64,000 bases of DNA from the NCBI GenBank assembly GCA_017547165.1, contig JAFYQK010000010.1:1-64000 (forward strand), written 5' to 3'. The notes beneath the pieces are model-generated. The model was not told the origin of the DNA. It was given only the letters and a program-made list of their open reading frames with translations, and did not search any database. The DNA comes from Bacteroidaceae bacterium. Lineage in GTDB: Bacteria > Bacteroidota > Bacteroidia > Bacteroidales > Bacteroidaceae. Shown piece by piece: positions 1-64,000 of the stretch (position 1 is its first letter; the number at the start of each line of letters is the position of its first letter). Made by a program: the position numbers and the translations under genes.

Positions 1-168
1 GACTTTTTATGGAATTGACAAGCTTTATGTTCTACTATTAAATAAATAATAGCGCTTGTACTACAATTTCTGTCTACGAAAATCTTTCAAAGAACTCTTT
101 CTTTTGTCGCGTAACAGTCAGTCCTCCAATATTGCAGGAGGCATTCCCGTTTTGCGAGTGCAAAGGTA
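1..168 (-). promoter_or_regulatory. probable rRNA operon promoter and leader
   Basis: On the minus strand TACCTTTGCA (plus positions 159-168) matches the Bacteroidota -7 element. The transcript would run off the left edge of the window. Its first part has a CCTCC/GGAGG hairpin (plus 122-140), followed by AGTTCTTTGAAAGATTTTC, which resembles the boxA-type antitermination sequence found in Bacteroidales rRNA leaders. No reading frame opens here. The 16S gene itself is not in the window, so the assignment rests on the leader only. The alternative is the leader of another stable RNA or an unrelated gene. Confidence 0.5.
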
Positions 169-378
169 GAACTTTTATTTAAACTGGCAAAGGAATACTA
201 AAGAAAATTACAAGAAAAATAAAAAATGAGTGTAAATGGGAAAATCGCTGAGAATATATAAAGGTATACACATTATTAATATATAAAGAGAGAAGCAGGA
301 AGTAATGCCGTACTGTATCGGAACATAAACACAAATTATCTTTAATATTATTTTAAGCAAAAAGGCAACAATACTAAA
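169..378. other. intergenic, nothing recognised
   Basis: AT-rich stretch between the putative rRNA leader and the terminator of the DUF975 gene. I see no frame with coding character and no further repeat. Confidence 0.5.
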
Positions 379-414
379 AATCTCTGTACTGTTATTAAGT
401 GCAGTACAGAGATT
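379..414 (-). terminator. rho-independent terminator of the DUF975 gene
   Basis: A perfect 13-bp inverted repeat (AATCTCTGTACTG / CAGTACAGAGATT, plus 379-391 and 402-414) lies 35 nt past the stop codon of the leftward gene. On the minus strand it is followed by a run of Ts. Confidence 0.85.
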
Positions 415-449
415 CTATAGTATAATGCAACTAATAATAATTGTATATC

Positions 450-1076
450 TTATGGCTGCTTACACTCATATTCAGACTTTACCTCCTCATAGAACTCTAC
501 CATTGAAGCCTGTACGTAGGGAACAAGCCAAATATAGCCAATACCAAAAGTAAAGAAGCAAAGAATACCCCATCCGATGAACGTGAGTTGGAGACAAAAA
601 AGTTTCATTTTGTAACCATCCATCATTTTCATACTGAGTTCAATAGCTTCATTATTTCTCTTCTCGGGACAATCAAACAGGATGAAAGGAGTCATTGCAT
701 AGGAAAAGCCCTTGATGATACCTGGAACTATGAATAGCGAGGTCCACAAAAGGACATAAATCACCTCCAAGAACATAGTGGTGAATATACGAATAAAGTC
801 CTTGTATCCAGCAAACATCTTACCAATACCAAAAGGATCCTCTACACCTCGACGATTCAAAAGGAATGCCATACAAAAGCCCCAAGCCAATGGCATAAGA
901 AAGAAAGTGACTAAAGTACCAAGCCCTTGCTGAACTACATCCAAGACAAATACTGCGGTAACAGAAAATACCCATGAAATGAAAAAATAAACGAAAGTTA
1001 GCATTGCAGCCTCGGTCCAATGCCCCTTTAGAGCGACACGAGCCGCCGAACGAATTGATGATGTTGATTTAATCAT
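450..1076 (-). CDS. DUF975 family integral membrane protein
   Basis: 208 residues with about four to five hydrophobic segments (roughly 22-45, 53-75, 100-125 and 160-190). The segment FSYAMTPFILFDCPEKRNNE followed by AIELSMKMMDGYK and a hydrophobic LTFIGWGILCF stretch is the typical DUF975 pattern: a small cytosolic helical loop, then the last membrane pair. The family is widespread in Firmicutes and Bacteroidota and has no established function. The gene stands alone, with its own terminator at 379-414. I see no strong TAnnTTTG element directly upstream, so its promoter is undefined. Confidence 0.8.
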   Translation of the reverse strand: MIKSTSSIRSAARVALKGHWTEAAMLTFVYFFISWVFSVTAVFVLDVVQQGLGTLVTFFLMPLAWGFCMAFLLNRRGVEDPFGIGKMFAGYKDFIRIFTTMFLEVIYVLLWTSLFIVPGIIKGFSYAMTPFILFDCPEKRNNEAIELSMKMMDGYKMKLFCLQLTFIGWGILCFFTFGIGYIWLVPYVQASMVEFYEEVKSEYECKQP

Positions 1077-1190
1077 AATACAAAAGTTTTGAAATTAATA
1101 AATTGGTGTTTATATATTTAAATGTTGATATTCATAAATCAAGTACTCGGATGTTGTAGAATATTGATTTGCAAATGCACTTACATAAAC

Positions 1191-1227
1191 AAAAAAGCGT
1201 GGAGCCAGCACTAATGCTCGTTCCACG
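1191..1227 (-). terminator. terminator of the structured ncRNA
   Basis: On the minus strand CGTGGA...TCCACG (plus 1222-1227 and 1198-1203) encloses a second hairpin AGCA-TTAG-TGCT and is followed by C and six Ts (plus 1191-1196). This is a clear intrinsic terminator with no open frame ending upstream of it. Confidence 0.8.
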
Positions 1228-1503
1228 GTCTAAAGGCTCTCGCATTGCCCCAATCTGTCCGAAACGAGCAACGCTGAAAGCCCCACACCAATGCATATAT
1301 AAACACCATAGATATGAAGCCGTTTAGACATCATATTTTGAGATGTAAATAATACACCACTTGGAGGATTCCCGTTGCCTTGTATCGACAGATTGATGAA
1401 TTTGCGAGATTCTTAGACCGTCAAAACAAAGCGTACAGTAACGCCATTTATGTATATGTATCATACCCGCCTTATGCCCATTGGGACTTTCTGTACGAGA
1501 ATG
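1196..1503 (-). ncRNA. structured ~300-nt non-coding RNA, family not identified
   Basis: The ends are set by a TATATTTG promoter element (plus 1510-1517, minus strand) and the terminator at 1191-1227. Three helices are visible by eye. A 7-bp helix CGTACAG/CTGTACG (plus 1491-1497 with 1432-1438) caps the 5' domain. A perfect 9-bp long-range helix pairs plus 1413-1421 with 1225-1233 (ACGGTCTAA). A 14-bp hairpin with one bulged base pairs plus 1268-1282 with 1235-1248 (GCGTTGC/GCAATGC, then GGCTTTC/GAGAGCC). The longest frame inside is a 62-residue minus-strand ORF (plus 1324-1512) that starts upstream of the expected RNA start and has no ribosome-binding sequence. It does not look like RNase P RNA, tmRNA or SRP RNA: I do not find their signature sequences. 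A 6S-like regulator or another Bacteroidales-specific RNA is possible. Confidence 0.65.
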
Positions 1504-1509
1504 ACATTG

Positions 1510-1517
1510 CAAATATA
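1510..1517 (-). promoter_or_regulatory. -7 promoter element of the ncRNA
   Basis: CAAATATA on plus reads TATATTTG on minus, an exact match to TAnnTTTG. The -33 region is weak (GTTT rather than TTTG). Confidence 0.65.
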
Positions 1518-1660
1518 CTAAAATACTTTAAGAAAAAACATTTTTATTTTTAAATTTAAGTCTTTTTGTGCGAACAACATTAATCTATAAAAACGAAACA
1601 GAACATCTTTACCTAACAAAAATATTGACAATAAAATATTCTTTAAATAGAGATAAAAAC

Positions 1661-1758
1661 ACTCCCTAATCTTTGAGGCGGAAGATTAAATCTTAGGACA
1701 TAAGATAGTAATCTTAGAGGTCAAAGATAGTAATGTTTGGAACGGAAGATTAGGGAGT
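1661..1758. repeat. palindromic-unit array A (22-nt family)
   Basis: Perfect 13-bp outer inverted repeats (ACTCCCTAATCTT 1661-1673; AAGATTAGGGAGT 1746-1758) enclose palindromic units of the form AAGAT-n-AATCTT. AATCTT begins at 1668, 1689 and 1710, and AATGTT at 1732, giving steps of 21-22 nt. Spacers are 7-8 nt and rich in GGAC, GGTC or GGAAC. Same layout as arrays B, C and D. Confidence 0.75.
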
Positions 1759-1902
1759 AGTTAGAAATAGGACACAAACTATATTTCAAAAAAAACATAA
1801 AGAAGAAAAGCAGCCTAAAATACATTTGATTATCAATTCATTAGAGCAACCCACACAATGCACATTACACATCTCCAAATTGAACATTATAAACCAAGAA
1901 AA
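1759..1902. other. intergenic, nothing recognised
   Basis: AT-rich non-coding sequence between array A and the terminator of the DHH gene. No frame, repeat or promoter stands out. Confidence 0.5.
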
Positions 1903-1941
1903 AATGGAAAGGATTTTGTTTTTCATACAACCCTTCCCATT
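1903..1941 (-). terminator. probable terminator of the DHH gene
   Basis: On the minus strand AATGGgAAGG...CCTTtCCATT is followed by TTTTCTT. It lies about 92 nt past the stop codon of the leftward DHH gene. Confidence 0.6.
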
Positions 1942-2033
1942 CTTAAACACAAAAAATATTTACATCGCCACACTTTAATAGCAGATAAAAAAAAATACAG
2001 AGGATTAATCAAGTAAACCCACAATAATAGACT

Positions 2034-3095
2034 CTATCCTTGCAAGAGAGCACGATATTCATGAACTGCCTTGCGGTACAACTCTATTGCCTCTTCTATG
2101 GTACATTGTAATCTACCCCCAGACGCATTCTTATGACCTCCGCCATTGAAAAAACGAGCCGACATTTCATTGCATGGAAAATCGTCTACACTACGAAGTG
2201 AGAACTTGACAAATCCAACATGCTCGGTATCCTCGCTAATAAAAGCTGACAATCTCATGCCCTGTATCTGAAGTGGCATATTAACAATCCCCTCAGTATC
2301 ACCATTTTTAACACCAAGCATCTTGCGCTCCTGATTGGTAAGAGTCATCAAAGAGGCATTCATACCGCCTATGACCTCCATCTTAACATACAACAGATAC
2401 CCTATCAGACGCATACGATTGGGAGTGGAAGTAAAGAACACGTTACGATAAATCTTATCTTTATCTATTCCACAAGAAAGAAGGGTGCTGATACATTCGT
2501 AGACAACACTACGATTGGAGGCATAGGTGAAGGCACCGGTATCAGTCATCATACCGGTATAGATGCATGTCGCCTCCTTAACCGACATATTTGACAATTC
2601 TCCCAACTGATGCATAATATGACAGATAACCTCGCAAGTGGCGCACATTTCGGGTTGAGAGATTTGAATATTACAGAAGCCTTCCTGAGGATGCAAATGA
2701 TGGTCGGCCATCACCATAAAACCTCCAGCTACTCCCATACTCCTCTCCATGCACTCTGTAAGGATACTTTCCATCTCCAAAGCTCTTGATGGGGCGTTCA
2801 TATCACAAACCCATATCAAGTCGGCACTACGTAACAATATGTCAGCCTCCTCCTTCTTTTTATCATAACGAATAATCTCGTTAACACCGGGCATCCAGTG
2901 GAGAAAGTCTGGAAAACGATTGGGAACAACTACCCTGCATTCTTTGCCTAGACGCTTCATCCATGCAGAAATACCAAGTGTACTTCCGAGGGCATCACCA
3001 TCGGGACTGACATGACACACACACACCACACGATGTGCTTGCTCTATCTTTTCTTTTAACACGAACAATTGTCCGTCTGTTATCACTTTTTCCAT
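2034..3095 (-). CDS. DHH/DHHA1 phosphoesterase, NrnA-like oligoribonuclease / pAp phosphatase
   Basis: 353 residues from the ATG at 3095. A longer upstream extension of the frame would cross the promoter and overlap fmt, so I reject it. Motif order fits the NrnA-type DHH family: SPDGDALGS (DGD at 32-34), an acidic CDMN near 98, ADHH (DHH at 131-133), TDTGAF in the middle, and the DHHA1 signature GGGHKNASGG at 318-327 near the C-terminus. Family members hydrolyse short oligoribonucleotides, pAp or cyclic dinucleotide products with Mn2+. Which substrate applies here cannot be read from sequence. Divergent from fmt. The minus-strand -7 element TATATTTG (plus 3104-3111) is only eight bases from the start codon, so the message would have almost no leader. 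Confidence 0.85.
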   Translation of the reverse strand: MEKVITDGQLFVLKEKIEQAHRVVCVCHVSPDGDALGSTLGISAWMKRLGKECRVVVPNRFPDFLHWMPGVNEIIRYDKKKEEADILLRSADLIWVCDMNAPSRALEMESILTECMERSMGVAGGFMVMADHHLHPQEGFCNIQISQPEMCATCEVICHIMHQLGELSNMSVKEATCIYTGMMTDTGAFTYASNRSVVYECISTLLSCGIDKDKIYRNVFFTSTPNRMRLIGYLLYVKMEVIGGMNASLMTLTNQERKMLGVKNGDTEGIVNMPLQIQGMRLSAFISEDTEHVGFVKFSLRSVDDFPCNEMSARFFNGGGHKNASGGRLQCTIEEAIELYRKAVHEYRALLQG

Positions 3096-3103
3096 ACAGG
3101 AGA

Positions 3104-3132
3104 CAAATATACGGAGAATAATTGTATCTTTG
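3104..3132. promoter_or_regulatory. overlapping divergent promoters for the DHH gene and fmt
   Basis: Minus-strand TATATTTG (plus 3104-3111) and plus-strand TATCTTTG (3125-3132) are separated by only 13 bp, so each lies in the -33/-7 spacer of the other. Polymerase probably cannot occupy both at once. The -33 elements are weak on both strands. Confidence 0.65.
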
Positions 3133-3161
3133 CACATGAGAGGATATAAATATAAGTTGAT

Positions 3162-4142
3162 ATGGAAAAGAAAGACTTGAGAATAGTATACATGGGCACG
3201 CCAGATTTTGCCGTCCCCACTCTTGAACGTCTCATCAGCGACGGATATAATGTAGTTGGTGTCATCACAATGCCCGACAAACCAATCGGCCGCCACCAAA
3301 GCCAGTTGCAAGCATCTCCTGTAAAAGAGTGTGCCATGCGCCATAATATTCCAGTTTTACAACCCGAGAAACTTAAAGACGAGATATTTTTAGAGGAACT
3401 TCGCCAACTGAAAGCCGATTTACAGATTGTTGTTGCATTCCGTATGTTGCCCGAGGTTGTGTGGGCCATGCCACGATTAGGTACATTTAATCTGCATGCC
3501 GCCTTATTGCCTCAATACAGAGGTGCAGCACCTATAAATTGGGCTATTATAAACGGAGACCGCGAAACAGGCATTACCACCTTCTTCTTGGATCACCAGA
3601 TAGATACGGGCGAAGTCATTCAGCAAGCGAGAGTTCCCATCGGTGAGGACGACAATGTGGAAGACATACATGACCGACTGATGACCTTGGGTGCAGATCT
3701 TGTTGCCGAGACGGTACAGAATATCATTGAAGGAAAAATAAAGCCCATACCGCAAGAGCAAATGCACACCGACGAACATTTGCGTCCCGCTCCAAAAATA
3801 TTCCGCGAGACATGCCAAATCATCTGGACAGACCATACTGTTGAAAGTGCGCATAACTTTATCAGAGGTTTAAGTCCATACCCTGGTGCCTGGACTACTA
3901 TCATCACTCCCGATGGCAAGGAAACCACCATGAAAATATATAAGACCAAAAAGAACCCTTCTGCCTGTAAAGAGACAAACGAACAACGCACAAATCTATA
4001 TTCCGATTCGAACAAAAATCTTTGCATACGACTAACAGATGGTGAATTGCAAATACTTGAATTGCAATTGGCTGGCAAGAGAAAGATGAATGCCTCCGAC
4101 TTTCTGCGTGGCACTTCCATAGAAGGATGGAGTCTTAAATAA
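3162..4142 (+). CDS. fmt: methionyl-tRNA formyltransferase
   Basis: 326 residues, normal for Fmt. The N-terminal Rossmann-type formyltransferase domain starts RIVYMGTPDFAVPTLERL (7-24). The catalytic region is FNLHAALLPQYRGAAPINW (109-127), with N110 and H112, followed by D148 in FLDHQIDTGE. The C-terminal tRNA-binding barrel ends DFLRGTSIEGWSL. The enzyme formylates Met-tRNA(fMet) with 10-formyl-tetrahydrofolate for initiation. The ATG lies 29 nt after the TATCTTTG element, with 22 nt between its stop and the next gene, so it is probably cotranscribed with the MG2 protein. Confidence 0.97.
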   Translation: MEKKDLRIVYMGTPDFAVPTLERLISDGYNVVGVITMPDKPIGRHQSQLQASPVKECAMRHNIPVLQPEKLKDEIFLEELRQLKADLQIVVAFRMLPEVVWAMPRLGTFNLHAALLPQYRGAAPINWAIINGDRETGITTFFLDHQIDTGEVIQQARVPIGEDDNVEDIHDRLMTLGADLVAETVQNIIEGKIKPIPQEQMHTDEHLRPAPKIFRETCQIIWTDHTVESAHNFIRGLSPYPGAWTTIITPDGKETTMKIYKTKKNPSACKETNEQRTNLYSDSNKNLCIRLTDGELQILELQLAGKRKMNASDFLRGTSIEGWSLK

Positions 4143-4164
4143 GCAACATATTAAACTAAAAATA

Positions 4165-6942
4165 ATGCGCATAATAAAAGTTCTAATAAGTTTCGCCTTG
4201 ATTTCTTTTTGCGCCCTACATTGCTATGCACAAGAAAATCTTGAAAGTTTAGTTAACCGTTTGAAGACTTTTGGCGAGAAGATTCCTCAGGAACAGATAT
4301 TCTTGCATCTCGACAATAGCAGTTACTACTTGAACGACACCATATTCTACAAAGCATATGTAAGGCGAACCGACAATGGCAAGCCTTCAAACCTTAGTGG
4401 GATCTTGTATTGCGAACTGCTCAACAATGATGGTTATTTGGTTGAACGCCAGATGATAACACTTGACAAGGGCGAAGGACATGGCAATTTCTGCTTGACC
4501 GACACTACCCTTTATGCAGGCTATTACGAAATTAGGGCATACACTCGATGGCAACTGAATTGGGGCATCACAGAGCAACCACATAGCAAATGGGCCGACG
4601 ACTACTTCTTCAACAAGCAGATGGTCAAAGACTACTATCGCGACTATGAGAAACTATATTCGCGCGTTTTCCCTGTATACAACAAGCCCCTATCACCTGG
4701 CGACTACACTCCCGAGATGACATTACGCCCCCTGGCAGCATATTACAAAAATCCCAATGAAAATCCCCACACCACAATTCAGTTCTTTCCCGAAGGAGGA
4801 AACCTTGTAGAGGGGGTCAAGCAACGGATAGCATGGGAGGTTCGCAACGAGATTGGAATGGCCCTTGAAGGAACATTGTGTGTGCATCTTACAAATGGAG
4901 ACAGCATTGTTTCCCAAACCATGAACCGCGGAAGAGGAGTTTTCGAGATCACCCCTGTTGCCGGCCAAGAACCGAAGGCAACCTTCACCCCAAAGAAGAA
5001 TTCAACTAATCCGGCTAACACACAATCTGCAACTAAACAACTGCCCGCCCCCACCAAAGACGGAGTAGCTTTGCGTGTCAACACCGATACTTTAGGCATC
5101 AATATTTTATATGCTACACCAAAAACAGTTTTAAATGATACGTTGGGACTAACTATCATGCAAAATGGCATATTGAAGCATTTCCGTGAACTCAATGGCG
5201 ATACCATACAATTCCTTGCCAACGAACCAGGTGTATACCAGATTACCATCTTCAATCCCGAAGGGAAGGTATATGCCGACAGATTATGTTTCTTCTTACC
5301 AGCCAGATTTAATCACAACAACGTATCGTTCAATGGAATAAAAGAAAACAACTACAAAGCCTTTGAACCCATTTCATTTGAGATTAAGGGCGAGCCTGGT
5401 TCCTCTTTGTCTGTTGCCGTAAGAGATGCGGCCAAAAGCGAATATATCTACGACACTGGTTCCATGCTCACCGAAGCATTACTATCAAGCCAAATCAAAG
5501 GTTTTGTACCACATCCCCAATGGTTTTTCGAATCTGACAATGCAGAAAGACGCCTGGCACTCGACTTGCTGATGATGGTGCAGGGATGGCGCAAGTATTC
5601 CTGGAAGGTGATGGCCCTGCCACAACAGTTTGTTTTGCGACACATGCCTGAGGGACGATACCCTCGATGGTCAGGACAAGTACATAATTATTCGGCAGAA
5701 CAAGTCTTGAGTATCTACGAGCAACAAGCTCAAACTACCCAGCATCAGGGAGCTGAAGATGGGGGCGAAATAGAAGAACAAGAGGAAGAATATAAAGAAC
5801 AAGCAGAAGAGAGCAGAGAGCAAGATAGTCGTGACAGGTTCAACAAGAAAGAGAACAACTTAAAACACCCGGTGGTGGTTCATGCAGAGTTCTCACAACC
5901 AGGTAACCAGGGAGTGACTGGCGAAATGTTTAGTCAAGGAGAATTTTCAATTGATTTCCCCCGCTATTACGAAGAATTCTTCTTCTTCCTTGCCGCAAGC
6001 GACAGCACAAAATGGAAGAAGGGAGTTCCGCCAATATGGACACAAACAGGCAGAAGCAAACACGACGAGATCGAGTTTCCCGAATTCTATGTAAAACTTG
6101 ATCCCATTTATCCACGATTCGTCAAGCCTTATGACTACTACCAATCGCACATAGCACCAATGCCAAAGAGCTATCCTCTATATAATGCACAAGACGAATA
6201 TGTGCGCATGCTTTCTGAAGTTACTATAGGTGCCCGAAGAAACGGACGAAGAAGATTTGGGCATTGGCGCCCTGCCTTCATCATAGATGCATATGAAGCC
6301 TTCAATGCAACATGTGACGCCGGATTCACCCCAGGGTATTTCATGGGATCCTCACGTTTTGGAGAAGATATCGCACGCACATATATTGGCGATATGAAAA
6401 TGGATAGAAAATACGAAATCAATTATCGTTTTGACGGCAAAATACTAATTGACCGTAACTCATCCTCACAAGGTAAAAGAAAAACAGACATTCCCAATGC
6501 TATGCCAGAATCCATCAGCAACATCAGCGACAACAAACTTGACAAGTACAATTACTTGTGGAACTTGAGCGATGTTATAGTTTACACGGATTACTCTCCA
6601 CGAAACGACAAACACAACAAATACAAAGGCAACGAAATACCGTCAGTCACCGTTGACCTCATACTCTTGAAAGACGGAGAAGAAAGATCGTATCAAAAAA
6701 ACCGACGCTGGAAGATGAAGGGTTTCTCCATCGCAGACGAGTTCTATTCTCCCGACTATTCAAAAACTCCTTTGCCGCAACACGATTTTCGCCGCACTCT
6801 TTATTGGAATCCTTCTATCAGGCTTGACGAAAACGGTAAAGCACAAATAACCTTATACAACAACTCCTCGACAAGCCTGTTGCAGATTCAGGCTGAAGGC
6901 TGGACAAAAGAAGGTGCCCCTCAGAGTGGCAAAGTGAACTAA
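4165..6942 (+). CDS. large secreted MG2-domain (alpha-2-macroglobulin-like) envelope protein
   Basis: 925 residues with a signal peptide (FALISFCALHCYAQ, cleavage near residue 22). The first part has the MG2-type pattern: QIFLHLDNSSYYLNDTIFYK, then a beta-rich stretch on how a partner is used, GYYEIRAYTRW and IQFFPEGGNLVEG. Similar proteins are common in Bacteroidota, where MG2 modules often precede carboxypeptidase-like or TonB-plug regions. An acidic Glu/Gln-rich linker lies around 520-560. The C-terminal RTLYWNPSIRLDENGKAQI block is typical of these proteins. It probably acts in the periplasm or at the outer membrane; the function is unknown. Cotranscription with fmt (22-nt gap) probably reflects gene packing. 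The acidic linker looks low-complexity and may be specific to this lineage. Confidence 0.7.
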   Translation: MRIIKVLISFALISFCALHCYAQENLESLVNRLKTFGEKIPQEQIFLHLDNSSYYLNDTIFYKAYVRRTDNGKPSNLSGILYCELLNNDGYLVERQMITLDKGEGHGNFCLTDTTLYAGYYEIRAYTRWQLNWGITEQPHSKWADDYFFNKQMVKDYYRDYEKLYSRVFPVYNKPLSPGDYTPEMTLRPLAAYYKNPNENPHTTIQFFPEGGNLVEGVKQRIAWEVRNEIGMALEGTLCVHLTNGDSIVSQTMNRGRGVFEITPVAGQEPKATFTPKKNSTNPANTQSATKQLPAPTKDGVALRVNTDTLGINILYATPKTVLNDTLGLTIMQNGILKHFRELNGDTIQFLANEPGVYQITIFNPEGKVYADRLCFFLPARFNHNNVSFNGIKENNYKAFEPISFEIKGEPGSSLSVAVRDAAKSEYIYDTGSMLTEALLSSQIKGFVPHPQWFFESDNAERRLALDLLMMVQGWRKYSWKVMALPQQFVLRHMPEGRYPRWSGQVHNYSAEQVLSIYEQQAQTTQHQGAEDGGEIEEQEEEYKEQAEESREQDSRDRFNKKENNLKHPVVVHAEFSQPGNQGVTGEMFSQGEFSIDFPRYYEEFFFFLAASDSTKWKKGVPPIWTQTGRSKHDEIEFPEFYVKLDPIYPRFVKPYDYYQSHIAPMPKSYPLYNAQDEYVRMLSEVTIGARRNGRRRFGHWRPAFIIDAYEAFNATCDAGFTPGYFMGSSRFGEDIARTYIGDMKMDRKYEINYRFDGKILIDRNSSSQGKRKTDIPNAMPESISNISDNKLDKYNYLWNLSDVIVYTDYSPRNDKHNKYKGNEIPSVTVDLILLKDGEERSYQKNRRWKMKGFSIADEFYSPDYSKTPLPQHDFRRTLYWNPSIRLDENGKAQITLYNNSSTSLLQIQAEGWTKEGAPQSGKVN

Positions 6943-7012
6943 TATTGTTCAAATTAGGATATTTAAGCATTTATTGCAGAAAGAACATCTGTTGTTTATC
7001 ACAAGTTTTTAC

Positions 7013-7020
7013 TATATTTG
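7013..7020 (+). promoter_or_regulatory. -7 promoter element of the sugar kinase/nhaA operon
   Basis: TATATTTG, exact consensus, 39 nt upstream of the ATG at 7060. It rules out an upstream alternative start at 7018, which lies inside the element. Confidence 0.75.
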
Positions 7021-7059
7021 CGTTCAGCAAAACACAATAACATATTAATCTCTATACAC

Positions 7060-8163
7060 ATGGAACAAAACGAATTGAAGAACATTGTATCGCACTTCGC
7101 CATCCGTGGCACAGTCAGTGACATCAAACCCCTTGGTGCCGGTCTTATTAACGACACCCTGCTGGTAACCACCGCCGAGGCCGATGCCCCCAATTATGTA
7201 TTGCAACGCGTGAATACAAATGTATTCCCCGATGTAGACCTCGTAATGCGCAACATCTATGCCGTTACCACACACATCCGCAAAAAGCTGGAGGCTGCCG
7301 GTGAAACAGAGATTGACCGCAAGGTTCTTACCTTTATGCCCTCGAAAGACGACGAGACAAAACTTTATGCCATTGTAGATGGTCAGTATTGGCGCATGAT
7401 GATTTTTATCGAAAACGCCATCACCAAGCAAGCTGTTAACCCAGAGAGTTCTCGTGCTGCGGGCAAGGCTTTTGGCCAGTTCCAGGCAATGCTTGCCGAC
7501 ATTCCCGTAGAATTAGGCGAGACCATCAAGGACTTCCACAACATGGAATTCCGTCTTCAGCAGTTGCGCGAAGTCATTGCGAAGGATCCCGTTGGCCGTG
7601 TGGCAGAACCTGAAGTTCAGGCTATGCTCAAGGAAATTAACGCCCGCGCTGAATATATGTGCCAGGCAGAGAGAATGGGCCGTGAGGGTGTTCTGCCCAA
7701 GCGCGTATGCCATTGCGACACCAAGGTTAACAACATGATGTTTGACCAGCAAGATAATGTGCTTTGTGTCATTGACCTCGACACCGTGATGCCCAACTTT
7801 ATCTTCTCTGACTATGGCGACTTCTTGCGCACCGGTGCGAACAAAGTTGCAGAAGACTTCCAAGATATGGACGCTGTATGCTTCGATGTAGATATTTTCA
7901 AGGCATTCACCGAGGGTTACCTTTCAAGTGCAAACAGCTTCTTGACTCGTGTCGAGATAGAAAACCTCCCCTATGCGGTTAAGCTCTTCCCCTACATGCA
8001 GTGTGTCCGCTTCTTGTGGGACTACCTCAGTGGCGACAAATACTGGAAGTGCCAATACGACAATCACAACTTCGTGCGTGCCAACAACCAGCTTCACCTC
8101 CTGCTCAGCATTGAGAAGCATGAAAGCGAGATGGAGGCATTCATTGCAGATTGCTTGAAGTAA
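7060..8163 (+). CDS. APH-fold sugar kinase, NahK-like N-acetylhexosamine kinase
   Basis: 367 residues from the ATG at 7060, chosen because the -7 element covers any earlier start. The aminoglycoside phosphotransferase fold is clear. An N-terminal lobe has INDTLLVTT, then the catalytic loop CHCDTKVNNMMFD (around 216-228) and the Mg-binding segment VIDLDTVMP (around 240-248), followed by DYGDFLRTGAN. These match the Bacteroides/Bifidobacterium group that includes NahK, which phosphorylates GlcNAc or GalNAc at C1 in the galacto-/lacto-N-biose pathway. Substrate is an inference from similarity. It may serve the same host-glycan diet as the sialic acid block downstream. nhaA follows after 33 nt, probably in the same transcript. 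Confidence 0.75.
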   Translation: MEQNELKNIVSHFAIRGTVSDIKPLGAGLINDTLLVTTAEADAPNYVLQRVNTNVFPDVDLVMRNIYAVTTHIRKKLEAAGETEIDRKVLTFMPSKDDETKLYAIVDGQYWRMMIFIENAITKQAVNPESSRAAGKAFGQFQAMLADIPVELGETIKDFHNMEFRLQQLREVIAKDPVGRVAEPEVQAMLKEINARAEYMCQAERMGREGVLPKRVCHCDTKVNNMMFDQQDNVLCVIDLDTVMPNFIFSDYGDFLRTGANKVAEDFQDMDAVCFDVDIFKAFTEGYLSSANSFLTRVEIENLPYAVKLFPYMQCVRFLWDYLSGDKYWKCQYDNHNFVRANNQLHLLLSIEKHESEMEAFIADCLK

Positions 8164-8196
8164 GCATACGCCCCGCACAAAGCGGAGCACAAATAA

Positions 8197-9591
8197 ATGA
8201 AAAGGAATTATACTTTAATGTCAACTATCAGGAAGTATGCCCAAGGAGGCAACTTCCTGATTTTAGCAACAATAGCGGCACTAATTGTTGCCAATTTACC
8301 AGCCACAAGTTCGTGGTACCAATCATTTTGGCATGAACCTCTCCGACTCATTGTTGGAGACATTGACCTGTTAAGTCACAATGGCCAAAGTCTCACCGTA
8401 GGAGGTTTCATCAACGACTTCCTTATGGCAATCTTTTTCCTCTCTGTTGGTCTTGAACTGAAGAGGGAAATATTCTGCGGAGGCGAACTCTCGTCAATAC
8501 GCAAAGCCATGCTCCCAGTAATTGCAGCTACCGGCGGCATGCTGGTCCCTCCACTGTTCTTCTTTCTGGCATGTCATTTCAGCGGAGATGCCCAATATTT
8601 AGACATCATGGAGCGAGGTGCACCAATCCCCATGGCCACAGACATAGCCTTCTCTTTGGGCGTGCTCTCACTGTTTTCAAAACGCGTACCCATAAGTCTG
8701 AAAGTCTTCCTTGCCGCTCTTGCTGTTGCGGATGACCTTGGCGGCATTATCGTCATAGCACTAAAGTATACCGAACATATCTCATGGGCACATCTAGGCG
8801 GAGTAGCCCTCTGCGCTATAGCATGCTGTATCGAATCATATCGCAATGTACGAAGCAAGATGCTATACTTCTCGGTAGGACTGATAATGTGGTGGTGCAT
8901 GTTCCAAAGCGGCATACACTCCACCATTGCCGGTGTAGTACTGGCATTCTGCATACCCGCTCGTCTCAGTCACGGCACGAAATACTATATAGAACGCATC
9001 AGAAAGCAGATAGACAAGTTCCCCCTCTACGAAGTCACTTCCAGAGACAAGCACACACCAAACCTGCTCACCAAGGAAGACATACAGAACCTACGCTCCA
9101 TAGAATCAGCCTCCGACCATCTTATCTCCACCCTTCAGGACACCGAAGACGTACTACGCAACCCCATCAGCCTGCTCATTATACCAGTCTTTGCCTTTGC
9201 CAATGCTGGAGTATGCTTTGAAGGCATGAGTTTTGCCAACCTCTTCCAGGGTGTAGGTCTTGGCGTTTTAGTAGGTCTTATTGTAGGCAAGTTCTGCGGT
9301 GTCATGTTAGCATGCTGGCTGAGCATAAAAAGTCGTATTGTCCAACTTCCTGAAGGCGCAACCTGGGGTTCGCTCTCGGGTGTGGCAATGCTCTGTGGCA
9401 TAGGTTTCACCGTCAGCATCTTTATGGCTTCCCTTTCATATCCAGAAGGGTTTGAGGGACAGGAAGACGCTTTAATGACCACTTTGCTAAACGACGCCAA
9501 ACTTGGCATACTTTGCGGAACCATCACAAGCGCCATACTCGGATCGCTTATCCTGAACAAGACATTGCCTAAGCAATATTATTCCTCATAA
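8197..9591 (+). CDS. nhaA: Na+/H+ antiporter NhaA
   Basis: 464 residues with about eleven to twelve membrane helices. Key motifs are PMATDIAFSLGVLSLF and the ion-binding pair ALAVADDLGGIIVIA (the DD corresponds to Asp163/Asp164 of the E. coli protein). NhaA exchanges cytoplasmic Na+ for external H+ across the inner membrane and supports pH and salt homeostasis. It is longer than the ~390-residue E. coli protein because of an inserted hydrophilic loop in the middle (about residues 265-310), common in Bacteroidota homologues. It lies directly downstream of the sugar kinase. A strong hairpin at 9689-9730 follows. Confidence 0.95.
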   Translation: MKRNYTLMSTIRKYAQGGNFLILATIAALIVANLPATSSWYQSFWHEPLRLIVGDIDLLSHNGQSLTVGGFINDFLMAIFFLSVGLELKREIFCGGELSSIRKAMLPVIAATGGMLVPPLFFFLACHFSGDAQYLDIMERGAPIPMATDIAFSLGVLSLFSKRVPISLKVFLAALAVADDLGGIIVIALKYTEHISWAHLGGVALCAIACCIESYRNVRSKMLYFSVGLIMWWCMFQSGIHSTIAGVVLAFCIPARLSHGTKYYIERIRKQIDKFPLYEVTSRDKHTPNLLTKEDIQNLRSIESASDHLISTLQDTEDVLRNPISLLIIPVFAFANAGVCFEGMSFANLFQGVGLGVLVGLIVGKFCGVMLACWLSIKSRIVQLPEGATWGSLSGVAMLCGIGFTVSIFMASLSYPEGFEGQEDALMTTLLNDAKLGILCGTITSAILGSLILNKTLPKQYYSS

Positions 9592-9688
9592 TTTAGTCTT
9601 AATGTGCGTCTGATATTGTTATAAAAACTATTTTAGTCCCACGCAAAGCCTTAATTCATTATACATTATACATAATGGTTATATATAA
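9592..9688. other. intergenic with a short heptamer run
   Basis: Non-coding. Contains degenerate tandem ATTATAC heptamers at about 9657-9674. Nothing else is recognised. Confidence 0.5.
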
Positions 9689-9730
9689 ATTGTGTGCGAT
9701 AAGGAAGATTTCTTTCCTATCGCACACAAT
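9689..9730. terminator. strong hairpin between convergent nhaA and sigma factor genes
   Basis: Nearly perfect stem ATTGTGTGCGATAaGGAA...TTTCCTATCGCACACAAT (9689-9730) with a small loop. It lies 98 nt past nhaA and 176 nt past the end of the leftward sigma gene. The T-run is poor on both strands, so it may act as a 3'-end stabiliser or a bidirectional terminator. Confidence 0.6.
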
Positions 9731-9905
9731 ATTGTTTGCTTCAAAACGTTATACTAATGTTTTTATTCCATAGTACGGACAAAAAAAATCATCATCTCGC
9801 CTATGATACTACCACTACCCCAACCCACTCTTTTACCTAAAAAAGAAGTCACAGACTTTCTGCGACAATACGCACGGCAAGTAAGACCCAGTTGAATTTG
9901 CCAAG

Positions 9906-10496
9906 TTATACGGCAAAATCAAGTGCTTTTTCTGCAATCATCTTTCTCAAATTAATAGTAGCATACCGCATTCTACCTAATGCGGTATTTATGCTTGTGC
10001 CTGTAATTTGAGCGATTTCCTTGAAAGACAATTCCTCGTAGAATCTTAAGTGGATAATTTCCTGCTGGGGAAGGGGCAACAAGCTAATCAAGTCTGCAAG
10101 CATCTGTTGGTCAGCCTGTTTAAACATCTCTGCCTCACAACATTCCTGAGACATGTTCTGATTATTATACAATACATCCGACAAAATATCTTCGTTGCAC
10201 TCTGCGAAGAACTTATTGCCACGCTTTGAATCAATAACAATATTGTGGGCAATACGCATCAACCAGGCTGAAAACTTACCTGTAGTACGATACTGATGGT
10301 TACGTATGTGCACAATCGCCTTCATGAATGTCTCCTGAAAGACATCATTGGCCCTTTCTATATTTTGCGTCAAACGCATTATATAAGCGAAAAGATGCTC
10401 CTGATTTCGTGTCAGCAACAAATCAAAAGCCTCATCTATGCCTTGCTCATACAATTCGACCAACTCATGATCAGACATTGTATTGAATTTACTCAT
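9906..10496 (-). CDS. ECF-type RNA polymerase sigma factor
   Basis: 196 residues. Region 2 has AYIMRLTQNIERANDVFQET (about 52-71) and GKFSAWLMRIAHN. Region 4 is LPLPQQEIIHLRFYEELSFK with EIAQITGTSINTALGRMRYA forming the helix-turn-helix. No anti-sigma gene is adjacent. The nearest gene is the divergent glutamine synthetase, 249 bp away, so target and signal are unknown. The Met at 10496 is used; a second Met six residues in (MSDHEL) is an alternative. Confidence 0.92.
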   Translation of the reverse strand: MSKFNTMSDHELVELYEQGIDEAFDLLLTRNQEHLFAYIMRLTQNIERANDVFQETFMKAIVHIRNHQYRTTGKFSAWLMRIAHNIVIDSKRGNKFFAECNEDILSDVLYNNQNMSQECCEAEMFKQADQQMLADLISLLPLPQQEIIHLRFYEELSFKEIAQITGTSINTALGRMRYATINLRKMIAEKALDFAV

Positions 10497-10689
10497 ACTT
10501 CTTTAATAAAATCTTTTGTTCGGAGTAGAGTTCTAAGCTATAGGCATAATGGGGTAAATAGTTAAACAATTTGTTGTTTTTGACACATAATCGCCACAAA
10601 TTACGCAATTTTTATTCATTTGTACAATAATTACGGCCAAAAACATTTATTTGCATTCCGTTTCTCATACTTTATCCTTGATATTTTTC

Positions 10690-10697
10690 TAACTTTG
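10690..10697 (+). promoter_or_regulatory. -7 promoter element of glnA
   Basis: TAACTTTG, exact consensus, 48 nt before the glutamine synthetase ATG. Confidence 0.7.
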
Positions 10698-10745
10698 TGA
10701 AAAACCTGAATTTCTTTTCACGAAAAACAAACACAAAATACTGCT

Positions 10746-12248
10746 ATGAATTACGAACTTAAACTGAACCCCAATAAGCTCGTGGCTTATCTGGGCAAAC
10801 CTTGCAAAGAATTCACCAAGACAGACATCATCAACTTCATCGTGGAGAACGACATAAGGATGGTGAACTTCATGTATCCTGCTGGCGATGGCCGACTCAA
10901 GACTCTGAATTTTGTAATCAACAACCTGGCCTATCTTGATGCCATTCTCACTTGTGGGGAGCGTGTGGACGGTAGTAGTCTCTTCCCCTTCATCGAGGCT
11001 GGCAGCAGCGACCTGTATGTATTGCCCAGGTTCAGCACCGCTTTTGTGGATCCTTTTGCAGAAATCCCCACCCTCTCCATGCTCTGTTCCTATTTCAACA
11101 AGGATGGCGAACCATTGGAAAGTTCTCCCGAAAATACCTTGCGCAAGGCCTGCCGTGCTTTCAAGCAGGTTACCGGCATGGATTTCCAGGCTATGGGCGA
11201 ATTGGAATACTATGTCATTGCTCCCGACGAGGAGATGTTCCCTGCCACCGACCAGAAGGGTTATCATGAGTCTGCCCCATATGCCAAATTCAATGAGTTC
11301 CGCACACAATGCATGGCATACATCGCCCAAGCTGGCGGACAGATCAAGTACGGCCACTCAGAGGTAGGCAACTTCACCATCGACGGCATGATATATGAGC
11401 AGAACGAAATTGAGTTCCTCCCCGTAAATGCAGAGGATGCTGCCGACCAACTGATGATTGCCAAGTGGATAATCCGCAACCTGGCATACGAGATGGGATA
11501 CGACATTACCTTTGCCCCCAAGATCACCGCAGGCAAGGCTGGCTCTGGTTTGCATGTTCACATGCGCATAGTCAAGGACGGACAGAACCAGATGCTCGAT
11601 GGCGGCGTTCTCTCCGCTACAGCTCGCCGCGCCATCGCCGGTATGATGCAGTTGGCTCCCTCTATTACTGCCTTTGGCAATACTAACCCAACTTCATATT
11701 TCCGCCTCGTGCCTCACCAGGAGGCTCCAACCAACATTTGCTGGGGTGACCGCAACCGCTCTGTTCTGGTGCGTGTTCCCTTGGGATGGGCAGCCAAGAG
11801 CGACATGTGCAAAATTGCCAACCCTTTGGAAACTGAGAGTAACTACGACACTACACAGAAGCAGACCGTGGAAATGCGCTCTCCCGATGGTTCTGCCGAC
11901 ATCTACCAACTAATTGCCGGACTATGCGTGGCATGCCGCCATGGTTTTGAACTGGAGAACGCTTTGGAGATTGCCGAAAATACCTATGTGAACGTAAACA
12001 TCCACCAAAAGGAGAATGCCGAGAAGCTGAATTCCCTAGCTCAATTGCCCGACAGTTGCGAGGCCAGTGCCGATTGTCTGGAGAAGCAGCGCACCGTGTT
12101 TGAGCAGTACAATGTGTTCAGCCCTGCCATGATAGACGGCATCATCAAGCGACTTCGCTCGTATGGCGACAAAACTCTTCGTGCCGACATAGGCAGCAAT
12201 CAGGAAGAAATGCTCAAATTGGTCAACAAATACTTCCATTGCGGATAA
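10746..12248 (+). CDS. glnA: glutamine synthetase, type I family
   Basis: 500 residues, slightly longer than the ~470 typical of GSI. The N-terminal beta-grasp part (about 20-110, MVNFMYPAGDGRLKTLNF) precedes the catalytic domain: MGELEYYVIAP with the metal-binding glutamate, YEQNEIEF, then GKAGSGLHVHM (ATP/glutamate site) and NPTSYFRLVPHQEAPTNIC followed by WGDRNRS. It condenses glutamate and ammonia to glutamine in the cytosol. The C-terminal part contains the arginine-rich segment VEMRSPDGSADIY, where GSI proteins have their ER.PD motif. The adenylylation-site tyrosine is not obvious, so regulation may differ from E. coli GS. Own promoter at 10690 and terminator at 12328-12359. Confidence 0.93.
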   Translation: MNYELKLNPNKLVAYLGKPCKEFTKTDIINFIVENDIRMVNFMYPAGDGRLKTLNFVINNLAYLDAILTCGERVDGSSLFPFIEAGSSDLYVLPRFSTAFVDPFAEIPTLSMLCSYFNKDGEPLESSPENTLRKACRAFKQVTGMDFQAMGELEYYVIAPDEEMFPATDQKGYHESAPYAKFNEFRTQCMAYIAQAGGQIKYGHSEVGNFTIDGMIYEQNEIEFLPVNAEDAADQLMIAKWIIRNLAYEMGYDITFAPKITAGKAGSGLHVHMRIVKDGQNQMLDGGVLSATARRAIAGMMQLAPSITAFGNTNPTSYFRLVPHQEAPTNICWGDRNRSVLVRVPLGWAAKSDMCKIANPLETESNYDTTQKQTVEMRSPDGSADIYQLIAGLCVACRHGFELENALEIAENTYVNVNIHQKENAEKLNSLAQLPDSCEASADCLEKQRTVFEQYNVFSPAMIDGIIKRLRSYGDKTLRADIGSNQEEMLKLVNKYFHCG

Positions 12249-12327
12249 CATAACGGACCATTATATAACGGATTTAGTGGTGGGCAAAACATTTATAGCA
12301 CCACAGGAGGATCCTGTTTAAATTACA

Positions 12328-12359
12328 CGCCTCGAGGCATGCCTCGGGGCGTTTTTTTT
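12328..12359 (+). terminator. rho-independent terminator of glnA
   Basis: CGCCtCGAGGCATGCCTCGgGGCG followed by TTTTTTTT; a strong intrinsic terminator 80 nt past the stop codon. Confidence 0.9.
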
Positions 12360-12361
12360 CA

Positions 12362-12679
12362 CATAGCCACCCTCCCTTGAACTCGCTCATTCCATTCGTG
12401 CCACTATCGTCCACAATACTATCACCACGGCATTATCTGTCATGAACATCCTATTCAGGCTGCGCAATTTGAATAAATACTACAAGAACGCTTGTTAGCA
12501 AGAACAGAAACGTGCTAAAAATTGTATACACCAGTTAGTTACATCAGCGAGAAGATACCGGGCACCTCGTCCACCCTGCCCTCATATTCCTTCTTCACCT
12601 CCTCGCTCAACTTGTATATGCCTGACTGGAAATCCACCAGCACTCCGTCCATATCAAAATACAGTATCTTCTTTTCCAT
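12362..12679 (-). pseudogene. decayed HAD-type 5'-nucleotidase (5' end and 3' fragment)
   Basis: The minus strand from the ATG at 12679 encodes 46 residues starting MEKKILYFDMDGVLVDFQSG and ending EVPGIFSLM, then stops at 12539-12541. FDMDGVLVDF is HAD motif I. The whole stretch matches the N-terminus of the ~180-residue cytosolic 5'(3')-deoxyribonucleotidase family (NT5C). Further left, in another frame at about 12362-12430, DSIVDDSGTNGMSEFKGGWL resembles the C-terminal part of the same family (DD motif followed by NG..EF.G.W). The core between them is missing or unreadable. I read this as an internal deletion plus a stop. The short N-terminal frame could still be translated but would lack motifs II-IV. 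It lies between the glnA terminator and the GH43 promoter. Confidence 0.7.
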
Positions 12680-12788
12680 AAATAATTTAAATTACACTAT
12701 AAATATTGTTACAAATGAAGAAAAATTCAAAAATCAGGGCAACTTTTTTTATTTTTCTAACAAACGGACTATATATCGTTTTATTCTT

Positions 12789-12796
12789 TAACTTTG
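12789..12796 (+). promoter_or_regulatory. -7 promoter element of the GH43-like gene
   Basis: TAACTTTG, exact consensus, 34 nt before the ATG at 12831. Confidence 0.7.
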
Positions 12797-12830
12797 TACA
12801 TCGGAAAAACCTGTTGATTACAATAAGCAA

Positions 12831-13832
12831 ATGAAACACATTATCCTGCCTGTTCTAATAGTTGCCATGACATTGACCAGTTGCTCTGCCTCCAAGATAT
12901 TCTGCAATCAGCAGAATGAATGGACCACCATCACAAACGGCAACCTCTGGCTGACGAAAAACGGAGACACCGTACAAGCACATGCACCCGGTTTTCTCAA
13001 AATAAAAGAAACTTGGTACATGATTGGCGAAGACCGCTCACGAGAGTGGAGACCGGATGTTAACCTGTATAGCAGCAAGGATTTGCAAAACTGGACATTC
13101 GAGAAGAAGATCATAGAGAATGGAGTAACCAGTCCAGAACTAGGAACACGCCGTATGATAGAACGTGCCAAACTGCTCTACAACAAGAAGACCAAGCGCT
13201 ATGTTGTCTGGTGCCATTGGGAGTCATCAAACTATGGAGCCTCGGAAGCAGCATGCTTTTCGTCCGATAAAATTGATGGCACCTATCGTTTGGAATGGAG
13301 CGGACGGCCTCTGGGCATAAAGAGCAGGGACTGCAATGTATTTGTAGACACCGATGGTACAGCCTATTTCATCTCCACCACCGAGGAAAACCAGCACTTG
13401 GGATTGTTCCGGCTATCGGAAGATTACCTCTCGGTTGTGGAACATACCAGATTGTTCCCTTGGCAAAGACGTGAAGCCCCAGCCATCGTAAAATTGGGCA
13501 ACAAATACTTCATGTTCTCCTCTGCTTGTACCGGTTGGGCACCCAACCAATGCAAACTATCTTGGAGCGAGAATCTGAAAGAGGGCTGGAGCCCATTGGA
13601 AAACATCGGCGACAATAAGGCCTTCCGCACGCAACCTGCCGCCATTCTGGAAATCAAGGGCACGAAAACTACAACCTTCCTGTATGTTGGCGATAGGTGG
13701 AAAGATCCAAATCTGGCACAGTCCAAGACCATTATTTTCCCAGTCTCTTTCACAGAGACTTCATGTGATTTCCAATATCGCAACAGTTTTGAAATTAACT
13801 TCAAGACAGGCGAGTGGAGAGAAGAAAAATAA
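12831..13832 (+). CDS. GH43-like glycoside hydrolase lipoprotein
   Basis: 333 residues with a lipoprotein signal (MTLTSCSAS, Cys at about 18), so probably anchored in the envelope. The rest has the five-bladed propeller repeats of the GH43/GH117 clan: HAPGFLKIKETWYMIGEDRS, VNLYSSKDLQNWTFEKKI, MIERAKLLYNKKTKRYVVWC, SRDCNVFVDTDGTAYFISTT and APAIVKLGNKYFMFSSACTG. The Glu in REAPAI and the Asp in DCNVFVD fit typical GH43 catalytic positions. Substrate cannot be assigned; family members in gut Bacteroidota act on arabinans, xylans or beta-1,3-galactans. It is a single-gene unit with its own promoter. It is not near a susC/susD pair, at least within this window. Confidence 0.8.
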   Translation: MKHIILPVLIVAMTLTSCSASKIFCNQQNEWTTITNGNLWLTKNGDTVQAHAPGFLKIKETWYMIGEDRSREWRPDVNLYSSKDLQNWTFEKKIIENGVTSPELGTRRMIERAKLLYNKKTKRYVVWCHWESSNYGASEAACFSSDKIDGTYRLEWSGRPLGIKSRDCNVFVDTDGTAYFISTTEENQHLGLFRLSEDYLSVVEHTRLFPWQRREAPAIVKLGNKYFMFSSACTGWAPNQCKLSWSENLKEGWSPLENIGDNKAFRTQPAAILEIKGTKTTTFLYVGDRWKDPNLAQSKTIIFPVSFTETSCDFQYRNSFEINFKTGEWREEK

Positions 13833-13952
13833 TTCCCCCGGTCACGCAAAAACCTAAGATAGTTACCTCCGTGTTTTCACGAAGACAATATTCCTCCTAA
13901 AAATGCAAACCAAATGTAATAGGACTCATTTAGATAAACTAAAAGAAGAGTA
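13833..13952. other. intergenic, nothing recognised
   Basis: Non-coding sequence downstream of the GH43-like gene. No convincing terminator. Confidence 0.4.
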
Positions 13953-14060
13953 ACTATTTAATATACACAACATTGAGGACAATTGTACTTAATACTCAGT
14001 ACATATGTACATAATATTAGACAAATTCGTAGCCAATATTGTGTACATTTTTATAAACAC
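13953..14060. repeat. palindromic-unit array B (22-nt family)
   Basis: Four consecutive ~22-nt units ending in GGACAA, AGTACAT, AGACAAAT and TGTACAT. Unit cores are palindromic, for example TGTACT...AGTACA and CAATATTG. The flanks ATTTAATATACACAA and TTGTGTACATTTTTAT form outer inverted arms. Same layout and similar unit sequence as array C. Confidence 0.7.
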
Positions 14061-14239
14061 ATTTTTCAGCAGTTTGTTTCCCTTTCCAAATACTTTTATA
14101 AAGCGTCACAGGCAACCTTTAAATCCATTGCAATTCTTCAATAGGTATATACTCGGTTTACTACATCAAACAAGGTCATGATTTGCCTTTGAAGTCGCAA
14201 TCCACAATTCTCTTTGACTGAACTTGCATAGCAGACTGG
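14061..14239. other. intergenic with a long-range inverted repeat
   Basis: Non-coding. GCAATCCA (about 14200) pairs with TGGATTGC at about 14253-14260, inside the end of the next gene, and TTCTC with GAGAA next to it. This could form a 3'-end structure for that leftward gene but has no clear T-run. Confidence 0.35.
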
Positions 14240-14923
14240 TTATTCGAGAAGTTGGATTGCAGAAATAAGAAGACCTTTTATGTGTTTCAATATTTTGAGT
14301 GCACTTTCGACTCCACTTTTTAGCACACCTCGCTTTGAACCTCCTTGAAACTGCTCACCAATGGAGGAAGGAAGATGATCTATCACCTCCCTGGGAGTAA
14401 CATTGACAAACTTATCCACAAGATAGTTGCGACGCTCAATGATATCCAGTTTCTCCTTATCCATATCTCCATACCCATAAGTAACACGATACACAGATAT
14501 AGTCTTCAATGCAGTAAAAAGCAATACAAAGAGCATACATCGCACTATATCTGGATACGAGAATTTTAGAGAGAAACGACGAGAATATTTACAGAACAAA
14601 CGGACACACACGAAACTGACTAAACCATACAAGGGCAAGGCAAGGCAGAACCATAAAGACTGGCACCAATTGTCAAAAACACCATAGAACAATACAGAAA
14701 GTACAGCATAGCACATATATGGCAAGAGCAAGCCATGGAAAGGTGTGCGCAAGATAGGGTTATACCAAAAAATGTTATAGATGACGGTATACAGACAAAT
14801 GGAGGGAACCACCCCTACCCCATTGTCCACCATCCACACAAATGGCAACAAGGCATAAACGACAAGTTGTGCAAGAAGGCTCTTGCACAACTTGTACATA
14901 AACATAAGGATTTTGAGTGTCAT
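14240..14923 (-). CDS. hypothetical polytopic membrane protein
   Basis: 227 residues, family not recognised. Hydrophobic stretches at about 12-30, 36-52, 62-85, 90-112 and 125-140 predict four to five membrane helices. A basic hydrophilic C-terminal tail (about 145-227) includes a predicted amphipathic helix. The start codon lies directly behind three copies of a TAAGGTA heptamer that supply the only purine-rich ribosome-binding sequence. Downstream of the YhcH-family gene (55-nt gap), so it may share its transcript. Confidence 0.6.
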   Translation of the reverse strand: MTLKILMFMYKLCKSLLAQLVVYALLPFVWMVDNGVGVVPSICLYTVIYNIFWYNPILRTPFHGLLLPYMCYAVLSVLFYGVFDNWCQSLWFCLALPLYGLVSFVCVRLFCKYSRRFSLKFSYPDIVRCMLFVLLFTALKTISVYRVTYGYGDMDKEKLDIIERRNYLVDKFVNVTPREVIDHLPSSIGEQFQGGSKRGVLKSGVESALKILKHIKGLLISAIQLLE

Positions 14924-14925
14924 TA

Positions 14926-14950
14926 TATACCTTATACCTTATACCTTATT
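14926..14950 (-). repeat. heptanucleotide array at the ribosome-binding site
   Basis: On the minus strand TAAGGTA is repeated three times and ends two to three bases before the ATG at 14923. The AAGG core would serve as the ribosome-binding site. A change in repeat number would alter its spacing and number. Confidence 0.7.
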
Positions 14951-14978
14951 ATATATGAACCATAGGAGTAGAGCCTCC

Positions 14979-15437
14979 CTACAAAAACTCGGGCATCAGG
15001 ACCTTGACGATGAGCTTGCGCTGAGCGCCATTGCCTATAAGGGGGGCATGAGCATCCTCGGGATAGACAATAAGGAATTCGCCTGGGGTGACTATGGTCT
15101 TACAAACCTCGTTGTCCGCATAAAGAGCATAGTCGTCCTGCTCATTGAAGGGTGCCTCACTCTCACCAAGAGCAGAGATGTGCTTATAGGCAATAGTCTC
15201 GGTCTGGGTAAGGGGTACATGGATGTCAATGTACTTGCGATGCAACTCAAGTTTAATCACATCGGGGGTGGACAACTGGGTGTCAACAACATTGATGAAG
15301 AGATTGGCACCATCAAGCTCAATGCGACCTGGTTCTACCTTGGAGAGGTCGTTGGCCTTTATGTAGTCAAATGCCTGTTTGAACAGGGGATGCAGACTCT
15401 CATAGCGAGAGCTGGATTGAAGATTGGATAGGATCAT
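14979..15437 (-). CDS. YhcH/YjgK/YiaL (DUF386) family protein
   Basis: 152 residues, the usual family length. The cupin-like metal-site pattern is visible: ELHRKYIDIHVPL with His residues at about 66 and 73, E in TETIAY, and YPEDAHAPLIG with the third His at about 130, then KLIVKVLMPEF. Family members accompany sialic acid or other sugar-acid operons, and E. coli NanQ speeds anomerisation of sialic acid. The sialic acid lyase, transporter and epimerase lie upstream on the same strand. Two unrelated genes and a repeat element separate it from them, so a shared transcript is not assured. Confidence 0.85.
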   Translation of the reverse strand: MILSNLQSSSRYESLHPLFKQAFDYIKANDLSKVEPGRIELDGANLFINVVDTQLSTPDVIKLELHRKYIDIHVPLTQTETIAYKHISALGESEAPFNEQDDYALYADNEVCKTIVTPGEFLIVYPEDAHAPLIGNGAQRKLIVKVLMPEFL

Positions 15438-15446
15438 TTTATTAAA

Positions 15447-15502
15447 GTGTTAAGGGTTAAGGGTTAAAGGTTAAAGGTTAAAGGTGAACGGTGAACGGTG
15501 AT
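15447..15502. repeat. heptanucleotide tandem array upstream of the YhcH gene
   Basis: About eight degenerate 7-nt copies (GTTAAGG, GTTAAAG, then GTGAACG) starting ten bases upstream of the YhcH start. Typical of slippage-prone simple repeats. Confidence 0.8.
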
Positions 15503-15633
15503 TTACAGTCCCCCTCCGCACTTAGCGCTCGTTTGCCCAACGTTAAACTGGGAGTTTAACCCTCATGAGGCACAAAATGACATTCAGTCATTTTTCTAAA
15601 GACATCATTCGCCCCTGTCTTAGGGGGACAGTC
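15503..15633. repeat. hairpin-rich MITE-like repeat, copy 1
   Basis: Shares about 95 bp (15540-15635) at an estimated 85 % identity with 36860-36954. Internal perfect hairpins GTTAAACT-GGG-AGTTTAAC and AAATGAC-ATTCA-GTCATTT are present in both copies. The ends ACaGTCCCCCT and AGGGGGACaGT are inverted. It contains no gene and lies between sstT and the YhcH gene. Confidence 0.75.
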
Positions 15634-15657
15634 TGACTAGAATGGGTGATTTTAAGT

Positions 15658-16872
15658 TTATCTCTTGCTCCTTTCTGCTGTTACGGTGAAGAGGACATCG
15701 GCACTGGAGTTGAGGGCTGTTTCTACTGAGTCCTGCACTACTCCAATGATGAAGCCTACGGCAACTACCTGCATGGCGATATCGTTGCTGATGCCAAAGA
15801 GGGAGCATGCCATGGGGATGAGCAATAGCGAACCTCCTGCCACGCCAGAGGCACCACAAGCACCCAGAGTGGCAATGATACTGAGCACAAGGGCACTTGC
15901 CAGCGATACCTCAATTCCGAGGGTGTGACATGTGGCCAAACTCATTACGGTAATCGTGATGGCTGCTCCGTTCATGTTGATGGTACTGCCCAGAGGTATG
16001 CTGACAGAATAGAATTCCTCATCAAGTCCCAGACGCTTGCACAGGGCCATATTCACAGGAATATTGGCGGCAGAGGAACGGGTGAAGAAGGCACTGACTG
16101 CACTTTCCCTGAGGCACTGGAATACCAAGGGATAGGGATTGCGGCGGAGCATCACAGCCACGATAATGGGGTTGAGCACCAGGGCAACAGTAAGCATGCA
16201 ACCTACAAGGAGAAGGAGCAGGCGGCCATAGGTGGTGAAGATTTCCAATCCACTTTCCGATACGGTGGTGAACACCAAACCCATAATACCAAACGGTGCA
16301 CACTGGATAACCCAACGAACTACCATTGATATGCATTCTGCCCACTCGTGCAGGATGTCGATGGAGCGTGGCGATGCCACCTTCTTAAGAGCAAGACCGA
16401 TGATGATGGCCCAAAGCAGGATGCTCAAGTAGTTGGCCTCTGCTATAGCACGCAGAGGATTGCTCATAAGATTGGCGGCTATGGTACCGAAGACATTGGA
16501 TAGTTCCTGCGGTGCCTGATTCTCAGCACCAGACACGCCAGACAACACCATCTCTACAGGGAAATAGCGACTTGCCAACACGGCCAGCACGGCAGCAAAC
16601 AGGGTGCTGAGCATGTAGAGCGCCACAACGGTGCGGAAACGGCTACCGAGTCCATTGCCAGCCTTGGCAACAGACGACACCACGAGCACAGCCACAAGCA
16701 CAGGAGCAATGGCCTTGAGAGCCCCCACAAAGAGAACGCCAAGAATACCAACAACCTGAGCCTGGGGAAGGAGTAGCGCCAAGAGAGTACCGCATACTAT
16801 ACCTATGAGTATGCGGGACATGAGGTTCAGCTTCTGCCAAGCAGAAAGCATCAAAGAGAGTGTCTTCTTCAT
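15658..16872 (-). CDS. sstT: serine/threonine:Na+ symporter SstT
   Basis: 404 residues, the usual length for SstT in the dicarboxylate/amino-acid:cation symporter family. The N-terminus SRILIGIVCGTLLALLLPQA leads into eight membrane helices. The family's serine-rich re-entrant loop is AFFTRSSAANIPVNMALC, and the second substrate/ion segment is SIPLGSTINMNGAAITITV. It imports serine and threonine with Na+ at the inner membrane. Five bases separate it from the upstream nitroreductase stop, so the two are one transcript. It has no obvious role in sialic acid use. Confidence 0.93.
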   Translation of the reverse strand: MKKTLSLMLSAWQKLNLMSRILIGIVCGTLLALLLPQAQVVGILGVLFVGALKAIAPVLVAVLVVSSVAKAGNGLGSRFRTVVALYMLSTLFAAVLAVLASRYFPVEMVLSGVSGAENQAPQELSNVFGTIAANLMSNPLRAIAEANYLSILLWAIIIGLALKKVASPRSIDILHEWAECISMVVRWVIQCAPFGIMGLVFTTVSESGLEIFTTYGRLLLLLVGCMLTVALVLNPIIVAVMLRRNPYPLVFQCLRESAVSAFFTRSSAANIPVNMALCKRLGLDEEFYSVSIPLGSTINMNGAAITITVMSLATCHTLGIEVSLASALVLSIIATLGACGASGVAGGSLLLIPMACSLFGISNDIAMQVVAVGFIIGVVQDSVETALNSSADVLFTVTAERSKR

Positions 16873-16877
16873 CTATA

Positions 16878-17513
16878 TTAATCTACGAAACGGTACTTCT
16901 GCTTATCGCGGGGCTTTGCATCAGGGGTCTCGTCGGGATAACCGAAACCTACGCAGAGGCAGAGTTCATAACCCTCGGAGAATCCAAGTTTCTCAAGGAC
17001 AGGACGGCATTCCTCATTATCAGTAAGGAAACGTACAGGACTACCCAGACAGATAGAACCCACGCCCATACTCCATGCAGAGAGCACCATGTTCTCTGCA
17101 AGAAGACCACAATCGTAGGCAGAGAAATCGTATGACTTGTCACGAGCGATGAAGGTCATGACAGGAGCACCACGGAAACAACCAGCCACCATGGCAGAGT
17201 CCATCTGGGGATGTCCCTTGGCCATAGCGGCCTTTATCTCGTTCATGAGAGCAGGATTGTCTACCACACGGATTTCCCACGACTGCTTGTTCTGACCATT
17301 AGGAGCATTGATACCGCAATCCAGAATCTGTGTCATCACCTCGCGAGGCACTATCTCATCCTTGTACTTGCGTATGCTACGGCGAGACATGATAGTCTCC
17401 ACCACCTGGTTCTTTTCTTCCTGAGGAGTCATATTCTCTTTATTTTCTGCTGGTGCACATGACATGAGCAATGACATGATAGCGGCACCAAAAAGGATAC
17501 TTGTCTTTTTCAT
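16878..17513 (-). CDS. nitroreductase-family lipoprotein
   Basis: 211 residues from the ATG at 17513, which gives a clean lipoprotein signal (KKTSILFGAAIMSLLMSCAP, Cys at about 19). An earlier Met at 17540 would put nine extra residues before it. The nitroreductase fold starts VVETIMSRRSIRKYKDEIVP (FMN phosphate contacts at the RRS.R motif) and has CGINAPNGQNKQSWEIRVVD, the GLLAENMVLSAWSMGVGSIC segment and LCLCVGFGYPDE near the end. Family members reduce nitro compounds, quinones or flavins with FMN. Envelope attachment is unusual for the family but occurs in Bacteroidota. Cotranscribed with sstT. Confidence 0.88.
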   Translation of the reverse strand: MKKTSILFGAAIMSLLMSCAPAENKENMTPQEEKNQVVETIMSRRSIRKYKDEIVPREVMTQILDCGINAPNGQNKQSWEIRVVDNPALMNEIKAAMAKGHPQMDSAMVAGCFRGAPVMTFIARDKSYDFSAYDCGLLAENMVLSAWSMGVGSICLGSPVRFLTDNEECRPVLEKLGFSEGYELCLCVGFGYPDETPDAKPRDKQKYRFVD

Positions 17514-17529
17514 AAAGATTATTGTTGAA

Positions 17530-17549
17530 GGACGCTGCACGCAGCGTCC
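17530..17549. repeat. short perfect palindrome
   Basis: GGACGCTGC-AC-GCAGCGTCC, a 9-bp stem with a 2-nt loop, between the epimerase and nitroreductase genes. REP-like; it may protect or terminate the epimerase message. No T-run. Confidence 0.6.
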
Positions 17550-17600
17550 CTACATTCATAGATTACTAAACAAATTAGCAAAACGCTAAACATTAAACTC

Positions 17601-18776
17601 TCAACCCTTTGCGGCGATGCGCTCGAGTGACTGGTAAACCTGCATCAAGCCACGGGGAACGTGGAAGCAGCCCTTCCACTTGCCACCCTTGAGGGTAAGC
17701 AACACCTCGCCCTGACGGTTGAGATAACCGAACCATTCGGGATGCTCGGGATCCATGAAGTGACTCCATACATAATCGTGGATGCGCTCGAACCATGCAA
17801 GGCACTCCTCGCTACCGGTGAGTTCATAGCCCTTGATCATGGTGATGAGAGTCTCGATGTGAACCCACCACAACTTCTGGTCCCACTCCAACTGCTGCAT
17901 CGGACGGTTCAAGCGGTCCATGAAGTAGAAGATGCCTCCGAACTTCTCGTCCCAACCATACTCCACCTCGGCAAGGGCAATCTTCACGGCCTTCTCAATG
18001 AGGGCCTGGTCGCCCAAGCGCTTGCCAAGGTCCATGATGAACCACATGGCCTCGATGGCATGACCGGGATTCAACAGACGGCCATCCATGCAATCCACCA
18101 TCTCGTTGTTGGTGCCAAGGTGCTCTACAATCAAACCAAGTTCGGGACGATAGAAAACATCCATCACCTCGTGAACACAGGTTTCTATGGTCTTGTCGAG
18201 GAAGTCCTTGTCGAGCAGAGACTCAATCTCAAGTGCCACATTGCAGAGAATCATGGGCAGGGCAAAGCTCTTCAGTGCACGAGCACCGGGTGCTGCCTTT
18301 GACCAACGGCCCTTGGGGTTGTCCACCTTGGAGAGGACGATATCAAAGGTCTTCTTGGCTATCTCGGCATATTCCTGATTGCCTGTAGCAATGGAAAGCT
18401 GACCGAAGGCAATAACAGCAAAGGTGTATGAGAAGATGTTATAAGGCTCTACCAGAGGATTACCCTCGCGGTCGAGAGCGAAGTACCAGTTGAGGTTGCC
18501 ATCGTGACCATACTTCTTCAGGAACTCGGCACCCTGAATGGCTGCATCCAACCATTCCTGACGCTTCTCTACCTTATTATATAATGTAGACAGCATCCAC
18601 ACCTCGCGGCCCTGAAGCCAGATGAACTTGTCGGTATCGAAAACCTCACCGTCGCGCTCAAGGCAGGTGAAGTAACCGCCAAACTCCTTATCGATGCTCT
18701 TCTCCATCCAGAAAGGCATCACTCTATCCAAAAGCTCAGACTTATACTGCTGAGCAAGCTGTTTGAAATCTATCAT
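17601..18776 (-). CDS. nanE: N-acylglucosamine 2-epimerase (AGE family)
   Basis: 391 residues, the normal length for the (alpha/alpha)6-barrel AGE family. Visible landmarks are PFWMEKSIDKEFGGYFTCLE at the N-terminus, GREVWMLSTLYN, the His segment NPGHAIEAMWFIMDL (about 240-255) and the second His region WWVHIETLITM (about 308-318). In Bacteroides this family supplies the ManNAc-to-GlcNAc step of sialic acid breakdown (the B. fragilis NanE type) in place of the proteobacterial NanE. The upstream lyase, which makes ManNAc, and transporter in the same direction support that role. The gap to the symporter gene is 89 nt. Cellobiose 2-epimerase is the main alternative in this fold but fits the context less well. 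Confidence 0.88.
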   Translation of the reverse strand: MIDFKQLAQQYKSELLDRVMPFWMEKSIDKEFGGYFTCLERDGEVFDTDKFIWLQGREVWMLSTLYNKVEKRQEWLDAAIQGAEFLKKYGHDGNLNWYFALDREGNPLVEPYNIFSYTFAVIAFGQLSIATGNQEYAEIAKKTFDIVLSKVDNPKGRWSKAAPGARALKSFALPMILCNVALEIESLLDKDFLDKTIETCVHEVMDVFYRPELGLIVEHLGTNNEMVDCMDGRLLNPGHAIEAMWFIMDLGKRLGDQALIEKAVKIALAEVEYGWDEKFGGIFYFMDRLNRPMQQLEWDQKLWWVHIETLITMIKGYELTGSEECLAWFERIHDYVWSHFMDPEHPEWFGYLNRQGEVLLTLKGGKWKGCFHVPRGLMQVYQSLERIAAKG

Positions 18777-18865
18777 GTGTTTTGTGTTTTTTTGATTTTA
18801 ACCAGATAAACCAGAGAGTCTGGATAATCTAGGGAAAGCAGACTATCCAGATGTCTAGTATTATT

Positions 18866-21376
18866 TTAATTCTTCTTGCTTGGCATGATGAGAGAGAATA
18901 TCCATGCTACGATGACGCTTACTACCATACCTGTTGCACCAAAGAGGAAGAAGTTGGCATCGGCATAAGCATTCATCCAGAACACTACAGCCTCACCTGC
19001 TATGAAGCCAATCATAGCAGACCATCCCTTCACCTTGGGCATGAATACAGCGATGAAGAACAATCCACCAAGACCACTGGTGAGCAGACCCAATATCTCG
19101 TTGAAGTAATCGAGCAATGACTGGATGTTCCATGTTGCCATGAAGAGGGCAACGACCAAACCAATCAAACCGCTGACCATAGAAGCCCAACGTGCCACGA
19201 CAAGCAGTTGGTGATCGGTGGTTGAAGGACGGAAGCGCTTCCAGAAGTCAACAGAGAAAGCGGTGGATACGCTATTGATATTGCTTGAAATGGTACTCAT
19301 GGTTGCGGCAAAGATTGCAGCAATAAGGGCACCGGCAATACCTGCTGGCATCTGACTCATCATGAAGAAGGGGAAGATGGCATCGGACTGTGTCATTGTT
19401 ACATCCAACTCTACAGGATTGGTCTTGTAGAATGTGTACAAACCTGTACCAATCATATAGAATGCTACTGAAACGAACACGCTCATAACACCATTTACCA
19501 AAATGCCACGACCTGCAGACTTCTCATCAGAAGTAGTAAGATAACGCTGAATGACGGTCTGGTCGGAGGTGTAAGAGATAAGGTTGTTGGCAATGCCACC
19601 CACCAAGATTACCCACCATGTGGCTTGTGACCATGAATTGCTCCAATCGAAGAGACGTAATTTATCGTTCTCAAGTGCTATATCAATACATCCAGAGAAG
19701 CCACCCTCTGTATTCATGGCAAGGTATATTACAGAGAAGATAGCTCCACCTACCAGAATTATACCCTGAACAACATCGCCCCAAATAACGGCCTCAACAC
19801 CACCCATGGTACAATAAACGATGGTAACCAAACCCATCAGAACAATGCAAAGATAGATATCGATACCTGTAACAGCGGTAAGTGCCAAAGATGGCAAGTA
19901 GAGCACAAGAGCCATACGAGCTACCATGAAGACACAGAACAATGCTGATGCCAACAAGCGTGTGGCTGTATTGAAACGCTGCTCAAGAATCTCGTAAGCA
20001 CTGGTCACATTGAGTTTGCGGAAATATGGCAAATAGTACCAGATTACGGGGAAACTGACAAGAAGTATCATCCAAAGCATAGGATAATAGGTCCAGTCGG
20101 TTGTGTATGCCTTAGCAGGGATAGCCATATAGGTAATGGCGGAAAGCATAGTGGCATAGATACTGATACCAGCTGCCCACCAGGGAATACGACCACCTCC
20201 TTTGAAGAAATCATCGGCTCCATTCTCCTTGCGCATAAAATATATACCCATACCAAGCATAGCTGCGAGGTAGAGAACAAGCACTGTCCAATTGAGCCAA
20301 CCGAAGTTCTTCTCGTTAGTAACCTCCACATGTGTCACATCTGCACTACGCACTCCTGGCATAATCTCGCCACCGCTATAACTCCATCCTGTGCCACCAA
20401 TCTCTGCGGTGAGGCAAGCTCCAGCACGAGCCAAAAGACTATCACCAGGAAGCAAAGCCCATGAATCAGTGATTGTATGATAAGTGAGTACATCCTTGCG
20501 GAACTTGTACCACTCGGGATTGTGACGCAGATAGAGACTATCCTGACGACCCTGAATTGCGCTTAAGAAAATATCAAAGTCAACACCACCAAAAAAGAGC
20601 ACATGACTATAGCCAGAGGCAGCAGAAGTGCTACCTACTATTGCCTGACGGTGGAGTTCGCGAGTGCCATCCTCAGCATCTACCCAGACTGATGCTAGTG
20701 AAGTGCGAGTCCATTCCTTAGTGGCAAGATTGAGACACAGACCATCTGTGTGAACTACAGCAGAGAGTTCAAGAGAATCGATGCGAGGCTGATATCCACC
20801 AAAAATAAACAGCGAATAACCTTTAGCCGTATTTTGTACTGCTAAACATGGTTGCAGACGGCATGCATCAGGCATGGTGGCAAGGTGGGTCCAAACAGTA
20901 TCAGTAACAGGGTATGCCAAAGAGTAAACATCGCTGTTAGGTACTCCATTTGATTGGCCACCGGCAACATATATGACACCATTGTGGTAAGTAGCCGCAA
21001 AATTATCAAGTCCCTTCGGCAAAGCAGGAAGGTCGACGTAATCGGCACCGAAAGATGGTTTCAAACTGCATTTTTGAATTGAAGCAAGACCATCAGTTCC
21101 ACCCATTACCACAACCCCATCAGCAACTTGCACACTGGCGCCATAGGCTGAGGGATAGAAAAATTTCTGTCCACCATCGGCACATGACAACTCAGGGAAA
21201 TTACATCCGCCCATGGTCCATAACTTGCCATTGAGCCACCCGGCATAATGTCCGGAAACCCCCTGATCGCCAGTCTTACTTGTTCCCAAAGGTGGAGTGG
21301 AAGTAACAGAAACACGATTCTGTCCCCAGCTTAACAAGGGACAGAATACTATGAGAAATAAAAGGAGTTTTTTCAT
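18866..21376 (-). CDS. Kelch-type sialic acid mutarotase fused to a sodium:solute symporter
   Basis: 836 residues. A signal peptide (residues 1-18, LLFLIVFCPLLSWGQ) is followed by a Kelch propeller of the cyclically permuted NanM/YjhT type (about 25-350; repeats such as GHYAGWLNGKLWTMGGCNFP, GVIYVAGGQSNGVPNSDVY and YSLFIFGGYQPRIDSLE). A sodium:solute symporter domain with about thirteen helices follows (about 360-836; YATMLSAITYMAIPAKAYTT, SDQTVIQRYLTTSDEKSAG and AATMSTISSNINSVSTAFSV). The propeller would face the periplasm, equilibrating sialic acid anomers next to the carrier. The lyase lies 27 nt upstream and the epimerase 89 nt downstream. Confidence 0.9.
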   Translation of the reverse strand: MKKLLLFLIVFCPLLSWGQNRVSVTSTPPLGTSKTGDQGVSGHYAGWLNGKLWTMGGCNFPELSCADGGQKFFYPSAYGASVQVADGVVVMGGTDGLASIQKCSLKPSFGADYVDLPALPKGLDNFAATYHNGVIYVAGGQSNGVPNSDVYSLAYPVTDTVWTHLATMPDACRLQPCLAVQNTAKGYSLFIFGGYQPRIDSLELSAVVHTDGLCLNLATKEWTRTSLASVWVDAEDGTRELHRQAIVGSTSAASGYSHVLFFGGVDFDIFLSAIQGRQDSLYLRHNPEWYKFRKDVLTYHTITDSWALLPGDSLLARAGACLTAEIGGTGWSYSGGEIMPGVRSADVTHVEVTNEKNFGWLNWTVLVLYLAAMLGMGIYFMRKENGADDFFKGGGRIPWWAAGISIYATMLSAITYMAIPAKAYTTDWTYYPMLWMILLVSFPVIWYYLPYFRKLNVTSAYEILEQRFNTATRLLASALFCVFMVARMALVLYLPSLALTAVTGIDIYLCIVLMGLVTIVYCTMGGVEAVIWGDVVQGIILVGGAIFSVIYLAMNTEGGFSGCIDIALENDKLRLFDWSNSWSQATWWVILVGGIANNLISYTSDQTVIQRYLTTSDEKSAGRGILVNGVMSVFVSVAFYMIGTGLYTFYKTNPVELDVTMTQSDAIFPFFMMSQMPAGIAGALIAAIFAATMSTISSNINSVSTAFSVDFWKRFRPSTTDHQLLVVARWASMVSGLIGLVVALFMATWNIQSLLDYFNEILGLLTSGLGGLFFIAVFMPKVKGWSAMIGFIAGEAVVFWMNAYADANFFLFGATGMVVSVIVAWIFSLIMPSKKN

Positions 21377-21403
21377 TCTTGAAAGTGTTCTTGTTTCGTG
21401 AAC

Positions 21404-22330
21404 TTAAAACTTATTGCAACGTTCAAAGAAATTGATTGCCTCAAGCTCCGCACGCATAGCATCCTCTTCCTCCTGAGTAAGGTTTTGGAATGGAGTACGG
21501 TTGGGGCCAAGGTCCAAACCGATGAGCTTCATGATACGCTTGCCACCAACGATGTTGCCACGGAAATGACAGATGACATTGATAACCTCCTGAGAGAAGT
21601 TCTGCAACTCGCGTGCCTTCTCCAAGTCGCCCTCCTTCCAAGCATCAATGATACCAACGAGGTTGACACCGTTGTAGTTGGTAGTACCACCGATACCACC
21701 CTGGGCACCACCCATAGCAAGTGAGGGAAGGATGGTCTCGTCCTGACCATGAAGCATATCAAACTTACCACCGGCATACAGACGACACTGGTTGTACTCG
21801 TAGATACTCTCAAAGGTGTACTTGATACCGGCAAAGTTGGGGATGCGACCGTCAACTGCCTCGAGCAACTTCACCATGGGCAGGAAAGCACCATTGAAGG
21901 CGGGGATATGATAGTAATAGAAAGGCAGATTGGGAGCGCCGGCAGCAATCTCCTCGCAATACTTAACCAACTCCTCGATACGACCAATCTTGGGGAATGG
22001 AGGTGCCATAGCACCAATGCCCCATGCACCTATCTTCTGTGCGTGCTCAGCCAACATGCGAGAGTTGCGAACACAACAAGAACCAACATGCACAATAACC
22101 TTGAATTCGCTTGGTAATGCCTTAGCAGCCTCTACCCAAGCCTCAGCCAAACGCATGCGCTCTTCCTCGGTGAGCATATAACCCTCGCCACTACTACCGT
22201 TGATGAATACACCCTGCATGCCGTTCTTCTGCAACATAGCAGCATAAGCGGGAATGGGTTCCAAGTTCACATCACCATTAGCATAGAAAGGGGTAAATGG
22301 AGCATCGATAAGTCCGATAATCTTTTCCAT
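21404..22330 (-). CDS. nanA: N-acetylneuraminate lyase
   Basis: 308 residues, the usual size for this class I (Schiff-base) aldolase of the DHDPS/NAL superfamily. FINGSSGEGYMLTEEERMRL (about 42-61) carries the carboxylate-binding GSSGE. YYYHIPAF holds the catalytic Tyr (about 140), and FAGIKYTFESIYEYNQC holds the Schiff-base Lys (about 168). The GSSGE and YYYHIP motifs point to sialic acid lyase rather than DapA. It splits N-acetylneuraminate into ManNAc and pyruvate in the cytosol. First gene of the lyase/transporter/epimerase set. I found no clear TAnnTTTG in the 141-bp gap upstream, which holds palindromic array D. Confidence 0.93.
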   Translation of the reverse strand: MEKIIGLIDAPFTPFYANGDVNLEPIPAYAAMLQKNGMQGVFINGSSGEGYMLTEEERMRLAEAWVEAAKALPSEFKVIVHVGSCCVRNSRMLAEHAQKIGAWGIGAMAPPFPKIGRIEELVKYCEEIAAGAPNLPFYYYHIPAFNGAFLPMVKLLEAVDGRIPNFAGIKYTFESIYEYNQCRLYAGGKFDMLHGQDETILPSLAMGGAQGGIGGTTNYNGVNLVGIIDAWKEGDLEKARELQNFSQEVINVICHFRGNIVGGKRIMKLIGLDLGPNRTPFQNLTQEEEDAMRAELEAINFFERCNKF

Positions 22331-22385
22331 AATGATATTTGTTTGTTTAAGTTTTGATTTTACTTTTGATTATATCTTCAGTTTG

Positions 22386-22469
22386 AAGACAATGTATTGT
22401 TTGAGTTAAAACACCATATTGTTTCGCCTCAAACAATACTTTGTAAAAGGTCAAACAATACGGTGTCTT
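22386..22469. repeat. palindromic-unit array D (22-nt family)
   Basis: The 84-bp element is symmetric about 22427/22428. Outer arms AAGACAatGTATTGTTTGA (22386-22404) and TCAAACAATACggTGTCTT (22451-22469) pair over 19 bp with two mismatches. TATTGTTT occurs at 22395 and 22417, and AAACAATA at 22431 and 22453, both spaced exactly 22 nt. It begins three bases past the GH95 stop codon and upstream of nanA. Confidence 0.8.
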
Positions 22470-22471
22470 TT

Positions 22472-24943
22472 TTATTGCATTTCTATAGTGTAGGTCTCCC
22501 CTACCTTAGTCTTGCTTAAAACGATGGTGTTCGCGTCCTTTGCCTTGAACTTAACCTTCTTGCCGGCAGAGTTGCGCATGGTCTTGCCTGCGATACCAGG
22601 ATACTGGATATAGAGAGGCTGACCAGCATGGCTCTTAACACTAACAACAGTTAGTTTACCCTGCTTCCAGTCCTGGTCTACGGTAAAGTTACCTACTGCC
22701 TTGAGACCATGAACATGTCCCTCTGATTCCCATGTGGATGGCATTGCGGGAAGGAGTTGCAAGGTGTCGGTATGGCTTTGAAGAAGCATCTCGGCAATAC
22801 CGGCACAGCAACCGAAGTTACCATCAATCTGGAAGGGTGCATGTGCATCGTAGAGGTTGTAGTAAACACCACCGGCATATTGGTTCAGACCATAGTCGGT
22901 AGAATGGCGCAGAGCATTCTTTAGGATCAGGTGCGCATGGTCACCGTCCAAGGCACGTGCCCAGAGGTTTACCTTCCATCCCATTGACCAACCTGTAGCA
23001 GCATCGCCACGGAGTTTCAGCGAGTTGACGGCAGGCTGGAAGTAAGGACTTGTAGGCGCTATCTGTGTCAGGGGATAGAGTGCCATCAGATGGCTCATGT
23101 GGCGATGGTCGGGGTCGTCGCTCACATGGTAGGGGCTATACTTCCATTCGCGAAGGATGATGTCACCCTTGTTGATGCCATTACGACCATCCACCCAAGC
23201 ACGGTGCTTGTCGGTACGAGCGTCGTAAACCTCGGTGTGCAAACCCTTATCGGTCTTCTCCAGATAGTTCTTCAACTTGGCAAGGTCCTCCTTGGTAAGC
23301 CCTGTTACCTCGTTACCCAACACTCTCTGCGCCTTGTCAACACAAAGCAACAGGTTGTAAATCAACTGCTGTGCATGAGCAGTACCGTCCTCCTTAGGAT
23401 GTGAGTTCTGCTCTGCGCTATACTCATCGGGGGCCTCGTAGGTGCCATCCTGTGCCACCTTCATGCGTTCGAACCAGAACTCTGCACAAGACCACATTGC
23501 GGGGAAAGCCTTGGCGAGGAAGTCCTTGTCAAGAGTGTAGCGATAATGTTGCCACAAGTGTGTGCAATACCATGCATTGGCAACGAAGTAGTTGGTTCCC
23601 CAGATACTCATACCACCAAACAGACTGCTCTCGGTGAAGACGGTCCAACCCTTCTCCACACCAGCATACTTTTTGGCAGCCTTCTTCCAATTCTCATCAC
23701 CAGCATTCTGGATGATATAATCGAGCAAAGGCATATGTAGCTCGCTCAGGTTGGTTGGCTCTGTGGGCCAATAGTTCATCTGTATGTTGATGTTGGTATG
23801 TATGTCGGAGTTCCAAGGCGCATTACTTTGGTTGTTCCATATACCCTGCAGGTTGTTGGGAGCCAAAAGTTCGCGGTTGCTGGAGATAGCCAGATAGCGA
23901 CCATAATAGAAGTACAACTGCTCCAGGAAGCGAGCCTCTGGGGTATCCAAATTCTTCAACTTATTATAATGATCGATAAGCTCGTTTGTGGGAAGAGAGT
24001 TCTTGGCATTAAGATTGAGAGAGACACGTCCGCTATATGAAAGGAAATTCTTTACATGATCAGTCTCAATGTTAGCAAATCCCTTCTTACATGCGTTCTT
24101 TACGCGAGACATCATTTCCTTACCAAGATCATCAAGTGACACTCCAGAAGTGCGCGTCTTGGTATTAGGAGCAAAGTCAGTACCTGCCGCCATATACATC
24201 ACCACCTCTTCAGCACCGACAACCTCGATACCCTTTTCGGTAGCACGAACATTACCTCCACCAATAGGCAGGACACACATCGTTGCTTGATACGCTACGG
24301 TTTCGAGTTTTCCGTTAAAGTCTGCATAGCACATAGTAGATGCATCTGTGGTATATTTGACAGGACTTGCATTGATGTCCATACCAGGAACAACAGAGAA
24401 AAGCAGATGTAATTTCTTCCTTCCTTTTGCACTATACTTCACCGCCATAACCTTGTCAGGATTACTCACCAGATATGTTCTGGTATAAGATGTCATGTGA
24501 GGTGCGCTCATACACTCTACCCTGCATACACCCTCCTGAAGGTCGAGGCTACGAATATAATCCTTCACCTCTGCATCCTTTCCAGGAAGAAATACACCAC
24601 TGAGATCTTCCACAAAGATGCTACCAAAATTTTTATACTGACCATAGCCACCGCCATAACCCTGCATGTCGCTTGGTTTGCCTGTCCAAAGAGTCTTCTC
24701 GTTAAACTGAATCTCGTCCTTATTTAGACCACCGAAAATGCTACCGCCCAACTGTCCGTTACCAATGGGGAGAGAATACTCCATCCACACATTTCTCACA
24801 CCTGTAGCAGTTGAAGGCACGTCGTACCACATTGTCATGGGATTCTTGGGAGTAAAATCCCTGGCACCCAAAGGCAAGCATACCAATGCCGCCAAACTCA
24901 ACACACCGAATTTAAATCTTCTCTTTAATTTATTCATGGTCAT
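22472..24943 (-). CDS. GH95 alpha-L-fucosidase
   Basis: 823 residues with a signal peptide (FGVLSLAALVCLPLGAR). GH95 hallmarks are the N-terminal beta-sandwich segment WMEYSLPIGNGQLGGSIFGG with IQFNEKTLWTGKPSD, the (alpha/alpha)6-barrel motifs NLQGIWNNQSNAPWNSDIHT, NINIQMNYWPTEPTNLSE and GDAATGWSMGWKVNLWARAL, and GGVYYNLYDAHAPFQIDGNF followed by G. GH95 enzymes remove alpha-1,2-linked fucose (or alpha-L-galactose) from mucin O-glycans and related structures by inversion. The protein is exported. It precedes the sialic acid genes on the same strand, so terminal fucose and sialic acid of the same glycans may be released and used together. A second possible start lies two codons downstream. Confidence 0.92.
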   Translation of the reverse strand: MTMNKLKRRFKFGVLSLAALVCLPLGARDFTPKNPMTMWYDVPSTATGVRNVWMEYSLPIGNGQLGGSIFGGLNKDEIQFNEKTLWTGKPSDMQGYGGGYGQYKNFGSIFVEDLSGVFLPGKDAEVKDYIRSLDLQEGVCRVECMSAPHMTSYTRTYLVSNPDKVMAVKYSAKGRKKLHLLFSVVPGMDINASPVKYTTDASTMCYADFNGKLETVAYQATMCVLPIGGGNVRATEKGIEVVGAEEVVMYMAAGTDFAPNTKTRTSGVSLDDLGKEMMSRVKNACKKGFANIETDHVKNFLSYSGRVSLNLNAKNSLPTNELIDHYNKLKNLDTPEARFLEQLYFYYGRYLAISSNRELLAPNNLQGIWNNQSNAPWNSDIHTNINIQMNYWPTEPTNLSELHMPLLDYIIQNAGDENWKKAAKKYAGVEKGWTVFTESSLFGGMSIWGTNYFVANAWYCTHLWQHYRYTLDKDFLAKAFPAMWSCAEFWFERMKVAQDGTYEAPDEYSAEQNSHPKEDGTAHAQQLIYNLLLCVDKAQRVLGNEVTGLTKEDLAKLKNYLEKTDKGLHTEVYDARTDKHRAWVDGRNGINKGDIILREWKYSPYHVSDDPDHRHMSHLMALYPLTQIAPTSPYFQPAVNSLKLRGDAATGWSMGWKVNLWARALDGDHAHLILKNALRHSTDYGLNQYAGGVYYNLYDAHAPFQIDGNFGCCAGIAEMLLQSHTDTLQLLPAMPSTWESEGHVHGLKAVGNFTVDQDWKQGKLTVVSVKSHAGQPLYIQYPGIAGKTMRNSAGKKVKFKAKDANTIVLSKTKVGETYTIEMQ

Positions 24944-25093
24944 TAATATGTATTATACTCTTTACTCTTCGCTTGGATATAATTTAATTTCACTTCGCAC
25001 ATGTAAAGATACATAATAAAACGCACACAACAATACCCAAACAGTCACAAAGGGAAAATTCTAAAAACTTTTTCTAAAAAATACCGATATTTA

Positions 25094-25125
25094 TTTGGCG
25101 AATCGAAGCTATTATTATACCTTTG
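25094..25125 (+). promoter_or_regulatory. consensus promoter of tRNA-Thr
   Basis: TTTG (25094-25097), a 20-nt spacer, then TACCTTTG (25118-25125). This and the identically spaced tRNA-Asp promoter calibrate the promoter consensus used elsewhere in this annotation. Confidence 0.85.
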
Positions 25126-25137
25126 CGCCCGATTTTT

Positions 25138-25209
<72 letters not shown>

Positions 25210-25218
25210 CAAAAACAC

Positions 25219-25257
25219 AACGGAGAAGCTTCACATAGAGCTCCTCCGTTTTCTTTT
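25219..25257 (+). terminator. terminator of tRNA-Thr
   Basis: AACGGAG (25219-25225) pairs with CTCCGTT (25244-25250), with an inner AGCT/AGCT pairing, followed by TTCTTTT. Confidence 0.8.
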
Positions 25258-25339
25258 GCATTCCTACAAACAATTAGTATTGCGATTTTAATGGAATACT
25301 AATGCTATACGATATTAAACACTAATATTAGTCCTTTCA

Positions 25340-25939
25340 TTAGTCCTTTCCCTCCAGTTCCTCAATCTGCCTCAGGATATCATCTGCCGTACGGAGCATC
25401 TTTGTGAAAGTATATATGCCTATGCATCCTCCAATCAGTAATCCTATTCCGCCACTAATAAACACAATATAAAGTATTTCTCCCTGATAGTATTGCATCT
25501 TATCATAGACGAACCATGCCACAAATACAACCAGAAACGGTATGCCTATGCAATATGTCCACCAGAGACTCTGCTTCTTGAAGTTCAAGGTGTCTTTTCG
25601 TGCCTCAATCAAATTGCCTTCTATGAACTTATTGGGACGGAATCGCATATACATATAAAAATTATATAAGACACCAAAAGCAAAAAATCCTGCGGAGAAG
25701 ATGCAGAAAAACATTGATACCTTGCTGATGGTCGGCAAAACCAAAATAAAGAAAGGAATCATAATGAAACACACCATACCCTCCGCTATCAGTTGCCGGG
25801 TCAATTTGTCGGCCTTCTCCTTCATAGAACGGCGTATCAGACGCTCGTTTACGATAGTCTCCTTCTCCAGCTTTCTGGTGAGCAGCAGCAACTGTTCCTT
25901 CATCTCAAGCAACTCCTTTGAATCGATATTATTTGTCAT
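25340..25939 (-). CDS. hypothetical membrane protein downstream of an ECF sigma factor
   Basis: 199 residues from the ATG at 25939; a non-ATG start nine bases upstream is less likely. Residues 1-50 form a charged, probably coiled-coil helix (KELLEMKEQLLLLTRKLEKE). Hydrophobic pairs follow at about 55-100 and 125-180. A C-terminal charged tail ends RQIEELEGKD. Small proteins of this layout often sit next to ECF sigma genes in Bacteroidales, and a role as a membrane-bound regulator of the sigma factor is plausible but unproven. It starts 13 nt after the sigma stop codon, so the two are cotranscribed. No anti-sigma zinc motif is present. Confidence 0.65.
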   Translation of the reverse strand: MTNNIDSKELLEMKEQLLLLTRKLEKETIVNERLIRRSMKEKADKLTRQLIAEGMVCFIMIPFFILVLPTISKVSMFFCIFSAGFFAFGVLYNFYMYMRFRPNKFIEGNLIEARKDTLNFKKQSLWWTYCIGIPFLVVFVAWFVYDKMQYYQGEILYIVFISGGIGLLIGGCIGIYTFTKMLRTADDILRQIEELEGKD

Positions 25940-25951
25940 AATGGGCAAGTT

Positions 25952-26431
25952 TTATTGGTTTGACATTTTCTTCAACTCCTCCTTGATACGGTAGAGGCGC
26001 ACCGACACATTTTTCACCGTGATACCTACTATTGCCGCTATCTCGTCATAGGGTATACCCTCGAGCCACAACAGTACTATGGCGCGGTCAAAAGGTTTCA
26101 GTTGATGAATGCGCTGATACAGCATCTGTATCTGCTTCGAATCCTCATCCCTATCGTGGAAAAGGTCAATACCCATCTCCAACGGGATGCGCGAAGTGTG
26201 CTTCTTCTTGCGCTCCTGCGATATGCAGGTATTGAAACTGATGCGCCATATCCAAGTCTCCACCTTGCTCTCCCTCTTGAAGGACGCAAAACCTCTCCAC
26301 AGGTTAATCAACACCTCCTGAAACAGGTCATTCACTTCATCAGCATCCTTCGAAAACATAAAGCACACGGTGTAGATAGTGCCTTTGTGCACCCTCACCA
26401 TTTGTTCAAATTCTGTTTTCAATGTTTTCAT
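25952..26431 (-). CDS. ECF-type RNA polymerase sigma factor
   Basis: 159 residues. Region 2 contains YTVCFMFSKDADEVNDLFQE (about 18-37), VLINLWRGFASFKRESKVET and WIWRISFNTC. Region 4 has LKPFDRAIVLLWLEGIPYDE and IAAIVGITVKNVSVRLYRIK (HTH, about 130-150). First gene of a two-gene unit with a membrane protein that may control it. A TAGTTTTG element lies about 50 nt upstream. Confidence 0.92.
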   Translation of the reverse strand: MKTLKTEFEQMVRVHKGTIYTVCFMFSKDADEVNDLFQEVLINLWRGFASFKRESKVETWIWRISFNTCISQERKKKHTSRIPLEMGIDLFHDRDEDSKQIQMLYQRIHQLKPFDRAIVLLWLEGIPYDEIAAIVGITVKNVSVRLYRIKEELKKMSNQ

Positions 26432-26481
26432 TTCCTCTTCTTTTGTTCGTGATTTTGCCCATTAGACGCATCATATGCCCA

Positions 26482-26489
26482 CAAAACTA
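26482..26489 (-). promoter_or_regulatory. -7 promoter element of the sigma factor/membrane protein pair
   Basis: CAAAACTA on plus reads TAGTTTTG on minus, a match to TAnnTTTG about 50 nt before the start codon. Confidence 0.55.
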
Positions 26490-26606
26490 CAAAAACAAGC
26501 GAAATTATCATAAATTCAAGGCAAAAGATTGGCTATAACCTATGCTATGCAATGTTTAAATATTACTCTATTCTTAATTTTAAACCAGATAAAATTTGAC
26601 AATATT

Positions 26607-26630
26607 AAAGGGGGACCATCGCCCCCCCTC
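26607..26630 (-). terminator. terminator of the mntP transcript
   Basis: On the minus strand GGGGG(GG)CGATGGTCCCCC is followed by TTTAATATT, 20 nt past the mntP stop. Confidence 0.65.
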
Positions 26631-26649
26631 TTTTGCATTTTAATCTTCC

Positions 26650-27207
26650 CTACTCCATTACGTGCTCAATAAGTATCTTACATCCGATACATATTAGTAC
26701 GAGTCCACCTACAAACTCGGCCTTGGATTTGAAATGCTCGCCTACCTTCTTACCCAATAGTACACCAACGACGGAGAACATCATGGTGGTAAGACCGATA
26801 ATGATGATTGGCATCCATATCGACATCTCAAGAAAGGCAAAGGATACCCCAACGGCAAGTGCATCTATGCTGGTAGCTACGGCAAGAGTGAACATATGCC
26901 AAAAACCAAAACCAGAAGCAATATCTTCCTCTTCTTTTGAAAATGACTCCTTCACCATGTTTGCACCAATAAGAGTCAGTAATAACCATGCTACCCAATG
27001 GTCCCACTGGCCTATAAAAGTAGCAAAACCAAGACCAAGGAAGAATCCCAAGCATGGCATAATAGCCTGAAAACCTCCAAACCATACACCTGCCATCAAC
27101 GCATGCTTTATCTTGACTTCACGAGCAGAGATACCCTTGGCTAAAGATACGGCAAAGGCATCCATACTGACTCCCACAGCTATCAACAATACTTCTATTA
27201 TTCCCAT
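26650..27207 (-). CDS. mntP: manganese efflux pump MntP
   Basis: 185 residues with six predicted helices, the standard length for MntP. The family signature occurs twice as a tandem repeat: LIAVGVSMDAFAVSLAKGIS in helix 1 and LAVATSIDALAVGVSFAFLE in helix 4, each with a conserved Asp in the membrane. GFFLGLGFATFIGQWDHWVA lies between them. It exports Mn2+ across the inner membrane. Only three bases separate it from the sirtuin gene upstream, so they share a transcript. I saw no yybP-ykoY-type riboswitch, which often controls mntP elsewhere. Confidence 0.93.
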   Translation of the reverse strand: MGIIEVLLIAVGVSMDAFAVSLAKGISAREVKIKHALMAGVWFGGFQAIMPCLGFFLGLGFATFIGQWDHWVAWLLLTLIGANMVKESFSKEEEDIASGFGFWHMFTLAVATSIDALAVGVSFAFLEMSIWMPIIIIGLTTMMFSVVGVLLGKKVGEHFKSKAEFVGGLVLICIGCKILIEHVME

Positions 27208-27210
27208 ATA

Positions 27211-27918
27211 TTAGGATTGTTCCAAAATTTCTTTCATGAACTGTGCCACACCTTTGGAAGCACCCATCTGCAGGTGGCGAAAGGTGCTGGAGGAGTTCCA
27301 TTGCACTGGTTTGGGGTCGATGAGCCAAATGGGGGTACCATGAGGCACACAACGTGTTAAGCCAGCAGCAGGATAGACATTGAGACTTGTGCCAATGACC
27401 ACCAGTACATCGGCTTGCATGCAAAGTTCTGCCGCCACCTCTATGTTGGGCACTTCTTCACCAAACCATACAATATAGGGGCGCAGAGGACTTCCGTCTG
27501 GAGCCTCATCGCCATACTGCACATCGGCATTGTCGGGGGTGAGGGTGATTATTTGCGAGGGAGCGTTGGGTGCCTCGCTACTGGTCACCTTCATCAGCTC
27601 GCCATGCAGGTGGATCACATTGGTGCTACCAGCACGCTCGTGCAGGTCGTCCACATTCTGTGTGATAATCTGCACATCGTGGAAACGCTCCAACTCAGCC
27701 AGCAACTTATGTCCAAGGCATGGTTGTGCATCGAGCATCTGTTGACGGCGAAGGTTGTAGAACTCGGTGACAAGTTCCGGATCCCTTGCCCACCCCTCTG
27801 GAGTGGCAACATCTTCCACTTTGTACTGTTCCCAAAGACCTCCGCTATCTCGGAAGGTACTGATACCGCTCTCGGCACTCATGCCGGCACCGGTGAGGAC
27901 AATGATGCGTTTACGCAT
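27211..27918 (-). CDS. NAD-dependent protein deacylase (Sir2 family)
   Basis: 235 residues from the ATG at 27918. NAD-binding motif LTGAGMSAESGISTFRDSGG (about 7-26), TQNVDDLHERAG with the catalytic HLHGE (His about 110), and the C-terminal VIGTSLNVYPAAG. The zinc-binding Cys pairs of many sirtuins are absent, as in other class III members. The A..Y..R pair that marks desuccinylases is not obvious (WEQYKVEDVATP follows motif I), so deacetylase or deacylase specificity is open. It removes acyl groups from lysines using NAD+ in the cytosol. Second gene of a three-gene leftward unit with a GIY-YIG-like protein and mntP. Confidence 0.93.
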   Translation of the reverse strand: MRKRIIVLTGAGMSAESGISTFRDSGGLWEQYKVEDVATPEGWARDPELVTEFYNLRRQQMLDAQPCLGHKLLAELERFHDVQIITQNVDDLHERAGSTNVIHLHGELMKVTSSEAPNAPSQIITLTPDNADVQYGDEAPDGSPLRPYIVWFGEEVPNIEVAAELCMQADVLVVIGTSLNVYPAAGLTRCVPHGTPIWLIDPKPVQWNSSSTFRHLQMGASKGVAQFMKEILEQS

Positions 27919-27950
27919 ACACAACTATTCTTTATCTACTTTATATTATA

Positions 27951-28511
27951 TTAATCCCTTGAATCACCCAGCAAAAAGTACACATAAAAAGGCCCATTAC
28001 CAGACATTCCACTCCTTCCCGTCCATTTGTTAACCAAATCTGGGCGGTTATTTATAAACCAATCCTCAACCGTATTAGCATTATTCACACTTGCCGTCTT
28101 ATATTTAACAACCATACGTTCCCAATGCATTTCTGGATTTCGATCAATATGTTCATAAAACCTTCGGCGAGGATTATTTGTTATGCCAACCTTCACATTA
28201 TTATATCTTCTACAATATTGTCCCACCGAAATATTCAAACGTGAACATATCACATTGGGATTTCCTGTATAATAAGCATCCAATTCTGGAAGAAAAGGTA
28301 TTATTTGTATTAGACCTTTTGATATATCTTTCCTTAAAGTTTCGCAAGTATATGGACTAATCTTACTAAAATCACTGGTATAGAAACCATAAGTCTTTTG
28401 CAAAACTGCCCTAATGCACCGTCGTTCCAAGAGTGTTTTATCATTCATTTCAGCCAATAGACGCATTATTTTGTTAATCTCATTACGACTAAATACACTA
28501 TAATGTGGCAT
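27951..28511 (-). CDS. hypothetical protein with a GIY-YIG-like C-terminal region
   Basis: 186 residues. The N-terminal half (about 1-100) is helical and basic with no family I recognise. From about 105 the segment NNVKVGITNNPRRRFYEHID, then WERMVVKYKTASVNNANTVE and a closing FYVYFLLGD resembles the GIY-YIG endonuclease core: KVGITNNPxRRxxEH is the second strand and helix with the catalytic Arg, and E in VEDW would be the metal ligand. The usual GIY strand is not at the expected place; a beta strand with YVYFLL sits at the C-terminus instead. Assignment is tentative. It lies 32 nt before the sirtuin gene, in the same direction. Confidence 0.45.
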   Translation of the reverse strand: MPHYSVFSRNEINKIMRLLAEMNDKTLLERRCIRAVLQKTYGFYTSDFSKISPYTCETLRKDISKGLIQIIPFLPELDAYYTGNPNVICSRLNISVGQYCRRYNNVKVGITNNPRRRFYEHIDRNPEMHWERMVVKYKTASVNNANTVEDWFINNRPDLVNKWTGRSGMSGNGPFYVYFLLGDSRD

Positions 28512-28539
28512 ATATATAAAATTATAAATGTTATATACA

Positions 28540-28573
28540 TATTATCAACCTCTAAAAGCAGAGGTTGATAATA
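28540..28573 (-). terminator. hairpin after the sulfatase gene
   Basis: Perfect 14-bp stem TATTATCAACCTCT/AGAGGTTGATAATA with a 6-nt loop, starting five bases past the stop codon. The T-run is poor. Confidence 0.65.
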
Positions 28574-28577
28574 TTAC

Positions 28578-30125
28578 TTACTTGCTTGCTATAGTCTCCT
28601 CAATGGGATCCTTATACATCTTCTGCATCTGCTCAAGTTTCTTGTGCATCTGCTTGCGCACCTTGGCATAGGCAGGGTCGTCGTAGACGTTCTTCATCTC
28701 TGTGGGGTCTTCCTGAAGGTCGTAGAGTTCCCATGTGTCGATGTCGTTGTAGAAGTGTATCAACTTATAACGCTCGGTGCGCACACCATAGTGGCGCTTC
28801 ACGGCATGCTCGGCGGGATACTCGTGGAAGTGGTAGTAGATGGCATCGCGCCACTTGCCTATGGTCTTCTCTCCCTTGAGCAGAGGAACGAGGCTCTTGC
28901 CCTGAATGTCGGAAGGTACCTTCACACCAGCCATTTCCAGGAAGGTGGGGGCATAGTCGATGTTCTGCACCATGTCGGTAATCTCGCCACGACGCATGTA
29001 ACCGTCGGGCAAACGCATGAGCAGAGGTGTAGAAAGGCTCTCCTCGTACATGAAACGCTTGTCGAACCATCCGTGCTCGCCCATATAGAAACCCTGGTCG
29101 GAGGTATAGACAACGAGTGTGTTCTCCAACATGCCATTCTCGCGAAGATATGCCATGAGACGACCCACGTTGTCGTCCAGAGAGCGTGTCACCTTGGCAT
29201 AGTCGCGCATATAGCGCTGATACTTCCACTCCACCAGGTCCCTGCCCTGAAGGTTTTGGCGCTTGAAATCGCAAGAAAGGCTATCGTAGAAGGTCCAGTA
29301 CTGTTTCTTAAGCTCGGGTTCCAAGCGCTCCACATAGTTTACGTAAGCACCCGACAGGCGTGTCTGGTCGCCTGGGAGATATGCCTTGGTGTCGTAGGCC
29401 AGGTCCATGTCGTGATTGGAGGCAATGGCCATCTCCTGCTGCTGGGCGGCAACACGACCCTCGTAGGTGTCCCAGAAGTTGTCAGGTTTCTCGAAGGTCT
29501 GGTCCTCATACTCGCGGAGGTACTTCAGTTCGGGCAACCAGTTGCGGTGGCATGCCTTGTGGTGCACGAAGAGGATGAAGGGGCGTTCCTTGTCGCGATT
29601 CTCCATCCAGTTGATGGCCTTGTCGGTGATGACGTTGGTGCAATAACCCTTTTCCACCGACTTGCTTCCGTCCTGATGATGGAAGATAGGATTGTAGTAT
29701 TCGCCCTGACCGATGAGGATGTCCCAGTGGTCGAAACCAGTGGGTTCGCTGACCAGATGCCACTTGCCAATGAGTGCGGTCTGATAGCCTGCCTGCTGAA
29801 GCAGTTTGGGCATGGTCTGCTGGGAACCGTCGAAGATACCGTGCTCGTTGTTGGTGAAGCCATTGATGTGGCTGTGCTTACCTGTGAGCATGCAGGCACG
29901 ACTGGGCCCAGAAAGACTGTTGGCAACGAAACTGTTGCGGAAGAGCACACCCTCCTGGGCAATCTGGTCGAGATTGGGAGTCTGGATGTGGCTCTTGCCA
30001 TAGGCACTGAGTGCCTGAGCCGTGTGGTCGTCAGTCATAATGTAGACGATGTTGGGACGCTGGCTTTGTGCCTGCGCCGAAAGGGCCGCCATAGCAGCCA
30101 TTGATAATAAAGTTATCTGCTTCAT
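28578..30125 (-). CDS. Ser-type sulfatase, S1 family (possible GlcNAc-6-O-sulfatase)
   Basis: 515 residues with a signal peptide (MAAMAALSAQA). PNIVYIMTDDHTAQALSAYG supplies the metal Asp pair (32-33). The formylglycine site is SGPSRACMLTGKHSH, with Ser72 as the residue to be oxidised (S72-G-P-S-R76). GKWHL, HKACHRNW and TSDQGFYMGEHGWFDKR supply the remaining catalytic Lys/His/Asp residues. The sequence layout resembles the S1_11 subfamily (GlcNAc-6-O-sulfatases), inferred from memory rather than a search. Ser-type sulfatases need an anSME radical enzyme, and one is encoded at 42772-43938. The GH27 gene lies upstream at 30156-33038 on the same strand, 30 nt away, so the two are probably cotranscribed. 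Confidence 0.9.
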   Translation of the reverse strand: MKQITLLSMAAMAALSAQAQSQRPNIVYIMTDDHTAQALSAYGKSHIQTPNLDQIAQEGVLFRNSFVANSLSGPSRACMLTGKHSHINGFTNNEHGIFDGSQQTMPKLLQQAGYQTALIGKWHLVSEPTGFDHWDILIGQGEYYNPIFHHQDGSKSVEKGYCTNVITDKAINWMENRDKERPFILFVHHKACHRNWLPELKYLREYEDQTFEKPDNFWDTYEGRVAAQQQEMAIASNHDMDLAYDTKAYLPGDQTRLSGAYVNYVERLEPELKKQYWTFYDSLSCDFKRQNLQGRDLVEWKYQRYMRDYAKVTRSLDDNVGRLMAYLRENGMLENTLVVYTSDQGFYMGEHGWFDKRFMYEESLSTPLLMRLPDGYMRRGEITDMVQNIDYAPTFLEMAGVKVPSDIQGKSLVPLLKGEKTIGKWRDAIYYHFHEYPAEHAVKRHYGVRTERYKLIHFYNDIDTWELYDLQEDPTEMKNVYDDPAYAKVRKQMHKKLEQMQKMYKDPIEETIASK

Positions 30126-30155
30126 TGTAACTATATAGTTTTATCTTGCTGAATC

Positions 30156-33038
30156 TTACTTCTTCACTACAACCCTTCCATCGGTAACATTGATACCTTC
30201 TCTCATAGCAGGAATTCGCTGGCCTGCCATATTGTAGACAGGAACATGCCCCTTGGTCTCCTCTGATGCCACATTACCTACGGGTGTATTGTCTTGCAAA
30301 CTGAAGACGTAAACCTTTGTCTGGTATGCATTCAGGTTTCCTGCATTAAGGGTGTTTGTGACCGTCTCGGTGGTTCCGTCCCAAACGTTCTTGACAGAAT
30401 AGTTTACATTGCCCTTCATATAAAGATCAGTCAGGTTGAGGGCAGGCACACTAATGGAAGATGAAGAGCGGTTGAACACGGCAACGGCATAACGACCACC
30501 AGAGAGGTCCTTGACATAGACATCATAACCTGAAGCAACATTGTCTTGTGTACCTGTGGACAATGCTTCCATATATTCTGCCTGCTGACCAAGGGAGTCC
30601 TGATTGATGGCAATGATGTCGGGATTAGTCATAATGTTCAGATCTGTTTCCGTGATGAGCGGATTGGGCAAAGTGCCGGCACTGGTATTGCCATCGGCAA
30701 CAGGTTTGTCGCGGAAGTCGCAGGTGAGGGCCAAGGGGCTTGACAACATGCACCACAAACTCATCTGCGAACGGTATTGTTCGTCAGTGAGACTGGGGAT
30801 GACACCACCATTGGCATTGTGCGACGGAGTCATGTTGCTGGGATTGCCGCGTCCATGCAAACCTATCACCATCATGTCCATATCGTTGAAACGATTCACA
30901 CCACCATACATCCAGAGGTCGCGCACCTGGTCAAGACCTGTCAGTACACCTGGCAGGAGTCCCTCACCCACCCAACACTCGCGTTGGTCGTAGGTGGCTC
31001 GCCAACTGCTACCTCCGGCCTCGGCACCCCAAAGCCAGGGTTGGTTGGTTCCCCACTCACAAATATTGAAAACGAAAGGACGGCGACCTTCAGCCTGGCG
31101 GCGTGAATTGACATCGCGTATCACCTTACCCATCATCTTATAACTGGCATAGGCGGCATCCTCGCTATTGCAAAAGTCGTACTTGAGCATGTCCACACCC
31201 CAACTGTCCCACATCTCCATGTGGGGACGTTCATAAGCGTAAGAACCTGGTTGAATGCGTGCGCAGGTCATGGTGCCGGCATCGGAGTATATGCCCACTA
31301 TCATGCGCTGGTCCAAGTTCTTTACATCTTGTACGAAACCAGTGATGCCGGTGGGGAACTTCTCTGGGTTGTAGGTCAACTTTGACTTGTCGGTCTGCGT
31401 GGTCGCCCATCCATCGTCAATAACTATGGTATTGTAACCTGCGTCTATCAATCCCTTGGTTTTCATGCCACGGAGCACGCCCATGAGTTTGTCGTGAGAG
31501 ATGTTGCAATCAAACCAGTTCCAAGTCAACCAAGACATCATGGGAGTTGGGGATTGCAAGTGTGTGCTGACAGTGAGGCTTACCTTTGTTTCCGTAACAT
31601 CGCCCTCTGCATCCATGACCTTGACAGAGTAGACATACTCCCCTTCCTCCTGAGGAGCACGACCATAGACATAGCGGTAGGCATTGCCCATGGAAAGACG
31701 GTCTTCCTTGAGTTCAAGAGTGGAGATGGAACCAAAGTCCACACCTATAATGCTTTCACCTGCATTGGGCACCAACTTGTGCATGTATTCGGCACCAGGC
31801 AAAGCAAACATAGTGGTGGCACATGCCATAGTACCCAGTGATGGGTCAACGATATTCCAAACACTATTTACATCGCTTGCCGTCCAGAGGTTCAGCACAC
31901 AATTGTCTGCCACACCACCAGTGAAGTTCCATGCTGGTGAGTTGCCATCGGGACGCTGTACACTACCTGGAACTACGGTTACACTTTCGCCATCATTACC
32001 AAGAACTATCTTCCATGTGTTTGCACCTGACTTGTCTGCGGTAAACTTGACATTGCTCTGCGATGTCTGCTTCACCACGGATCCGTTGGTGGCATTGGTG
32101 TAATAGATATAACTCTGCGATGCTTTATCGTAGATGTAGTACTGACCTACTTGCTCTGCATCCTCTAAGAAAAGGAAACGGTCGGCCTCTGACTTCTTCT
32201 TGGTGTGAACAATATTCTGACCGTTTGTCATTACATAGGCATGGGGCATCTTCATGAGGTATTCCTTTGCCTCTGCCTCATCTACAGAAAGAGCGGGGAG
32301 GAACATTTGACGGAAGTCAACATTTATCTGCATGTTTATATTGTCAACAGACATTTCATAGCCCATGCCTCCACCAACGGTGACGGTAATGTCGGATTCG
32401 GAAAGTTTACGTGTTACCTCCACCTCCACATTGCCCTGGGCATTAACGCCCTTATAGTCCTTTCCGTCGATGGTGATGGTGGCTCCGTCGGGCATGCCGG
32501 CAGAGAAAAGGATGTACTTGTAGACAATCACCTGTGGTTCAACGACCTCGAAGTGGAAGTTCTCACATCCGTCTGCCTTCCAACCGTCCAAGCGATACTC
32601 TGTGCCCGATGCTGGATTGTCACAGAAGAGATAGTTGCCTTGACCATTTCCAGTGCGGAAAGTATATGTATTCTCGCCTTCAACCTTAGTGATGGCAAAC
32701 TTGCCAGCCGAAGAGATTTCTGATGTTAGAGAGACATTCTGTCCCCCGGGATTGACCCAGCCCATATATTTACCAGTATCATAACTCTTGATGTGATACT
32801 TGAACTCGCCCGATGCGTTTTCAGCAAGCACGAACTCCCACACCTGGCTATTGTCCTCCTGGGTCGACAAGGCTGAGTAGGCATAAGACGACGCTGAGGT
32901 CCAATACAATTGTTGTCCAGGCAAACGCACCGTATTGTACATACGATAGTATTTCCCTTCAAGAGGAAAACTATCTTGCGCCATCATTGGCAACACGAAC
33001 ATCTGCGCTAACAGGACAGTAAAAAGTTTCTTAATCAT
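30156..33038 (-). CDS. multidomain GH27 alpha-galactosidase-like enzyme with C-terminal sorting tail
   Basis: 960 residues, signal peptide at 1-20. The N-terminal beta-rich region (about 25-175 and 240-400) resembles ricin-like/carbohydrate-binding modules found in secreted gut enzymes. The GH27 barrel runs from about 510 to 800: PMMSWLTWNWFDCNISHDKL, NTIVIDDGWATTQTDKSK, the nucleophile Asp in DMLKYDFCN (about 616), FNICEWGTNQPWLWG and the acid/base region GGVNRFNDMDMMVIG (about 718). Targets would be alpha-galactose or alpha-GalNAc ends. The C-terminus PVYNMAGQRIPAMREGINVT is the short conserved tail common on secreted Bacteroidales proteins. Upstream of the sulfatase with a 30-nt gap; the pair suggests processing of sulfated galactose-containing glycans. 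Confidence 0.85.
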   Translation of the reverse strand: MIKKLFTVLLAQMFVLPMMAQDSFPLEGKYYRMYNTVRLPGQQLYWTSASSYAYSALSTQEDNSQVWEFVLAENASGEFKYHIKSYDTGKYMGWVNPGGQNVSLTSEISSAGKFAITKVEGENTYTFRTGNGQGNYLFCDNPASGTEYRLDGWKADGCENFHFEVVEPQVIVYKYILFSAGMPDGATITIDGKDYKGVNAQGNVEVEVTRKLSESDITVTVGGGMGYEMSVDNINMQINVDFRQMFLPALSVDEAEAKEYLMKMPHAYVMTNGQNIVHTKKKSEADRFLFLEDAEQVGQYYIYDKASQSYIYYTNATNGSVVKQTSQSNVKFTADKSGANTWKIVLGNDGESVTVVPGSVQRPDGNSPAWNFTGGVADNCVLNLWTASDVNSVWNIVDPSLGTMACATTMFALPGAEYMHKLVPNAGESIIGVDFGSISTLELKEDRLSMGNAYRYVYGRAPQEEGEYVYSVKVMDAEGDVTETKVSLTVSTHLQSPTPMMSWLTWNWFDCNISHDKLMGVLRGMKTKGLIDAGYNTIVIDDGWATTQTDKSKLTYNPEKFPTGITGFVQDVKNLDQRMIVGIYSDAGTMTCARIQPGSYAYERPHMEMWDSWGVDMLKYDFCNSEDAAYASYKMMGKVIRDVNSRRQAEGRRPFVFNICEWGTNQPWLWGAEAGGSSWRATYDQRECWVGEGLLPGVLTGLDQVRDLWMYGGVNRFNDMDMMVIGLHGRGNPSNMTPSHNANGGVIPSLTDEQYRSQMSLWCMLSSPLALTCDFRDKPVADGNTSAGTLPNPLITETDLNIMTNPDIIAINQDSLGQQAEYMEALSTGTQDNVASGYDVYVKDLSGGRYAVAVFNRSSSSISVPALNLTDLYMKGNVNYSVKNVWDGTTETVTNTLNAGNLNAYQTKVYVFSLQDNTPVGNVASEETKGHVPVYNMAGQRIPAMREGINVTDGRVVVKK

Positions 33039-33090
33039 AGTATTGTTGTTTAGGTTTATTTAGATTATAGAGTACTAATAGCAGATGTAG

Positions 33091-35922
33091 TTAACACTCA
33101 CCATTATCTAACATCTCTGCCAGATATGGGGCCGTATATCCTACACCAACCTTGACCATCTCCTCTGGTGTTCCCTCAAAGAGAATCTGCCCCCCCTTTC
33201 GACCACCCTCAGGTCCCATCTCTATGATGTGGTCGGCAGCCTTGATGATATCTAGATTGTGCTCTACGATGATAACGGTATTACCCTTGTCCACTAAGCG
33301 ATTAAGTACACCAAGCAATACGCGGATATCCTCGAAGTGCAGACCCGTAGTGGGTTCATCCAAGATGTACAATGTTCGACCGGTATCTCGCTTTGCCAGT
33401 TCGGTGGCCAGTTTAACACGCTGACTCTCACCTCCAGACAAAGTTGTACTGGGTTGACCAAGTTTGATATAACCAAGACCAACATCCTGAAGTACCTTTA
33501 TCTTTTGGAGAATGTTTGGTTGATTCTCGAAGAACTCTAGGGCTTGATTTATGGTCATATCCAGTATGTCGGCAATACTCTTACCACGGAAGCGCACTTC
33601 CAAAGTCTCGCGGTTATAACGTTTGCCACGGCACTCCTCGCATGGTACCATCACATCAGGCAAGAAATTCATCTCTATACTCTTGTATCCATTGCCCGAG
33701 CAGGTCTCGCACCGTCCACCTTTTACATTGAATGAGAAACGTCCTGGCTTGTATCCCCTGATCTTGGCCTCGGGGAGGTCGACAAACAGATTGCGTATGT
33801 CGTTGAAAACATTTGTGTATGTAGCTGGATTACTTCGTGGTGTACGACCCAATGGAGTCTGATCTACATCTACTACCTTATCAATGAACTCCAATCCTTC
33901 TACCAAATCGTACGAGAGAGGATCGGTGAGCGAGCGATAGAAGTGTTGCGAGAGTATAGGGTGAAGCGTATCATTCACCAACGTACTCTTGCCCGAACCG
34001 CTTACGCCCGTAACACAGATAAACTTTCCTAGAGGAAAAGCTACTGTTACGTCCTTTAGATTATTGCCCCTGGCACCGCGTATCACAATGCTCTGCCCGT
34101 TACCCTCACGGCGTTGTGCAGGTACATCTATGCGCAAACGCCCCGAGAGATATTGGCTCGTAAGAGTATCGGTTTTCAGCATCTCGGGGTATGTACCCTG
34201 ATACACCACATGTCCACCAGCACGACCAGCACGCGGACCAATGTCCACAATCCAATCTGCATTTTCCATCATCTCCTGGTCGTGTTCCACCACTATCACG
34301 CTATTACCAATGTCGCGTAGCGATTTCAAGGAAGAAATCAAACGACTATTGTCCTTCTGGTGCAGACCTATCGATGGTTCGTCAAGAATATAAAGTACAT
34401 TGACCAGTTGCGAACCTATCTGCGTTGCCAACCTGATACGCTGACTCTCACCACCACTCAACGATACACTCGAACGCGACAGGGAGAGATATTCCAAACC
34501 TATATCGAGCAGGAAACGCAGACGGGTGCTTAATTCCTTCAATATCTCGGGTGCTATCTTGTTCTGATGTTCGCTCAGATGGTTGGGCAAATCCGTTAGC
34601 CAATCATAAAGTTCGTTCAGATCCATCTCAGCCAATTGGGCTATGTTCTTGCCATTGAGAAGGAAATGCAATGACTCGCGACGCAAACGCTGACCATGAC
34701 ATTCTGGACACTGAGCCGTGCGGTTAAACTGTTCAGCCCATTTCTGAGCCGAAGCGCTCATATCAGAATCCAGCATCTGTCCGATGTACTTCACCAAACC
34801 ATCATAGTCACAGAAATAATCGCTTGATGTCTTTGCCACTGATGCCGGTATGCGCAAACGCTCGGGACTTCCATTGAGTATTTCATCGAGAGCTTCCTGC
34901 GGGAGTTCGCCAACAAGAGTGTCCAATGTAGCATCGTAGCGTTCAAGCAAAGCCTGAATCTGCCAGAATATCATAGTCTGGCGAGCATTGCCCAAAGGAG
35001 CTATTCCTCCATTACGCACCGAAAGTTTGGGGTCTGGAAATACCTTGTCAGCATCAATGAGCGACACCGTGCCAAGTCCCTTGCACTTTGGGCAGGCACC
35101 TTGCGGAGAATTAAAGGAGAAGTCGTGAGGAGCTGGATCGCGATAAGCCACACCACTGGTAGGACACATCAGTCTACGGCTATAATGGCGCGTACTTCCT
35201 GTTTCCACGTCATAAATCATAATCAATCCCCCACCCTGACGCATTGCCGTTGCCACACTCTGGCGTAAACGGTCAGCATCTTTCTGTGCAACACGCAAGC
35301 GGTCGACAACCACCTCGATACTATGATTCTTGTAGCGGTCGAGCTGCATGTCTGGAAGCAGTTCCTCCATCTCACCGTCAATGCGGGCATATAAATAACC
35401 CTTCTTGCGGGCACTCTCGAGAAGTTCACGATAGTGTCCTTTACGGTTCTGAACCATGGGAGCAAGTATGTAAACGCGACATCCCTCATATCTTTCAACC
35501 AGCAAGTCAACTATCTGCTCCTCGGTGAAGCGCACCATCTTCTCACCAGTGACATACGACACGGCCTCACCCACTCGAGCATAGAGCAAACGCAGAAAAT
35601 CGTATATCTCGGTGGTGGTGCCTACGGTAGAGCGCGGGTTGCGATTGGTTGTCTTCTGCTCAATGCTTATAACTGGTGAGAGACCCGTAACCTTATCCAC
35701 ATCTGGGCGCGACATCCCACCCAGGAAATTGCGTGCATATGCTGAAAATGTCTCGATATAACGTCGCTGACCCTCGGCATAGATGGTATCAAAAGCAAGA
35801 CTCGATTTACCAGAACCGCTCAAACCCGTAATCACGGTGAGCGAACCACGAGGAATCTCAACATCCACATTCTTCAGGTTGTGTTCGCGAGCTCCTTCTA
35901 CTATAATCTTATCGTTTGCCAT
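33091..35922 (-). CDS. uvrA: excinuclease ABC subunit A
   Basis: 943 residues, the normal UvrA length. Two ABC modules: Walker A GLSGSGKSSLAFDTIYAEGQ (about 34-53) and GVSGSGKSTLVNDTLHPILS (around 640). Signature LSLSRSSVSLSGGESQRIRL and GQPSTTLSGGESQRVKLATE, each followed by a Walker B YILDEPSIGLHQ / YILDEPTTGLHFE. Zinc modules CPKCKGLG, CPECHGQRL and CETCSGNGYKSIEMNFLPDV / CEECRGKRY are intact. UvrA recognises DNA damage with UvrB (40655-42679). It follows the CHU_C-domain gene after six bases and is expressed from the promoter at 36711. Confidence 0.98.
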   Translation of the reverse strand: MANDKIIVEGAREHNLKNVDVEIPRGSLTVITGLSGSGKSSLAFDTIYAEGQRRYIETFSAYARNFLGGMSRPDVDKVTGLSPVISIEQKTTNRNPRSTVGTTTEIYDFLRLLYARVGEAVSYVTGEKMVRFTEEQIVDLLVERYEGCRVYILAPMVQNRKGHYRELLESARKKGYLYARIDGEMEELLPDMQLDRYKNHSIEVVVDRLRVAQKDADRLRQSVATAMRQGGGLIMIYDVETGSTRHYSRRLMCPTSGVAYRDPAPHDFSFNSPQGACPKCKGLGTVSLIDADKVFPDPKLSVRNGGIAPLGNARQTMIFWQIQALLERYDATLDTLVGELPQEALDEILNGSPERLRIPASVAKTSSDYFCDYDGLVKYIGQMLDSDMSASAQKWAEQFNRTAQCPECHGQRLRRESLHFLLNGKNIAQLAEMDLNELYDWLTDLPNHLSEHQNKIAPEILKELSTRLRFLLDIGLEYLSLSRSSVSLSGGESQRIRLATQIGSQLVNVLYILDEPSIGLHQKDNSRLISSLKSLRDIGNSVIVVEHDQEMMENADWIVDIGPRAGRAGGHVVYQGTYPEMLKTDTLTSQYLSGRLRIDVPAQRREGNGQSIVIRGARGNNLKDVTVAFPLGKFICVTGVSGSGKSTLVNDTLHPILSQHFYRSLTDPLSYDLVEGLEFIDKVVDVDQTPLGRTPRSNPATYTNVFNDIRNLFVDLPEAKIRGYKPGRFSFNVKGGRCETCSGNGYKSIEMNFLPDVMVPCEECRGKRYNRETLEVRFRGKSIADILDMTINQALEFFENQPNILQKIKVLQDVGLGYIKLGQPSTTLSGGESQRVKLATELAKRDTGRTLYILDEPTTGLHFEDIRVLLGVLNRLVDKGNTVIIVEHNLDIIKAADHIIEMGPEGGRKGGQILFEGTPEEMVKVGVGYTAPYLAEMLDNGEC

Positions 35923-35928
35923 GCTCTG

Positions 35929-36666
35929 CTATTGGTCAATAAAATTCTCGTTTCTCTGCGTAAACACGTTTATTGTTTTCTTCATGCGATAGTTGGTTCC
36001 GTCGGCCCCCTTGGCATTCACCACAAGATAGTATGCCCCGTTGTTCACATATTTGCCACCCACACGGCCATCCCAACCTTCAGCCACATCGTCCCACTGA
36101 TAAAGCCGTTGTCCCCAGCGATTGAACACGGCTGCATGAAACTGCACAATACTTTGATATTCCTTTGCCTTCAGGACATCATTCTGCCCATCTCCGTTTG
36201 GAGTGAAGGTATTGGGAAATTCCAAGCGGCTTCCGCTTATGGAAAGACGAAATATTACCGAGTCCATATCCTCCGTAGGATAGTGCCATGTCATCTCACC
36301 ATTAGTGAATGTAGCCTTCAGGCGCACCTTGTATGTGCCCTTGTGAATGAAATCGTAGTCGAGATTCTCATCAAAACGATGTATCAACTCAAAGAAGTTA
36401 TTTCCCATTGAACCCGTCACGGTATCTACCATCACCACCCAGTCGTAACTCACATCCCAACCTTCAACATCTTGTGGATTAGCATAAAACAAACCATGCA
36501 GAGGTGCATTCTGTATCTCCGTCAGTTGCAGGTCGTCGGGATAACTGCCCGTCAGCACCGTACCCTCGGGATTGGTGTATGTCACCTCGGGACGAAGCGA
36601 GGGCATCGTCTGCGCCATGCCCGTCATGGACACGAGCATCAGAATCAAAAGGTGTATATATCGCAT
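35929..36666 (-). CDS. secreted protein with T9SS type B (CHU_C) sorting domain
   Basis: 245 residues from the ATG at 36666, giving signal peptide MRYIHLLILMLVSMTGMAQ. The frame extends 26 codons upstream, but the promoter lies there. A PKD-like beta-sandwich region of about 130 residues precedes the C-terminal gliding-motility/CHU_C module: NTFTPNGDGQNDVL, FNRWGQRLYQWDDVAEGWDG and GKYVNNGAYYLVVNAKGADG. CHU_C domains direct type IX secretion in Bacteroidota, where the protein would be released or surface bound. No T9SS machinery is recognised in the window apart from a PorT-like barrel. Cotranscribed with uvrA (6-nt gap). Confidence 0.82.
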   Translation of the reverse strand: MRYIHLLILMLVSMTGMAQTMPSLRPEVTYTNPEGTVLTGSYPDDLQLTEIQNAPLHGLFYANPQDVEGWDVSYDWVVMVDTVTGSMGNNFFELIHRFDENLDYDFIHKGTYKVRLKATFTNGEMTWHYPTEDMDSVIFRLSISGSRLEFPNTFTPNGDGQNDVLKAKEYQSIVQFHAAVFNRWGQRLYQWDDVAEGWDGRVGGKYVNNGAYYLVVNAKGADGTNYRMKKTINVFTQRNENFIDQ

Positions 36667-36710
36667 GTGTAATATATTATATAAGGTGTATTTTTGCCTA
36701 TAATTCCATG

Positions 36711-36718
36711 CAAAGATA
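36711..36718 (-). promoter_or_regulatory. -7 promoter element of the CHU_C/uvrA operon
   Basis: CAAAGATA on plus reads TATCTTTG on minus, 45 nt before the chosen start at 36666. It excludes the longer frame start at 36744. Confidence 0.7.
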
Positions 36719-36737
36719 ACGTAATGAAATGAAAAAA

Positions 36738-36782
36738 GCAACATTTCCTATCGGAAAGTGACATTGTTCCAAGGAAAGTTGC
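36738..36782. repeat. possible short member E of the 22-nt palindrome family
   Basis: Outer arms GCAAC-TTTCC and GGAAA-GTTGC enclose two palindromic units (TTTCC-tatc-GGAAA and TTCC-aa-GGAAA) stepped by 20-22 nt. Confidence 0.45.
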
Positions 36783-36816
36783 CTGTATGGGGAGGATGTT
36801 TTCCGTTCTCGGTTTT

Positions 36817-37029
36817 ATCCACCCCCTCCCCCCCTGCGGGGTACTCTCTCCGAGCCCGACGTTAAACTGGGGAGTTTAACCCTCATAAGGCACGAAATGA
36901 CATTGAGTCATTTTTCTAAAGGCCTTATTCGCTCTGTCTCAGGGGGAGAGTCTGTTACAACAGAATATCACCGCACCAGTCGACTGTCCGCCTGAGACAG
37001 GTGGGACGAGCGAAGCGGAGGGGGTTGAT
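36817..37029. repeat. hairpin-rich MITE-like repeat, copy 2
   Basis: 213 bp bounded by 13-bp inverted ends ATCCACCCCCTCC (36817-36829) and GGAGGGGGTTGAT (37017-37029; 12/13 match). The core 36860-36954 is the same as in 15540-15635, including the GTTAAACT/AGTTTAAC and AAATGAC/GTCATTT hairpins. No gene inside. Confidence 0.75.
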
Positions 37030-37168
37030 GTTTCTCGCCTTTCCGTTCATCACGGCCACCCAGCAATGTTGAAAGTATCATTACGTAACACCTGTTTTAC
37101 CATTTGCAGAACAAAAGTATCGGTTACGATTACCAAATGCTTTAAGACAAGGAGATAAACAGTTGAAA

Positions 37169-37286
37169 AACGCTTTCATAAAATTGTACTAAACGTTGGG
37201 GACAATTGTACTCAACGTTGGGTACATTGCTCCTAAACATTTGGTACAATTATCCGCAATATTGGGTACATTTTATAGAAAGCGTT
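37169..37286. repeat. palindromic-unit array C (22-nt family)
   Basis: Outer arms AACGCTTTCATAAAA (37169-37183) and TTTTATAGAAAGCGTT (37271-37286). Four 22-nt units lie between them; the second is TGTACtCAACGTTGgGTACA, an almost perfect palindrome. Each unit ends in GGGACA or GGTACA. Confidence 0.8.
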
Positions 37287-37535
37287 CTTTCTGCTTATAC
37301 TTATTGTTCTTATTGCCTTTGGATAGTGTAGTTTAGAAAAATCCCAAACGAGGGTACGATGTGAGATTGATAAAACGAAAACAACAAGAGCGAGAATGTG
37401 CCTATTTTGACACATGCCCACAAGGTTCCGCTGGAAAGACCGAGGTCTACATATTTGTACTCCTTATCTGGAGCATCGGCAAGGGAGAATGTGATAGAGT
37501 CTTAGAAACTCACACTCGGCATAAATAGTAAACTT
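37287..37535. other. intergenic, nothing recognised
   Basis: Non-coding stretch between array C and the tandem promoter repeat. Short open frames exist, but none resembles a family I know. Confidence 0.4.
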
Positions 37536-37749
37536 TTTCTGCACTCGCTTAATCGTTTCTTTGGGATTTCGCTCACTTATTCGTAACATTGAGGCTATGC
37601 CTCGAAGGTACTAACGTTCGGAAAAATCAAAAATCTTTTGCTTTTTCGCTCGCTTAATCGTACTTTGAGGCTGCGCCTCTAAATTACTCACGTTCGGAAA
37701 TCCTCAAATAAATTTGGGATTTCACTCACTTATTCGTAATTTTGCACAC
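37536..37749 (+). repeat. 76-77 bp tandem repeat carrying a promoter
   Basis: Units start at the TTTG of 37560, 37637 and 37713 (steps of 77 and 76). Each has the form TTTG, C/A-TCGCT-CACTTATTCG-like spacer, TAnnTTTG-like box, the hairpin GAGGCtatGCCTC or GAGGCtgcGCCTC, then CGTTCGGAAA. A partial copy precedes them at 37536-37559. In the last unit the box is an exact TAATTTTG. Confidence 0.8.
37713..37744 (+). promoter_or_regulatory. consensus promoter formed by the last repeat unit
   Basis: TTTG (37713-37716), a 20-nt spacer, TAATTTTG (37737-37744). Spacing is identical to the two tRNA promoters. The ATG of the next gene begins six bases downstream, so transcription would start on or next to the start codon. 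Confidence 0.75.
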
Positions 37750-38469
37750 ATGAAGAAGCGCATACTACACATATTGCTGCTATGCCTCGTTCCCATCATG
37801 GCACTGGCACAGGTGGGAGAATACCGTTCCGACCTTGCCATTGGCATAAACGGAGGCATAGCAATGAACAGCATTGCATTCACCCCGAGGATAAAGCAGA
37901 AAATGACCATGGGTCCCGAACTTGGCATTACGCTGCGATATACCTGCGAGAAATACTTCAAGGCTGTTTGCGCCTTGCAGACAGAGGTTAATTTCACCAA
38001 ACAGGGATGGAGCGAATTGGTGGAATACGGCACATACACCTATGCCAGGGAGATGAACTATATACACATTCCATTTATGGCACGCCTGGGGTTCGGACGC
38101 GAACGCAAGGGATTTATGGGATACATTCTGCTGGGACCGCAACTAGGCTTCTGCATAGGCGATAGTGACACACGCACTGGAGACTGGACAGAGGGAAACA
38201 TACCAACATACCCAGAGGGACCAACCGACCAATACAACCTTGCCGTAGAGAAGAAATTTGAGTACGGCATTATTGGTGGTCTTGGCGTTGAGTTCAGCCA
38301 TCCCAAAGTAGGTCATTTTGCAATAGACGGAAGATATTATTTCGGTCTGTCAGACATCTTCAACAACGGGAAAAAGGACCCCTTTGCACGCTCTGCAAAC
38401 TCAAGCATAGTGGTAAAACTGTCATACTTCTGGGACGTTAAAAAAACTAAGGACGATACCATCAAGTGA
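37750..38469 (+). CDS. PorT-like outer membrane beta-barrel protein
   Basis: 239 residues from the ATG at 37750, which gives signal peptide KKRILHILLLCLVPIMALAQ. A start at 37714 would lie inside the promoter and repeat. The mature part shows alternating beta strands typical of small eight-stranded barrels of the PorT/OMP_b-brl_2 group: LAIGINGGIAMNSIAF, MGPELGITLRYTCEKYFKAV, LQTEVNFTKQGWSEL, YIHIPFMARLGFGRER, YILLGPQLGFCIGD, YGIIGGLGVEFSH, and the final strand SSIVVKLSYFWDVK. PorT is an outer-membrane component linked to type IX secretion, which fits the CHU_C protein 1.1 kb away, but generic barrels look similar. Confidence 0.75.
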   Translation: MKKRILHILLLCLVPIMALAQVGEYRSDLAIGINGGIAMNSIAFTPRIKQKMTMGPELGITLRYTCEKYFKAVCALQTEVNFTKQGWSELVEYGTYTYAREMNYIHIPFMARLGFGRERKGFMGYILLGPQLGFCIGDSDTRTGDWTEGNIPTYPEGPTDQYNLAVEKKFEYGIIGGLGVEFSHPKVGHFAIDGRYYFGLSDIFNNGKKDPFARSANSSIVVKLSYFWDVKKTKDDTIK

Positions 38470-38656
38470 TGCGTGCACTCGTCTCCTGAAACCCGTCCCT
38501 CAGAGCCGTCTCAGCAAAGTGATGAAGAAATAAATATTATGGGAATGACAAGGTTGAAAGCTGATAAATAATAAAAGGAACGAGCAGCTCGTAATGTTTC
38601 AGTTATACAGAAAATAGACTTTGTGGAACTTAGGTTAGGATTCAAAAAATAAGCAC

Positions 38657-38701
38657 AAAAAACATAGGTAGCCCTTCTGAAAAAGAAGAAGAACCACCTA
38701 T
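38657..38701 (-). terminator. terminator of the bamD/rpoZ/DUF4293 operon
   Basis: On the minus strand ATAGGTgG.TCTTC...GAAGG..ACCTAT is followed by GTTTTTTG, 36 nt past the DUF4293 stop. Confidence 0.65.
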
Positions 38702-38736
38702 TGTTTATTTTGTTTCAGCAAAACAACGGAGCCGGT

Positions 38737-39123
38737 TTATCTCAGTCTGTCCAGACTTCTCACCAACATCTCGTCGCGCAGAATAGCGCGGAAAGCCAAA
38801 TAAAGGAGTATAGCGTTAGCTGCTGGGATAGCAGCCCATATCTGTGGACGAAACTCTCCTACCAGACCATCTCCAAGTATGAAGGCGAAAGCCACCATTA
38901 CGGCATACCATCCGAGCAGAAGGATGATGCATAGGGTGCATACTCGCATTTGCAGAGCACGGCGGCGATAGAGAAAGATTGCCAAGAATTCTAATACCCC
39001 TGTTATGCCCAGCAGTGCAGGCATTGCCCAAGGGTGGTTCTCGGTTCCTATCTCTAAATAAATGCACACTACACTCGCGATAAAACACACGAGAAGGTAT
39101 ATGGATTGAATGCGCTGAATCAT
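38737..39123 (-). CDS. DUF4293 family membrane protein
   Basis: 128 residues with four predicted helices. The start MIQRIQSIYLLVCFIASVVC and the end ANAILLYLAFRAILRDEMLV followed by RSLDRLR are characteristic of DUF4293, a Bacteroidota-specific family of unknown function. It regularly follows rpoZ and bamD, as here (58-nt gap after rpoZ). Confidence 0.85.
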   Translation of the reverse strand: MIQRIQSIYLLVCFIASVVCIYLEIGTENHPWAMPALLGITGVLEFLAIFLYRRRALQMRVCTLCIILLLGWYAVMVAFAFILGDGLVGEFRPQIWAAIPAANAILLYLAFRAILRDEMLVRSLDRLR

Positions 39124-39181
39124 ATAAAGTTTTTGTCTTTAAACACTCGATGTATCAATTGAGTGAAAAGGTGAGCAGATA

Positions 39182-39526
39182 CTAATTCTCGCCGTTTAGC
39201 GCAGAATCGGCAACAAGCTTGCGATAGTGGATACGTCCTTCCTCAAATTCGTCAATGGCTATTAGGGTTGCCTTTGGGAGTTTCTCATAGTAGCGTGAGA
39301 TCTCAATCTGTTCACGGTTCTCGAAAACCTCTTCCAATGAAGTTTCTGCTGTAGAAGCAAACTCCTGCAACTTCTGACTGAGTTCCTGCTTGATGTCGGC
39401 TGAAATCTGATTTGCACGTTTGCCGATAATAGCAACGCTCTCGTAGATATTACCTGTCTCTTCGCAAAGATTCATAATGTCGCGTGTCACCGTATTGGTG
39501 GGCGCCTTTGTCTTCTTGTAATCCAT
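39182..39526 (-). CDS. rpoZ: RNA polymerase omega subunit (RpoZ/Rpb6 type)
   Basis: 114 residues. NTVTRDIMNLCEETGNIYES followed by VAIIGKRANQISADIKQEL is the omega/Rpb6 fold; the conserved AIIGKRANQI contacts the beta' subunit. Bacteroidota omega is longer than in E. coli and usually annotated as a Rpb6-type protein. It helps assemble RNA polymerase. It lies between bamD (85-nt gap) and the DUF4293 gene. Confidence 0.85.
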   Translation of the reverse strand: MDYKKTKAPTNTVTRDIMNLCEETGNIYESVAIIGKRANQISADIKQELSQKLQEFASTAETSLEEVFENREQIEISRYYEKLPKATLIAIDEFEEGRIHYRKLVADSALNGEN

Positions 39527-39611
39527 ATTTCTAAATTATTATTTATTCGTTTCTGTATTTTAAATAGCAAAATTACTGTTGATGATCCTACTCTCAATAA
39601 AAACCGAGGCT

Positions 39612-40466
39612 TTAGTCTACAAGTTCGTCTTTTGATGCATGGCGGTTTACGAATGCTGTGCTACGGTTGAAAATCTTTTCGGCTTCCTTAAGATACTTAC
39701 TCTCAGGAAAGTCATTGATGAAGGAGTAATACTCGTCAACACAATCGCGATGTCTTGCCACCTTCTTTGTGTCAACACTCTGCTCTGCAAGGTGGAACTT
39801 TGCGCGCAATATCATGATGGAGAGTTCCTCGCGGCGGTCAGCGGTGGCATAAGGAAAGTCGCGCAAGGCATTTTGTGCAGTAACCACACAAGCTTCGTAA
39901 TTGTTGCCACCATAGGCGCAATTCATTGTATAGTTGCCTAGATCAAAGTAGAGCTTGGCACTGAGATATTCTTTTTCAACAAGTTTGTCCTGCAAACTGT
40001 AGATCATCTCATGAGTGCTGGCCTTGATGGAGGTGTAAGGATAGTAATCAAGAAACTCCTGAAACTCCTTAATGGCTTCAAAGGTGCTTTGCTGGTCGAG
40101 ACGTGGATCTGGTGTCATGTTATACAATGACAAACCACAATAGAATCTTGCATACTCTACATACTGACCCTTAGGATAAACCTGGTAGTATTTGCGAAAA
40201 TACTGCGAGGCAGCATCATAATCCTTATTACGGAAATTACTCATGGCCGCAAGATAGAGGCTCTCCTCGGCATAGGCAGTTCCCTTCATGATAGCAAGAA
40301 CCTCGGCAAAAAGTATGCTCGACTGACCATATTTTCCCTCGGCAAAGTATTGCTTGGCAACCTCGTATTTGTATTCAAAATCCTGAGTGTTCTGCAAAGC
40401 TGTCAGTTGTGTACACGAAACAAATGTCGCCACCAACAAAACTATCAATAAAAATTTTACCTTCAT
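39612..40466 (-). CDS. bamD: outer membrane assembly lipoprotein BamD
   Basis: 284 residues from the ATG at 40466, giving lipoprotein signal KFLLIVLLVATFVSCTQL (Cys at about 18). A frame extension to 40517 would carry 17 unlikely residues. TPR-like repeats follow: YKYEVAKQYFAEGKYGQSSI, AEESLYLAAMSNFRNKDYDA with ASQYFRKYYQVYPKGQYVEY, LSLYNMTPDPRLDQQSTFEA and FLDYYPYTSIKAST. The pattern and length match BamD/YfiO of the beta-barrel assembly machine at the outer membrane. Promoter element at 40519-40526; followed by rpoZ. Confidence 0.9.
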   Translation of the reverse strand: MKVKFLLIVLLVATFVSCTQLTALQNTQDFEYKYEVAKQYFAEGKYGQSSILFAEVLAIMKGTAYAEESLYLAAMSNFRNKDYDAASQYFRKYYQVYPKGQYVEYARFYCGLSLYNMTPDPRLDQQSTFEAIKEFQEFLDYYPYTSIKASTHEMIYSLQDKLVEKEYLSAKLYFDLGNYTMNCAYGGNNYEACVVTAQNALRDFPYATADRREELSIMILRAKFHLAEQSVDTKKVARHRDCVDEYYSFINDFPESKYLKEAEKIFNRSTAFVNRHASKDELVD

Positions 40467-40518
40467 AAAAGCTATTATTTGTACGAACGCACATGTACGT
40501 AACACGCGATTCAGCATG

Positions 40519-40526
40519 CAAAGTTA
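40519..40526 (-). promoter_or_regulatory. -7 promoter element of the bamD operon
   Basis: CAAAGTTA on plus reads TAACTTTG on minus, 53 nt before the bamD start. Confidence 0.7.
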
Positions 40527-40618
40527 GCAAAAAAAACGTTGTCCTGCTCATCGAGAGAGATATTTTTCAATTTTCCGTCCTATTTTTAGAGTGAGAAGAA
40601 CGAGATTCTATAGTTTTA

Positions 40619-40650
40619 TTTGCCTGTTTTGGTGCATATTATTATCTTTG
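40619..40650 (+). promoter_or_regulatory. consensus promoter of uvrB, abutting the start codon
   Basis: TTTG (40619-40622), a 20-nt spacer, TATCTTTG (40643-40650). Four bases later the ATG begins (40655). The expected transcription start coincides with the start codon. Confidence 0.8.
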
Positions 40651-40654
40651 TAAG

Positions 40655-42679
40655 ATGAAATCCTTCGAACTTACTTCAAAATTTCACCCTACTGGCGACC
40701 AGCCCGAGGCTATAAAACAACTCACCCAAGGAGTGCTTGATGGTACTCCCAGTCAGGTGCTTCTTGGCGTTACGGGTAGCGGTAAAACATTCACTATTGC
40801 CAACGTAATAGCTAATGTAGGAAAACCAACACTGATACTATCGCACAACAAGACTTTGGCGGCTCAGCTTTATGGTGAGATGAAGCAGTTTTTCCCCAAG
40901 AATGCCGTGGAGTATTATGTCTCATACTACGACTACTATCAGCCCGAGGCATACATACCCAGCACGGACACCTACATAGAGAAGGATTTGGCCATAAATG
41001 CCGAGATAGACAAGTTGCGTCTGGCCGCCACCTCGGCTCTGCTTTCAGGTCGTAAAGATGTGATTGTTGTTGGTTCGGTATCCTGTATCTATGGAATGGG
41101 AAACCCTCTAACATTGAGCGAGAACAGCATAGACATCAGGGTGGGCCAACGCATAGACCGCAACAATCTTCTGCGCAAACTAATAGCGGCACTTTATGTG
41201 CGTAACGATGTCACGCCTAACCGTGGCGATGTTCGTGCCATAGGCGACACTCTCGATATTTGGTTAGCCTATGCCGACACAGTGTTACGCGTCACATACT
41301 GGGACGACGAGATAGAGTCTATTCAGGAGTTAGACCCGCAAAGTATGCAGGCAAGGGCCACGCTTCAGGACTACCGCATATATCCGGCCAACTTGTTTAT
41401 GACCAACAAAGATACACAGGAGGCAGCAATACGCCAGATTGAGGAAGATTTGGAAAAGCAGGTGCAATATTTCACCGAGATAGGCAAGACCTTCGAAGCA
41501 AAGAGAATTGAAGAACGTGTACGCTACGACATAGAGATGATACGCGAGTTGGGACACTGCTCGGGTATTGAAAACTATTCAAGATATTTTGATGGACGCG
41601 AACCCGGCCAACGTCCCTATTGTCTGCTGGATTTCTTCCCGGATGACTTCCTACTTGTTATTGATGAGAGCCACGAATCAATACCGCAGATTGGTGCCAT
41701 GTTTGGCGGCGATCAGGCTCGTAAGAAAAACCTTGTGGAATATGGTTTTCGCCTGCCTGCAGCCAAGGACAATCGTCCACTGAAGTTTGAAGAATTTGAG
41801 GAGCTCACACCCCAAACTATATATGTCTCAGCCACACCTGCTGACTTCGAATTAGAGAAGAGCGAAGGCATTGTTGTAGAACAACTTATACGACCTACCG
41901 GCTTATTAGATCCAAGAATAGAAGTTCGCCCGTCGAAGAACCAGATAGACGACCTCATGGAGGAGATACAGCAACGCATAGAACGTCACGAACGCACACT
42001 GATAACCACCATTTCAAAACGCATGGCAGAGGAACTATCGGAGTATCTCATGCGCTACGGAGTAAAGACAAACTATATACACTCTGATGTTGACACTTTA
42101 GAACGTATCCGCATTATGGATAACCTGCGTAGCGGTGTGTATGACGTGCTTGTGGGTGTCAATCTTCTTCGCGAGGGTCTTGACCTTCCCGAAGTGTCGT
42201 TGGTGGCCATACTTGACGCCGACAAGGAAGGATTCCTGCGAAGCTACCGAAGTCTGACGCAAACAATAGGTCGTGCTGCCCGAAACATCAACGGACTCGC
42301 CATCCTGTACGCGGACAACATAACTGGTTCCATGCAAAAAACCATAGAGGAGACTGAGCGCAGACGCGACAAACAGATGCGCTATAATATGGAGCACAAC
42401 ATAACACCGCGACAAATTGAAAAGGCACGCACTATGACCGACTTGCTGGAGATTCAGCGTGAAATAGGAGACAAGCGTGCATACGTGGAGGTAGAGACGC
42501 CTTCACAGAAGGTAGCGGACCCCATAATAGAGGCAATGTCGCCCCAACAACTTAAAAAGTCTATCGAATCGACCCGCAAACGCATGCAGGAAGCCGCCAA
42601 GAAACTGGACTTCATTTTGGCCGCCCAACTTCGTGACGAGATGCTATACATGATGGACAAGCTGGAGAATGAGGAATAA
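40655..42679 (+). CDS. uvrB: excinuclease ABC subunit B
   Basis: 674 residues, standard UvrB length. GDQPEAIKQLTQGV and Walker A VLLGVTGSGKTFTIANVIAN (about 36-55). The beta-hairpin that clamps damaged DNA is YYVSYYDYYQPEAYIPSTDT. Helicase motifs include LLVIDESHESIPQIGAMFGG, YVSATPADFELEKSEGIVVE, RTLITTISKRMAEELSEYLM and LDADKEGFLRSYRSLTQTIG with RAARN. The C-terminal UVR domain for UvrC binding starts about 630 (QQLKKSIESTRKRMQEAAKK). Partner of uvrA at 33091-35922. The promoter lies only four bases upstream, implying a leaderless message. Confidence 0.98.
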   Translation: MKSFELTSKFHPTGDQPEAIKQLTQGVLDGTPSQVLLGVTGSGKTFTIANVIANVGKPTLILSHNKTLAAQLYGEMKQFFPKNAVEYYVSYYDYYQPEAYIPSTDTYIEKDLAINAEIDKLRLAATSALLSGRKDVIVVGSVSCIYGMGNPLTLSENSIDIRVGQRIDRNNLLRKLIAALYVRNDVTPNRGDVRAIGDTLDIWLAYADTVLRVTYWDDEIESIQELDPQSMQARATLQDYRIYPANLFMTNKDTQEAAIRQIEEDLEKQVQYFTEIGKTFEAKRIEERVRYDIEMIRELGHCSGIENYSRYFDGREPGQRPYCLLDFFPDDFLLVIDESHESIPQIGAMFGGDQARKKNLVEYGFRLPAAKDNRPLKFEEFEELTPQTIYVSATPADFELEKSEGIVVEQLIRPTGLLDPRIEVRPSKNQIDDLMEEIQQRIERHERTLITTISKRMAEELSEYLMRYGVKTNYIHSDVDTLERIRIMDNLRSGVYDVLVGVNLLREGLDLPEVSLVAILDADKEGFLRSYRSLTQTIGRAARNINGLAILYADNITGSMQKTIEETERRRDKQMRYNMEHNITPRQIEKARTMTDLLEIQREIGDKRAYVEVETPSQKVADPIIEAMSPQQLKKSIESTRKRMQEAAKKLDFILAAQLRDEMLYMMDKLENEE

Positions 42680-42771
42680 AAAGACGGAAAGCAAAAGGAT
42701 TTTTTCAGAAGTCTCGGAGTTCTTAGAGATTTTTAAAAATCAATTTCTGCTTTTAACATTTCCGTTTTCAC

Positions 42772-43938
42772 TCATCCTTTCCCTTTTCTTACCCTACTCT
42801 TCACATGTTGGAAGAACTTTTTATAACCAGAACAGAGATAGTTTTGATACTCCTCTGACTGAGAGGTTGATTTAATGGGTATGAATCTGTCTTTAGGACA
42901 CCCGCCAAAACAGAGTTCAACAACATCGCAATGTAAACATTGGGCTGAAAGCGAATCTAATTTGTGCTCGCCAAACTTGCGATTGCCCTGCATCATCTCA
43001 TACAACGAATCATGCATGATATTGCCCATAAGATAATCCCCAAAGACATATCTGTCGCATCGATAAACATTGCCCCCACGCTCTATGGCGGCACAATGAC
43101 CACAAACAGATTCGTGAACACACATTCCTGCTGGACGATGTAGAATGTTGCCTATAGCAGCCTCAAATATTTGTACAAATTTCTTACCGACATCACACCT
43201 TACCCACTCATCAAATATCTGACAAAGAAACTCTCCATAGGCCTGGGCAGGGACATTGAATGAGGACTCTTGAGTGATGTATCCCGGCGTGGAAGAATAT
43301 ACCCCAGGAGGTTGTGCCACACCGACCGAATCATTAGTACATTCTACAACAGGCAAGAATTGTATATAATCGGATACAGAGCGTAGAAAATGATATACCT
43401 CAATAGGATGATGCACATTGGCGGAGTTAACAGTAGCAAGCACATTATAATCCACACCATATCTACGGAGAAGATCAACGCCCTGAATGACCTGATGAAA
43501 AGTTCCACTGCCATGGACATCTTTTCTAAAGGTATTATGCAAATGCTCAGGGCCATCCAAACTGATGCCAATGCGAAATTTATTTTCTTTTAAAAAATGG
43601 CACCACTCGTCGGTTAGCAGAGTGCCGTTGGTTTGCAGAGTGTTTAAAATTCGTCTGCCCGCCCCATACTCTCTCTGCAACATCAATGCCTTTTCATAAA
43701 ACTGGATTCCTGCCAAGAGTGGTTCTCCTCCGTGCCATGCAAATTCTATCTCTGCATCAGTGCCATGAATGGAGATGGTTTCGTGAACATATTTTCGGAG
43801 TACCTCATCGCTCATAACAGGAGTGTCACCCTGAGGTTCCTTTCCCAGATAATAGCAATAGGCACAACGCAGATTGCACGTTGCGCCTACTGGTTTTACG
43901 ATTATGGAGTAATGACGATTGTTTGAGTTACTTGCCAT
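42772..43938 (-). CDS. anaerobic sulfatase-maturating radical SAM enzyme
   Basis: 388 residues. The radical SAM cluster is CNLRCAYCYY (C21, C25, C28). AWHGGEPLLAGIQFYEKAL and LQTNGTLLTDEWCHFLKENK are conserved SAM and substrate elements. The C-terminal SPASM region has CVHESVCGHCAAIERGGNVY followed by RCDRYVFGDYLMGN, and CLHCDVVELCFGGCPKDRF for two more iron-sulfur clusters. anSME oxidises the active-site Ser or Cys of sulfatases to formylglycine in the cytosol before export. Its ATG overlaps the end of the upstream sulfatase gene by eleven bases, so translation is coupled. It is the only maturase in the window and probably serves both Ser-type sulfatases. Confidence 0.95.
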   Translation of the reverse strand: MASNSNNRHYSIIVKPVGATCNLRCAYCYYLGKEPQGDTPVMSDEVLRKYVHETISIHGTDAEIEFAWHGGEPLLAGIQFYEKALMLQREYGAGRRILNTLQTNGTLLTDEWCHFLKENKFRIGISLDGPEHLHNTFRKDVHGSGTFHQVIQGVDLLRRYGVDYNVLATVNSANVHHPIEVYHFLRSVSDYIQFLPVVECTNDSVGVAQPPGVYSSTPGYITQESSFNVPAQAYGEFLCQIFDEWVRCDVGKKFVQIFEAAIGNILHRPAGMCVHESVCGHCAAIERGGNVYRCDRYVFGDYLMGNIMHDSLYEMMQGNRKFGEHKLDSLSAQCLHCDVVELCFGGCPKDRFIPIKSTSQSEEYQNYLCSGYKKFFQHVKSRVRKGKG

Positions 43939-45559
43939 ACATTCCTATGCCATCAATGAAGGTGGTAGTTTCTTGTCCGTCGTCCACTCCTATCTCTCTG
44001 CTTATTATATTGTTTAGCCTCTTATTGAAGTTCTCCACAAGCTCAGAATTATTACCTTGGGGATGAGCCATATTTTCGCACTCATCAGAACCCGTGGCAT
44101 AGAGTTCGACATCATTGTTTTCATAAAGACTTTTAACATCCGTGGGAGTATTGAAGAGAAGTGGAGAGAAATAGCGTGCAAACTTATAATCCTGAGTAAT
44201 AATGCCACGCAAATAGCCTCGATTATTGAGATCGACCTTCATACTGATCTCTCCATTGGGTTGTGGTGTCACATCGGGATCATCATCGAGCATGGAAATC
44301 ATATCGTAAACGAAGAGAGCACCTTCTTGATTTCGCATTGGCGCATCAGTGTTTTGCATGGCTTCCATTAAGCTATAACCCTTTACACCTGCCTTGATAC
44401 GATTGGCATCAATGTCATTATTAGTCGCCATATCAACAAATGTCGGAGCAAGGTCCAAGTGCGAAGTAATGCTCTTGCAACTTCTACCTCCAACATAGTC
44501 TGGATGATAGATAATTAGTGGCACATGAATGTTGTTCTCGTAGATGTTTCCGCCCTTTCCTTTCATTTTATGCTCTCCCGCCATCTCTCCATGATCGGAG
44601 GTGTAAACAATGATTGTGTTATCCATCAATCCTAATTGTTCGATGTGATCGAGCAAACGGATCATCTGATTATCACAATCCTGGATGCAATTGAAATAAT
44701 AATCGCGGAAAGTGCGCCACTCAGTCTCATCCTTAGGAGACTCACCTGTTACAATATCCCATCCTTTTTGATATTGATAATGTGCCGATGGACGTCCTGC
44801 TTTATCCAAAGGTTCGTTCCACGAAGCAGGAACGGGCACAGAAGGATAGGTTTTCTTATAGACTGGTTCATCGGGAGCTGTAGCAGAACCGAAAGTACCA
44901 CCCTTTTCACTCTCACAGAAATACATGATGTCGTGAGGGTTGATAAAGTTTACCGCCAGAAAAAATGGTTGACCATTTGAGTTCTTCTTCATACCAATTG
45001 TAGAGAGCCACTCACATGCTCTATCGGCAATGGTGGCATCTGCATGATAACCTTCCCACACAGAACCATAGATATTACCCTCAGTCCAATCCTTGAAACC
45101 ATAATCCTCCAAAGACTCCTCGTGGCGAGAGATATGCCACTTGCCCTTGTAAGCAGCATAATATCCTGCCTCGGTCATCATATCGCCTACGGTCTTGATA
45201 TTTGTGTCCATATCGGGTTGAAAAACCAAATTGGTATTGTCAAGCATCTTGGTTTCTGTTATATGACGACCAGTATAAATAACCGAACGCGAAGAGGTTG
45301 AGACATTTGAGCAGGCATAATGTTTCTCAAACGAAGTGCCTATGCGACGCAAACGCTCGCGCGCTTCGTAATTGCTTTCCTGAGGGAAAGTAGGCATATA
45401 GGCCTCTTGGTCGGTTGTTATGAAGATGATATTGTAATTCTCCTCAGTTGAAGGTTCGTCATATCCACCTTCATCTTCCTTACAACCTGTAAACATCAAA
45501 CCTATGGGTATTGACAACAATAGCAAAAATTTACTTACACTCCAATAGTTTTTTTTCAT
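43928..45559 (-). CDS. Ser-type sulfatase lipoprotein, S1 family
   Basis: 543 residues with lipobox MFTGC (Cys26). IIFITTDQEAYMPTF holds the first metal Asp (50; Gln in place of the usual second Asp, seen in some subfamilies). The modification site is SNVSTSSRSVIYTGRHI: S87-T-S-S-R91, with Ser in place of the more common Pro or Ala at the third position. GKWHISRHEESLEDYGF, NFINPHDIMYF and YTSDHGEMAGEHKMKGKGG complete the S1 core. Substrate is unknown. Translationally coupled to its maturase (11-nt overlap) and expressed from the TATATTTG element at 45604-45611. Surface anchoring is likely for a lipoprotein in this phylum. Confidence 0.9.
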   Translation of the reverse strand: MKKNYWSVSKFLLLLSIPIGLMFTGCKEDEGGYDEPSTEENYNIIFITTDQEAYMPTFPQESNYEARERLRRIGTSFEKHYACSNVSTSSRSVIYTGRHITETKMLDNTNLVFQPDMDTNIKTVGDMMTEAGYYAAYKGKWHISRHEESLEDYGFKDWTEGNIYGSVWEGYHADATIADRACEWLSTIGMKKNSNGQPFFLAVNFINPHDIMYFCESEKGGTFGSATAPDEPVYKKTYPSVPVPASWNEPLDKAGRPSAHYQYQKGWDIVTGESPKDETEWRTFRDYYFNCIQDCDNQMIRLLDHIEQLGLMDNTIIVYTSDHGEMAGEHKMKGKGGNIYENNIHVPLIIYHPDYVGGRSCKSITSHLDLAPTFVDMATNNDIDANRIKAGVKGYSLMEAMQNTDAPMRNQEGALFVYDMISMLDDDPDVTPQPNGEISMKVDLNNRGYLRGIITQDYKFARYFSPLLFNTPTDVKSLYENNDVELYATGSDECENMAHPQGNNSELVENFNKRLNNIISREIGVDDGQETTTFIDGIGMYGK

Positions 45560-45603
45560 ATATCACAAGTACATTTTATAATAAGAAAAACTAACTCACA
45601 GCA

Positions 45604-45611
45604 CAAATATA
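45604..45611 (-). promoter_or_regulatory. -7 promoter element of the sulfatase/anSME operon
   Basis: CAAATATA on plus reads TATATTTG on minus, 45 nt before the sulfatase ATG. Confidence 0.65.
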
Positions 45612-45972
45612 TATATTTTTAAAAAAGAATCAACCTACACCAGTCTATACAATTACATCATTTTCTTTTTTTTAGTTACTTTTAACCAATTAGAATATCT
45701 TTTGGTATGGTGAGAGTATTAAAAAGAAGGAAAGGCAACTAAATAAGGACAAGAGAACTGAATGCAATAGGAAGACGAAAAAAAGAAAAATAAAGACAAG
45801 GAAGAAAAAAGAGGAGAATGGAGTTTCTGAGAGTCTATTATTATAGGTCATAGATTTACTAATGCTTGTCTAACTAATAAATTTCAATTAAGATAATGAA
45901 TACATAAGAGAATATACAAAAGCAACAATAAAGCATTTGGTGTCTTTTTATAAATTTAGATGAAGATATAAA
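45612..45972. other. intergenic, nothing recognised
   Basis: A/G-rich on the plus strand. No frame, repeat or promoter beyond those listed. Confidence 0.45.
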
Positions 45973-46007
45973 AAAGCGCGCAAGGAACAAATCCCTGTCG
46001 CGCTGAT
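45973..46007 (-). terminator. terminator of hisS
   Basis: On the minus strand AGCGCG (with inner AGGGA/TCCTT) CGCGCT is followed by TTTTTTA. It lies about 150 nt past the hisS stop, so the message has a long 3' end. Confidence 0.8.
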
Positions 46008-46152
46008 TTATAATCAATTACCTATAAGGCAAACAGCCTCACTATTAAGAACTAAACACCAAGCAATAGTATTGATTACTTACAATTAACTATGGAGTTT
46101 TTAGCGTCGCACATCATCCGTTAAACGCTCTTCCCCTAATCGTTTTAATCAG

Positions 46153-47514
46153 TTAACCGTTAATTTCTTCAATAAGTTCATCAGGAGTGACAAGCTTTTG
46201 CTCTCCGCTTACCATATCCTTAAGCATAACCTTACCCTCGGCCATCTCGGTTTCGCCTACGATAGCGACATAAGGAATTTGCTTGACATTGGCATATTGC
46301 ATCTGCTTCTTCATCTTAGAAGAGTCGGGATATATCTCAGCACGAATAGCTGCCTGGCGTGCCTTGGCAACAATGGGCAGGGAGTATTCCACCTCCGCCT
46401 GACCAAAGTTAACAAAGAGTAACTGGGTGGCGGTGCGGACCTGCTCTGGATAGAGATCAAGCTGGTTAAGCACGTCATAGATACGGTCGGCACCAAAGCT
46501 AATACCTACGCCACTCAAACCTGGCATACCGAAAATGCCTGTGAGATTATCATAACGACCACCACCGGTGATGCTGCCGATCTGCACATCCAATGCCTTT
46601 ACCTCGAAAATGCAACCAGTGTAGTAATTCAAACCACGAGCAAGGGTGAGATCAAGTTCGATAGGGTTGTTTAGCAGACAAATGTTCTTCAATGCAGAAA
46701 GCACAAACTCCACTTCCTCTACGCCCTTCAAGCCCATCTCGCTTTCTGCAAGGACTTCACGCATGATTTGAAGTTTTTCCTCGTTAGTACCACTAAGGTT
46801 GATTATGGGTTGTAGTTTGTTAACTCCTTCTTGAGGAATACCAGCGGCGAGCAACTCTTCGTTTACCTTGTCCAACCCAATCTTGTCTAACTTGTCGATA
46901 GCCACGGTGATATCCACAATCTTGTCGGCCTGACCAATGATATCAGCTATACCAGAGAGGATTTTGCGGTTGTTAATCTTAAGGCATACACGAATACCAA
47001 AACGTGTGAAGACAGTATCAACGATTTGCATCAACTCAACCTCATTCAAAAGAGAGTCGCTACCTACCACATCGGCATCGCACTGATAGAACTCACGATA
47101 GCGTCCTTTTTGGGGACGATCGGCACGCCATACGGGTTGAATTTGATAGCGACGGAATGGCATCTGCAACTCCTCGCGATGCTGAACAACATAACGAGCA
47201 AATGGTACGGTAAGATCATAGCGCAAACCCTTTTCTGATAATTGAGAGGTGAGTCTGCCCAAAGTATTATCGGTCCATTCATCAGCACTGATGTGCGAGC
47301 GGAAGTCGCCACTATTAAGGATTTTAAAAAGAAGTTTGTCTCCCTCTTCACCATACTTGCCCATTAAAGTTGAAAGGTTTTCCATAGCAGGTGTTTCTAT
47401 CTGCTGGAAACCATAAAGGGCATAAACCTGACGAATAGTATCAAAAATATAATTGCGTCGAGCCATTTCTACGGGTCCAAAATCTCTCGTTCCCTTTGGT
47501 ATGCTTGGTTTCAT
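46153..47514 (-). CDS. hisS: histidyl-tRNA synthetase
   Basis: 453 residues. Class II motif 1 region [20 protein letters not shown], motif 2 [20 protein letters not shown], the histidine-specific [17 protein letters not shown] (His A motif region) and motif 3 [15 protein letters not shown]. The C-terminal anticodon-binding domain begins about 350. It charges tRNA-His. Divergent from the zinc-hook gene, with -7 elements at 47546-47553 (this gene) and 47660-47667. Confidence 0.97.
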
Positions 47515-47545
47515 ACTAAAAATATCGTTTATAATTTATTTCACG

Positions 47546-47553
47546 CAAAGGTA
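47546..47553 (-). promoter_or_regulatory. -7 promoter element of hisS
   Basis: CAAAGGTA on plus reads TACCTTTG on minus, 32 nt before the hisS start. Confidence 0.75.
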
Positions 47554-47659
47554 TACAATAATCCTTAAATTATACAGACTTCGGAAAGATTTATTTACAA
47601 AAAAGTTTTACACCTACCAAAATACAAGTCTCATTTTGGGCATTATTAAATTTATTATG

Positions 47660-47667
47660 TATCTTTG
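47660..47667 (+). promoter_or_regulatory. -7 promoter element of the zinc-hook operon
   Basis: TATCTTTG, exact consensus, 20 nt before the ATG at 47688. Confidence 0.75.
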
Positions 47668-47687
47668 CGAAAAAATAATACGCAGAG

Positions 47688-50210
47688 ATGACTCCCAACA
47701 ATTCGGACATTACAAGTGCACAGCATCAGCGCATGCGAGATTCTCTGGGATTGGCGCAGACAAGGCTCCAAAACATCGAAGAGACCATTAAGCGCTTGCG
47801 TTCGTTGCAAGACAAACTATATCGCCACCAGCAGTTGAATTCAGAACTTGACATCAACTCTAAAGAGCTCTTTATCCTGAACAAAGAGTATGCCACACTT
47901 TCAGACGAGGCCACAGAGATGGACAGGTTTGAAACCTTTGAAAGTATCATGGCTCCTTTCTTAAGGATGCAACTCTTGGAAACTGAGGCTGACGAAAACA
48001 GAAGAGCAGGTAATAATCTTGAACAAAAGATCAGAAACACAAGCAACGAGATAGAGGAACTGCGCAAACATTTCACACAAACTTATGAAAAGCTTGGCAT
48101 AGCAAAAAATCAGCATCAAGACATGTGCCACATAGTTGAGGAATGTTGTCAGCACGATGGAGCTTGCAATATTCTTCAAATATCATTAAATCGCATTGAG
48201 GTTGCTTTAAACAACGAGGAGGATCGCCTGCAAAACATAAAGGAGGAGCTAAGCTCTACTTGTCGTCATATAGAGGATTTGGAGAAAAATCTGGAAGACT
48301 TGGGTAGCAAACGCCATAATCTGGAAAGCTATGCAACAATGCTGGAGCACATAGAGCTTACTTTGGGTATGTTGCACCATCTGGAAGCCATGCGAGACAA
48401 TCTGAACAAAATTAACATTCAGTATGACAAGACTAATACCGAGACAATTAGAACGAATGAAGATTTGGCCAAAATCATCTCGCAACACAACGACGTAGAG
48501 CAACAGATTCAAACTCTTTTGGACGAGCAGGAAATTCATCGCAACAACATACGCGGCATGCAGAGCTATGATGTCCAGGAGAGGGTAATCAACCTGAAGA
48601 GTCGTGTACTCATGCTCAATGCGGCACAAAGTCTATGGAGACGCATCTCCACTGGATATGCAAGAATTGAGGAGAAAACTCAGTTAATAAATTCTCTTCG
48701 CTTAGAGATAGAACACGATCTTAAGGCAGAGCAAAACCTGACCACAACTGTTGCGAGCCTTAAACGACAGGCAGCCGACAAGGAATATTCTCTCAATATG
48801 AGCAAGAGCCAAAGTCTAATCAGTCTGAGGGCCGATTTGCGCGAAGGCACGGCGTGCTCTGTGTGTGGAGCAACACACCACCCCTATCATAGTGACACCA
48901 TGCAGGATCAGTACAAACTGATAAGTGATTTCAGGAGCGACTTTGAGACCCTATCTGGCGAATTACAAGGACTCGAAAGACAATTGTCTGCTCTGCACGA
49001 CAAGCTCACACAAAATTTAGGTCAGCAGATTGCCGAGCAGCAAAATTTGGACACCATAATCCTCCGTCAGGATGAAGACATAAGGGAATGGAAACTGTTT
49101 GCATCACTTGATCCTACATTTGCCGATTGTTCGGAGAGCATCGATAGCGATGCACGAATGGCAACAATACGTCAACTTCTTGATAATACTCAACGCGATC
49201 TGCAAGGCGCAGAAGCTACTCTTGGAAGCTTCAATTACCACACAACACAGATAACAAATCTTTCAGCAAAGATTACCGAACTTGAGAAAAAGAAGCACGA
49301 TATTGCTTTCCGCAAAAATGAAACGGATGCTTTGTGCCGCATTCTGGCAGCTCAATCTGCATCGCTGGACGAGGAACGCAAACTGGCACAAGAAAAATAT
49401 CATCAGCATTATGAACTGATGCAGAAAGAGATTACCATGCCTGAGTGGTACAAGATATGGCAAAATAATACTGATGGGCTTTACATTCAACTACAACAAA
49501 TGGCGAGCGACTGGAGGCAGATCAACAATGATATTGCTCAGACAGAAAAATCCATGACAGAGGCTCAGTTTAAGAGAGAGATGTTCTCTTATGCACAAAA
49601 AATATGTAAACAGAATCTGGAATTTATCCAGGAAGAATTGCGCATAAGAACAGCTTCTTACAATGAACTTCATGAAAGACGCCAACTTCTTTTGCCCAAT
49701 ATACCCACAAGCGAGGCCCTTGACAAATCACTAACAGCGTTGTACAATGCTTTAGATACTTATTTACAAAGTACAAAAGAATTGCACAACCATTCTCTAA
49801 AAGCTAAAGAACTTGAGGGTGCTTATGGCAATGTCAGAACCATGGGAGACATTCTCGACCATAAGGCCAGCGAGCAGCAAAACCTCGTAGACATGTGGAT
49901 AAGGACTTACAATGCCTCACACCCTCCCGTGCAATACGCCGAATTGAATGCTGTATTAACTCAAAATATCGATTGGAACGAAAAACGCAAGCGTATACGC
50001 GAAAACCGTTTGGCAACATCCCTTCAGCAGCAGAAGGTTAAGGCCATCCAATCTGAGATAATTGCTCTGGAAGTGGATACTGGCACCTTGAGTCAAAGTC
50101 AACTCACAGAAAAGCAAATTTCAACAGAACGTCAGATAGAGCAACAAGAGGAAAAACTCCGCGAAGTAACAATGCAGATAGCACGACTTCGAATAGATTT
50201 AGGCATTTAA
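47688..50210 (+). CDS. SbcC/Rad50-like zinc-hook coiled-coil protein without ATPase heads
   Basis: 840 residues, almost entirely coiled coil (heptad-rich, many Glu/Lys/Gln/Leu). Near the middle, at about 386-400, REGTACSVCGATHHPYHSDT is a zinc-hook motif (C-x-V-C-G..HHP) as in SbcC/Rad50, where two hooks join around one zinc ion. The flanking arms are antiparallel and of similar length. What is missing is notable: no N-terminal Walker A (SbcC has GPTGAGKST) and no C-terminal LSGGE signature or Walker B. The start is well supported by the promoter 20 nt upstream, so truncation of the N-terminus by annotation is unlikely. No sbcD nuclease gene is near. First gene of an operon with an AraC-type protein, DPP III and a HEAT-like repair protein. 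Function unknown; it could tether DNA or another head-bearing protein. Confidence 0.7.
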   Translation: MTPNNSDITSAQHQRMRDSLGLAQTRLQNIEETIKRLRSLQDKLYRHQQLNSELDINSKELFILNKEYATLSDEATEMDRFETFESIMAPFLRMQLLETEADENRRAGNNLEQKIRNTSNEIEELRKHFTQTYEKLGIAKNQHQDMCHIVEECCQHDGACNILQISLNRIEVALNNEEDRLQNIKEELSSTCRHIEDLEKNLEDLGSKRHNLESYATMLEHIELTLGMLHHLEAMRDNLNKINIQYDKTNTETIRTNEDLAKIISQHNDVEQQIQTLLDEQEIHRNNIRGMQSYDVQERVINLKSRVLMLNAAQSLWRRISTGYARIEEKTQLINSLRLEIEHDLKAEQNLTTTVASLKRQAADKEYSLNMSKSQSLISLRADLREGTACSVCGATHHPYHSDTMQDQYKLISDFRSDFETLSGELQGLERQLSALHDKLTQNLGQQIAEQQNLDTIILRQDEDIREWKLFASLDPTFADCSESIDSDARMATIRQLLDNTQRDLQGAEATLGSFNYHTTQITNLSAKITELEKKKHDIAFRKNETDALCRILAAQSASLDEERKLAQEKYHQHYELMQKEITMPEWYKIWQNNTDGLYIQLQQMASDWRQINNDIAQTEKSMTEAQFKREMFSYAQKICKQNLEFIQEELRIRTASYNELHERRQLLLPNIPTSEALDKSLTALYNALDTYLQSTKELHNHSLKAKELEGAYGNVRTMGDILDHKASEQQNLVDMWIRTYNASHPPVQYAELNAVLTQNIDWNEKRKRIRENRLATSLQQQKVKAIQSEIIALEVDTGTLSQSQLTEKQISTERQIEQQEEKLREVTMQIARLRIDLGI

Positions 50211-50253
50211 TTTTAGACACAAAAACTCAACAGAGTCTAATATACATAATATC

Positions 50254-50667
50254 ATGGCAAAATATAATATTACCGAGAAAAAAGAAAAGGATGTTACATA
50301 CATATCCACTCTGAGTACAACATTGGTAGAGAGCATCTACGAAAAGATTCTGCTCAAACTTATTGTAGAGAAAAAATATCGTGACCCAGGTTATTCCTCT
50401 GCAAAAATGGCAAAAGAGATTGGGCACAATGTGCGCTATATAAGTGCCGTGGTCCATTTACGCTATCGCGACAACTTCTCGCAACTCATCAATGACTTCC
50501 GCATCAAGGAAGCCATGTACATGATCACCGACAAGCACTTCGCAAAGATGACAATGGAGGAAATTGCCTTGGCTACTGGCTTTGCCAATAGACAAAGTTT
50601 CTATGCCGTTTTTTTCCGCAAGAACGGAATGACTCCATTGGAGTACCGCCAGCAGTTCAACCAATAA
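50254..50667 (+). CDS. single-domain AraC-type DNA-binding protein
   Basis: 137 residues. The C-terminal ~100 residues carry both helix-turn-helix motifs of the AraC family: YSSAKMAKEIGHNVRYISAV (first HTH, about 50-69) and MTMEEIALATGFANRQSFYA with VFFRKNGMTPLEYRQQF (second HTH, about 100-135). No ligand-binding cupin or receiver domain precedes them, only about 40 polar residues. Such short AraC proteins are frequent in Bacteroidota. It lies 43 nt behind the zinc-hook gene and 21 nt before the DPP III gene, so it is probably cotranscribed. Its targets are unknown; autoregulation of this operon is possible. Confidence 0.85.
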   Translation: MAKYNITEKKEKDVTYISTLSTTLVESIYEKILLKLIVEKKYRDPGYSSAKMAKEIGHNVRYISAVVHLRYRDNFSQLINDFRIKEAMYMITDKHFAKMTMEEIALATGFANRQSFYAVFFRKNGMTPLEYRQQFNQ

Positions 50668-50688
50668 TGACGAACAACATCGCTACTG

Positions 50689-52665
50689 ATGAATTATTCC
50701 AATACAGATAACACTGCCTTTCAGTACGCCGACATACGTTTCGCAGACATACAATTATTAAGATACAGAGTCCCTGAGTTTGAAAACCTCACTCTCACAC
50801 AAAAACTCTATGTCTATCATCTGTCAGAAGCGGCCCTGTGCGGACGCGACATCCTTTGGGACCAGAACTGTCGCCACAATATTGATGTGCGCCATCTGCT
50901 CGAAGATATTTTGTTGCACTCTGGCATAGAGCACCAAGGTGCCCAATGGCAGGCATTCCTCACATATATCCGCCAGGTGTGGTTTGCCAACGGAATCCAC
51001 CATCACTACAGCACTGACAAATTCACACCCAAATTCTCAGCCCAATGGTTGGAAGAGGCCTACAAAGCAATTCCCTCGCCTATTATGGACGAGAGTAGGG
51101 TCATGGAACTCATACACATCATCACCGATCCCACCATCATGCCCAAGCGCGTTTGTCAAAACGCCGAGGACCTTCTTCTGGCTTCAGCATGCAACTATTA
51201 TGCAGAGGGCATCAGGCAGGTCCTGGCAGAAGACTTCTATGCCAAGAAAAAGGCTTCAGCCATTGATGCCAACCGTCCGGTAATGTATGGTATGAATAGC
51301 AGATTGGAACTTGACGAAGAAGGTAACTTGAGGGAAAATACCTACTCTACACAGGGTCTCTATGCCTCCCATCTCAATCGCATCTGCTCGCATCTTGAAA
51401 AAGCCCAAGAATATGCGGAGAACCAGAAACAAAGGGACATCATCAACCTCCTGCTTCAGTTCTATCGCACTGGGTCATTGGAAACATTTGACCAATATAC
51501 AATTGCCTGGGTGGGTGAAACAGAGGGCAATATCGATTTCATCAACGGATTCACAGAAGTCTATGGCGACCCGCTCGGTTTAAAGGCTTCATGGGAGGGA
51601 TATGTCAACATTCTCGACAAGCAAGCAACCCGCCGTACAGAGGTTTTGAGCCAAAATGCTCAATGGTTTGAGGACAACAGTCCTGTTGACTCTCGCTTCA
51701 AGAAAAAGGAGTGCAAAGGTGTCACAGCTCGTGTGGTTCAGGCTGCTATGCTTGGTGGTGACCTCTATCCCAGTTCGGCCATCGGCATCAACCTGCCCAA
51801 CAGCAACTGGGTTCGTTCCGTACACGGAAGCAAAAGTGTGACCATAGGCAACTTGACAGAAGCCTATGACCAAGCAGCACAAGGTAATGGATTCCGTCAG
51901 GAGTTCATACGCGACAAAGAAACCTTGAAGATGGTAAACAAATATGCACACCAGTTGGACGATTTGCACACCGATCTTCACGAATGTCTTGGACATGGTT
52001 CAGGACAACTTCTACCAGGCGTGGATGCAGATGCTCTCGGCGTACATGGAAGCACCATCGAGGAAACACGAGCCGACCTCTTCGCCTTGTATTACATTGC
52101 CGATCAAAAAATGTACCAGCTGGGACTCACTCCCACACCCGATGCATGGCATAGCAACTACTATACCTACATGCTCAATGGTTTGATGACACAACTCGTT
52201 CGCATACAACCGGGATGCCAGATTGAGGAAGCCCACATGCGTAACCGAGCTCTCATCGCTCATTGGTGTTTGGAGCAATCCACCCATTGGGCAAACATCT
52301 TTGGTACCATCCCTGCAATGCAATTGGTCAAGCGCGAGGATAAGACCGAACTCTTAATACACGACTACCCCACCCTTCGACAATTCATAGGTCAACTTTT
52401 GGCAGAGATTCAGCGCATTAAGAGCGAAGGTGACACACTTGCGGCCAAGCATTTGGTAGAGAAATACGGAGTCGACATTGATGCTACTCTTCACACAGAA
52501 ATACTGGAGCGCTATCAGAAACTCGACCTCGCCCCCTACAAAGGTTTCATCAATCCCTGCTACTCTTTGCAGAAAGACCCCCAAGGCAATGTGGTTGATG
52601 TATTGATAAGTTATGACGAGAGTTTCGACTCCCAGATGTTGAGATATGGACAAGAATACGCATAA
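50689..52665 (+). CDS. dipeptidyl peptidase III (M49 family)
   Basis: 658 residues, somewhat shorter than eukaryotic DPP III. The M49 zinc motif HECLGH (HExxxH, His about 431 and 436) stands in LHTDLHECLGHGSGQLLPGV, and the third ligand Glu in STIEETRADLFALYYIAD about 25 residues on. GMNSRLELDEEGNLRE and FINGFTEVYGDPLGLKASWE are other conserved parts. There is no signal peptide at the N-terminus, so it acts in the cytosol and removes dipeptides from oligopeptides. Third gene of the zinc-hook operon. Confidence 0.93.
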   Translation: MNYSNTDNTAFQYADIRFADIQLLRYRVPEFENLTLTQKLYVYHLSEAALCGRDILWDQNCRHNIDVRHLLEDILLHSGIEHQGAQWQAFLTYIRQVWFANGIHHHYSTDKFTPKFSAQWLEEAYKAIPSPIMDESRVMELIHIITDPTIMPKRVCQNAEDLLLASACNYYAEGIRQVLAEDFYAKKKASAIDANRPVMYGMNSRLELDEEGNLRENTYSTQGLYASHLNRICSHLEKAQEYAENQKQRDIINLLLQFYRTGSLETFDQYTIAWVGETEGNIDFINGFTEVYGDPLGLKASWEGYVNILDKQATRRTEVLSQNAQWFEDNSPVDSRFKKKECKGVTARVVQAAMLGGDLYPSSAIGINLPNSNWVRSVHGSKSVTIGNLTEAYDQAAQGNGFRQEFIRDKETLKMVNKYAHQLDDLHTDLHECLGHGSGQLLPGVDADALGVHGSTIEETRADLFALYYIADQKMYQLGLTPTPDAWHSNYYTYMLNGLMTQLVRIQPGCQIEEAHMRNRALIAHWCLEQSTHWANIFGTIPAMQLVKREDKTELLIHDYPTLRQFIGQLLAEIQRIKSEGDTLAAKHLVEKYGVDIDATLHTEILERYQKLDLAPYKGFINPCYSLQKDPQGNVVDVLISYDESFDSQMLRYGQEYA

Positions 52666-52676
52666 AACCGTACAAC

Positions 52677-53249
52677 ATGGAAGAAACCATCCGTAATATA
52701 AAAAAGGAATTGCGTGCTAACATGAACGGCATTGCCTCCACCCAGATGCGCCGTGGTGGCATGCCTCACCATGTGGTATGGGGAATAGAGCTCCCACGCC
52801 TAAGAAATATAGCATCCGAGTTCTCTAAGGACCGCGCCTTGGGACAAAGGCTCTGGAATGAAAATGTGCGTGAAAGCCAGCTTCTTGGCATCCTGCTAAC
52901 CCCTGCCGACGAATTCTTGCCCGAAGTGGCAGATATCTGGGTAAACGAGGCAAGCACACCCGAGGCCGTATCCCTTCTCGCAATGGAACTCATCGCGCCA
53001 CAACTTTGGGCCACCGAGATCTCATTCCGCTGGATTGCAGGTCAGAACCCTTTGGCAGCACTATGCGGATGGCTCACAATCTGCCGCCTGCTCCGCCAGG
53101 GTGCCCAGCTTATGCCACGCTCCGAAGCAGAGCTGCGCGACCATGCTTTGGCACTAACCCAGAACTCTCCCTTGTATCTGCGCAAAGCCGCCATGCAGAC
53201 TATCGAAACGATAGATGATGATAGATTAACGAAGAGCAAACAAATATAA
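52677..53249 (+). CDS. HEAT-like DNA alkylation repair family protein (short form)
   Basis: 190 residues of helical repeats: IRNIKKELRANMNGIASTQM, HVVWGIELPRLRNIASEFSK, RESQLLGILLTPADEFLPEV and LYLRKAAMQTIETIDD. The spacing fits the ALK/AlkD-like HEAT superfamily, though it is shorter than AlkD (about 235) and the catalytic Asp/Trp/Arg set of AlkD is not obvious. It may bind DNA or protein rather than act as a glycosylase. It starts eleven bases after DPP III. Fourth gene of the zinc-hook operon. Confidence 0.7.
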   Translation: MEETIRNIKKELRANMNGIASTQMRRGGMPHHVVWGIELPRLRNIASEFSKDRALGQRLWNENVRESQLLGILLTPADEFLPEVADIWVNEASTPEAVSLLAMELIAPQLWATEISFRWIAGQNPLAALCGWLTICRLLRQGAQLMPRSEAELRDHALALTQNSPLYLRKAAMQTIETIDDDRLTKSKQI

Positions 53250-53250
53250 A

Positions 53251-53294
53251 AATAAGAAATAAGAGATAATAGATGAGCGATGAGAAATAAAAAA
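53251..53294. repeat. degenerate heptamer array before purA
   Basis: Seven-base steps AATAAGA, AATAAGA, GATAATA, GATGAGC, GATGAGA, AATAAAA. It resembles the other heptamer arrays in the window, with different unit sequence. Confidence 0.55.
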
Positions 53295-53347
53295 TCCTCT
53301 TATATACTCCAAAAACTATAAACTAAACAACAAAATACTATACAATT

Positions 53348-54616
53348 ATGGCAAAAGGAAAAGTTGATGCCCTCTTAGGCATCGTCTTCGGCGACGAAGG
53401 AAAAGGTAAGGTTGTAGACGTATTCACTCCACGCTATGACGTTGTGGCAAGATTTGCCGGTGGTCCCAATGCCGGACACACCATCATCTTCGAAGGCAAG
53501 AAGTTCGTGCTCCGCAGCATCCCCTCCGGCATCTTCGACGAGGGCAAGCTGAACATCATCGGCAACGGTTGTGTCATTGCTCCCGACCTGTTTATGGCCG
53601 AGGCAATAGAACTGGAGACTGCTGGCTATGACCTCAAGAGTCGTCTGCACATCAGCAGACGTGCCCACCTCATCTTGCCCACACACCGTGTCCTCGACCG
53701 CGCCTACGAAGCTGCCAAGGGAAAGAACAAGGTTGGTACCACCGGTAAGGGCATTGGTCCCACCTATAGCGACAAGGCCAGCCGTATCGGTTTGCGCGTT
53801 GGCGACATTCAGGACAACTTCGAGCAGAAGTACCAGGCACTCAAGGCACGCCACGAGCAGATCCTGCGCGACCTCCACTTCACCGACTACGACATCACCG
53901 AGGAGGAGGCTAAGTGGATGGAGGGCATACGCTACATGAGCGAGTTCCCCTTGCGCGACACCGAGTTTGAGATTAACCAGGCACTTGCCGAGGGCAAGAA
54001 TGTACTTGCCGAGGGTGCACAGGGCACCATGCTCGACATTGACCACGGCACCTATCCCTTCGTAAGCTCTTCAAGCACCTGCACCGGCGGTGTATGCACC
54101 GGTCTTGGCGTTGCTCCCAACAGCATCGGCGAGATTTTCGGTATCTTCAAGGCCTACAGCACTCGCGTGGGTTCTGGTCCCTTCCCCGTTGAGTTGTTCG
54201 ACGAGACAGGCGAGAAGATTCGCGACATCGGTCACGAATATGGTGCAGTAACTGGCCGCAACCGTCGTTGTGGTTGGGTGGACATCGTAGGCCTCAAGTA
54301 TGCCATCATGGTAAACGGCGTCACCCAGCTCATCATGATGAAGAGCGACGTGCTCGACACCTTCCCCACCATCAAGGCATGCGTGGCATACGAGAAAGAT
54401 GGCGTGCGCACCACCGAGATGCCTTACGACACCGAAGGTTGGGAAGCTGTATATGAGGAATTGCCAGGATGGCAGACCGACCTCACACAGATGACCTCTC
54501 CCGACCAGTTCCCCCAAGCTTTCAAAGACTACATCGATTATCTGGAAAAGGCTCTCGAGCGTCCCATCACCATTGTCAGCGTAGGTCCCGACCGCGCACA
54601 GACCATCGAGCGATAA
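53348..54616 (+). CDS. purA: adenylosuccinate synthetase
   Basis: 422 residues, normal length. GTP-binding start GIVFGDEGKGKVVDVF with the catalytic Asp (about 17), FAGGPNAGHTIIFEGKKFVL with the catalytic His (about 45), GTTGKGIGPTYSDKASRIGL, ANRIG-type IMP contacts and the GTP-specificity region near the C-terminus (SVGPDRAQTIE). It makes adenylosuccinate from IMP and aspartate in AMP synthesis. The 98-nt gap after the HEAT protein contains a heptamer array but no clear promoter. Confidence 0.98.
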   Translation: MAKGKVDALLGIVFGDEGKGKVVDVFTPRYDVVARFAGGPNAGHTIIFEGKKFVLRSIPSGIFDEGKLNIIGNGCVIAPDLFMAEAIELETAGYDLKSRLHISRRAHLILPTHRVLDRAYEAAKGKNKVGTTGKGIGPTYSDKASRIGLRVGDIQDNFEQKYQALKARHEQILRDLHFTDYDITEEEAKWMEGIRYMSEFPLRDTEFEINQALAEGKNVLAEGAQGTMLDIDHGTYPFVSSSSTCTGGVCTGLGVAPNSIGEIFGIFKAYSTRVGSGPFPVELFDETGEKIRDIGHEYGAVTGRNRRCGWVDIVGLKYAIMVNGVTQLIMMKSDVLDTFPTIKACVAYEKDGVRTTEMPYDTEGWEAVYEELPGWQTDLTQMTSPDQFPQAFKDYIDYLEKALERPITIVSVGPDRAQTIER

Positions 54617-54642
54617 CCAAAGCTAAGATATCAATCTAAACA

Positions 54643-54688
54643 AAGGATGCATACTCCCCTTTACACCAAGGAAGATGTATGCATCCTT
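54643..54688 (+). terminator. hairpin downstream of purA
   Basis: AAGGATGCATAC (54643-54654) pairs with GTATGCATCCTT (54677-54688), 12 bp perfect, followed by ATTTATT. 27 nt past the stop. Confidence 0.75.
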
Positions 54689-54743
54689 ATTTATTAACTT
54701 TTGTATTTTTGAACGTACAGGAATTATATAGGACAATAAATAC

Positions 54744-54792
54744 AAAGATGCGAATCTGCTTACCTCGAGTAATTGATTTCGCATCTTTTTGT
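54744..54792. terminator. second hairpin between convergent purA and threonine aldolase genes
   Basis: AAAGATGCGAA (54744-54754) pairs with TTCGCATCTTT (54778-54788), followed by TTG TTT on plus and by TTTGTATTTATT on minus. Probably the terminator of the leftward aldolase gene and a backup for purA. Confidence 0.65.
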
Positions 54793-54834
54793 TTAAGTTT
54801 TAACCAAACCCTATCCTAAAGAGTTTCAAATTTG

Positions 54835-55869
54835 TCAGCAACTTTGAATGTCCGCAATGAGCTGGTCAACATTCTCTGGTGTTGTTGCCCAACTGGTGCA
54901 GATGCGCACGGCGGTGTGGTGAGCATCGACCTTCTGCCAGATGGAGAAGAGGTATTTCTGACTGAGGCGTTCCAATTGGGTGTTGCTGAAGATGGGGAAC
55001 TGCTGATTGGTGGGGCTATCGATTAGGAATGGTATGCCCTGTGCCTGAAGAGCTTGCTTTATGCGCATGGCCTGATTGATGGCATGCTGGGCTATCTGCA
55101 TATACAAACCATCGGTGAAGAGTGTGGCGAATTGTATGCCCAGAAGTCTACCTTTTGCCAACATGCCTCCATGGCGTTTGATGCTATAGCGGAAGTCTCG
55201 CTTCAAAGCTTCGTTTACTATCACTAAAGCTTCGCCAAACAGAGCACCCACCTTTGTTCCTCCAATATAAAAGACATCTGCCAATTGTGCCAACATAGGC
55301 AAAGTGATGTCGCTCTGGAGCGAACAGAGTCCATAACCCAAGCGTGCTCCATCGACAAAGAGTGGGAGATTATATCGTCGACATACTGTGCTGATAGCTT
55401 GTAGTTCGCTCAGTGTATATATAGTGCCCACTTCGGTTGGGAAAGATATGTAAACCATGCCTGGCTGCACCATGTGCTCGGGACCATCCTCGTGCAGATG
55501 CGCCTGCACTGCCTGCTCTATCTGGGCGGCGGTGAGCTTGCCATCGGCAGAGTCTATGGCCAGCACCTTGTGGCCTGTGGCCTCTATGGCTCCAGTCTCG
55601 TGCACGTTGATATGCCCCGTGACGGCACTTATCACTCCCTGGTAGGGTCGAAGTGTATGTGCTATGACGGTGGTATTGGTTTGTGTTCCTCCAACAAGGA
55701 AGTGCACATCTACATTATCATTCTCACATGCCTGGCGAATCAGTTTTTTAGCCTCGGTACAAAAATCATCCTCTCCATATCCTACGGTCTGCTCCATGTT
55801 TGTTTCGAGCAGACGTTGCAATATCTGTGGATGTGCTCCCTCGTTATAGTCGCATTGAAATTGTATCAT
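54835..55869 (-). CDS. ltaE: low-specificity L-threonine aldolase (PLP-dependent)
   Basis: 344 residues, the usual length. FQCDYNEGAHPQILQRLL opens the fold. GTQTNTTVIAHTLRPYQGVI and HINVHETGAIEATGHKV surround the stacking His. FVDGARLGYGL has the PLP-ring Asp, and VFYIGGTKVGALFGEALVIV has the Schiff-base Lys (about 210). It splits L-threonine or allo-threonine to glycine and acetaldehyde. Single-gene unit with a TAACTTTG element at 55914-55921 and a terminator hairpin downstream. Confidence 0.9.
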   Translation of the reverse strand: MIQFQCDYNEGAHPQILQRLLETNMEQTVGYGEDDFCTEAKKLIRQACENDNVDVHFLVGGTQTNTTVIAHTLRPYQGVISAVTGHINVHETGAIEATGHKVLAIDSADGKLTAAQIEQAVQAHLHEDGPEHMVQPGMVYISFPTEVGTIYTLSELQAISTVCRRYNLPLFVDGARLGYGLCSLQSDITLPMLAQLADVFYIGGTKVGALFGEALVIVNEALKRDFRYSIKRHGGMLAKGRLLGIQFATLFTDGLYMQIAQHAINQAMRIKQALQAQGIPFLIDSPTNQQFPIFSNTQLERLSQKYLFSIWQKVDAHHTAVRICTSWATTPENVDQLIADIQSC

Positions 55870-55913
55870 AACAATATTTTATCTTCCTTATGTTTCTTGT
55901 TTTTATAGCATGG

Positions 55914-55921
55914 CAAAGTTA
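55914..55921 (-). promoter_or_regulatory. -7 promoter element of the threonine aldolase gene
   Basis: CAAAGTTA on plus reads TAACTTTG on minus, 45 nt before the ATG. Confidence 0.7.
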
Positions 55922-56080
55922 CATATAAAACGCGGAATAATGAAATTTGATGGAAGCGAAATCTCTCAGATTTTCATTTCATACAAATAATTTGGGAGTT
56001 CATACAACAACAGAAAGATTTCATGGTAGAGTAGATATTTTTGTCGTAGTTTGCATACAGAAAACAACAAAGGAAATATT

Positions 56081-57085
56081 ATGATGAAGAAATTTTTAAT
56101 CACATTGGGTGTTGTACTAATAGCATTGACCTTTTGGCCTGCAGTGATTTTGCTGATAGTTGCTCGAGCCAAGGGGTGGAAAAAGTACGGCGATATTGCT
56201 GAGTGTGCCGTGTGGTGGCACACGTTCTCATTCATGTTGCCATACAAAGCAAAGAAGATGGGGGTGATCTCCAATAAAATTTGGGCATGGCTACTGGTGC
56301 TGATTTCTCCTTTAGCATGGATTGTTTATACTATAATATTCCTGTGTATCTTGGCGGTGAATCTGAATAAACCTCTGGAGTATGACGAACTGCCCTTCAA
56401 GACAAAAGAAGATATGTGTGCGCTTACAGGATTTGAAGAGTTCCCTGAGTTTGAGTATATGGGCAATAGGAAGGATGGATGGGATGGCATTGTGTGGACA
56501 GAGTTCCGCTTTAGCGACGAGAAGAGTGCCGAAGTGTTGATGCAACAGATAGAGGCCGAACTAAAGAATGAGGACAACATCTTCTGGAGCAAGGATAGTC
56601 TTCGGAAAGAGGAGGACAAGAAGTTCTTCGGTTGCGAGGTGGTTTATGTGATGGAGCGCGGATGGGATTCCATATATATAGAAGGTGCGCAGGAGATGAA
56701 GGAGCAATTCACTCAAGTAAGGATGTGCATTGGCGAGAAGGGTTTTGCATTAAGACACATGCGCAATTGGGGTGGGAACCTTGATTACTATTCCAACGTC
56801 GATAGCCTGAGCGCTCTGACTGGTGTGGCATTCCCTGAATACAAGATGGTAAACCTGGGATACAATAATTATTTCGTTGATTCTGGATGGAGAGCAACAT
56901 TGAAACTGAATACCAAACCAAGCAAGACCTTCATCAATGCCATAAAGAACAGTCCTAATTGGGAACAGACAGAAGATGGGTGTTATCATTTCCATCAATC
57001 GGACAGAAGTGGCCAAGATCTGTGGGAAGACATTATCGTTAATCCTAAAAATAAAGTAGTACATCTTAGCGTAAGCAATCATTAA
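56081..57085 (+). CDS. hypothetical membrane protein with a duplicated C-terminal module
   Basis: 334 residues from the ATG at 56081, which has AAAGGAAA eight bases upstream; an ATG at 56051 lacks this. Two hydrophobic regions (about 4-25 and 62-92) anchor it. The rest contains two related modules of about 100 residues. The first starts ALTGFEEFPEFEYMG (about 115) and the second ALTGVAFPEYKMVN (about 240). Each is followed by a W...F/L-K/R strand, a helix with a conserved ...I.AIK or QQIEAEL, a polar strand and a final VR/IIV..K strand. I recognise no family. It begins a rightward run of envelope genes, with 13 nt to the next. Confidence 0.6.
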   Translation: MMKKFLITLGVVLIALTFWPAVILLIVARAKGWKKYGDIAECAVWWHTFSFMLPYKAKKMGVISNKIWAWLLVLISPLAWIVYTIIFLCILAVNLNKPLEYDELPFKTKEDMCALTGFEEFPEFEYMGNRKDGWDGIVWTEFRFSDEKSAEVLMQQIEAELKNEDNIFWSKDSLRKEEDKKFFGCEVVYVMERGWDSIYIEGAQEMKEQFTQVRMCIGEKGFALRHMRNWGGNLDYYSNVDSLSALTGVAFPEYKMVNLGYNNYFVDSGWRATLKLNTKPSKTFINAIKNSPNWEQTEDGCYHFHQSDRSGQDLWEDIIVNPKNKVVHLSVSNH

Positions 57086-57098
57086 CACAGAATACCAA

Positions 57099-57806
57099 AT
57101 GAAAAAATCAAATATCAAGAAGGCAAATAACAGATGGCAAAAGGTTTTGCTAACAATCAGTATTGTTAGTGTAATTTCGTTTGGTGCTATTTTTGCGCTT
57201 GTTGGGGCATACAATTATTATTGGCGCACTGACTCAAAGATACAAGTGCAAAAGATAAACTATAGCACCGAGTTTAACGACAATAATAGGATTCAACTCA
57301 AAGCCGCGCAAAAACATGGTGTAAAAAGAATACCAAAGAACAGGAAGGAAGCAAAGAAGCAGGAGTCTGAACTCACAAAAATAGAGAATAACGAAAATTA
57401 TTTGGTCGACCGCCTTACACATTCCGTTCCCTATCTTACACACGGGGCCGCTGAAGTTCTGAAGATGATTGGAGAAAATTTTCAAGACTCCCTGGAGAGC
57501 AAAGGATTAAGCAAATATCGCATCATAGTTACTTCTGTGCTAAGAACACAAGAAGATGTAAAAAATTTAAGAAGTTCTGGCAACATCAACGCAGTATCGA
57601 ATTCTGCTCATTGCTATGCTACAACATTCGACATCAGCTACGCACGCTTCAATAAATCTAAACTTTGGGCAAAAAGAGCAGATAAGCAAATCCTAAAAAA
57701 TGTATTGGCGGAAGTTTTGCGAGATTTAAGAAAGCGCAAACTCTGCTTTGTAAAATACGAATACAACCAAAAATGCTTCCATATCACGGTAAACAAATCA
57801 AAATAA
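57099..57806 (+). CDS. DUF5715 family protein, M15-peptidase-like
   Basis: 235 residues with one N-terminal membrane segment (about 12-42), so anchored with the rest outside the cytosol. The core has LTHSVPYLTHGAAEVLKMIG, IIVTSVLRTQEDVKNLRSSG and SNSAHCYATTFDISYARFNK. The last resembles the SxHxxGxAxD zinc site of M15/VanY-type D-Ala-D-Ala carboxypeptidases (His about 171, Asp about 178), and the TSVLRTQEDV segment resembles the substrate Arg region of that fold. DUF5715 is a Bacteroidota family; peptidoglycan as substrate is inference. The gene is followed by two further putative amide hydrolases. Confidence 0.7.
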   Translation: MKKSNIKKANNRWQKVLLTISIVSVISFGAIFALVGAYNYYWRTDSKIQVQKINYSTEFNDNNRIQLKAAQKHGVKRIPKNRKEAKKQESELTKIENNENYLVDRLTHSVPYLTHGAAEVLKMIGENFQDSLESKGLSKYRIIVTSVLRTQEDVKNLRSSGNINAVSNSAHCYATTFDISYARFNKSKLWAKRADKQILKNVLAEVLRDLRKRKLCFVKYEYNQKCFHITVNKSK

Positions 57807-57860
57807 GACTTTAGCACAAGAGCAGAAAAAAAAAGATCGTACACCTATTATATTATTACT

Positions 57861-58304
57861 ATGAAACGTTTTTTAAAAAAAATAGTAGCAATCCTTGGAG
57901 TGTTGCTAATATTATATCTTGGAACTCCGTTTTTAGTGGCAAACTATCCTCTCGACCTCAAGAGGGCAGCACGGTATGCCACCGAGAATGCCGCCCCTCG
58001 CTCCAAAACCTGTTGTGCATGGTATGTTATGCGTGCCTTGCAGGAGGGTGGATGCCCCATAAGCATATATCCGGCATGGGCATACAGGTATGTGCTACCC
58101 CTTCATGGATTTGAAGAAGTTTCGAAAAAGAACTATTCGCCCAAGACTGGCGACATCGTTGTAATAGAACAGAGCAAAGCACACATCTGGGGCCACATAG
58201 CCATCTACAACGGCAGGATATGGGTATCGGACTTCAAACAAAGGAGCATGAACGTCTATAAAAAGAGGTATCCATATAAGATTTACAGGCATAAGAAATT
58301 ATAA
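57861..58304 (+). CDS. CHAP-like cysteine amidase with N-terminal anchor
   Basis: 147 residues. A single hydrophobic segment (about 8-26) is followed by KTCCAWYVMRALQEGGCPIS, with the catalytic Cys at 52 (C51 next to it), SPKTGDIVVIEQ and HIWGHIAIYNGRIWVSDFKQ, with the catalytic His at about 112. The layout is that of CHAP/NlpC-P60 peptidoglycan amidases and is close to small type VI secretion amidase effectors and phage amidases, but with a membrane anchor. No immunity-like gene is adjacent by sequence. It follows the DUF5715 gene by 54 nt. Confidence 0.75.
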   Translation: MKRFLKKIVAILGVLLILYLGTPFLVANYPLDLKRAARYATENAAPRSKTCCAWYVMRALQEGGCPISIYPAWAYRYVLPLHGFEEVSKKNYSPKTGDIVVIEQSKAHIWGHIAIYNGRIWVSDFKQRSMNVYKKRYPYKIYRHKKL

Positions 58305-58442
58305 TCCACCACTATCTCACCAACTTTTTCAATATTTTGTTCTTATATTTCTTAAAATATGTTATATAGCATAAGAACTTGATTTTCTGTTATTTTATTC
58401 TTCTTCATCATTTTTTTTCAATACCTTTACAACACAAAAAAA

Positions 58443-59054
58443 ATGAAGATACACATACTTACTATACTCCTTACCACAACAATTGCCATATCGGCATGCT
58501 ATCGAAATAAGGAACATAGTCTTTACAACGGACAAGAATTAAGAGCAGGAGATATAGTGCTACGTTGCGGTAGTGGTTTGACAAGCAGAGCGGTGCTTGT
58601 TGCAGACAACGGAGGGTGTTACTCTCATGTAGGCATTGTAGTTGATTCATCAGGAGTGATGATGATAGTGCATGCTGTTCCTGGCGAACACGATTTTCCT
58701 AACGACATCGACAGGGTGAAAATGGACGATGCAAAGACCTTCTTCCTGACAACCAGGACTACCAACGGCAGAATACTTCGCCACTCCGATAGCATCGTGG
58801 CTAAAAAAGCGGCACAGGCGGCTCACAGACTTTATAAATCGAGCATCATCTTCGACCACGAATACAACATATCCGACACTGCTGCTTTATATTGTAGCGA
58901 ATTGGTTGAATATGCCTATAAGCAAGCCGGTGTACCCTCGATAACAGACTTTGCCAGACATGATGTATATCTACCAGTGTTTCAGTACGAACAAGTCATC
59001 CTACCATCGGATTTCATCAATTCCAAGCAACTGAAAACAATTGCCGAATTTTAA
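58443..59054 (+). CDS. YiiX/YebB-like NlpC/P60 superfamily lipoprotein
   Basis: 203 residues with lipobox ISACY (Cys19). LRAGDIVLRCGSGLTSRAVL, NGGCYSHVGIVVDSSGVMMI (catalytic His about 62), HAVPGE, FDHEYNISD and LYCSELVEYAYKQAG (catalytic Cys about 153) are the circularly permuted NlpC/P60 order of the YiiX group. Members probably cleave amide bonds in the cell wall or on lipids; the substrate is unknown. It is the third putative amide hydrolase in a row. Confidence 0.85.
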   Translation: MKIHILTILLTTTIAISACYRNKEHSLYNGQELRAGDIVLRCGSGLTSRAVLVADNGGCYSHVGIVVDSSGVMMIVHAVPGEHDFPNDIDRVKMDDAKTFFLTTRTTNGRILRHSDSIVAKKAAQAAHRLYKSSIIFDHEYNISDTAALYCSELVEYAYKQAGVPSITDFARHDVYLPVFQYEQVILPSDFINSKQLKTIAEF

Positions 59055-59100
59055 ATAAAACACTTATACCTATTTATTAACCTTTTTAAAAACTATGCTT

Positions 59101-59514
59101 ATGAAAAAGACATTCGTTAGCCTGTTTGCGATTTTGGCAATGACCCTCTTTATGTGGAGTTGTGGCGGTGGTGGCAACACCCCTACCAAGGTTGTAGAGA
59201 AATCCATCAAGTACATCCAGGATAAGGACTACAAATCTTATGTAGAGCTTATGGATCTTGAAGAAAAGGAAGGCAAGGACATCGAAAAGGAGAAAGAACA
59301 GTTTGTTGCACTAATCGGTGCCAAAGCTGACCAAGCCCTTGAAAAGAAGCAAGGCATAGCATCTTACGAAATTATAAGCGAAGAAATTTCCGAAGATGGC
59401 AACTCTGCCGTTGTTGTTGCTAACATCACCTATGGCGACGGTTCTTCAAAGGAAGATAAAATGAAACTCGTTAAAACCGAAAATGGTGAGTGGAAAATTA
59501 GCATGAAGAAGTAA
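59101..59514 (+). CDS. DUF4878-like lipoprotein
   Basis: 137 residues from the ATG at 59101, giving a lipoprotein signal (LAMTLFMWSCGGGG, Cys at about 21). An ATG two codons upstream is the alternative. The domain TKVVEKSIKYIQDKDYKSYV, MKLVKTENGEWKISM is the NTF2/SnoaL-like DUF4878 fold: helices, then a sheet with ASYEIISEEISEDGNSAVVV. Many Bacteroidota lipoproteins carry it; function unknown. Own terminator downstream. Confidence 0.75.
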   Translation: MKKTFVSLFAILAMTLFMWSCGGGGNTPTKVVEKSIKYIQDKDYKSYVELMDLEEKEGKDIEKEKEQFVALIGAKADQALEKKQGIASYEIISEEISEDGNSAVVVANITYGDGSSKEDKMKLVKTENGEWKISMKK

Positions 59515-59531
59515 AAAAAATGATAACCCAA

Positions 59532-59570
59532 AGGGCTGATACCTCGCAAGAAGTGTCAGCCCTCATTTTA
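59532..59570 (+). terminator. terminator of the DUF4878-like gene
   Basis: AGGGCTGA (59532-59539) pairs with TCAGCCCT (59556-59563), then CATTTTATATA. Confidence 0.7.
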
Positions 59571-59751
59571 TATATCAGAAAAGTTTTACCGCGCAGCAAT
59601 ACAAAAAAATAATCCACTCCAATAGCGACATTTTCTTTCAGTATTCCACATAACTAACTGAAGACCAACAAGATTGCCAAACACTCTATATCGCACTAAT
59701 AGTTTATGATTAATTTTACGAATGAAATCTCAGCATTTTTCTTGCAAAATA

Positions 59752-59783
59752 TTTGGCACTTTCAAAAGAATGTCATACCTTTG
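59752..59783 (+). promoter_or_regulatory. consensus promoter of tRNA-Asp
   Basis: TTTG (59752-59755), a 20-nt spacer, TACCTTTG (59776-59783). Confidence 0.85.
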
Positions 59784-59814
59784 CACTCGCAAAACAAAAG
59801 GGACAACCAACAAT

Positions 59815-59888
59815 GGTGCGGTAGTTCAGTTGGTTAGAATACTAGCCTGTCACGCTAGGGGTCGCGGGTTCGAGCCCCGTCCGCACCG
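59815..59888 (+). tRNA. tRNA-Asp (GTC anticodon)
   Basis: 74 nt. Acceptor GGTGCGG/CCGCACC, anticodon loop CTGTCAC (GTC) on stem CTAGC/GCTAG, T-arm GCGGG-TTCGAGC-CCCGT. No CCA is encoded. Confidence 0.95.
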
Positions 59889-59892
59889 CAAA

Positions 59893-59921
59893 GGAGAATC
59901 AGAAATGGTTCTCCTTTTTTT
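59893..59921 (+). terminator. terminator of tRNA-Asp
   Basis: GGAGAA (59893-59898) pairs with TTCTCC (59909-59914), followed by TTTTTTT. Confidence 0.85.
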
Positions 59922-60052
59922 ATTTCAACTAATGAATAAGTAAAAGAACATGTCTTCTTACTAAAGAGAGAGTATGTAGCTTTTTAATCAGGGGGTACAT
60001 TGCACACCTCTCCCCCACTAACATCAAAAAACAACACAAAACAATCAGCAAC

Positions 60053-60463
60053 ATGGAAAGCCAAAAGAAATTTTATCTTGAGTGTCCCATAAAAGTCAAC
60101 ACCTACGACACCGACTATATGGGCATCGTCAGCAACACAGTATATCCCAAATACTTTGAAAATCTGCGCAACGAGATACTTGACAAGTACTTTCCTCTCG
60201 AAGAGATGCTAAAGGAAAAGAATACACCGATATTAGCAGAAACACACATTTGGTACAAGCGTCCACTCACACTCGAAAGCCGACCTATAGGCAAAATAAA
60301 TGTCACCCTCTCTGGAGCCAGCAGATGGGAAGCAGAGATAGAAATAGTTGAAGGAGAACGTATCTATTGTAAAGGTCACCAGGTAGGCTATTATTTTAAT
60401 CTTGAGCGAAACAAACCTGTCCGATTTCCTAAGGAATTCCTTGAAAAATATGAGAGTATTTGA
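60053..60463 (+). CDS. 4HBT-type acyl-CoA thioesterase
   Basis: 136 residues of hotdog fold. KVNTYDTDYMGIVSNTVYPKYFE has the catalytic Asp (Y-D-TDYMG, about 19-22) and the helix, with RRNEILDKY following. LSGASRWEAEIEI and FNLERNKPVRFPKEFLEKY end it. It probably hydrolyses acyl-CoA or acyl-ACP esters; members next to tRNA genes have no set partners. The start is close to the tRNA-Asp gene but has no shared transcript because of the terminator between them. Homologues include YbgC-like proteins. Confidence 0.85.
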   Translation: MESQKKFYLECPIKVNTYDTDYMGIVSNTVYPKYFENLRNEILDKYFPLEEMLKEKNTPILAETHIWYKRPLTLESRPIGKINVTLSGASRWEAEIEIVEGERIYCKGHQVGYYFNLERNKPVRFPKEFLEKYESI

Positions 60464-60502
60464 ATTCTACACCTACATTTACACACTTTAACCTAAAACT
60501 AA

Positions 60503-60533
60503 TTTGTAGTATTTACAACTTTTTCTATATTTG
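60503..60533 (+). promoter_or_regulatory. promoter of the transglutaminase-like gene
   Basis: TTTG (60503-60506), a 19-nt spacer, TATATTTG (60526-60533), 26 nt before the ATG. Confidence 0.75.
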
Positions 60534-60559
60534 CACTGAATAACCTAAAATTCATTTAT

Positions 60560-61816
60560 ATGAAGAAAAACTACTACATCTCGGCCTTAATATTGATTTC
60601 TGGCTTTTTGGCAGGTTGTGCTAACGACATCAACGAAACCGGACAAATCACTCCCGAAACCTCTTTTGAGGATGTTAATCAGTTTGATACCAGAGCATTT
60701 CCCGCAACCGACGGAGCGGCTGCGCTCAGTGGTTCGGCAGCTAAAAAAATGTACAACATACTAACCGCTGCCGATAGCGCATTTGCCACTACCCATGCCA
60801 CATATAGCATCACCGACGACCAGGTTGCGGAGATAAAAGCTTTTGCCGACAATCTGATTGAGGGAAGCACAACTGATTATCAAAAATACAGAAAAATTTA
60901 TACCTGGGTTTGCCAGAATGTAAAATACGCTGACGGTTATGTCAGCAACGAGCCCTATGACGTGTTCAAGCAAAAGACGGCCGTGTGTCAGGGCTATGCC
61001 AACCTGCTTAACGTGATGCTTCGCACCCAGGGCATCATGGTGGTCACCTCAAATGGTTATCTGATACCCGTTGGTGGCCATGCGTGGAACTATGTCAAAT
61101 GCGGTAGCATTTGGTATCTCAGTGATCCCACCAACTCCATACAGTACACTGCCTCGAGCTATACGTCATACGAAGGCCAGTTCGCCCCCTTGTCTGCTGA
61201 TGGCAATTTCTTCGAAGACGAGGTGGCTGGCTACAACTATGTGTACGAAACAATCAACCTGAATGTAGTCAAAAAGGCTGATGACATTTTCACTGTTCCT
61301 TATAGCGTAAAACTCAACAAAAACAAGAAATACCAGATCTCCTGCTTCTCTCCCACTCAGGACATGCCCGAGAATGTCAAGGAGGTATATATCGGCAAGA
61401 ACATCACCTCGCTGGGACAGAACAATGTCATCGGACTCAGAGATCATGGCAAGAATATCGAAGCGGCTCATGTTGACCCTGCCAACAAGACTCTCTCAAG
61501 TTTCTGCGGAGTGGTATATCATACTGATATGGATGAACCTTTGTATATTCCCACAGGCATGACAAGAATGACAATGAGACCTACAAAAACCGTAGGCAAG
61601 AACTACGTCTATAACCATCCCAATCTGGAGGAACTGCATTTTATGGAAGGTACAGAAAGCATTGAGGCGTGGGCCGTGGAGAATTGTCCTAACCTTAAAT
61701 ATGTTTACATTCCTCTTCAAACCAAGTATGACGAAAATGCCTTTATGAAAGTGCATCCCGAATTTCAAGTCATCCGCCAAGACCAAACAGGCATTAGGGA
61801 TGTACTTGCTGACTAA
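60560..61816 (+). CDS. transglutaminase-like lipoprotein with C-terminal leucine-rich (BspA-type) region
   Basis: 418 residues. Lipobox LAGC (Cys20). The transglutaminase-like core runs about 90-195: KIYTWVCQNVKYADGYVSNE, FKQKTAVCQGYANLLNVMLR with the catalytic Cys (about 143), VGGHAWNYVKCGS with His (about 173) and WYLSDPTNSIQ with Asp (about 189). From about 265 on a BspA-like leucine-rich region follows (VKEVYIGKNITSLGQNNVIG, YIPTGMTRMTM, NPNLEELHFMEGTESIEAW and CPNLKYVYIPLQTKYDENAF). Such fusions are frequent in Bacteroidota cell-surface proteins. Transglutaminase-like domains here may be cysteine proteases rather than cross-linkers. Confidence 0.85.
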   Translation: MKKNYYISALILISGFLAGCANDINETGQITPETSFEDVNQFDTRAFPATDGAAALSGSAAKKMYNILTAADSAFATTHATYSITDDQVAEIKAFADNLIEGSTTDYQKYRKIYTWVCQNVKYADGYVSNEPYDVFKQKTAVCQGYANLLNVMLRTQGIMVVTSNGYLIPVGGHAWNYVKCGSIWYLSDPTNSIQYTASSYTSYEGQFAPLSADGNFFEDEVAGYNYVYETINLNVVKKADDIFTVPYSVKLNKNKKYQISCFSPTQDMPENVKEVYIGKNITSLGQNNVIGLRDHGKNIEAAHVDPANKTLSSFCGVVYHTDMDEPLYIPTGMTRMTMRPTKTVGKNYVYNHPNLEELHFMEGTESIEAWAVENCPNLKYVYIPLQTKYDENAFMKVHPEFQVIRQDQTGIRDVLAD

Positions 61817-61853
61817 ACTATGATATAATTCTTTTGTTACATCAAAATAATAA

Positions 61854-61893
61854 ATGAGGAAGAGTTTTTATGTGGCTCTTCCTCATTTTTTTT
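61854..61893 (+). terminator. terminator of the transglutaminase-like gene
   Basis: ATGAGGAAGAG (61854-61864) pairs with CTCTTCCTCAT (61876-61886), followed by a T-run. Confidence 0.9.
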
Positions 61894-61952
61894 ATATCAA
61901 TATTGTCTTATGTTTTTTTGTACTTATCTGCGCGTCTACTTCTTAATCCGTT

Positions 61953-64000
61953 TCAATAGTCAGAGCGGAAGGTTGATGCTGGCAGACCTGCACCGTTCAC
62001 CAGATTAGCCTTGGTGTAGGGTTGCCATCCATAGCGCACGATGGTGGGGTTCTTCACTTCCTTGCTCCACACCTTCACACGGTTGCCCTCTACCACGGCC
62101 GTGGCGGGATAGAAACGGCGGTCCTCGCCTGCTATCTCGAAGGTAAGCAACTCCTCGCCTTCCTTGGCTGGACGAAGTCCCTCGTCATAGTCGAAACTTA
62201 CATACGCCGCACCCTTCTTGAACTCTACACCCGAGTACAGAGGACCGGAAGGAACGAGATTACGGAAACCGTATGTCTCGTTCAGTGCCCAATATGCCAG
62301 GCGCTGACCCACTTCGCGCTTCTCCGTGGGGTGCACATCGGTGGGATTGCCCTTGTCGGTACTTACCGCCATACCCGAGTTGTCGATGTCCTGCAACATA
62401 CGGCGCTGACTATCGCGGAACAAGGGCCATGAGGGACGGTTCAGACTTGACAACTGGACATAGTAGAAAGGCATATCCTCGTCCTCCCAATACTGACGCC
62501 AACTGCGCACCAGACGCTCGAACAACTTTTCGTGTGCCTCTATGTTGTGAGCATTCGACTCGCCCTGATACCAGATAACGCCACGGATGGGGTACTGCTG
62601 CATGGGCAGGATGGCAGACTCGAAGAGGTAGCAGGGCTCGTAGGGATGGCGCTGGAACTTGTCCTTTGACTTGCGTATGTTCTGTGCGGCACGACCACGC
62701 ACCCAATCCTGAATGAAGTCGTTCTTTGTCCAATCGCGCAGGATGGCAGGGAACTCAAACTCCAGCATGCGGCGCGATACCCATGCCTCGGTGGGCGAAC
62801 CACCCACGGCATTGCAAATCAAGCCTATGGGCACCTGCAAACTGTCCTGAAGCATCTTGCCGAAGTGGTAGGCAATGGCAGAGAAGCGGGCTGCCGTCTG
62901 CGGTGTGCACTCTGTCCACTGGGTGTCGTGGAAATATTGCAGATGATTGAGCGAGTCAAGTACCGAAGCATCCCACTCCACGGGGTTGGTGCGCCAACGC
63001 GCCTTCATGTCGAAGAGACGGATGTTCCTGTTCTCGGCCATAGGAATGTCCTCCTTGCCAGTGGCAGATTGGTTCAGCTGGAACTCCATATTGGACTGAC
63101 CCGAACAGAGCCACACCTCACCAGCCATCACGTTCTTGTACACCAGTTCCTTCTTGCCGGTCTCAATCTTCAGGGTGTAAGGTCCGCCAGCCTTCAGTGG
63201 GGAGAGTGCCACCGTCCACTTGCCGTCGGTGTCTGCCGTGGCACGATGCTTCTGTCCGGCAATGCTCACGCTCACCTTCTCACCGGCATCTGCCAAGCCC
63301 TGCAACTCTATCTGGCGACCATACTGAAGCACCATATTGTCCGTGTAGTAAGGCGACATCTGCAAACCTCCATAGTCGCCCGTAATACCGCCATACACTA
63401 TCTTTGCAAGCATCTCGGCACCCTCGGCATTGGGGTGTATGTTATCCTCCAGAATGAAGGGATATGGATGCAGGGGTTCGAAGAAGTTTATCATCTGTAT
63501 GCCCTCGGCGCGTGCCACACAGGCTATGGCCTCCTGAATCTGTTCGTGCCAGTCGCGAGTGCCCGATTCGTAGCGCCAATGGCGGTCGGACAAGGGAGTC
63601 ATGCGTGCTATCAGGAAGCGCGCCTTGGGGTTGGCCTCGCGGAAGGACTGGATAAGCGAGCGATAGTCCTCAATGAACTCATCCTGATAGTTGGGCCAGT
63701 TTCTGGGGTCGGTATCGTTGATACCCAGATGTATCACCACAATGTCGCCGGCAAAGGCAATGGCATCCTTATACTCCTGCTGCTGGGTGTAGGGACGGTG
63801 TCCCTTGTTGAGCAGAGTGGCACCAGGCTTGCCGAAGTTGCCCACCTCGTACTCCTCGCCCAGCATGCCCTGCAACTTCACAGGGTAGGCATTCACCTCA
63901 CGGTTGGCCACACCGCTACCATAGGTGATACTATTGCCCACGCAAGCCACCTTGATCTTCTTTTGCTGGGCATATGCACAAGTGCAGCACAGCACAACCA
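61953..64000 (-). CDS. SGNH esterase / sialate O-acetylesterase, N-terminus outside the window
   Basis: At least 680 residues. The frame is open to the right edge, and the visible start VVLCCTCAYAQQKK looks like the end of a signal peptide, so the start codon lies beyond 64000. Domain 1 (about 12-215) is an SGNH hydrolase: VACVGNSITYGSGVANREVN (block I), NFGKPGATLL (block II), HLGINDTDPRNW (block III) and NIHPNAEGAEML (block V). Domain 2 (about 220-660) is the sialate O-acetylesterase/DUF303 type with LCSGQSNMEFQL, GGSPTEAWVS, GVIWYQGESNAHNIEAHEKL and DVHPTEKREVGQRLAYWALN. Two esterase units in one exported protein could strip O-acetyl groups from sialic acids or from plant glycans. It links to the sialic acid operon at 17601-22330 only by theme. 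Confidence 0.88.
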   Translation of the reverse strand, partial: VVLCCTCAYAQQKKIKVACVGNSITYGSGVANREVNAYPVKLQGMLGEEYEVGNFGKPGATLLNKGHRPYTQQQEYKDAIAFAGDIVVIHLGINDTDPRNWPNYQDEFIEDYRSLIQSFREANPKARFLIARMTPLSDRHWRYESGTRDWHEQIQEAIACVARAEGIQMINFFEPLHPYPFILEDNIHPNAEGAEMLAKIVYGGITGDYGGLQMSPYYTDNMVLQYGRQIELQGLADAGEKVSVSIAGQKHRATADTDGKWTVALSPLKAGGPYTLKIETGKKELVYKNVMAGEVWLCSGQSNMEFQLNQSATGKEDIPMAENRNIRLFDMKARWRTNPVEWDASVLDSLNHLQYFHDTQWTECTPQTAARFSAIAYHFGKMLQDSLQVPIGLICNAVGGSPTEAWVSRRMLEFEFPAILRDWTKNDFIQDWVRGRAAQNIRKSKDKFQRHPYEPCYLFESAILPMQQYPIRGVIWYQGESNAHNIEAHEKLFERLVRSWRQYWEDEDMPFYYVQLSSLNRPSWPLFRDSQRRMLQDIDNSGMAVSTDKGNPTDVHPTEKREVGQRLAYWALNETYGFRNLVPSGPLYSGVEFKKGAAYVSFDYDEGLRPAKEGEELLTFEIAGEDRRFYPATAVVEGNRVKVWSKEVKNPTIVRYGWQPYTKANLVNGAGLPASTFRSDY

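Follow-up and report, generated by a model that had tools for sequence, protein, structure and literature searches.

The switching of accessory surface and defence genes in Bacteroidales, an order that dominates gut and rumen communities, is known mainly for invertible promoters and capsule loci. In Bacteroides capsule leaders, UpxY proteins counter premature termination of transcription. Riboswitches with terminator platforms occupy 5′ leaders, combine a covarying multi-helix core with alternative terminator and antiterminator pairings, and occur in several copies per genome before different genes. The RNA family described here resembles such riboswitches in all these features, and differs from them as a candidate without a known ligand, a common pathway or an Rfam match. 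The copy under study is located in a 64,000-nucleotide stretch of DNA from a Bacteroidaceae bacterium, hereafter the window. That the element is a structured, conserved, real RNA is near certain, and it is very likely a cis-acting leader; its sequence makes a terminator/antiterminator switch likely. Taking these parts together, we consider it quite probable that the element is a cis-acting transcription attenuator, with its own promoter, a pseudoknotted sensor domain, and a terminator before an accessory gene.

The element runs along the minus strand of the window from position 1517 to 1191, and consists of TATATTTG, a strongly folding stretch of about 300 nt, and a hairpin followed by six T. 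All features described below are on the minus strand unless stated otherwise. The exact promoter element recognized in the initial annotation is present as TATATTTG (1510–1517), a TAnnTTTG sequence that we take to be the promoter −7 element. The strong terminator is likewise found (1191–1227), as a hairpin of CGTGGA (1222–1227) and TCCACG (1198–1203) with TTTTTT (1191–1196). The predicted fold of 1191–1517 has an energy of −111.9 kcal/mol, compared with a mean of −83.0 for shuffled sequences (z −6.16), and none of 100 shuffles folds as well. The proposed limits of 1191 and 1517 are slightly short at the 3′ end, where covarying pairing reaches bases just past the U-run. The downstream gene (450–1076) encodes a DUF975 protein of 208 amino acids (PF06161, E 1.1e-33), and the U-run ends 115 nt before its start codon. 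Positions 1672–1760, upstream of the promoter of the element, contain a series of related AAGATTA/AGATAGTAATC-like units that look by eye like a degenerate or inverted repeat.

A BLAST search with the 327 nt against 41 genomes gave seven matches at six places in the window's own genome, matched 12 of 24 congeners, and had no hit in the 16 genomes from other families of the order. The order of sequence blocks is the same in the 21 copies inspected; ends were assigned in all of them, and a TAnnTTTG box lies upstream of each of the 17 assigned first. The covariance model R1 was built on 19 copies without their variable tip and has 221 positions and 39 pairs. R1 identifies ten matches in the window's own genome, one of which is the window copy. 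With this genome counted, 87 of the 101 genomes in the genus carry at least one match and none more than 12, and in the order there are matches in 61 of 344 genomes and 38 of 195 genera. In the phylum sample, R1 matches 2 of 247 genomes, the window's own and a second with an E-value of 6.5e-4. Named genomes were also scanned with a DNA pattern, which yielded at least 118 stretches, and R1 matched 115 of 118; the titles among the scan matches include Prevotella, Hallella, Xylanibacter, Phocaeicola, Paraprevotella, Parabacteroides and Alistipes.

The covariance search proposed in the initial annotation, with 6S RNA included, bears out its description of a structured RNA outside the named families, as does the covariation across homologues. 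No Rfam 15 family overlaps the element at or above gathering score in the window, at L031–L034, or at 18 further loci, where six matches lie outside the RNA. A permissive scan of positions 1081–1640 returned three weak matches, all below gathering scores. The sole matches above gathering scores in the window are two tRNA genes on the plus strand (25138–25209 and 59815–59888). The 6S RNA is a rod-like molecule, and the predicted fold of the element is rod-like as well. However, we rejected this identity: the 6S model (RF00013) has no match in the window's own genome and matches 5 of 14 control genomes, and the present family differs from 6S RNA in its ten copies in the genome and its position as a gene leader.

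Such an RNA is not described in the titles and abstract openings among the results listed by full-text literature searches. The candidate RNAs from the human microbiome in the accessible part of PMC8040213 are similar in that they include Bacteroidetes candidates near varied genes, and differ in their stated size of 38–132 bp. The main text of PMC11109978 contains neither Bacteroid- nor Prevotella or Parabacteroides. Since supplements and most subscription papers are outside the scope of this search, a fragment of the RNA may already be present in a published candidate table, for example in the supplement of PMC8040213. Because of its size, rich covariation and crossing helices, the RNA is useful for structure work, and because Rfam 15 has no match to it, also for annotation.

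Alignment A7 contains 100 chosen sequences, which are a subset of all matches; they were aligned with the model and lean towards it. The 39 pairs of its eight helices, which include j, k, l, n, o and the terminator stem, are paired in 96.4% of cells, with two-sided changes at 31 of them. The covariation score is 0.613, compared with 0.219 for shuffled alignments and 0.065–0.095 for alignments with the 3′ side slid, and the cells with two-sided changes number 840, compared with 258 ± 14 and at most 92, respectively. Given how large the signal is and how low the slid controls score, the covariation of the predicted helices is hardly in doubt, despite the model-leaning alignment. Uncompensated changes at paired positions of homologues, which the initial annotation had regarded as evidence against its reading, do not weigh against it here, since in the 100 aligned sequences the changes come with compensation. 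Mutual information calculated on A7 is strong for helices j, k and l, provides only traces of i–i′, and does not show m–m′. A7 was fitted to a model lacking m–m′ and i–i′, and we therefore used alignment-free tests. In the partner-exchange test, the pairing of a strand with its own partner is compared with its pairing with the partner from another sequence, whereby the set of strands is kept and relatedness is uncorrected; the same applies to the permuted duplex energies. Four unrelated control strand pairs gave z values of 0.6, −0.8, −0.2 and −0.4.

The 5′ part of the window copy is formed by a variable hairpin domain P0 (1456–1507), which is taken from the predicted fold and differs among copies, and by the P1 hairpin (1427–1447; duplex energy against permuted partners z −4.3, 0/200; partner exchange z 3.5, 0/300). 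Helix i pairs 1420–1429 with 1380–1389 and crosses helices j, k and l, and is supported by partner exchange (z 4.7, 0/300; z 6.2, 0/200 with narrower strands). Helix j is built from strands 1412–1421 and 1225–1234, the latter overlapping the left arm of the terminator (model helix 1, two-sided changes in 6 of 7 pairs, 97.7% paired). These strands contain the long-range helix noted previously, ACGGTCTAA (1413–1421) with TTTAGACCGT (1225–1234), which indeed shares bases 1225–1227 with the terminator stem. Helix k joins CTCGCA (1403–1408) to TGCGAG (1239–1244) and covaries in all six pairs (model helix 2, 99.2% paired); the 7-bp helix of the initial annotation appears in the predicted fold at 1403–1409/1238–1244. 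Helix l (1390–1395 with 1251–1256; model helix 4) also has two-sided changes in 6 of 6 pairs and is 95.4% paired. The 14-bp helix with one bulge that had been seen by eye has no exact counterpart, and the nearest structure is a stack of 2, 10 and 2 bp with single-base bulges at about 1385–1399/1248–1262. Helix n connects GGCAACG (1373–1379) to CGTTGC (1268–1273), and its right strand overlaps strand m of the antiterminator (model helix 6, two-sided changes in 2 of 7 pairs, 94.3% paired; z 3.2, 0/300). Helix o has its left strand inside 1363–1371 and its right strand, GGTGTGGGGC, at 1280–1289 (model helix 7; z 5.0, 0/300). The apical arm (1290–1362) varies in length and sequence among copies.

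The genes that follow the RNA are diverse, and encode BspA-type surface proteins, lipoproteins, restriction and other defence proteins, and NusG paralogues, besides regulatory and uncharacterised proteins. Pfam and PADLOC families were searched in 108 of the 112 first downstream proteins (all but those at L090, L105, L150 and L196), and the 25 most frequent families per set were considered. Among the Pfam families listed, BspA-type leucine-rich repeats are present in nine proteins and PEGA in three; LytTR, SNF2 and ResIII domains in at least three each; NusG in at least two; and dynamin-like and PLD-like domains in at least two each, with single cases of AbiH, the HsdR N-terminus, BACON and a protein kinase. 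The PADLOC matches listed include AbiH, methyltransferases, DrmD-like and HKD-Snf2 helicases, a GajB-like helicase and others; many of them are domain-level and are no proof of defence systems. By simple count, a hydrophobic N-terminal stretch is found in 54 of 112 first downstream and 43 of 204 upstream genes, and a lipobox-like motif in 22 and 10 of them, respectively. Among the families listed for the 108 proteins, no single pathway unites the first downstream genes, and therefore a general signal would suit the RNA. Cyclic di-GMP was rejected as this signal because GGDEF domains are too rare: they occur in 13 of the 344 genomes of the order and not in the window's own, and three genomes contain both GGDEF and the RNA. 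We tentatively put forward that the RNA represents a new, highly copied Bacteroidales riboswitch class, in which a signal molecule made or perturbed during phage or envelope attack unlocks a scattered surface and defence regulon by means of a double-lock antiterminator. A single RNA family in front of surface and defence genes, with up to 12 matches per genome, would add an RNA-based layer to their control.

It is also conceivable, but rather unlikely, that a protein exerts the control instead of a small molecule. A putative NusG paralogue of the UpxY/LoaP type would bind the pseudoknotted RNA, or the polymerase while it pauses, and enable the polymerase to pass the terminator. A general factor of this kind fits the large RNA and the great diversity of its genes, and has a precedent in the antitermination of UpxY capsule leaders and LoaP/put-type systems, where premature termination is countered; the first downstream genes of a few copies, at L188, L193 and L130, are NusG-like. 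However, these are only about 3 of 112 first genes: of the 48 first downstream proteins in alignment A6, two have a NusG domain among the families listed (L188 and, by eye, L193), L130 is a third by eye, and for the other 60 proteins the best 25 of 68 families were considered. Furthermore, to our knowledge specialised NusG proteins act on one locus each, whereas the present RNA is one family before many unrelated genes.

In the attenuator that we favor, the decision between termination and read-through would be made at the 3′ end of the RNA. The complementarity of eight bases noticed earlier, AACGAGCA at plus-strand positions 1263–1270 with plus-strand positions 1215–1222, is present, and in the RNA it grows to 11 bp between strand m, TGCTCGTTTCG (1260–1270), and strand m′, TGGAACGAGCA (1215–1225). 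Partner exchange supports m–m′ (z 6.5, 0/300), which comprises 10–12 bp in 13 of the 14 copies viewed. Strand m′ overlaps the terminator left arm, and strand m shares bases with helix n. The closing helix H is formed by the 5′ linker and P1 left arm (1441–1460) with the terminator right arm, U-run and post-U bases, so that P1 and H are rivals for the P1 left arm, and the terminator right arm is common to H and the terminator. Because of these common arms and bases, the predicted combination of P1, helix n and terminator and that of H and m–m′ exclude each other, wholly or in part, and each arm of the terminator has its own competitor. The mutually exclusive helices covary across homologues, in agreement with the earlier suggestion that two folds compete at the 3′ end as in an attenuator. 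The o′ strand was rejected as an alternative partner of the terminator right arm, as the two do not covary (z 0.4).

The predicted stability of m–m′ exceeds that of the terminator hairpin in 99 of 100 sequences, with medians of −18.1 and −12.1 kcal/mol for the whole stem. In the window copy, m–m′ (−16.2) is barely stronger than the terminator (−15.4). The n/o helix, which competes with part of strand m, has a median of −22.7 and is stronger than m–m′. When the window copy is folded as a single sequence, P1, the terminator and the pairing of the linker with post-U bases all co-occur; hence H is exclusive only where it draws on the P1 left arm and the terminator right arm. On its own, the P1 left arm pairs weakly with the terminator right arm (partner exchange z 2.9, 1/300; duplex energy z −2.8, 0/200).

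We propose the following mechanism. The promoter of the element would start an mRNA, the first 330 nt or so of which would fold as a pseudoknotted sensor with an intrinsic terminator at its end. P1 and helix n would form locally in the OFF fold, and the hairpin CGUGG/CCACG with the U-run would halt RNA polymerase. In the ON fold, m would pair with m′ and occupy the terminator left arm, while the 5′ linker and P1 left arm would pair with the terminator right arm, the U-run and the post-U bases. Both terminator arms would thus be occupied and the gene transcribed. A cellular signal, either a small molecule or a protein, may set the balance by way of the core of helices i, j, k and l. Speed would favor the local hairpins, stability would favor the long-range fold, and the signal would favor one of the two states. 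Termination and read-through, as well as the choice of the fold that is the bound one, are what we infer.

The same 3′ end could belong to an RNA at which no termination takes place in vivo, and the closed domain with its post-U helix would then serve as a post-transcriptional 5′ stability element, a translation regulator or a ribozyme. The covarying pairing does run just past the U-run: the 5′ linker pairs with the first 12 nt beyond it (z 5.6, 0/500), in the window with GTTTATGT (1183–1190), and the next downstream stretches give z values of 0.7 and 0.9. A looser version of this test gives only z 3.5, with two controls at z 1.7 (15/300) and 0.0. Tested as a duplex, H has an energy of −15.9 with its own partner and −13.3 with permuted partners (z −10.4, 0/200), and no other alignment-free test gives a z value of this size. 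Because the linker/post-U helix comes after the U-run, it is unable by itself to decide termination. However, the terminator stem is kept (model helix 8, 95.8% of cells paired; partner exchange of its arms z 5.0, 0/300) and competes with a covarying antiterminator, which is the usual design of attenuators. We therefore regard a purely post-transcriptional role as improbable, and retain the attenuator as the preferred reading.

Genomic context was counted for 122 hits, with a threshold of at least 70 amino acids for open reading frames. The 80 R1 matches from one part of the scan were included except for the weakest, L137, and 43 of the 88 matches from the other part were used (33 loci and ten copies from the window's own genome), with four cut or weak matches and 41 loci left out. 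In 107 of 111 loci, the nearest downstream reading frame shares the strand of the RNA, at a median gap of 74 nt past the core, and in four it is on the opposite strand; the upstream neighbors are on the same strand in 68 cases and on the opposite strand in 45. In 107 of 117 loci, TAnnTTTG is found in the 320 nt that precede the core, compared with 17.9 expected from shuffles. It is present in 2 of 96 gaps between the RNA and the gene, which are shorter, two being about or below the chance number. For most downstream genes, no separate promoter is thus seen between the terminator and the gene. The leader from the promoter to the end of the core has a median length of 327 nt (111 leaders). A ribosome-mediated attenuator with a leader peptide would call for a conserved short reading frame in the leader. 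Reading frames of at least eight codons starting with ATG are found in 109 of 111 leaders, and the commonest ATG column is occupied in 82 of 100 sequences; the 15 longest-per-leader peptides viewed are mixed, and some share a stretch from the conserved core.

This arrangement suggests that the RNA is probably the leader of the downstream gene and not a stand-alone molecule. The transcript described in the initial annotation hence stands as a structured RNA, but not as an independent one; most likely it is a 5′ leader from a multicopy family. A family of independent trans-acting small RNAs ending at the terminator would account for the promoter, the terminator and the defined length, but is very improbable given the same-strand gene directly behind the RNA in 107 of 111 loci and the absence of a TAnnTTTG box from 94 of 96 gaps. 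Three of the features expected of a riboswitch can be traced in the family: its position places it in leaders, covariation supports a structured domain, and at the level of sequence m–m′, the terminator, P1 and H provide an expression platform with mutually exclusive helices. For the window copy, which precedes a DUF975 gene, an orphan riboswitch-like leader is the probable identity.

The copies have diverged deeply, with a mean identity of 0.58 among 100 sequences. A MITE-like mobile repeat transcribed by chance would explain the many dispersed copies per genome and the complementary ends, but this divergence, the constrained orientation and gene distance, and ends that covary pairwise instead of being fixed terminal repeats make it the least credible explanation, with hardly any probability. 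Three copies from the window's own genome, L032, L033 and L034, are divergent (41–43 bits) and keep the helix order and architecture by eye; in L032, the usual left terminator arm seems by eye to be absent. Three pattern hits without an R1 match, in Myxococcales (L101), Aestuariimicrobium (L104) and Diaphorobacter (L168), look like chance. Records titled Firmicutes, Clostridiales or Eubacteriales bacterium (L098, L179 and L182) carry the RNA on contigs of 3–7 kb, likely as a result of binning contamination from Bacteroidales. The copy at L027, also from the window's genome, has no BLAST match in the phage and plasmid collections. In IMG/VR, the RNA is present in two of four pattern-matching contigs, L201 (3669–3939) and L202 (391–634), which may represent the edges of prophages or bacterial contigs that were classed as viral. 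The next two genes in L201 are related to two behind L027, and the next gene in the 85.7-kb contig L202 begins like an elongation-factor-type GTPase. An Rfam abiF RNA (L086, 1254–1290) neighbors a Prevotella ihumii copy, and another copy of the RNA shares its locus with a DUF805b element (L126, 4852–4886).
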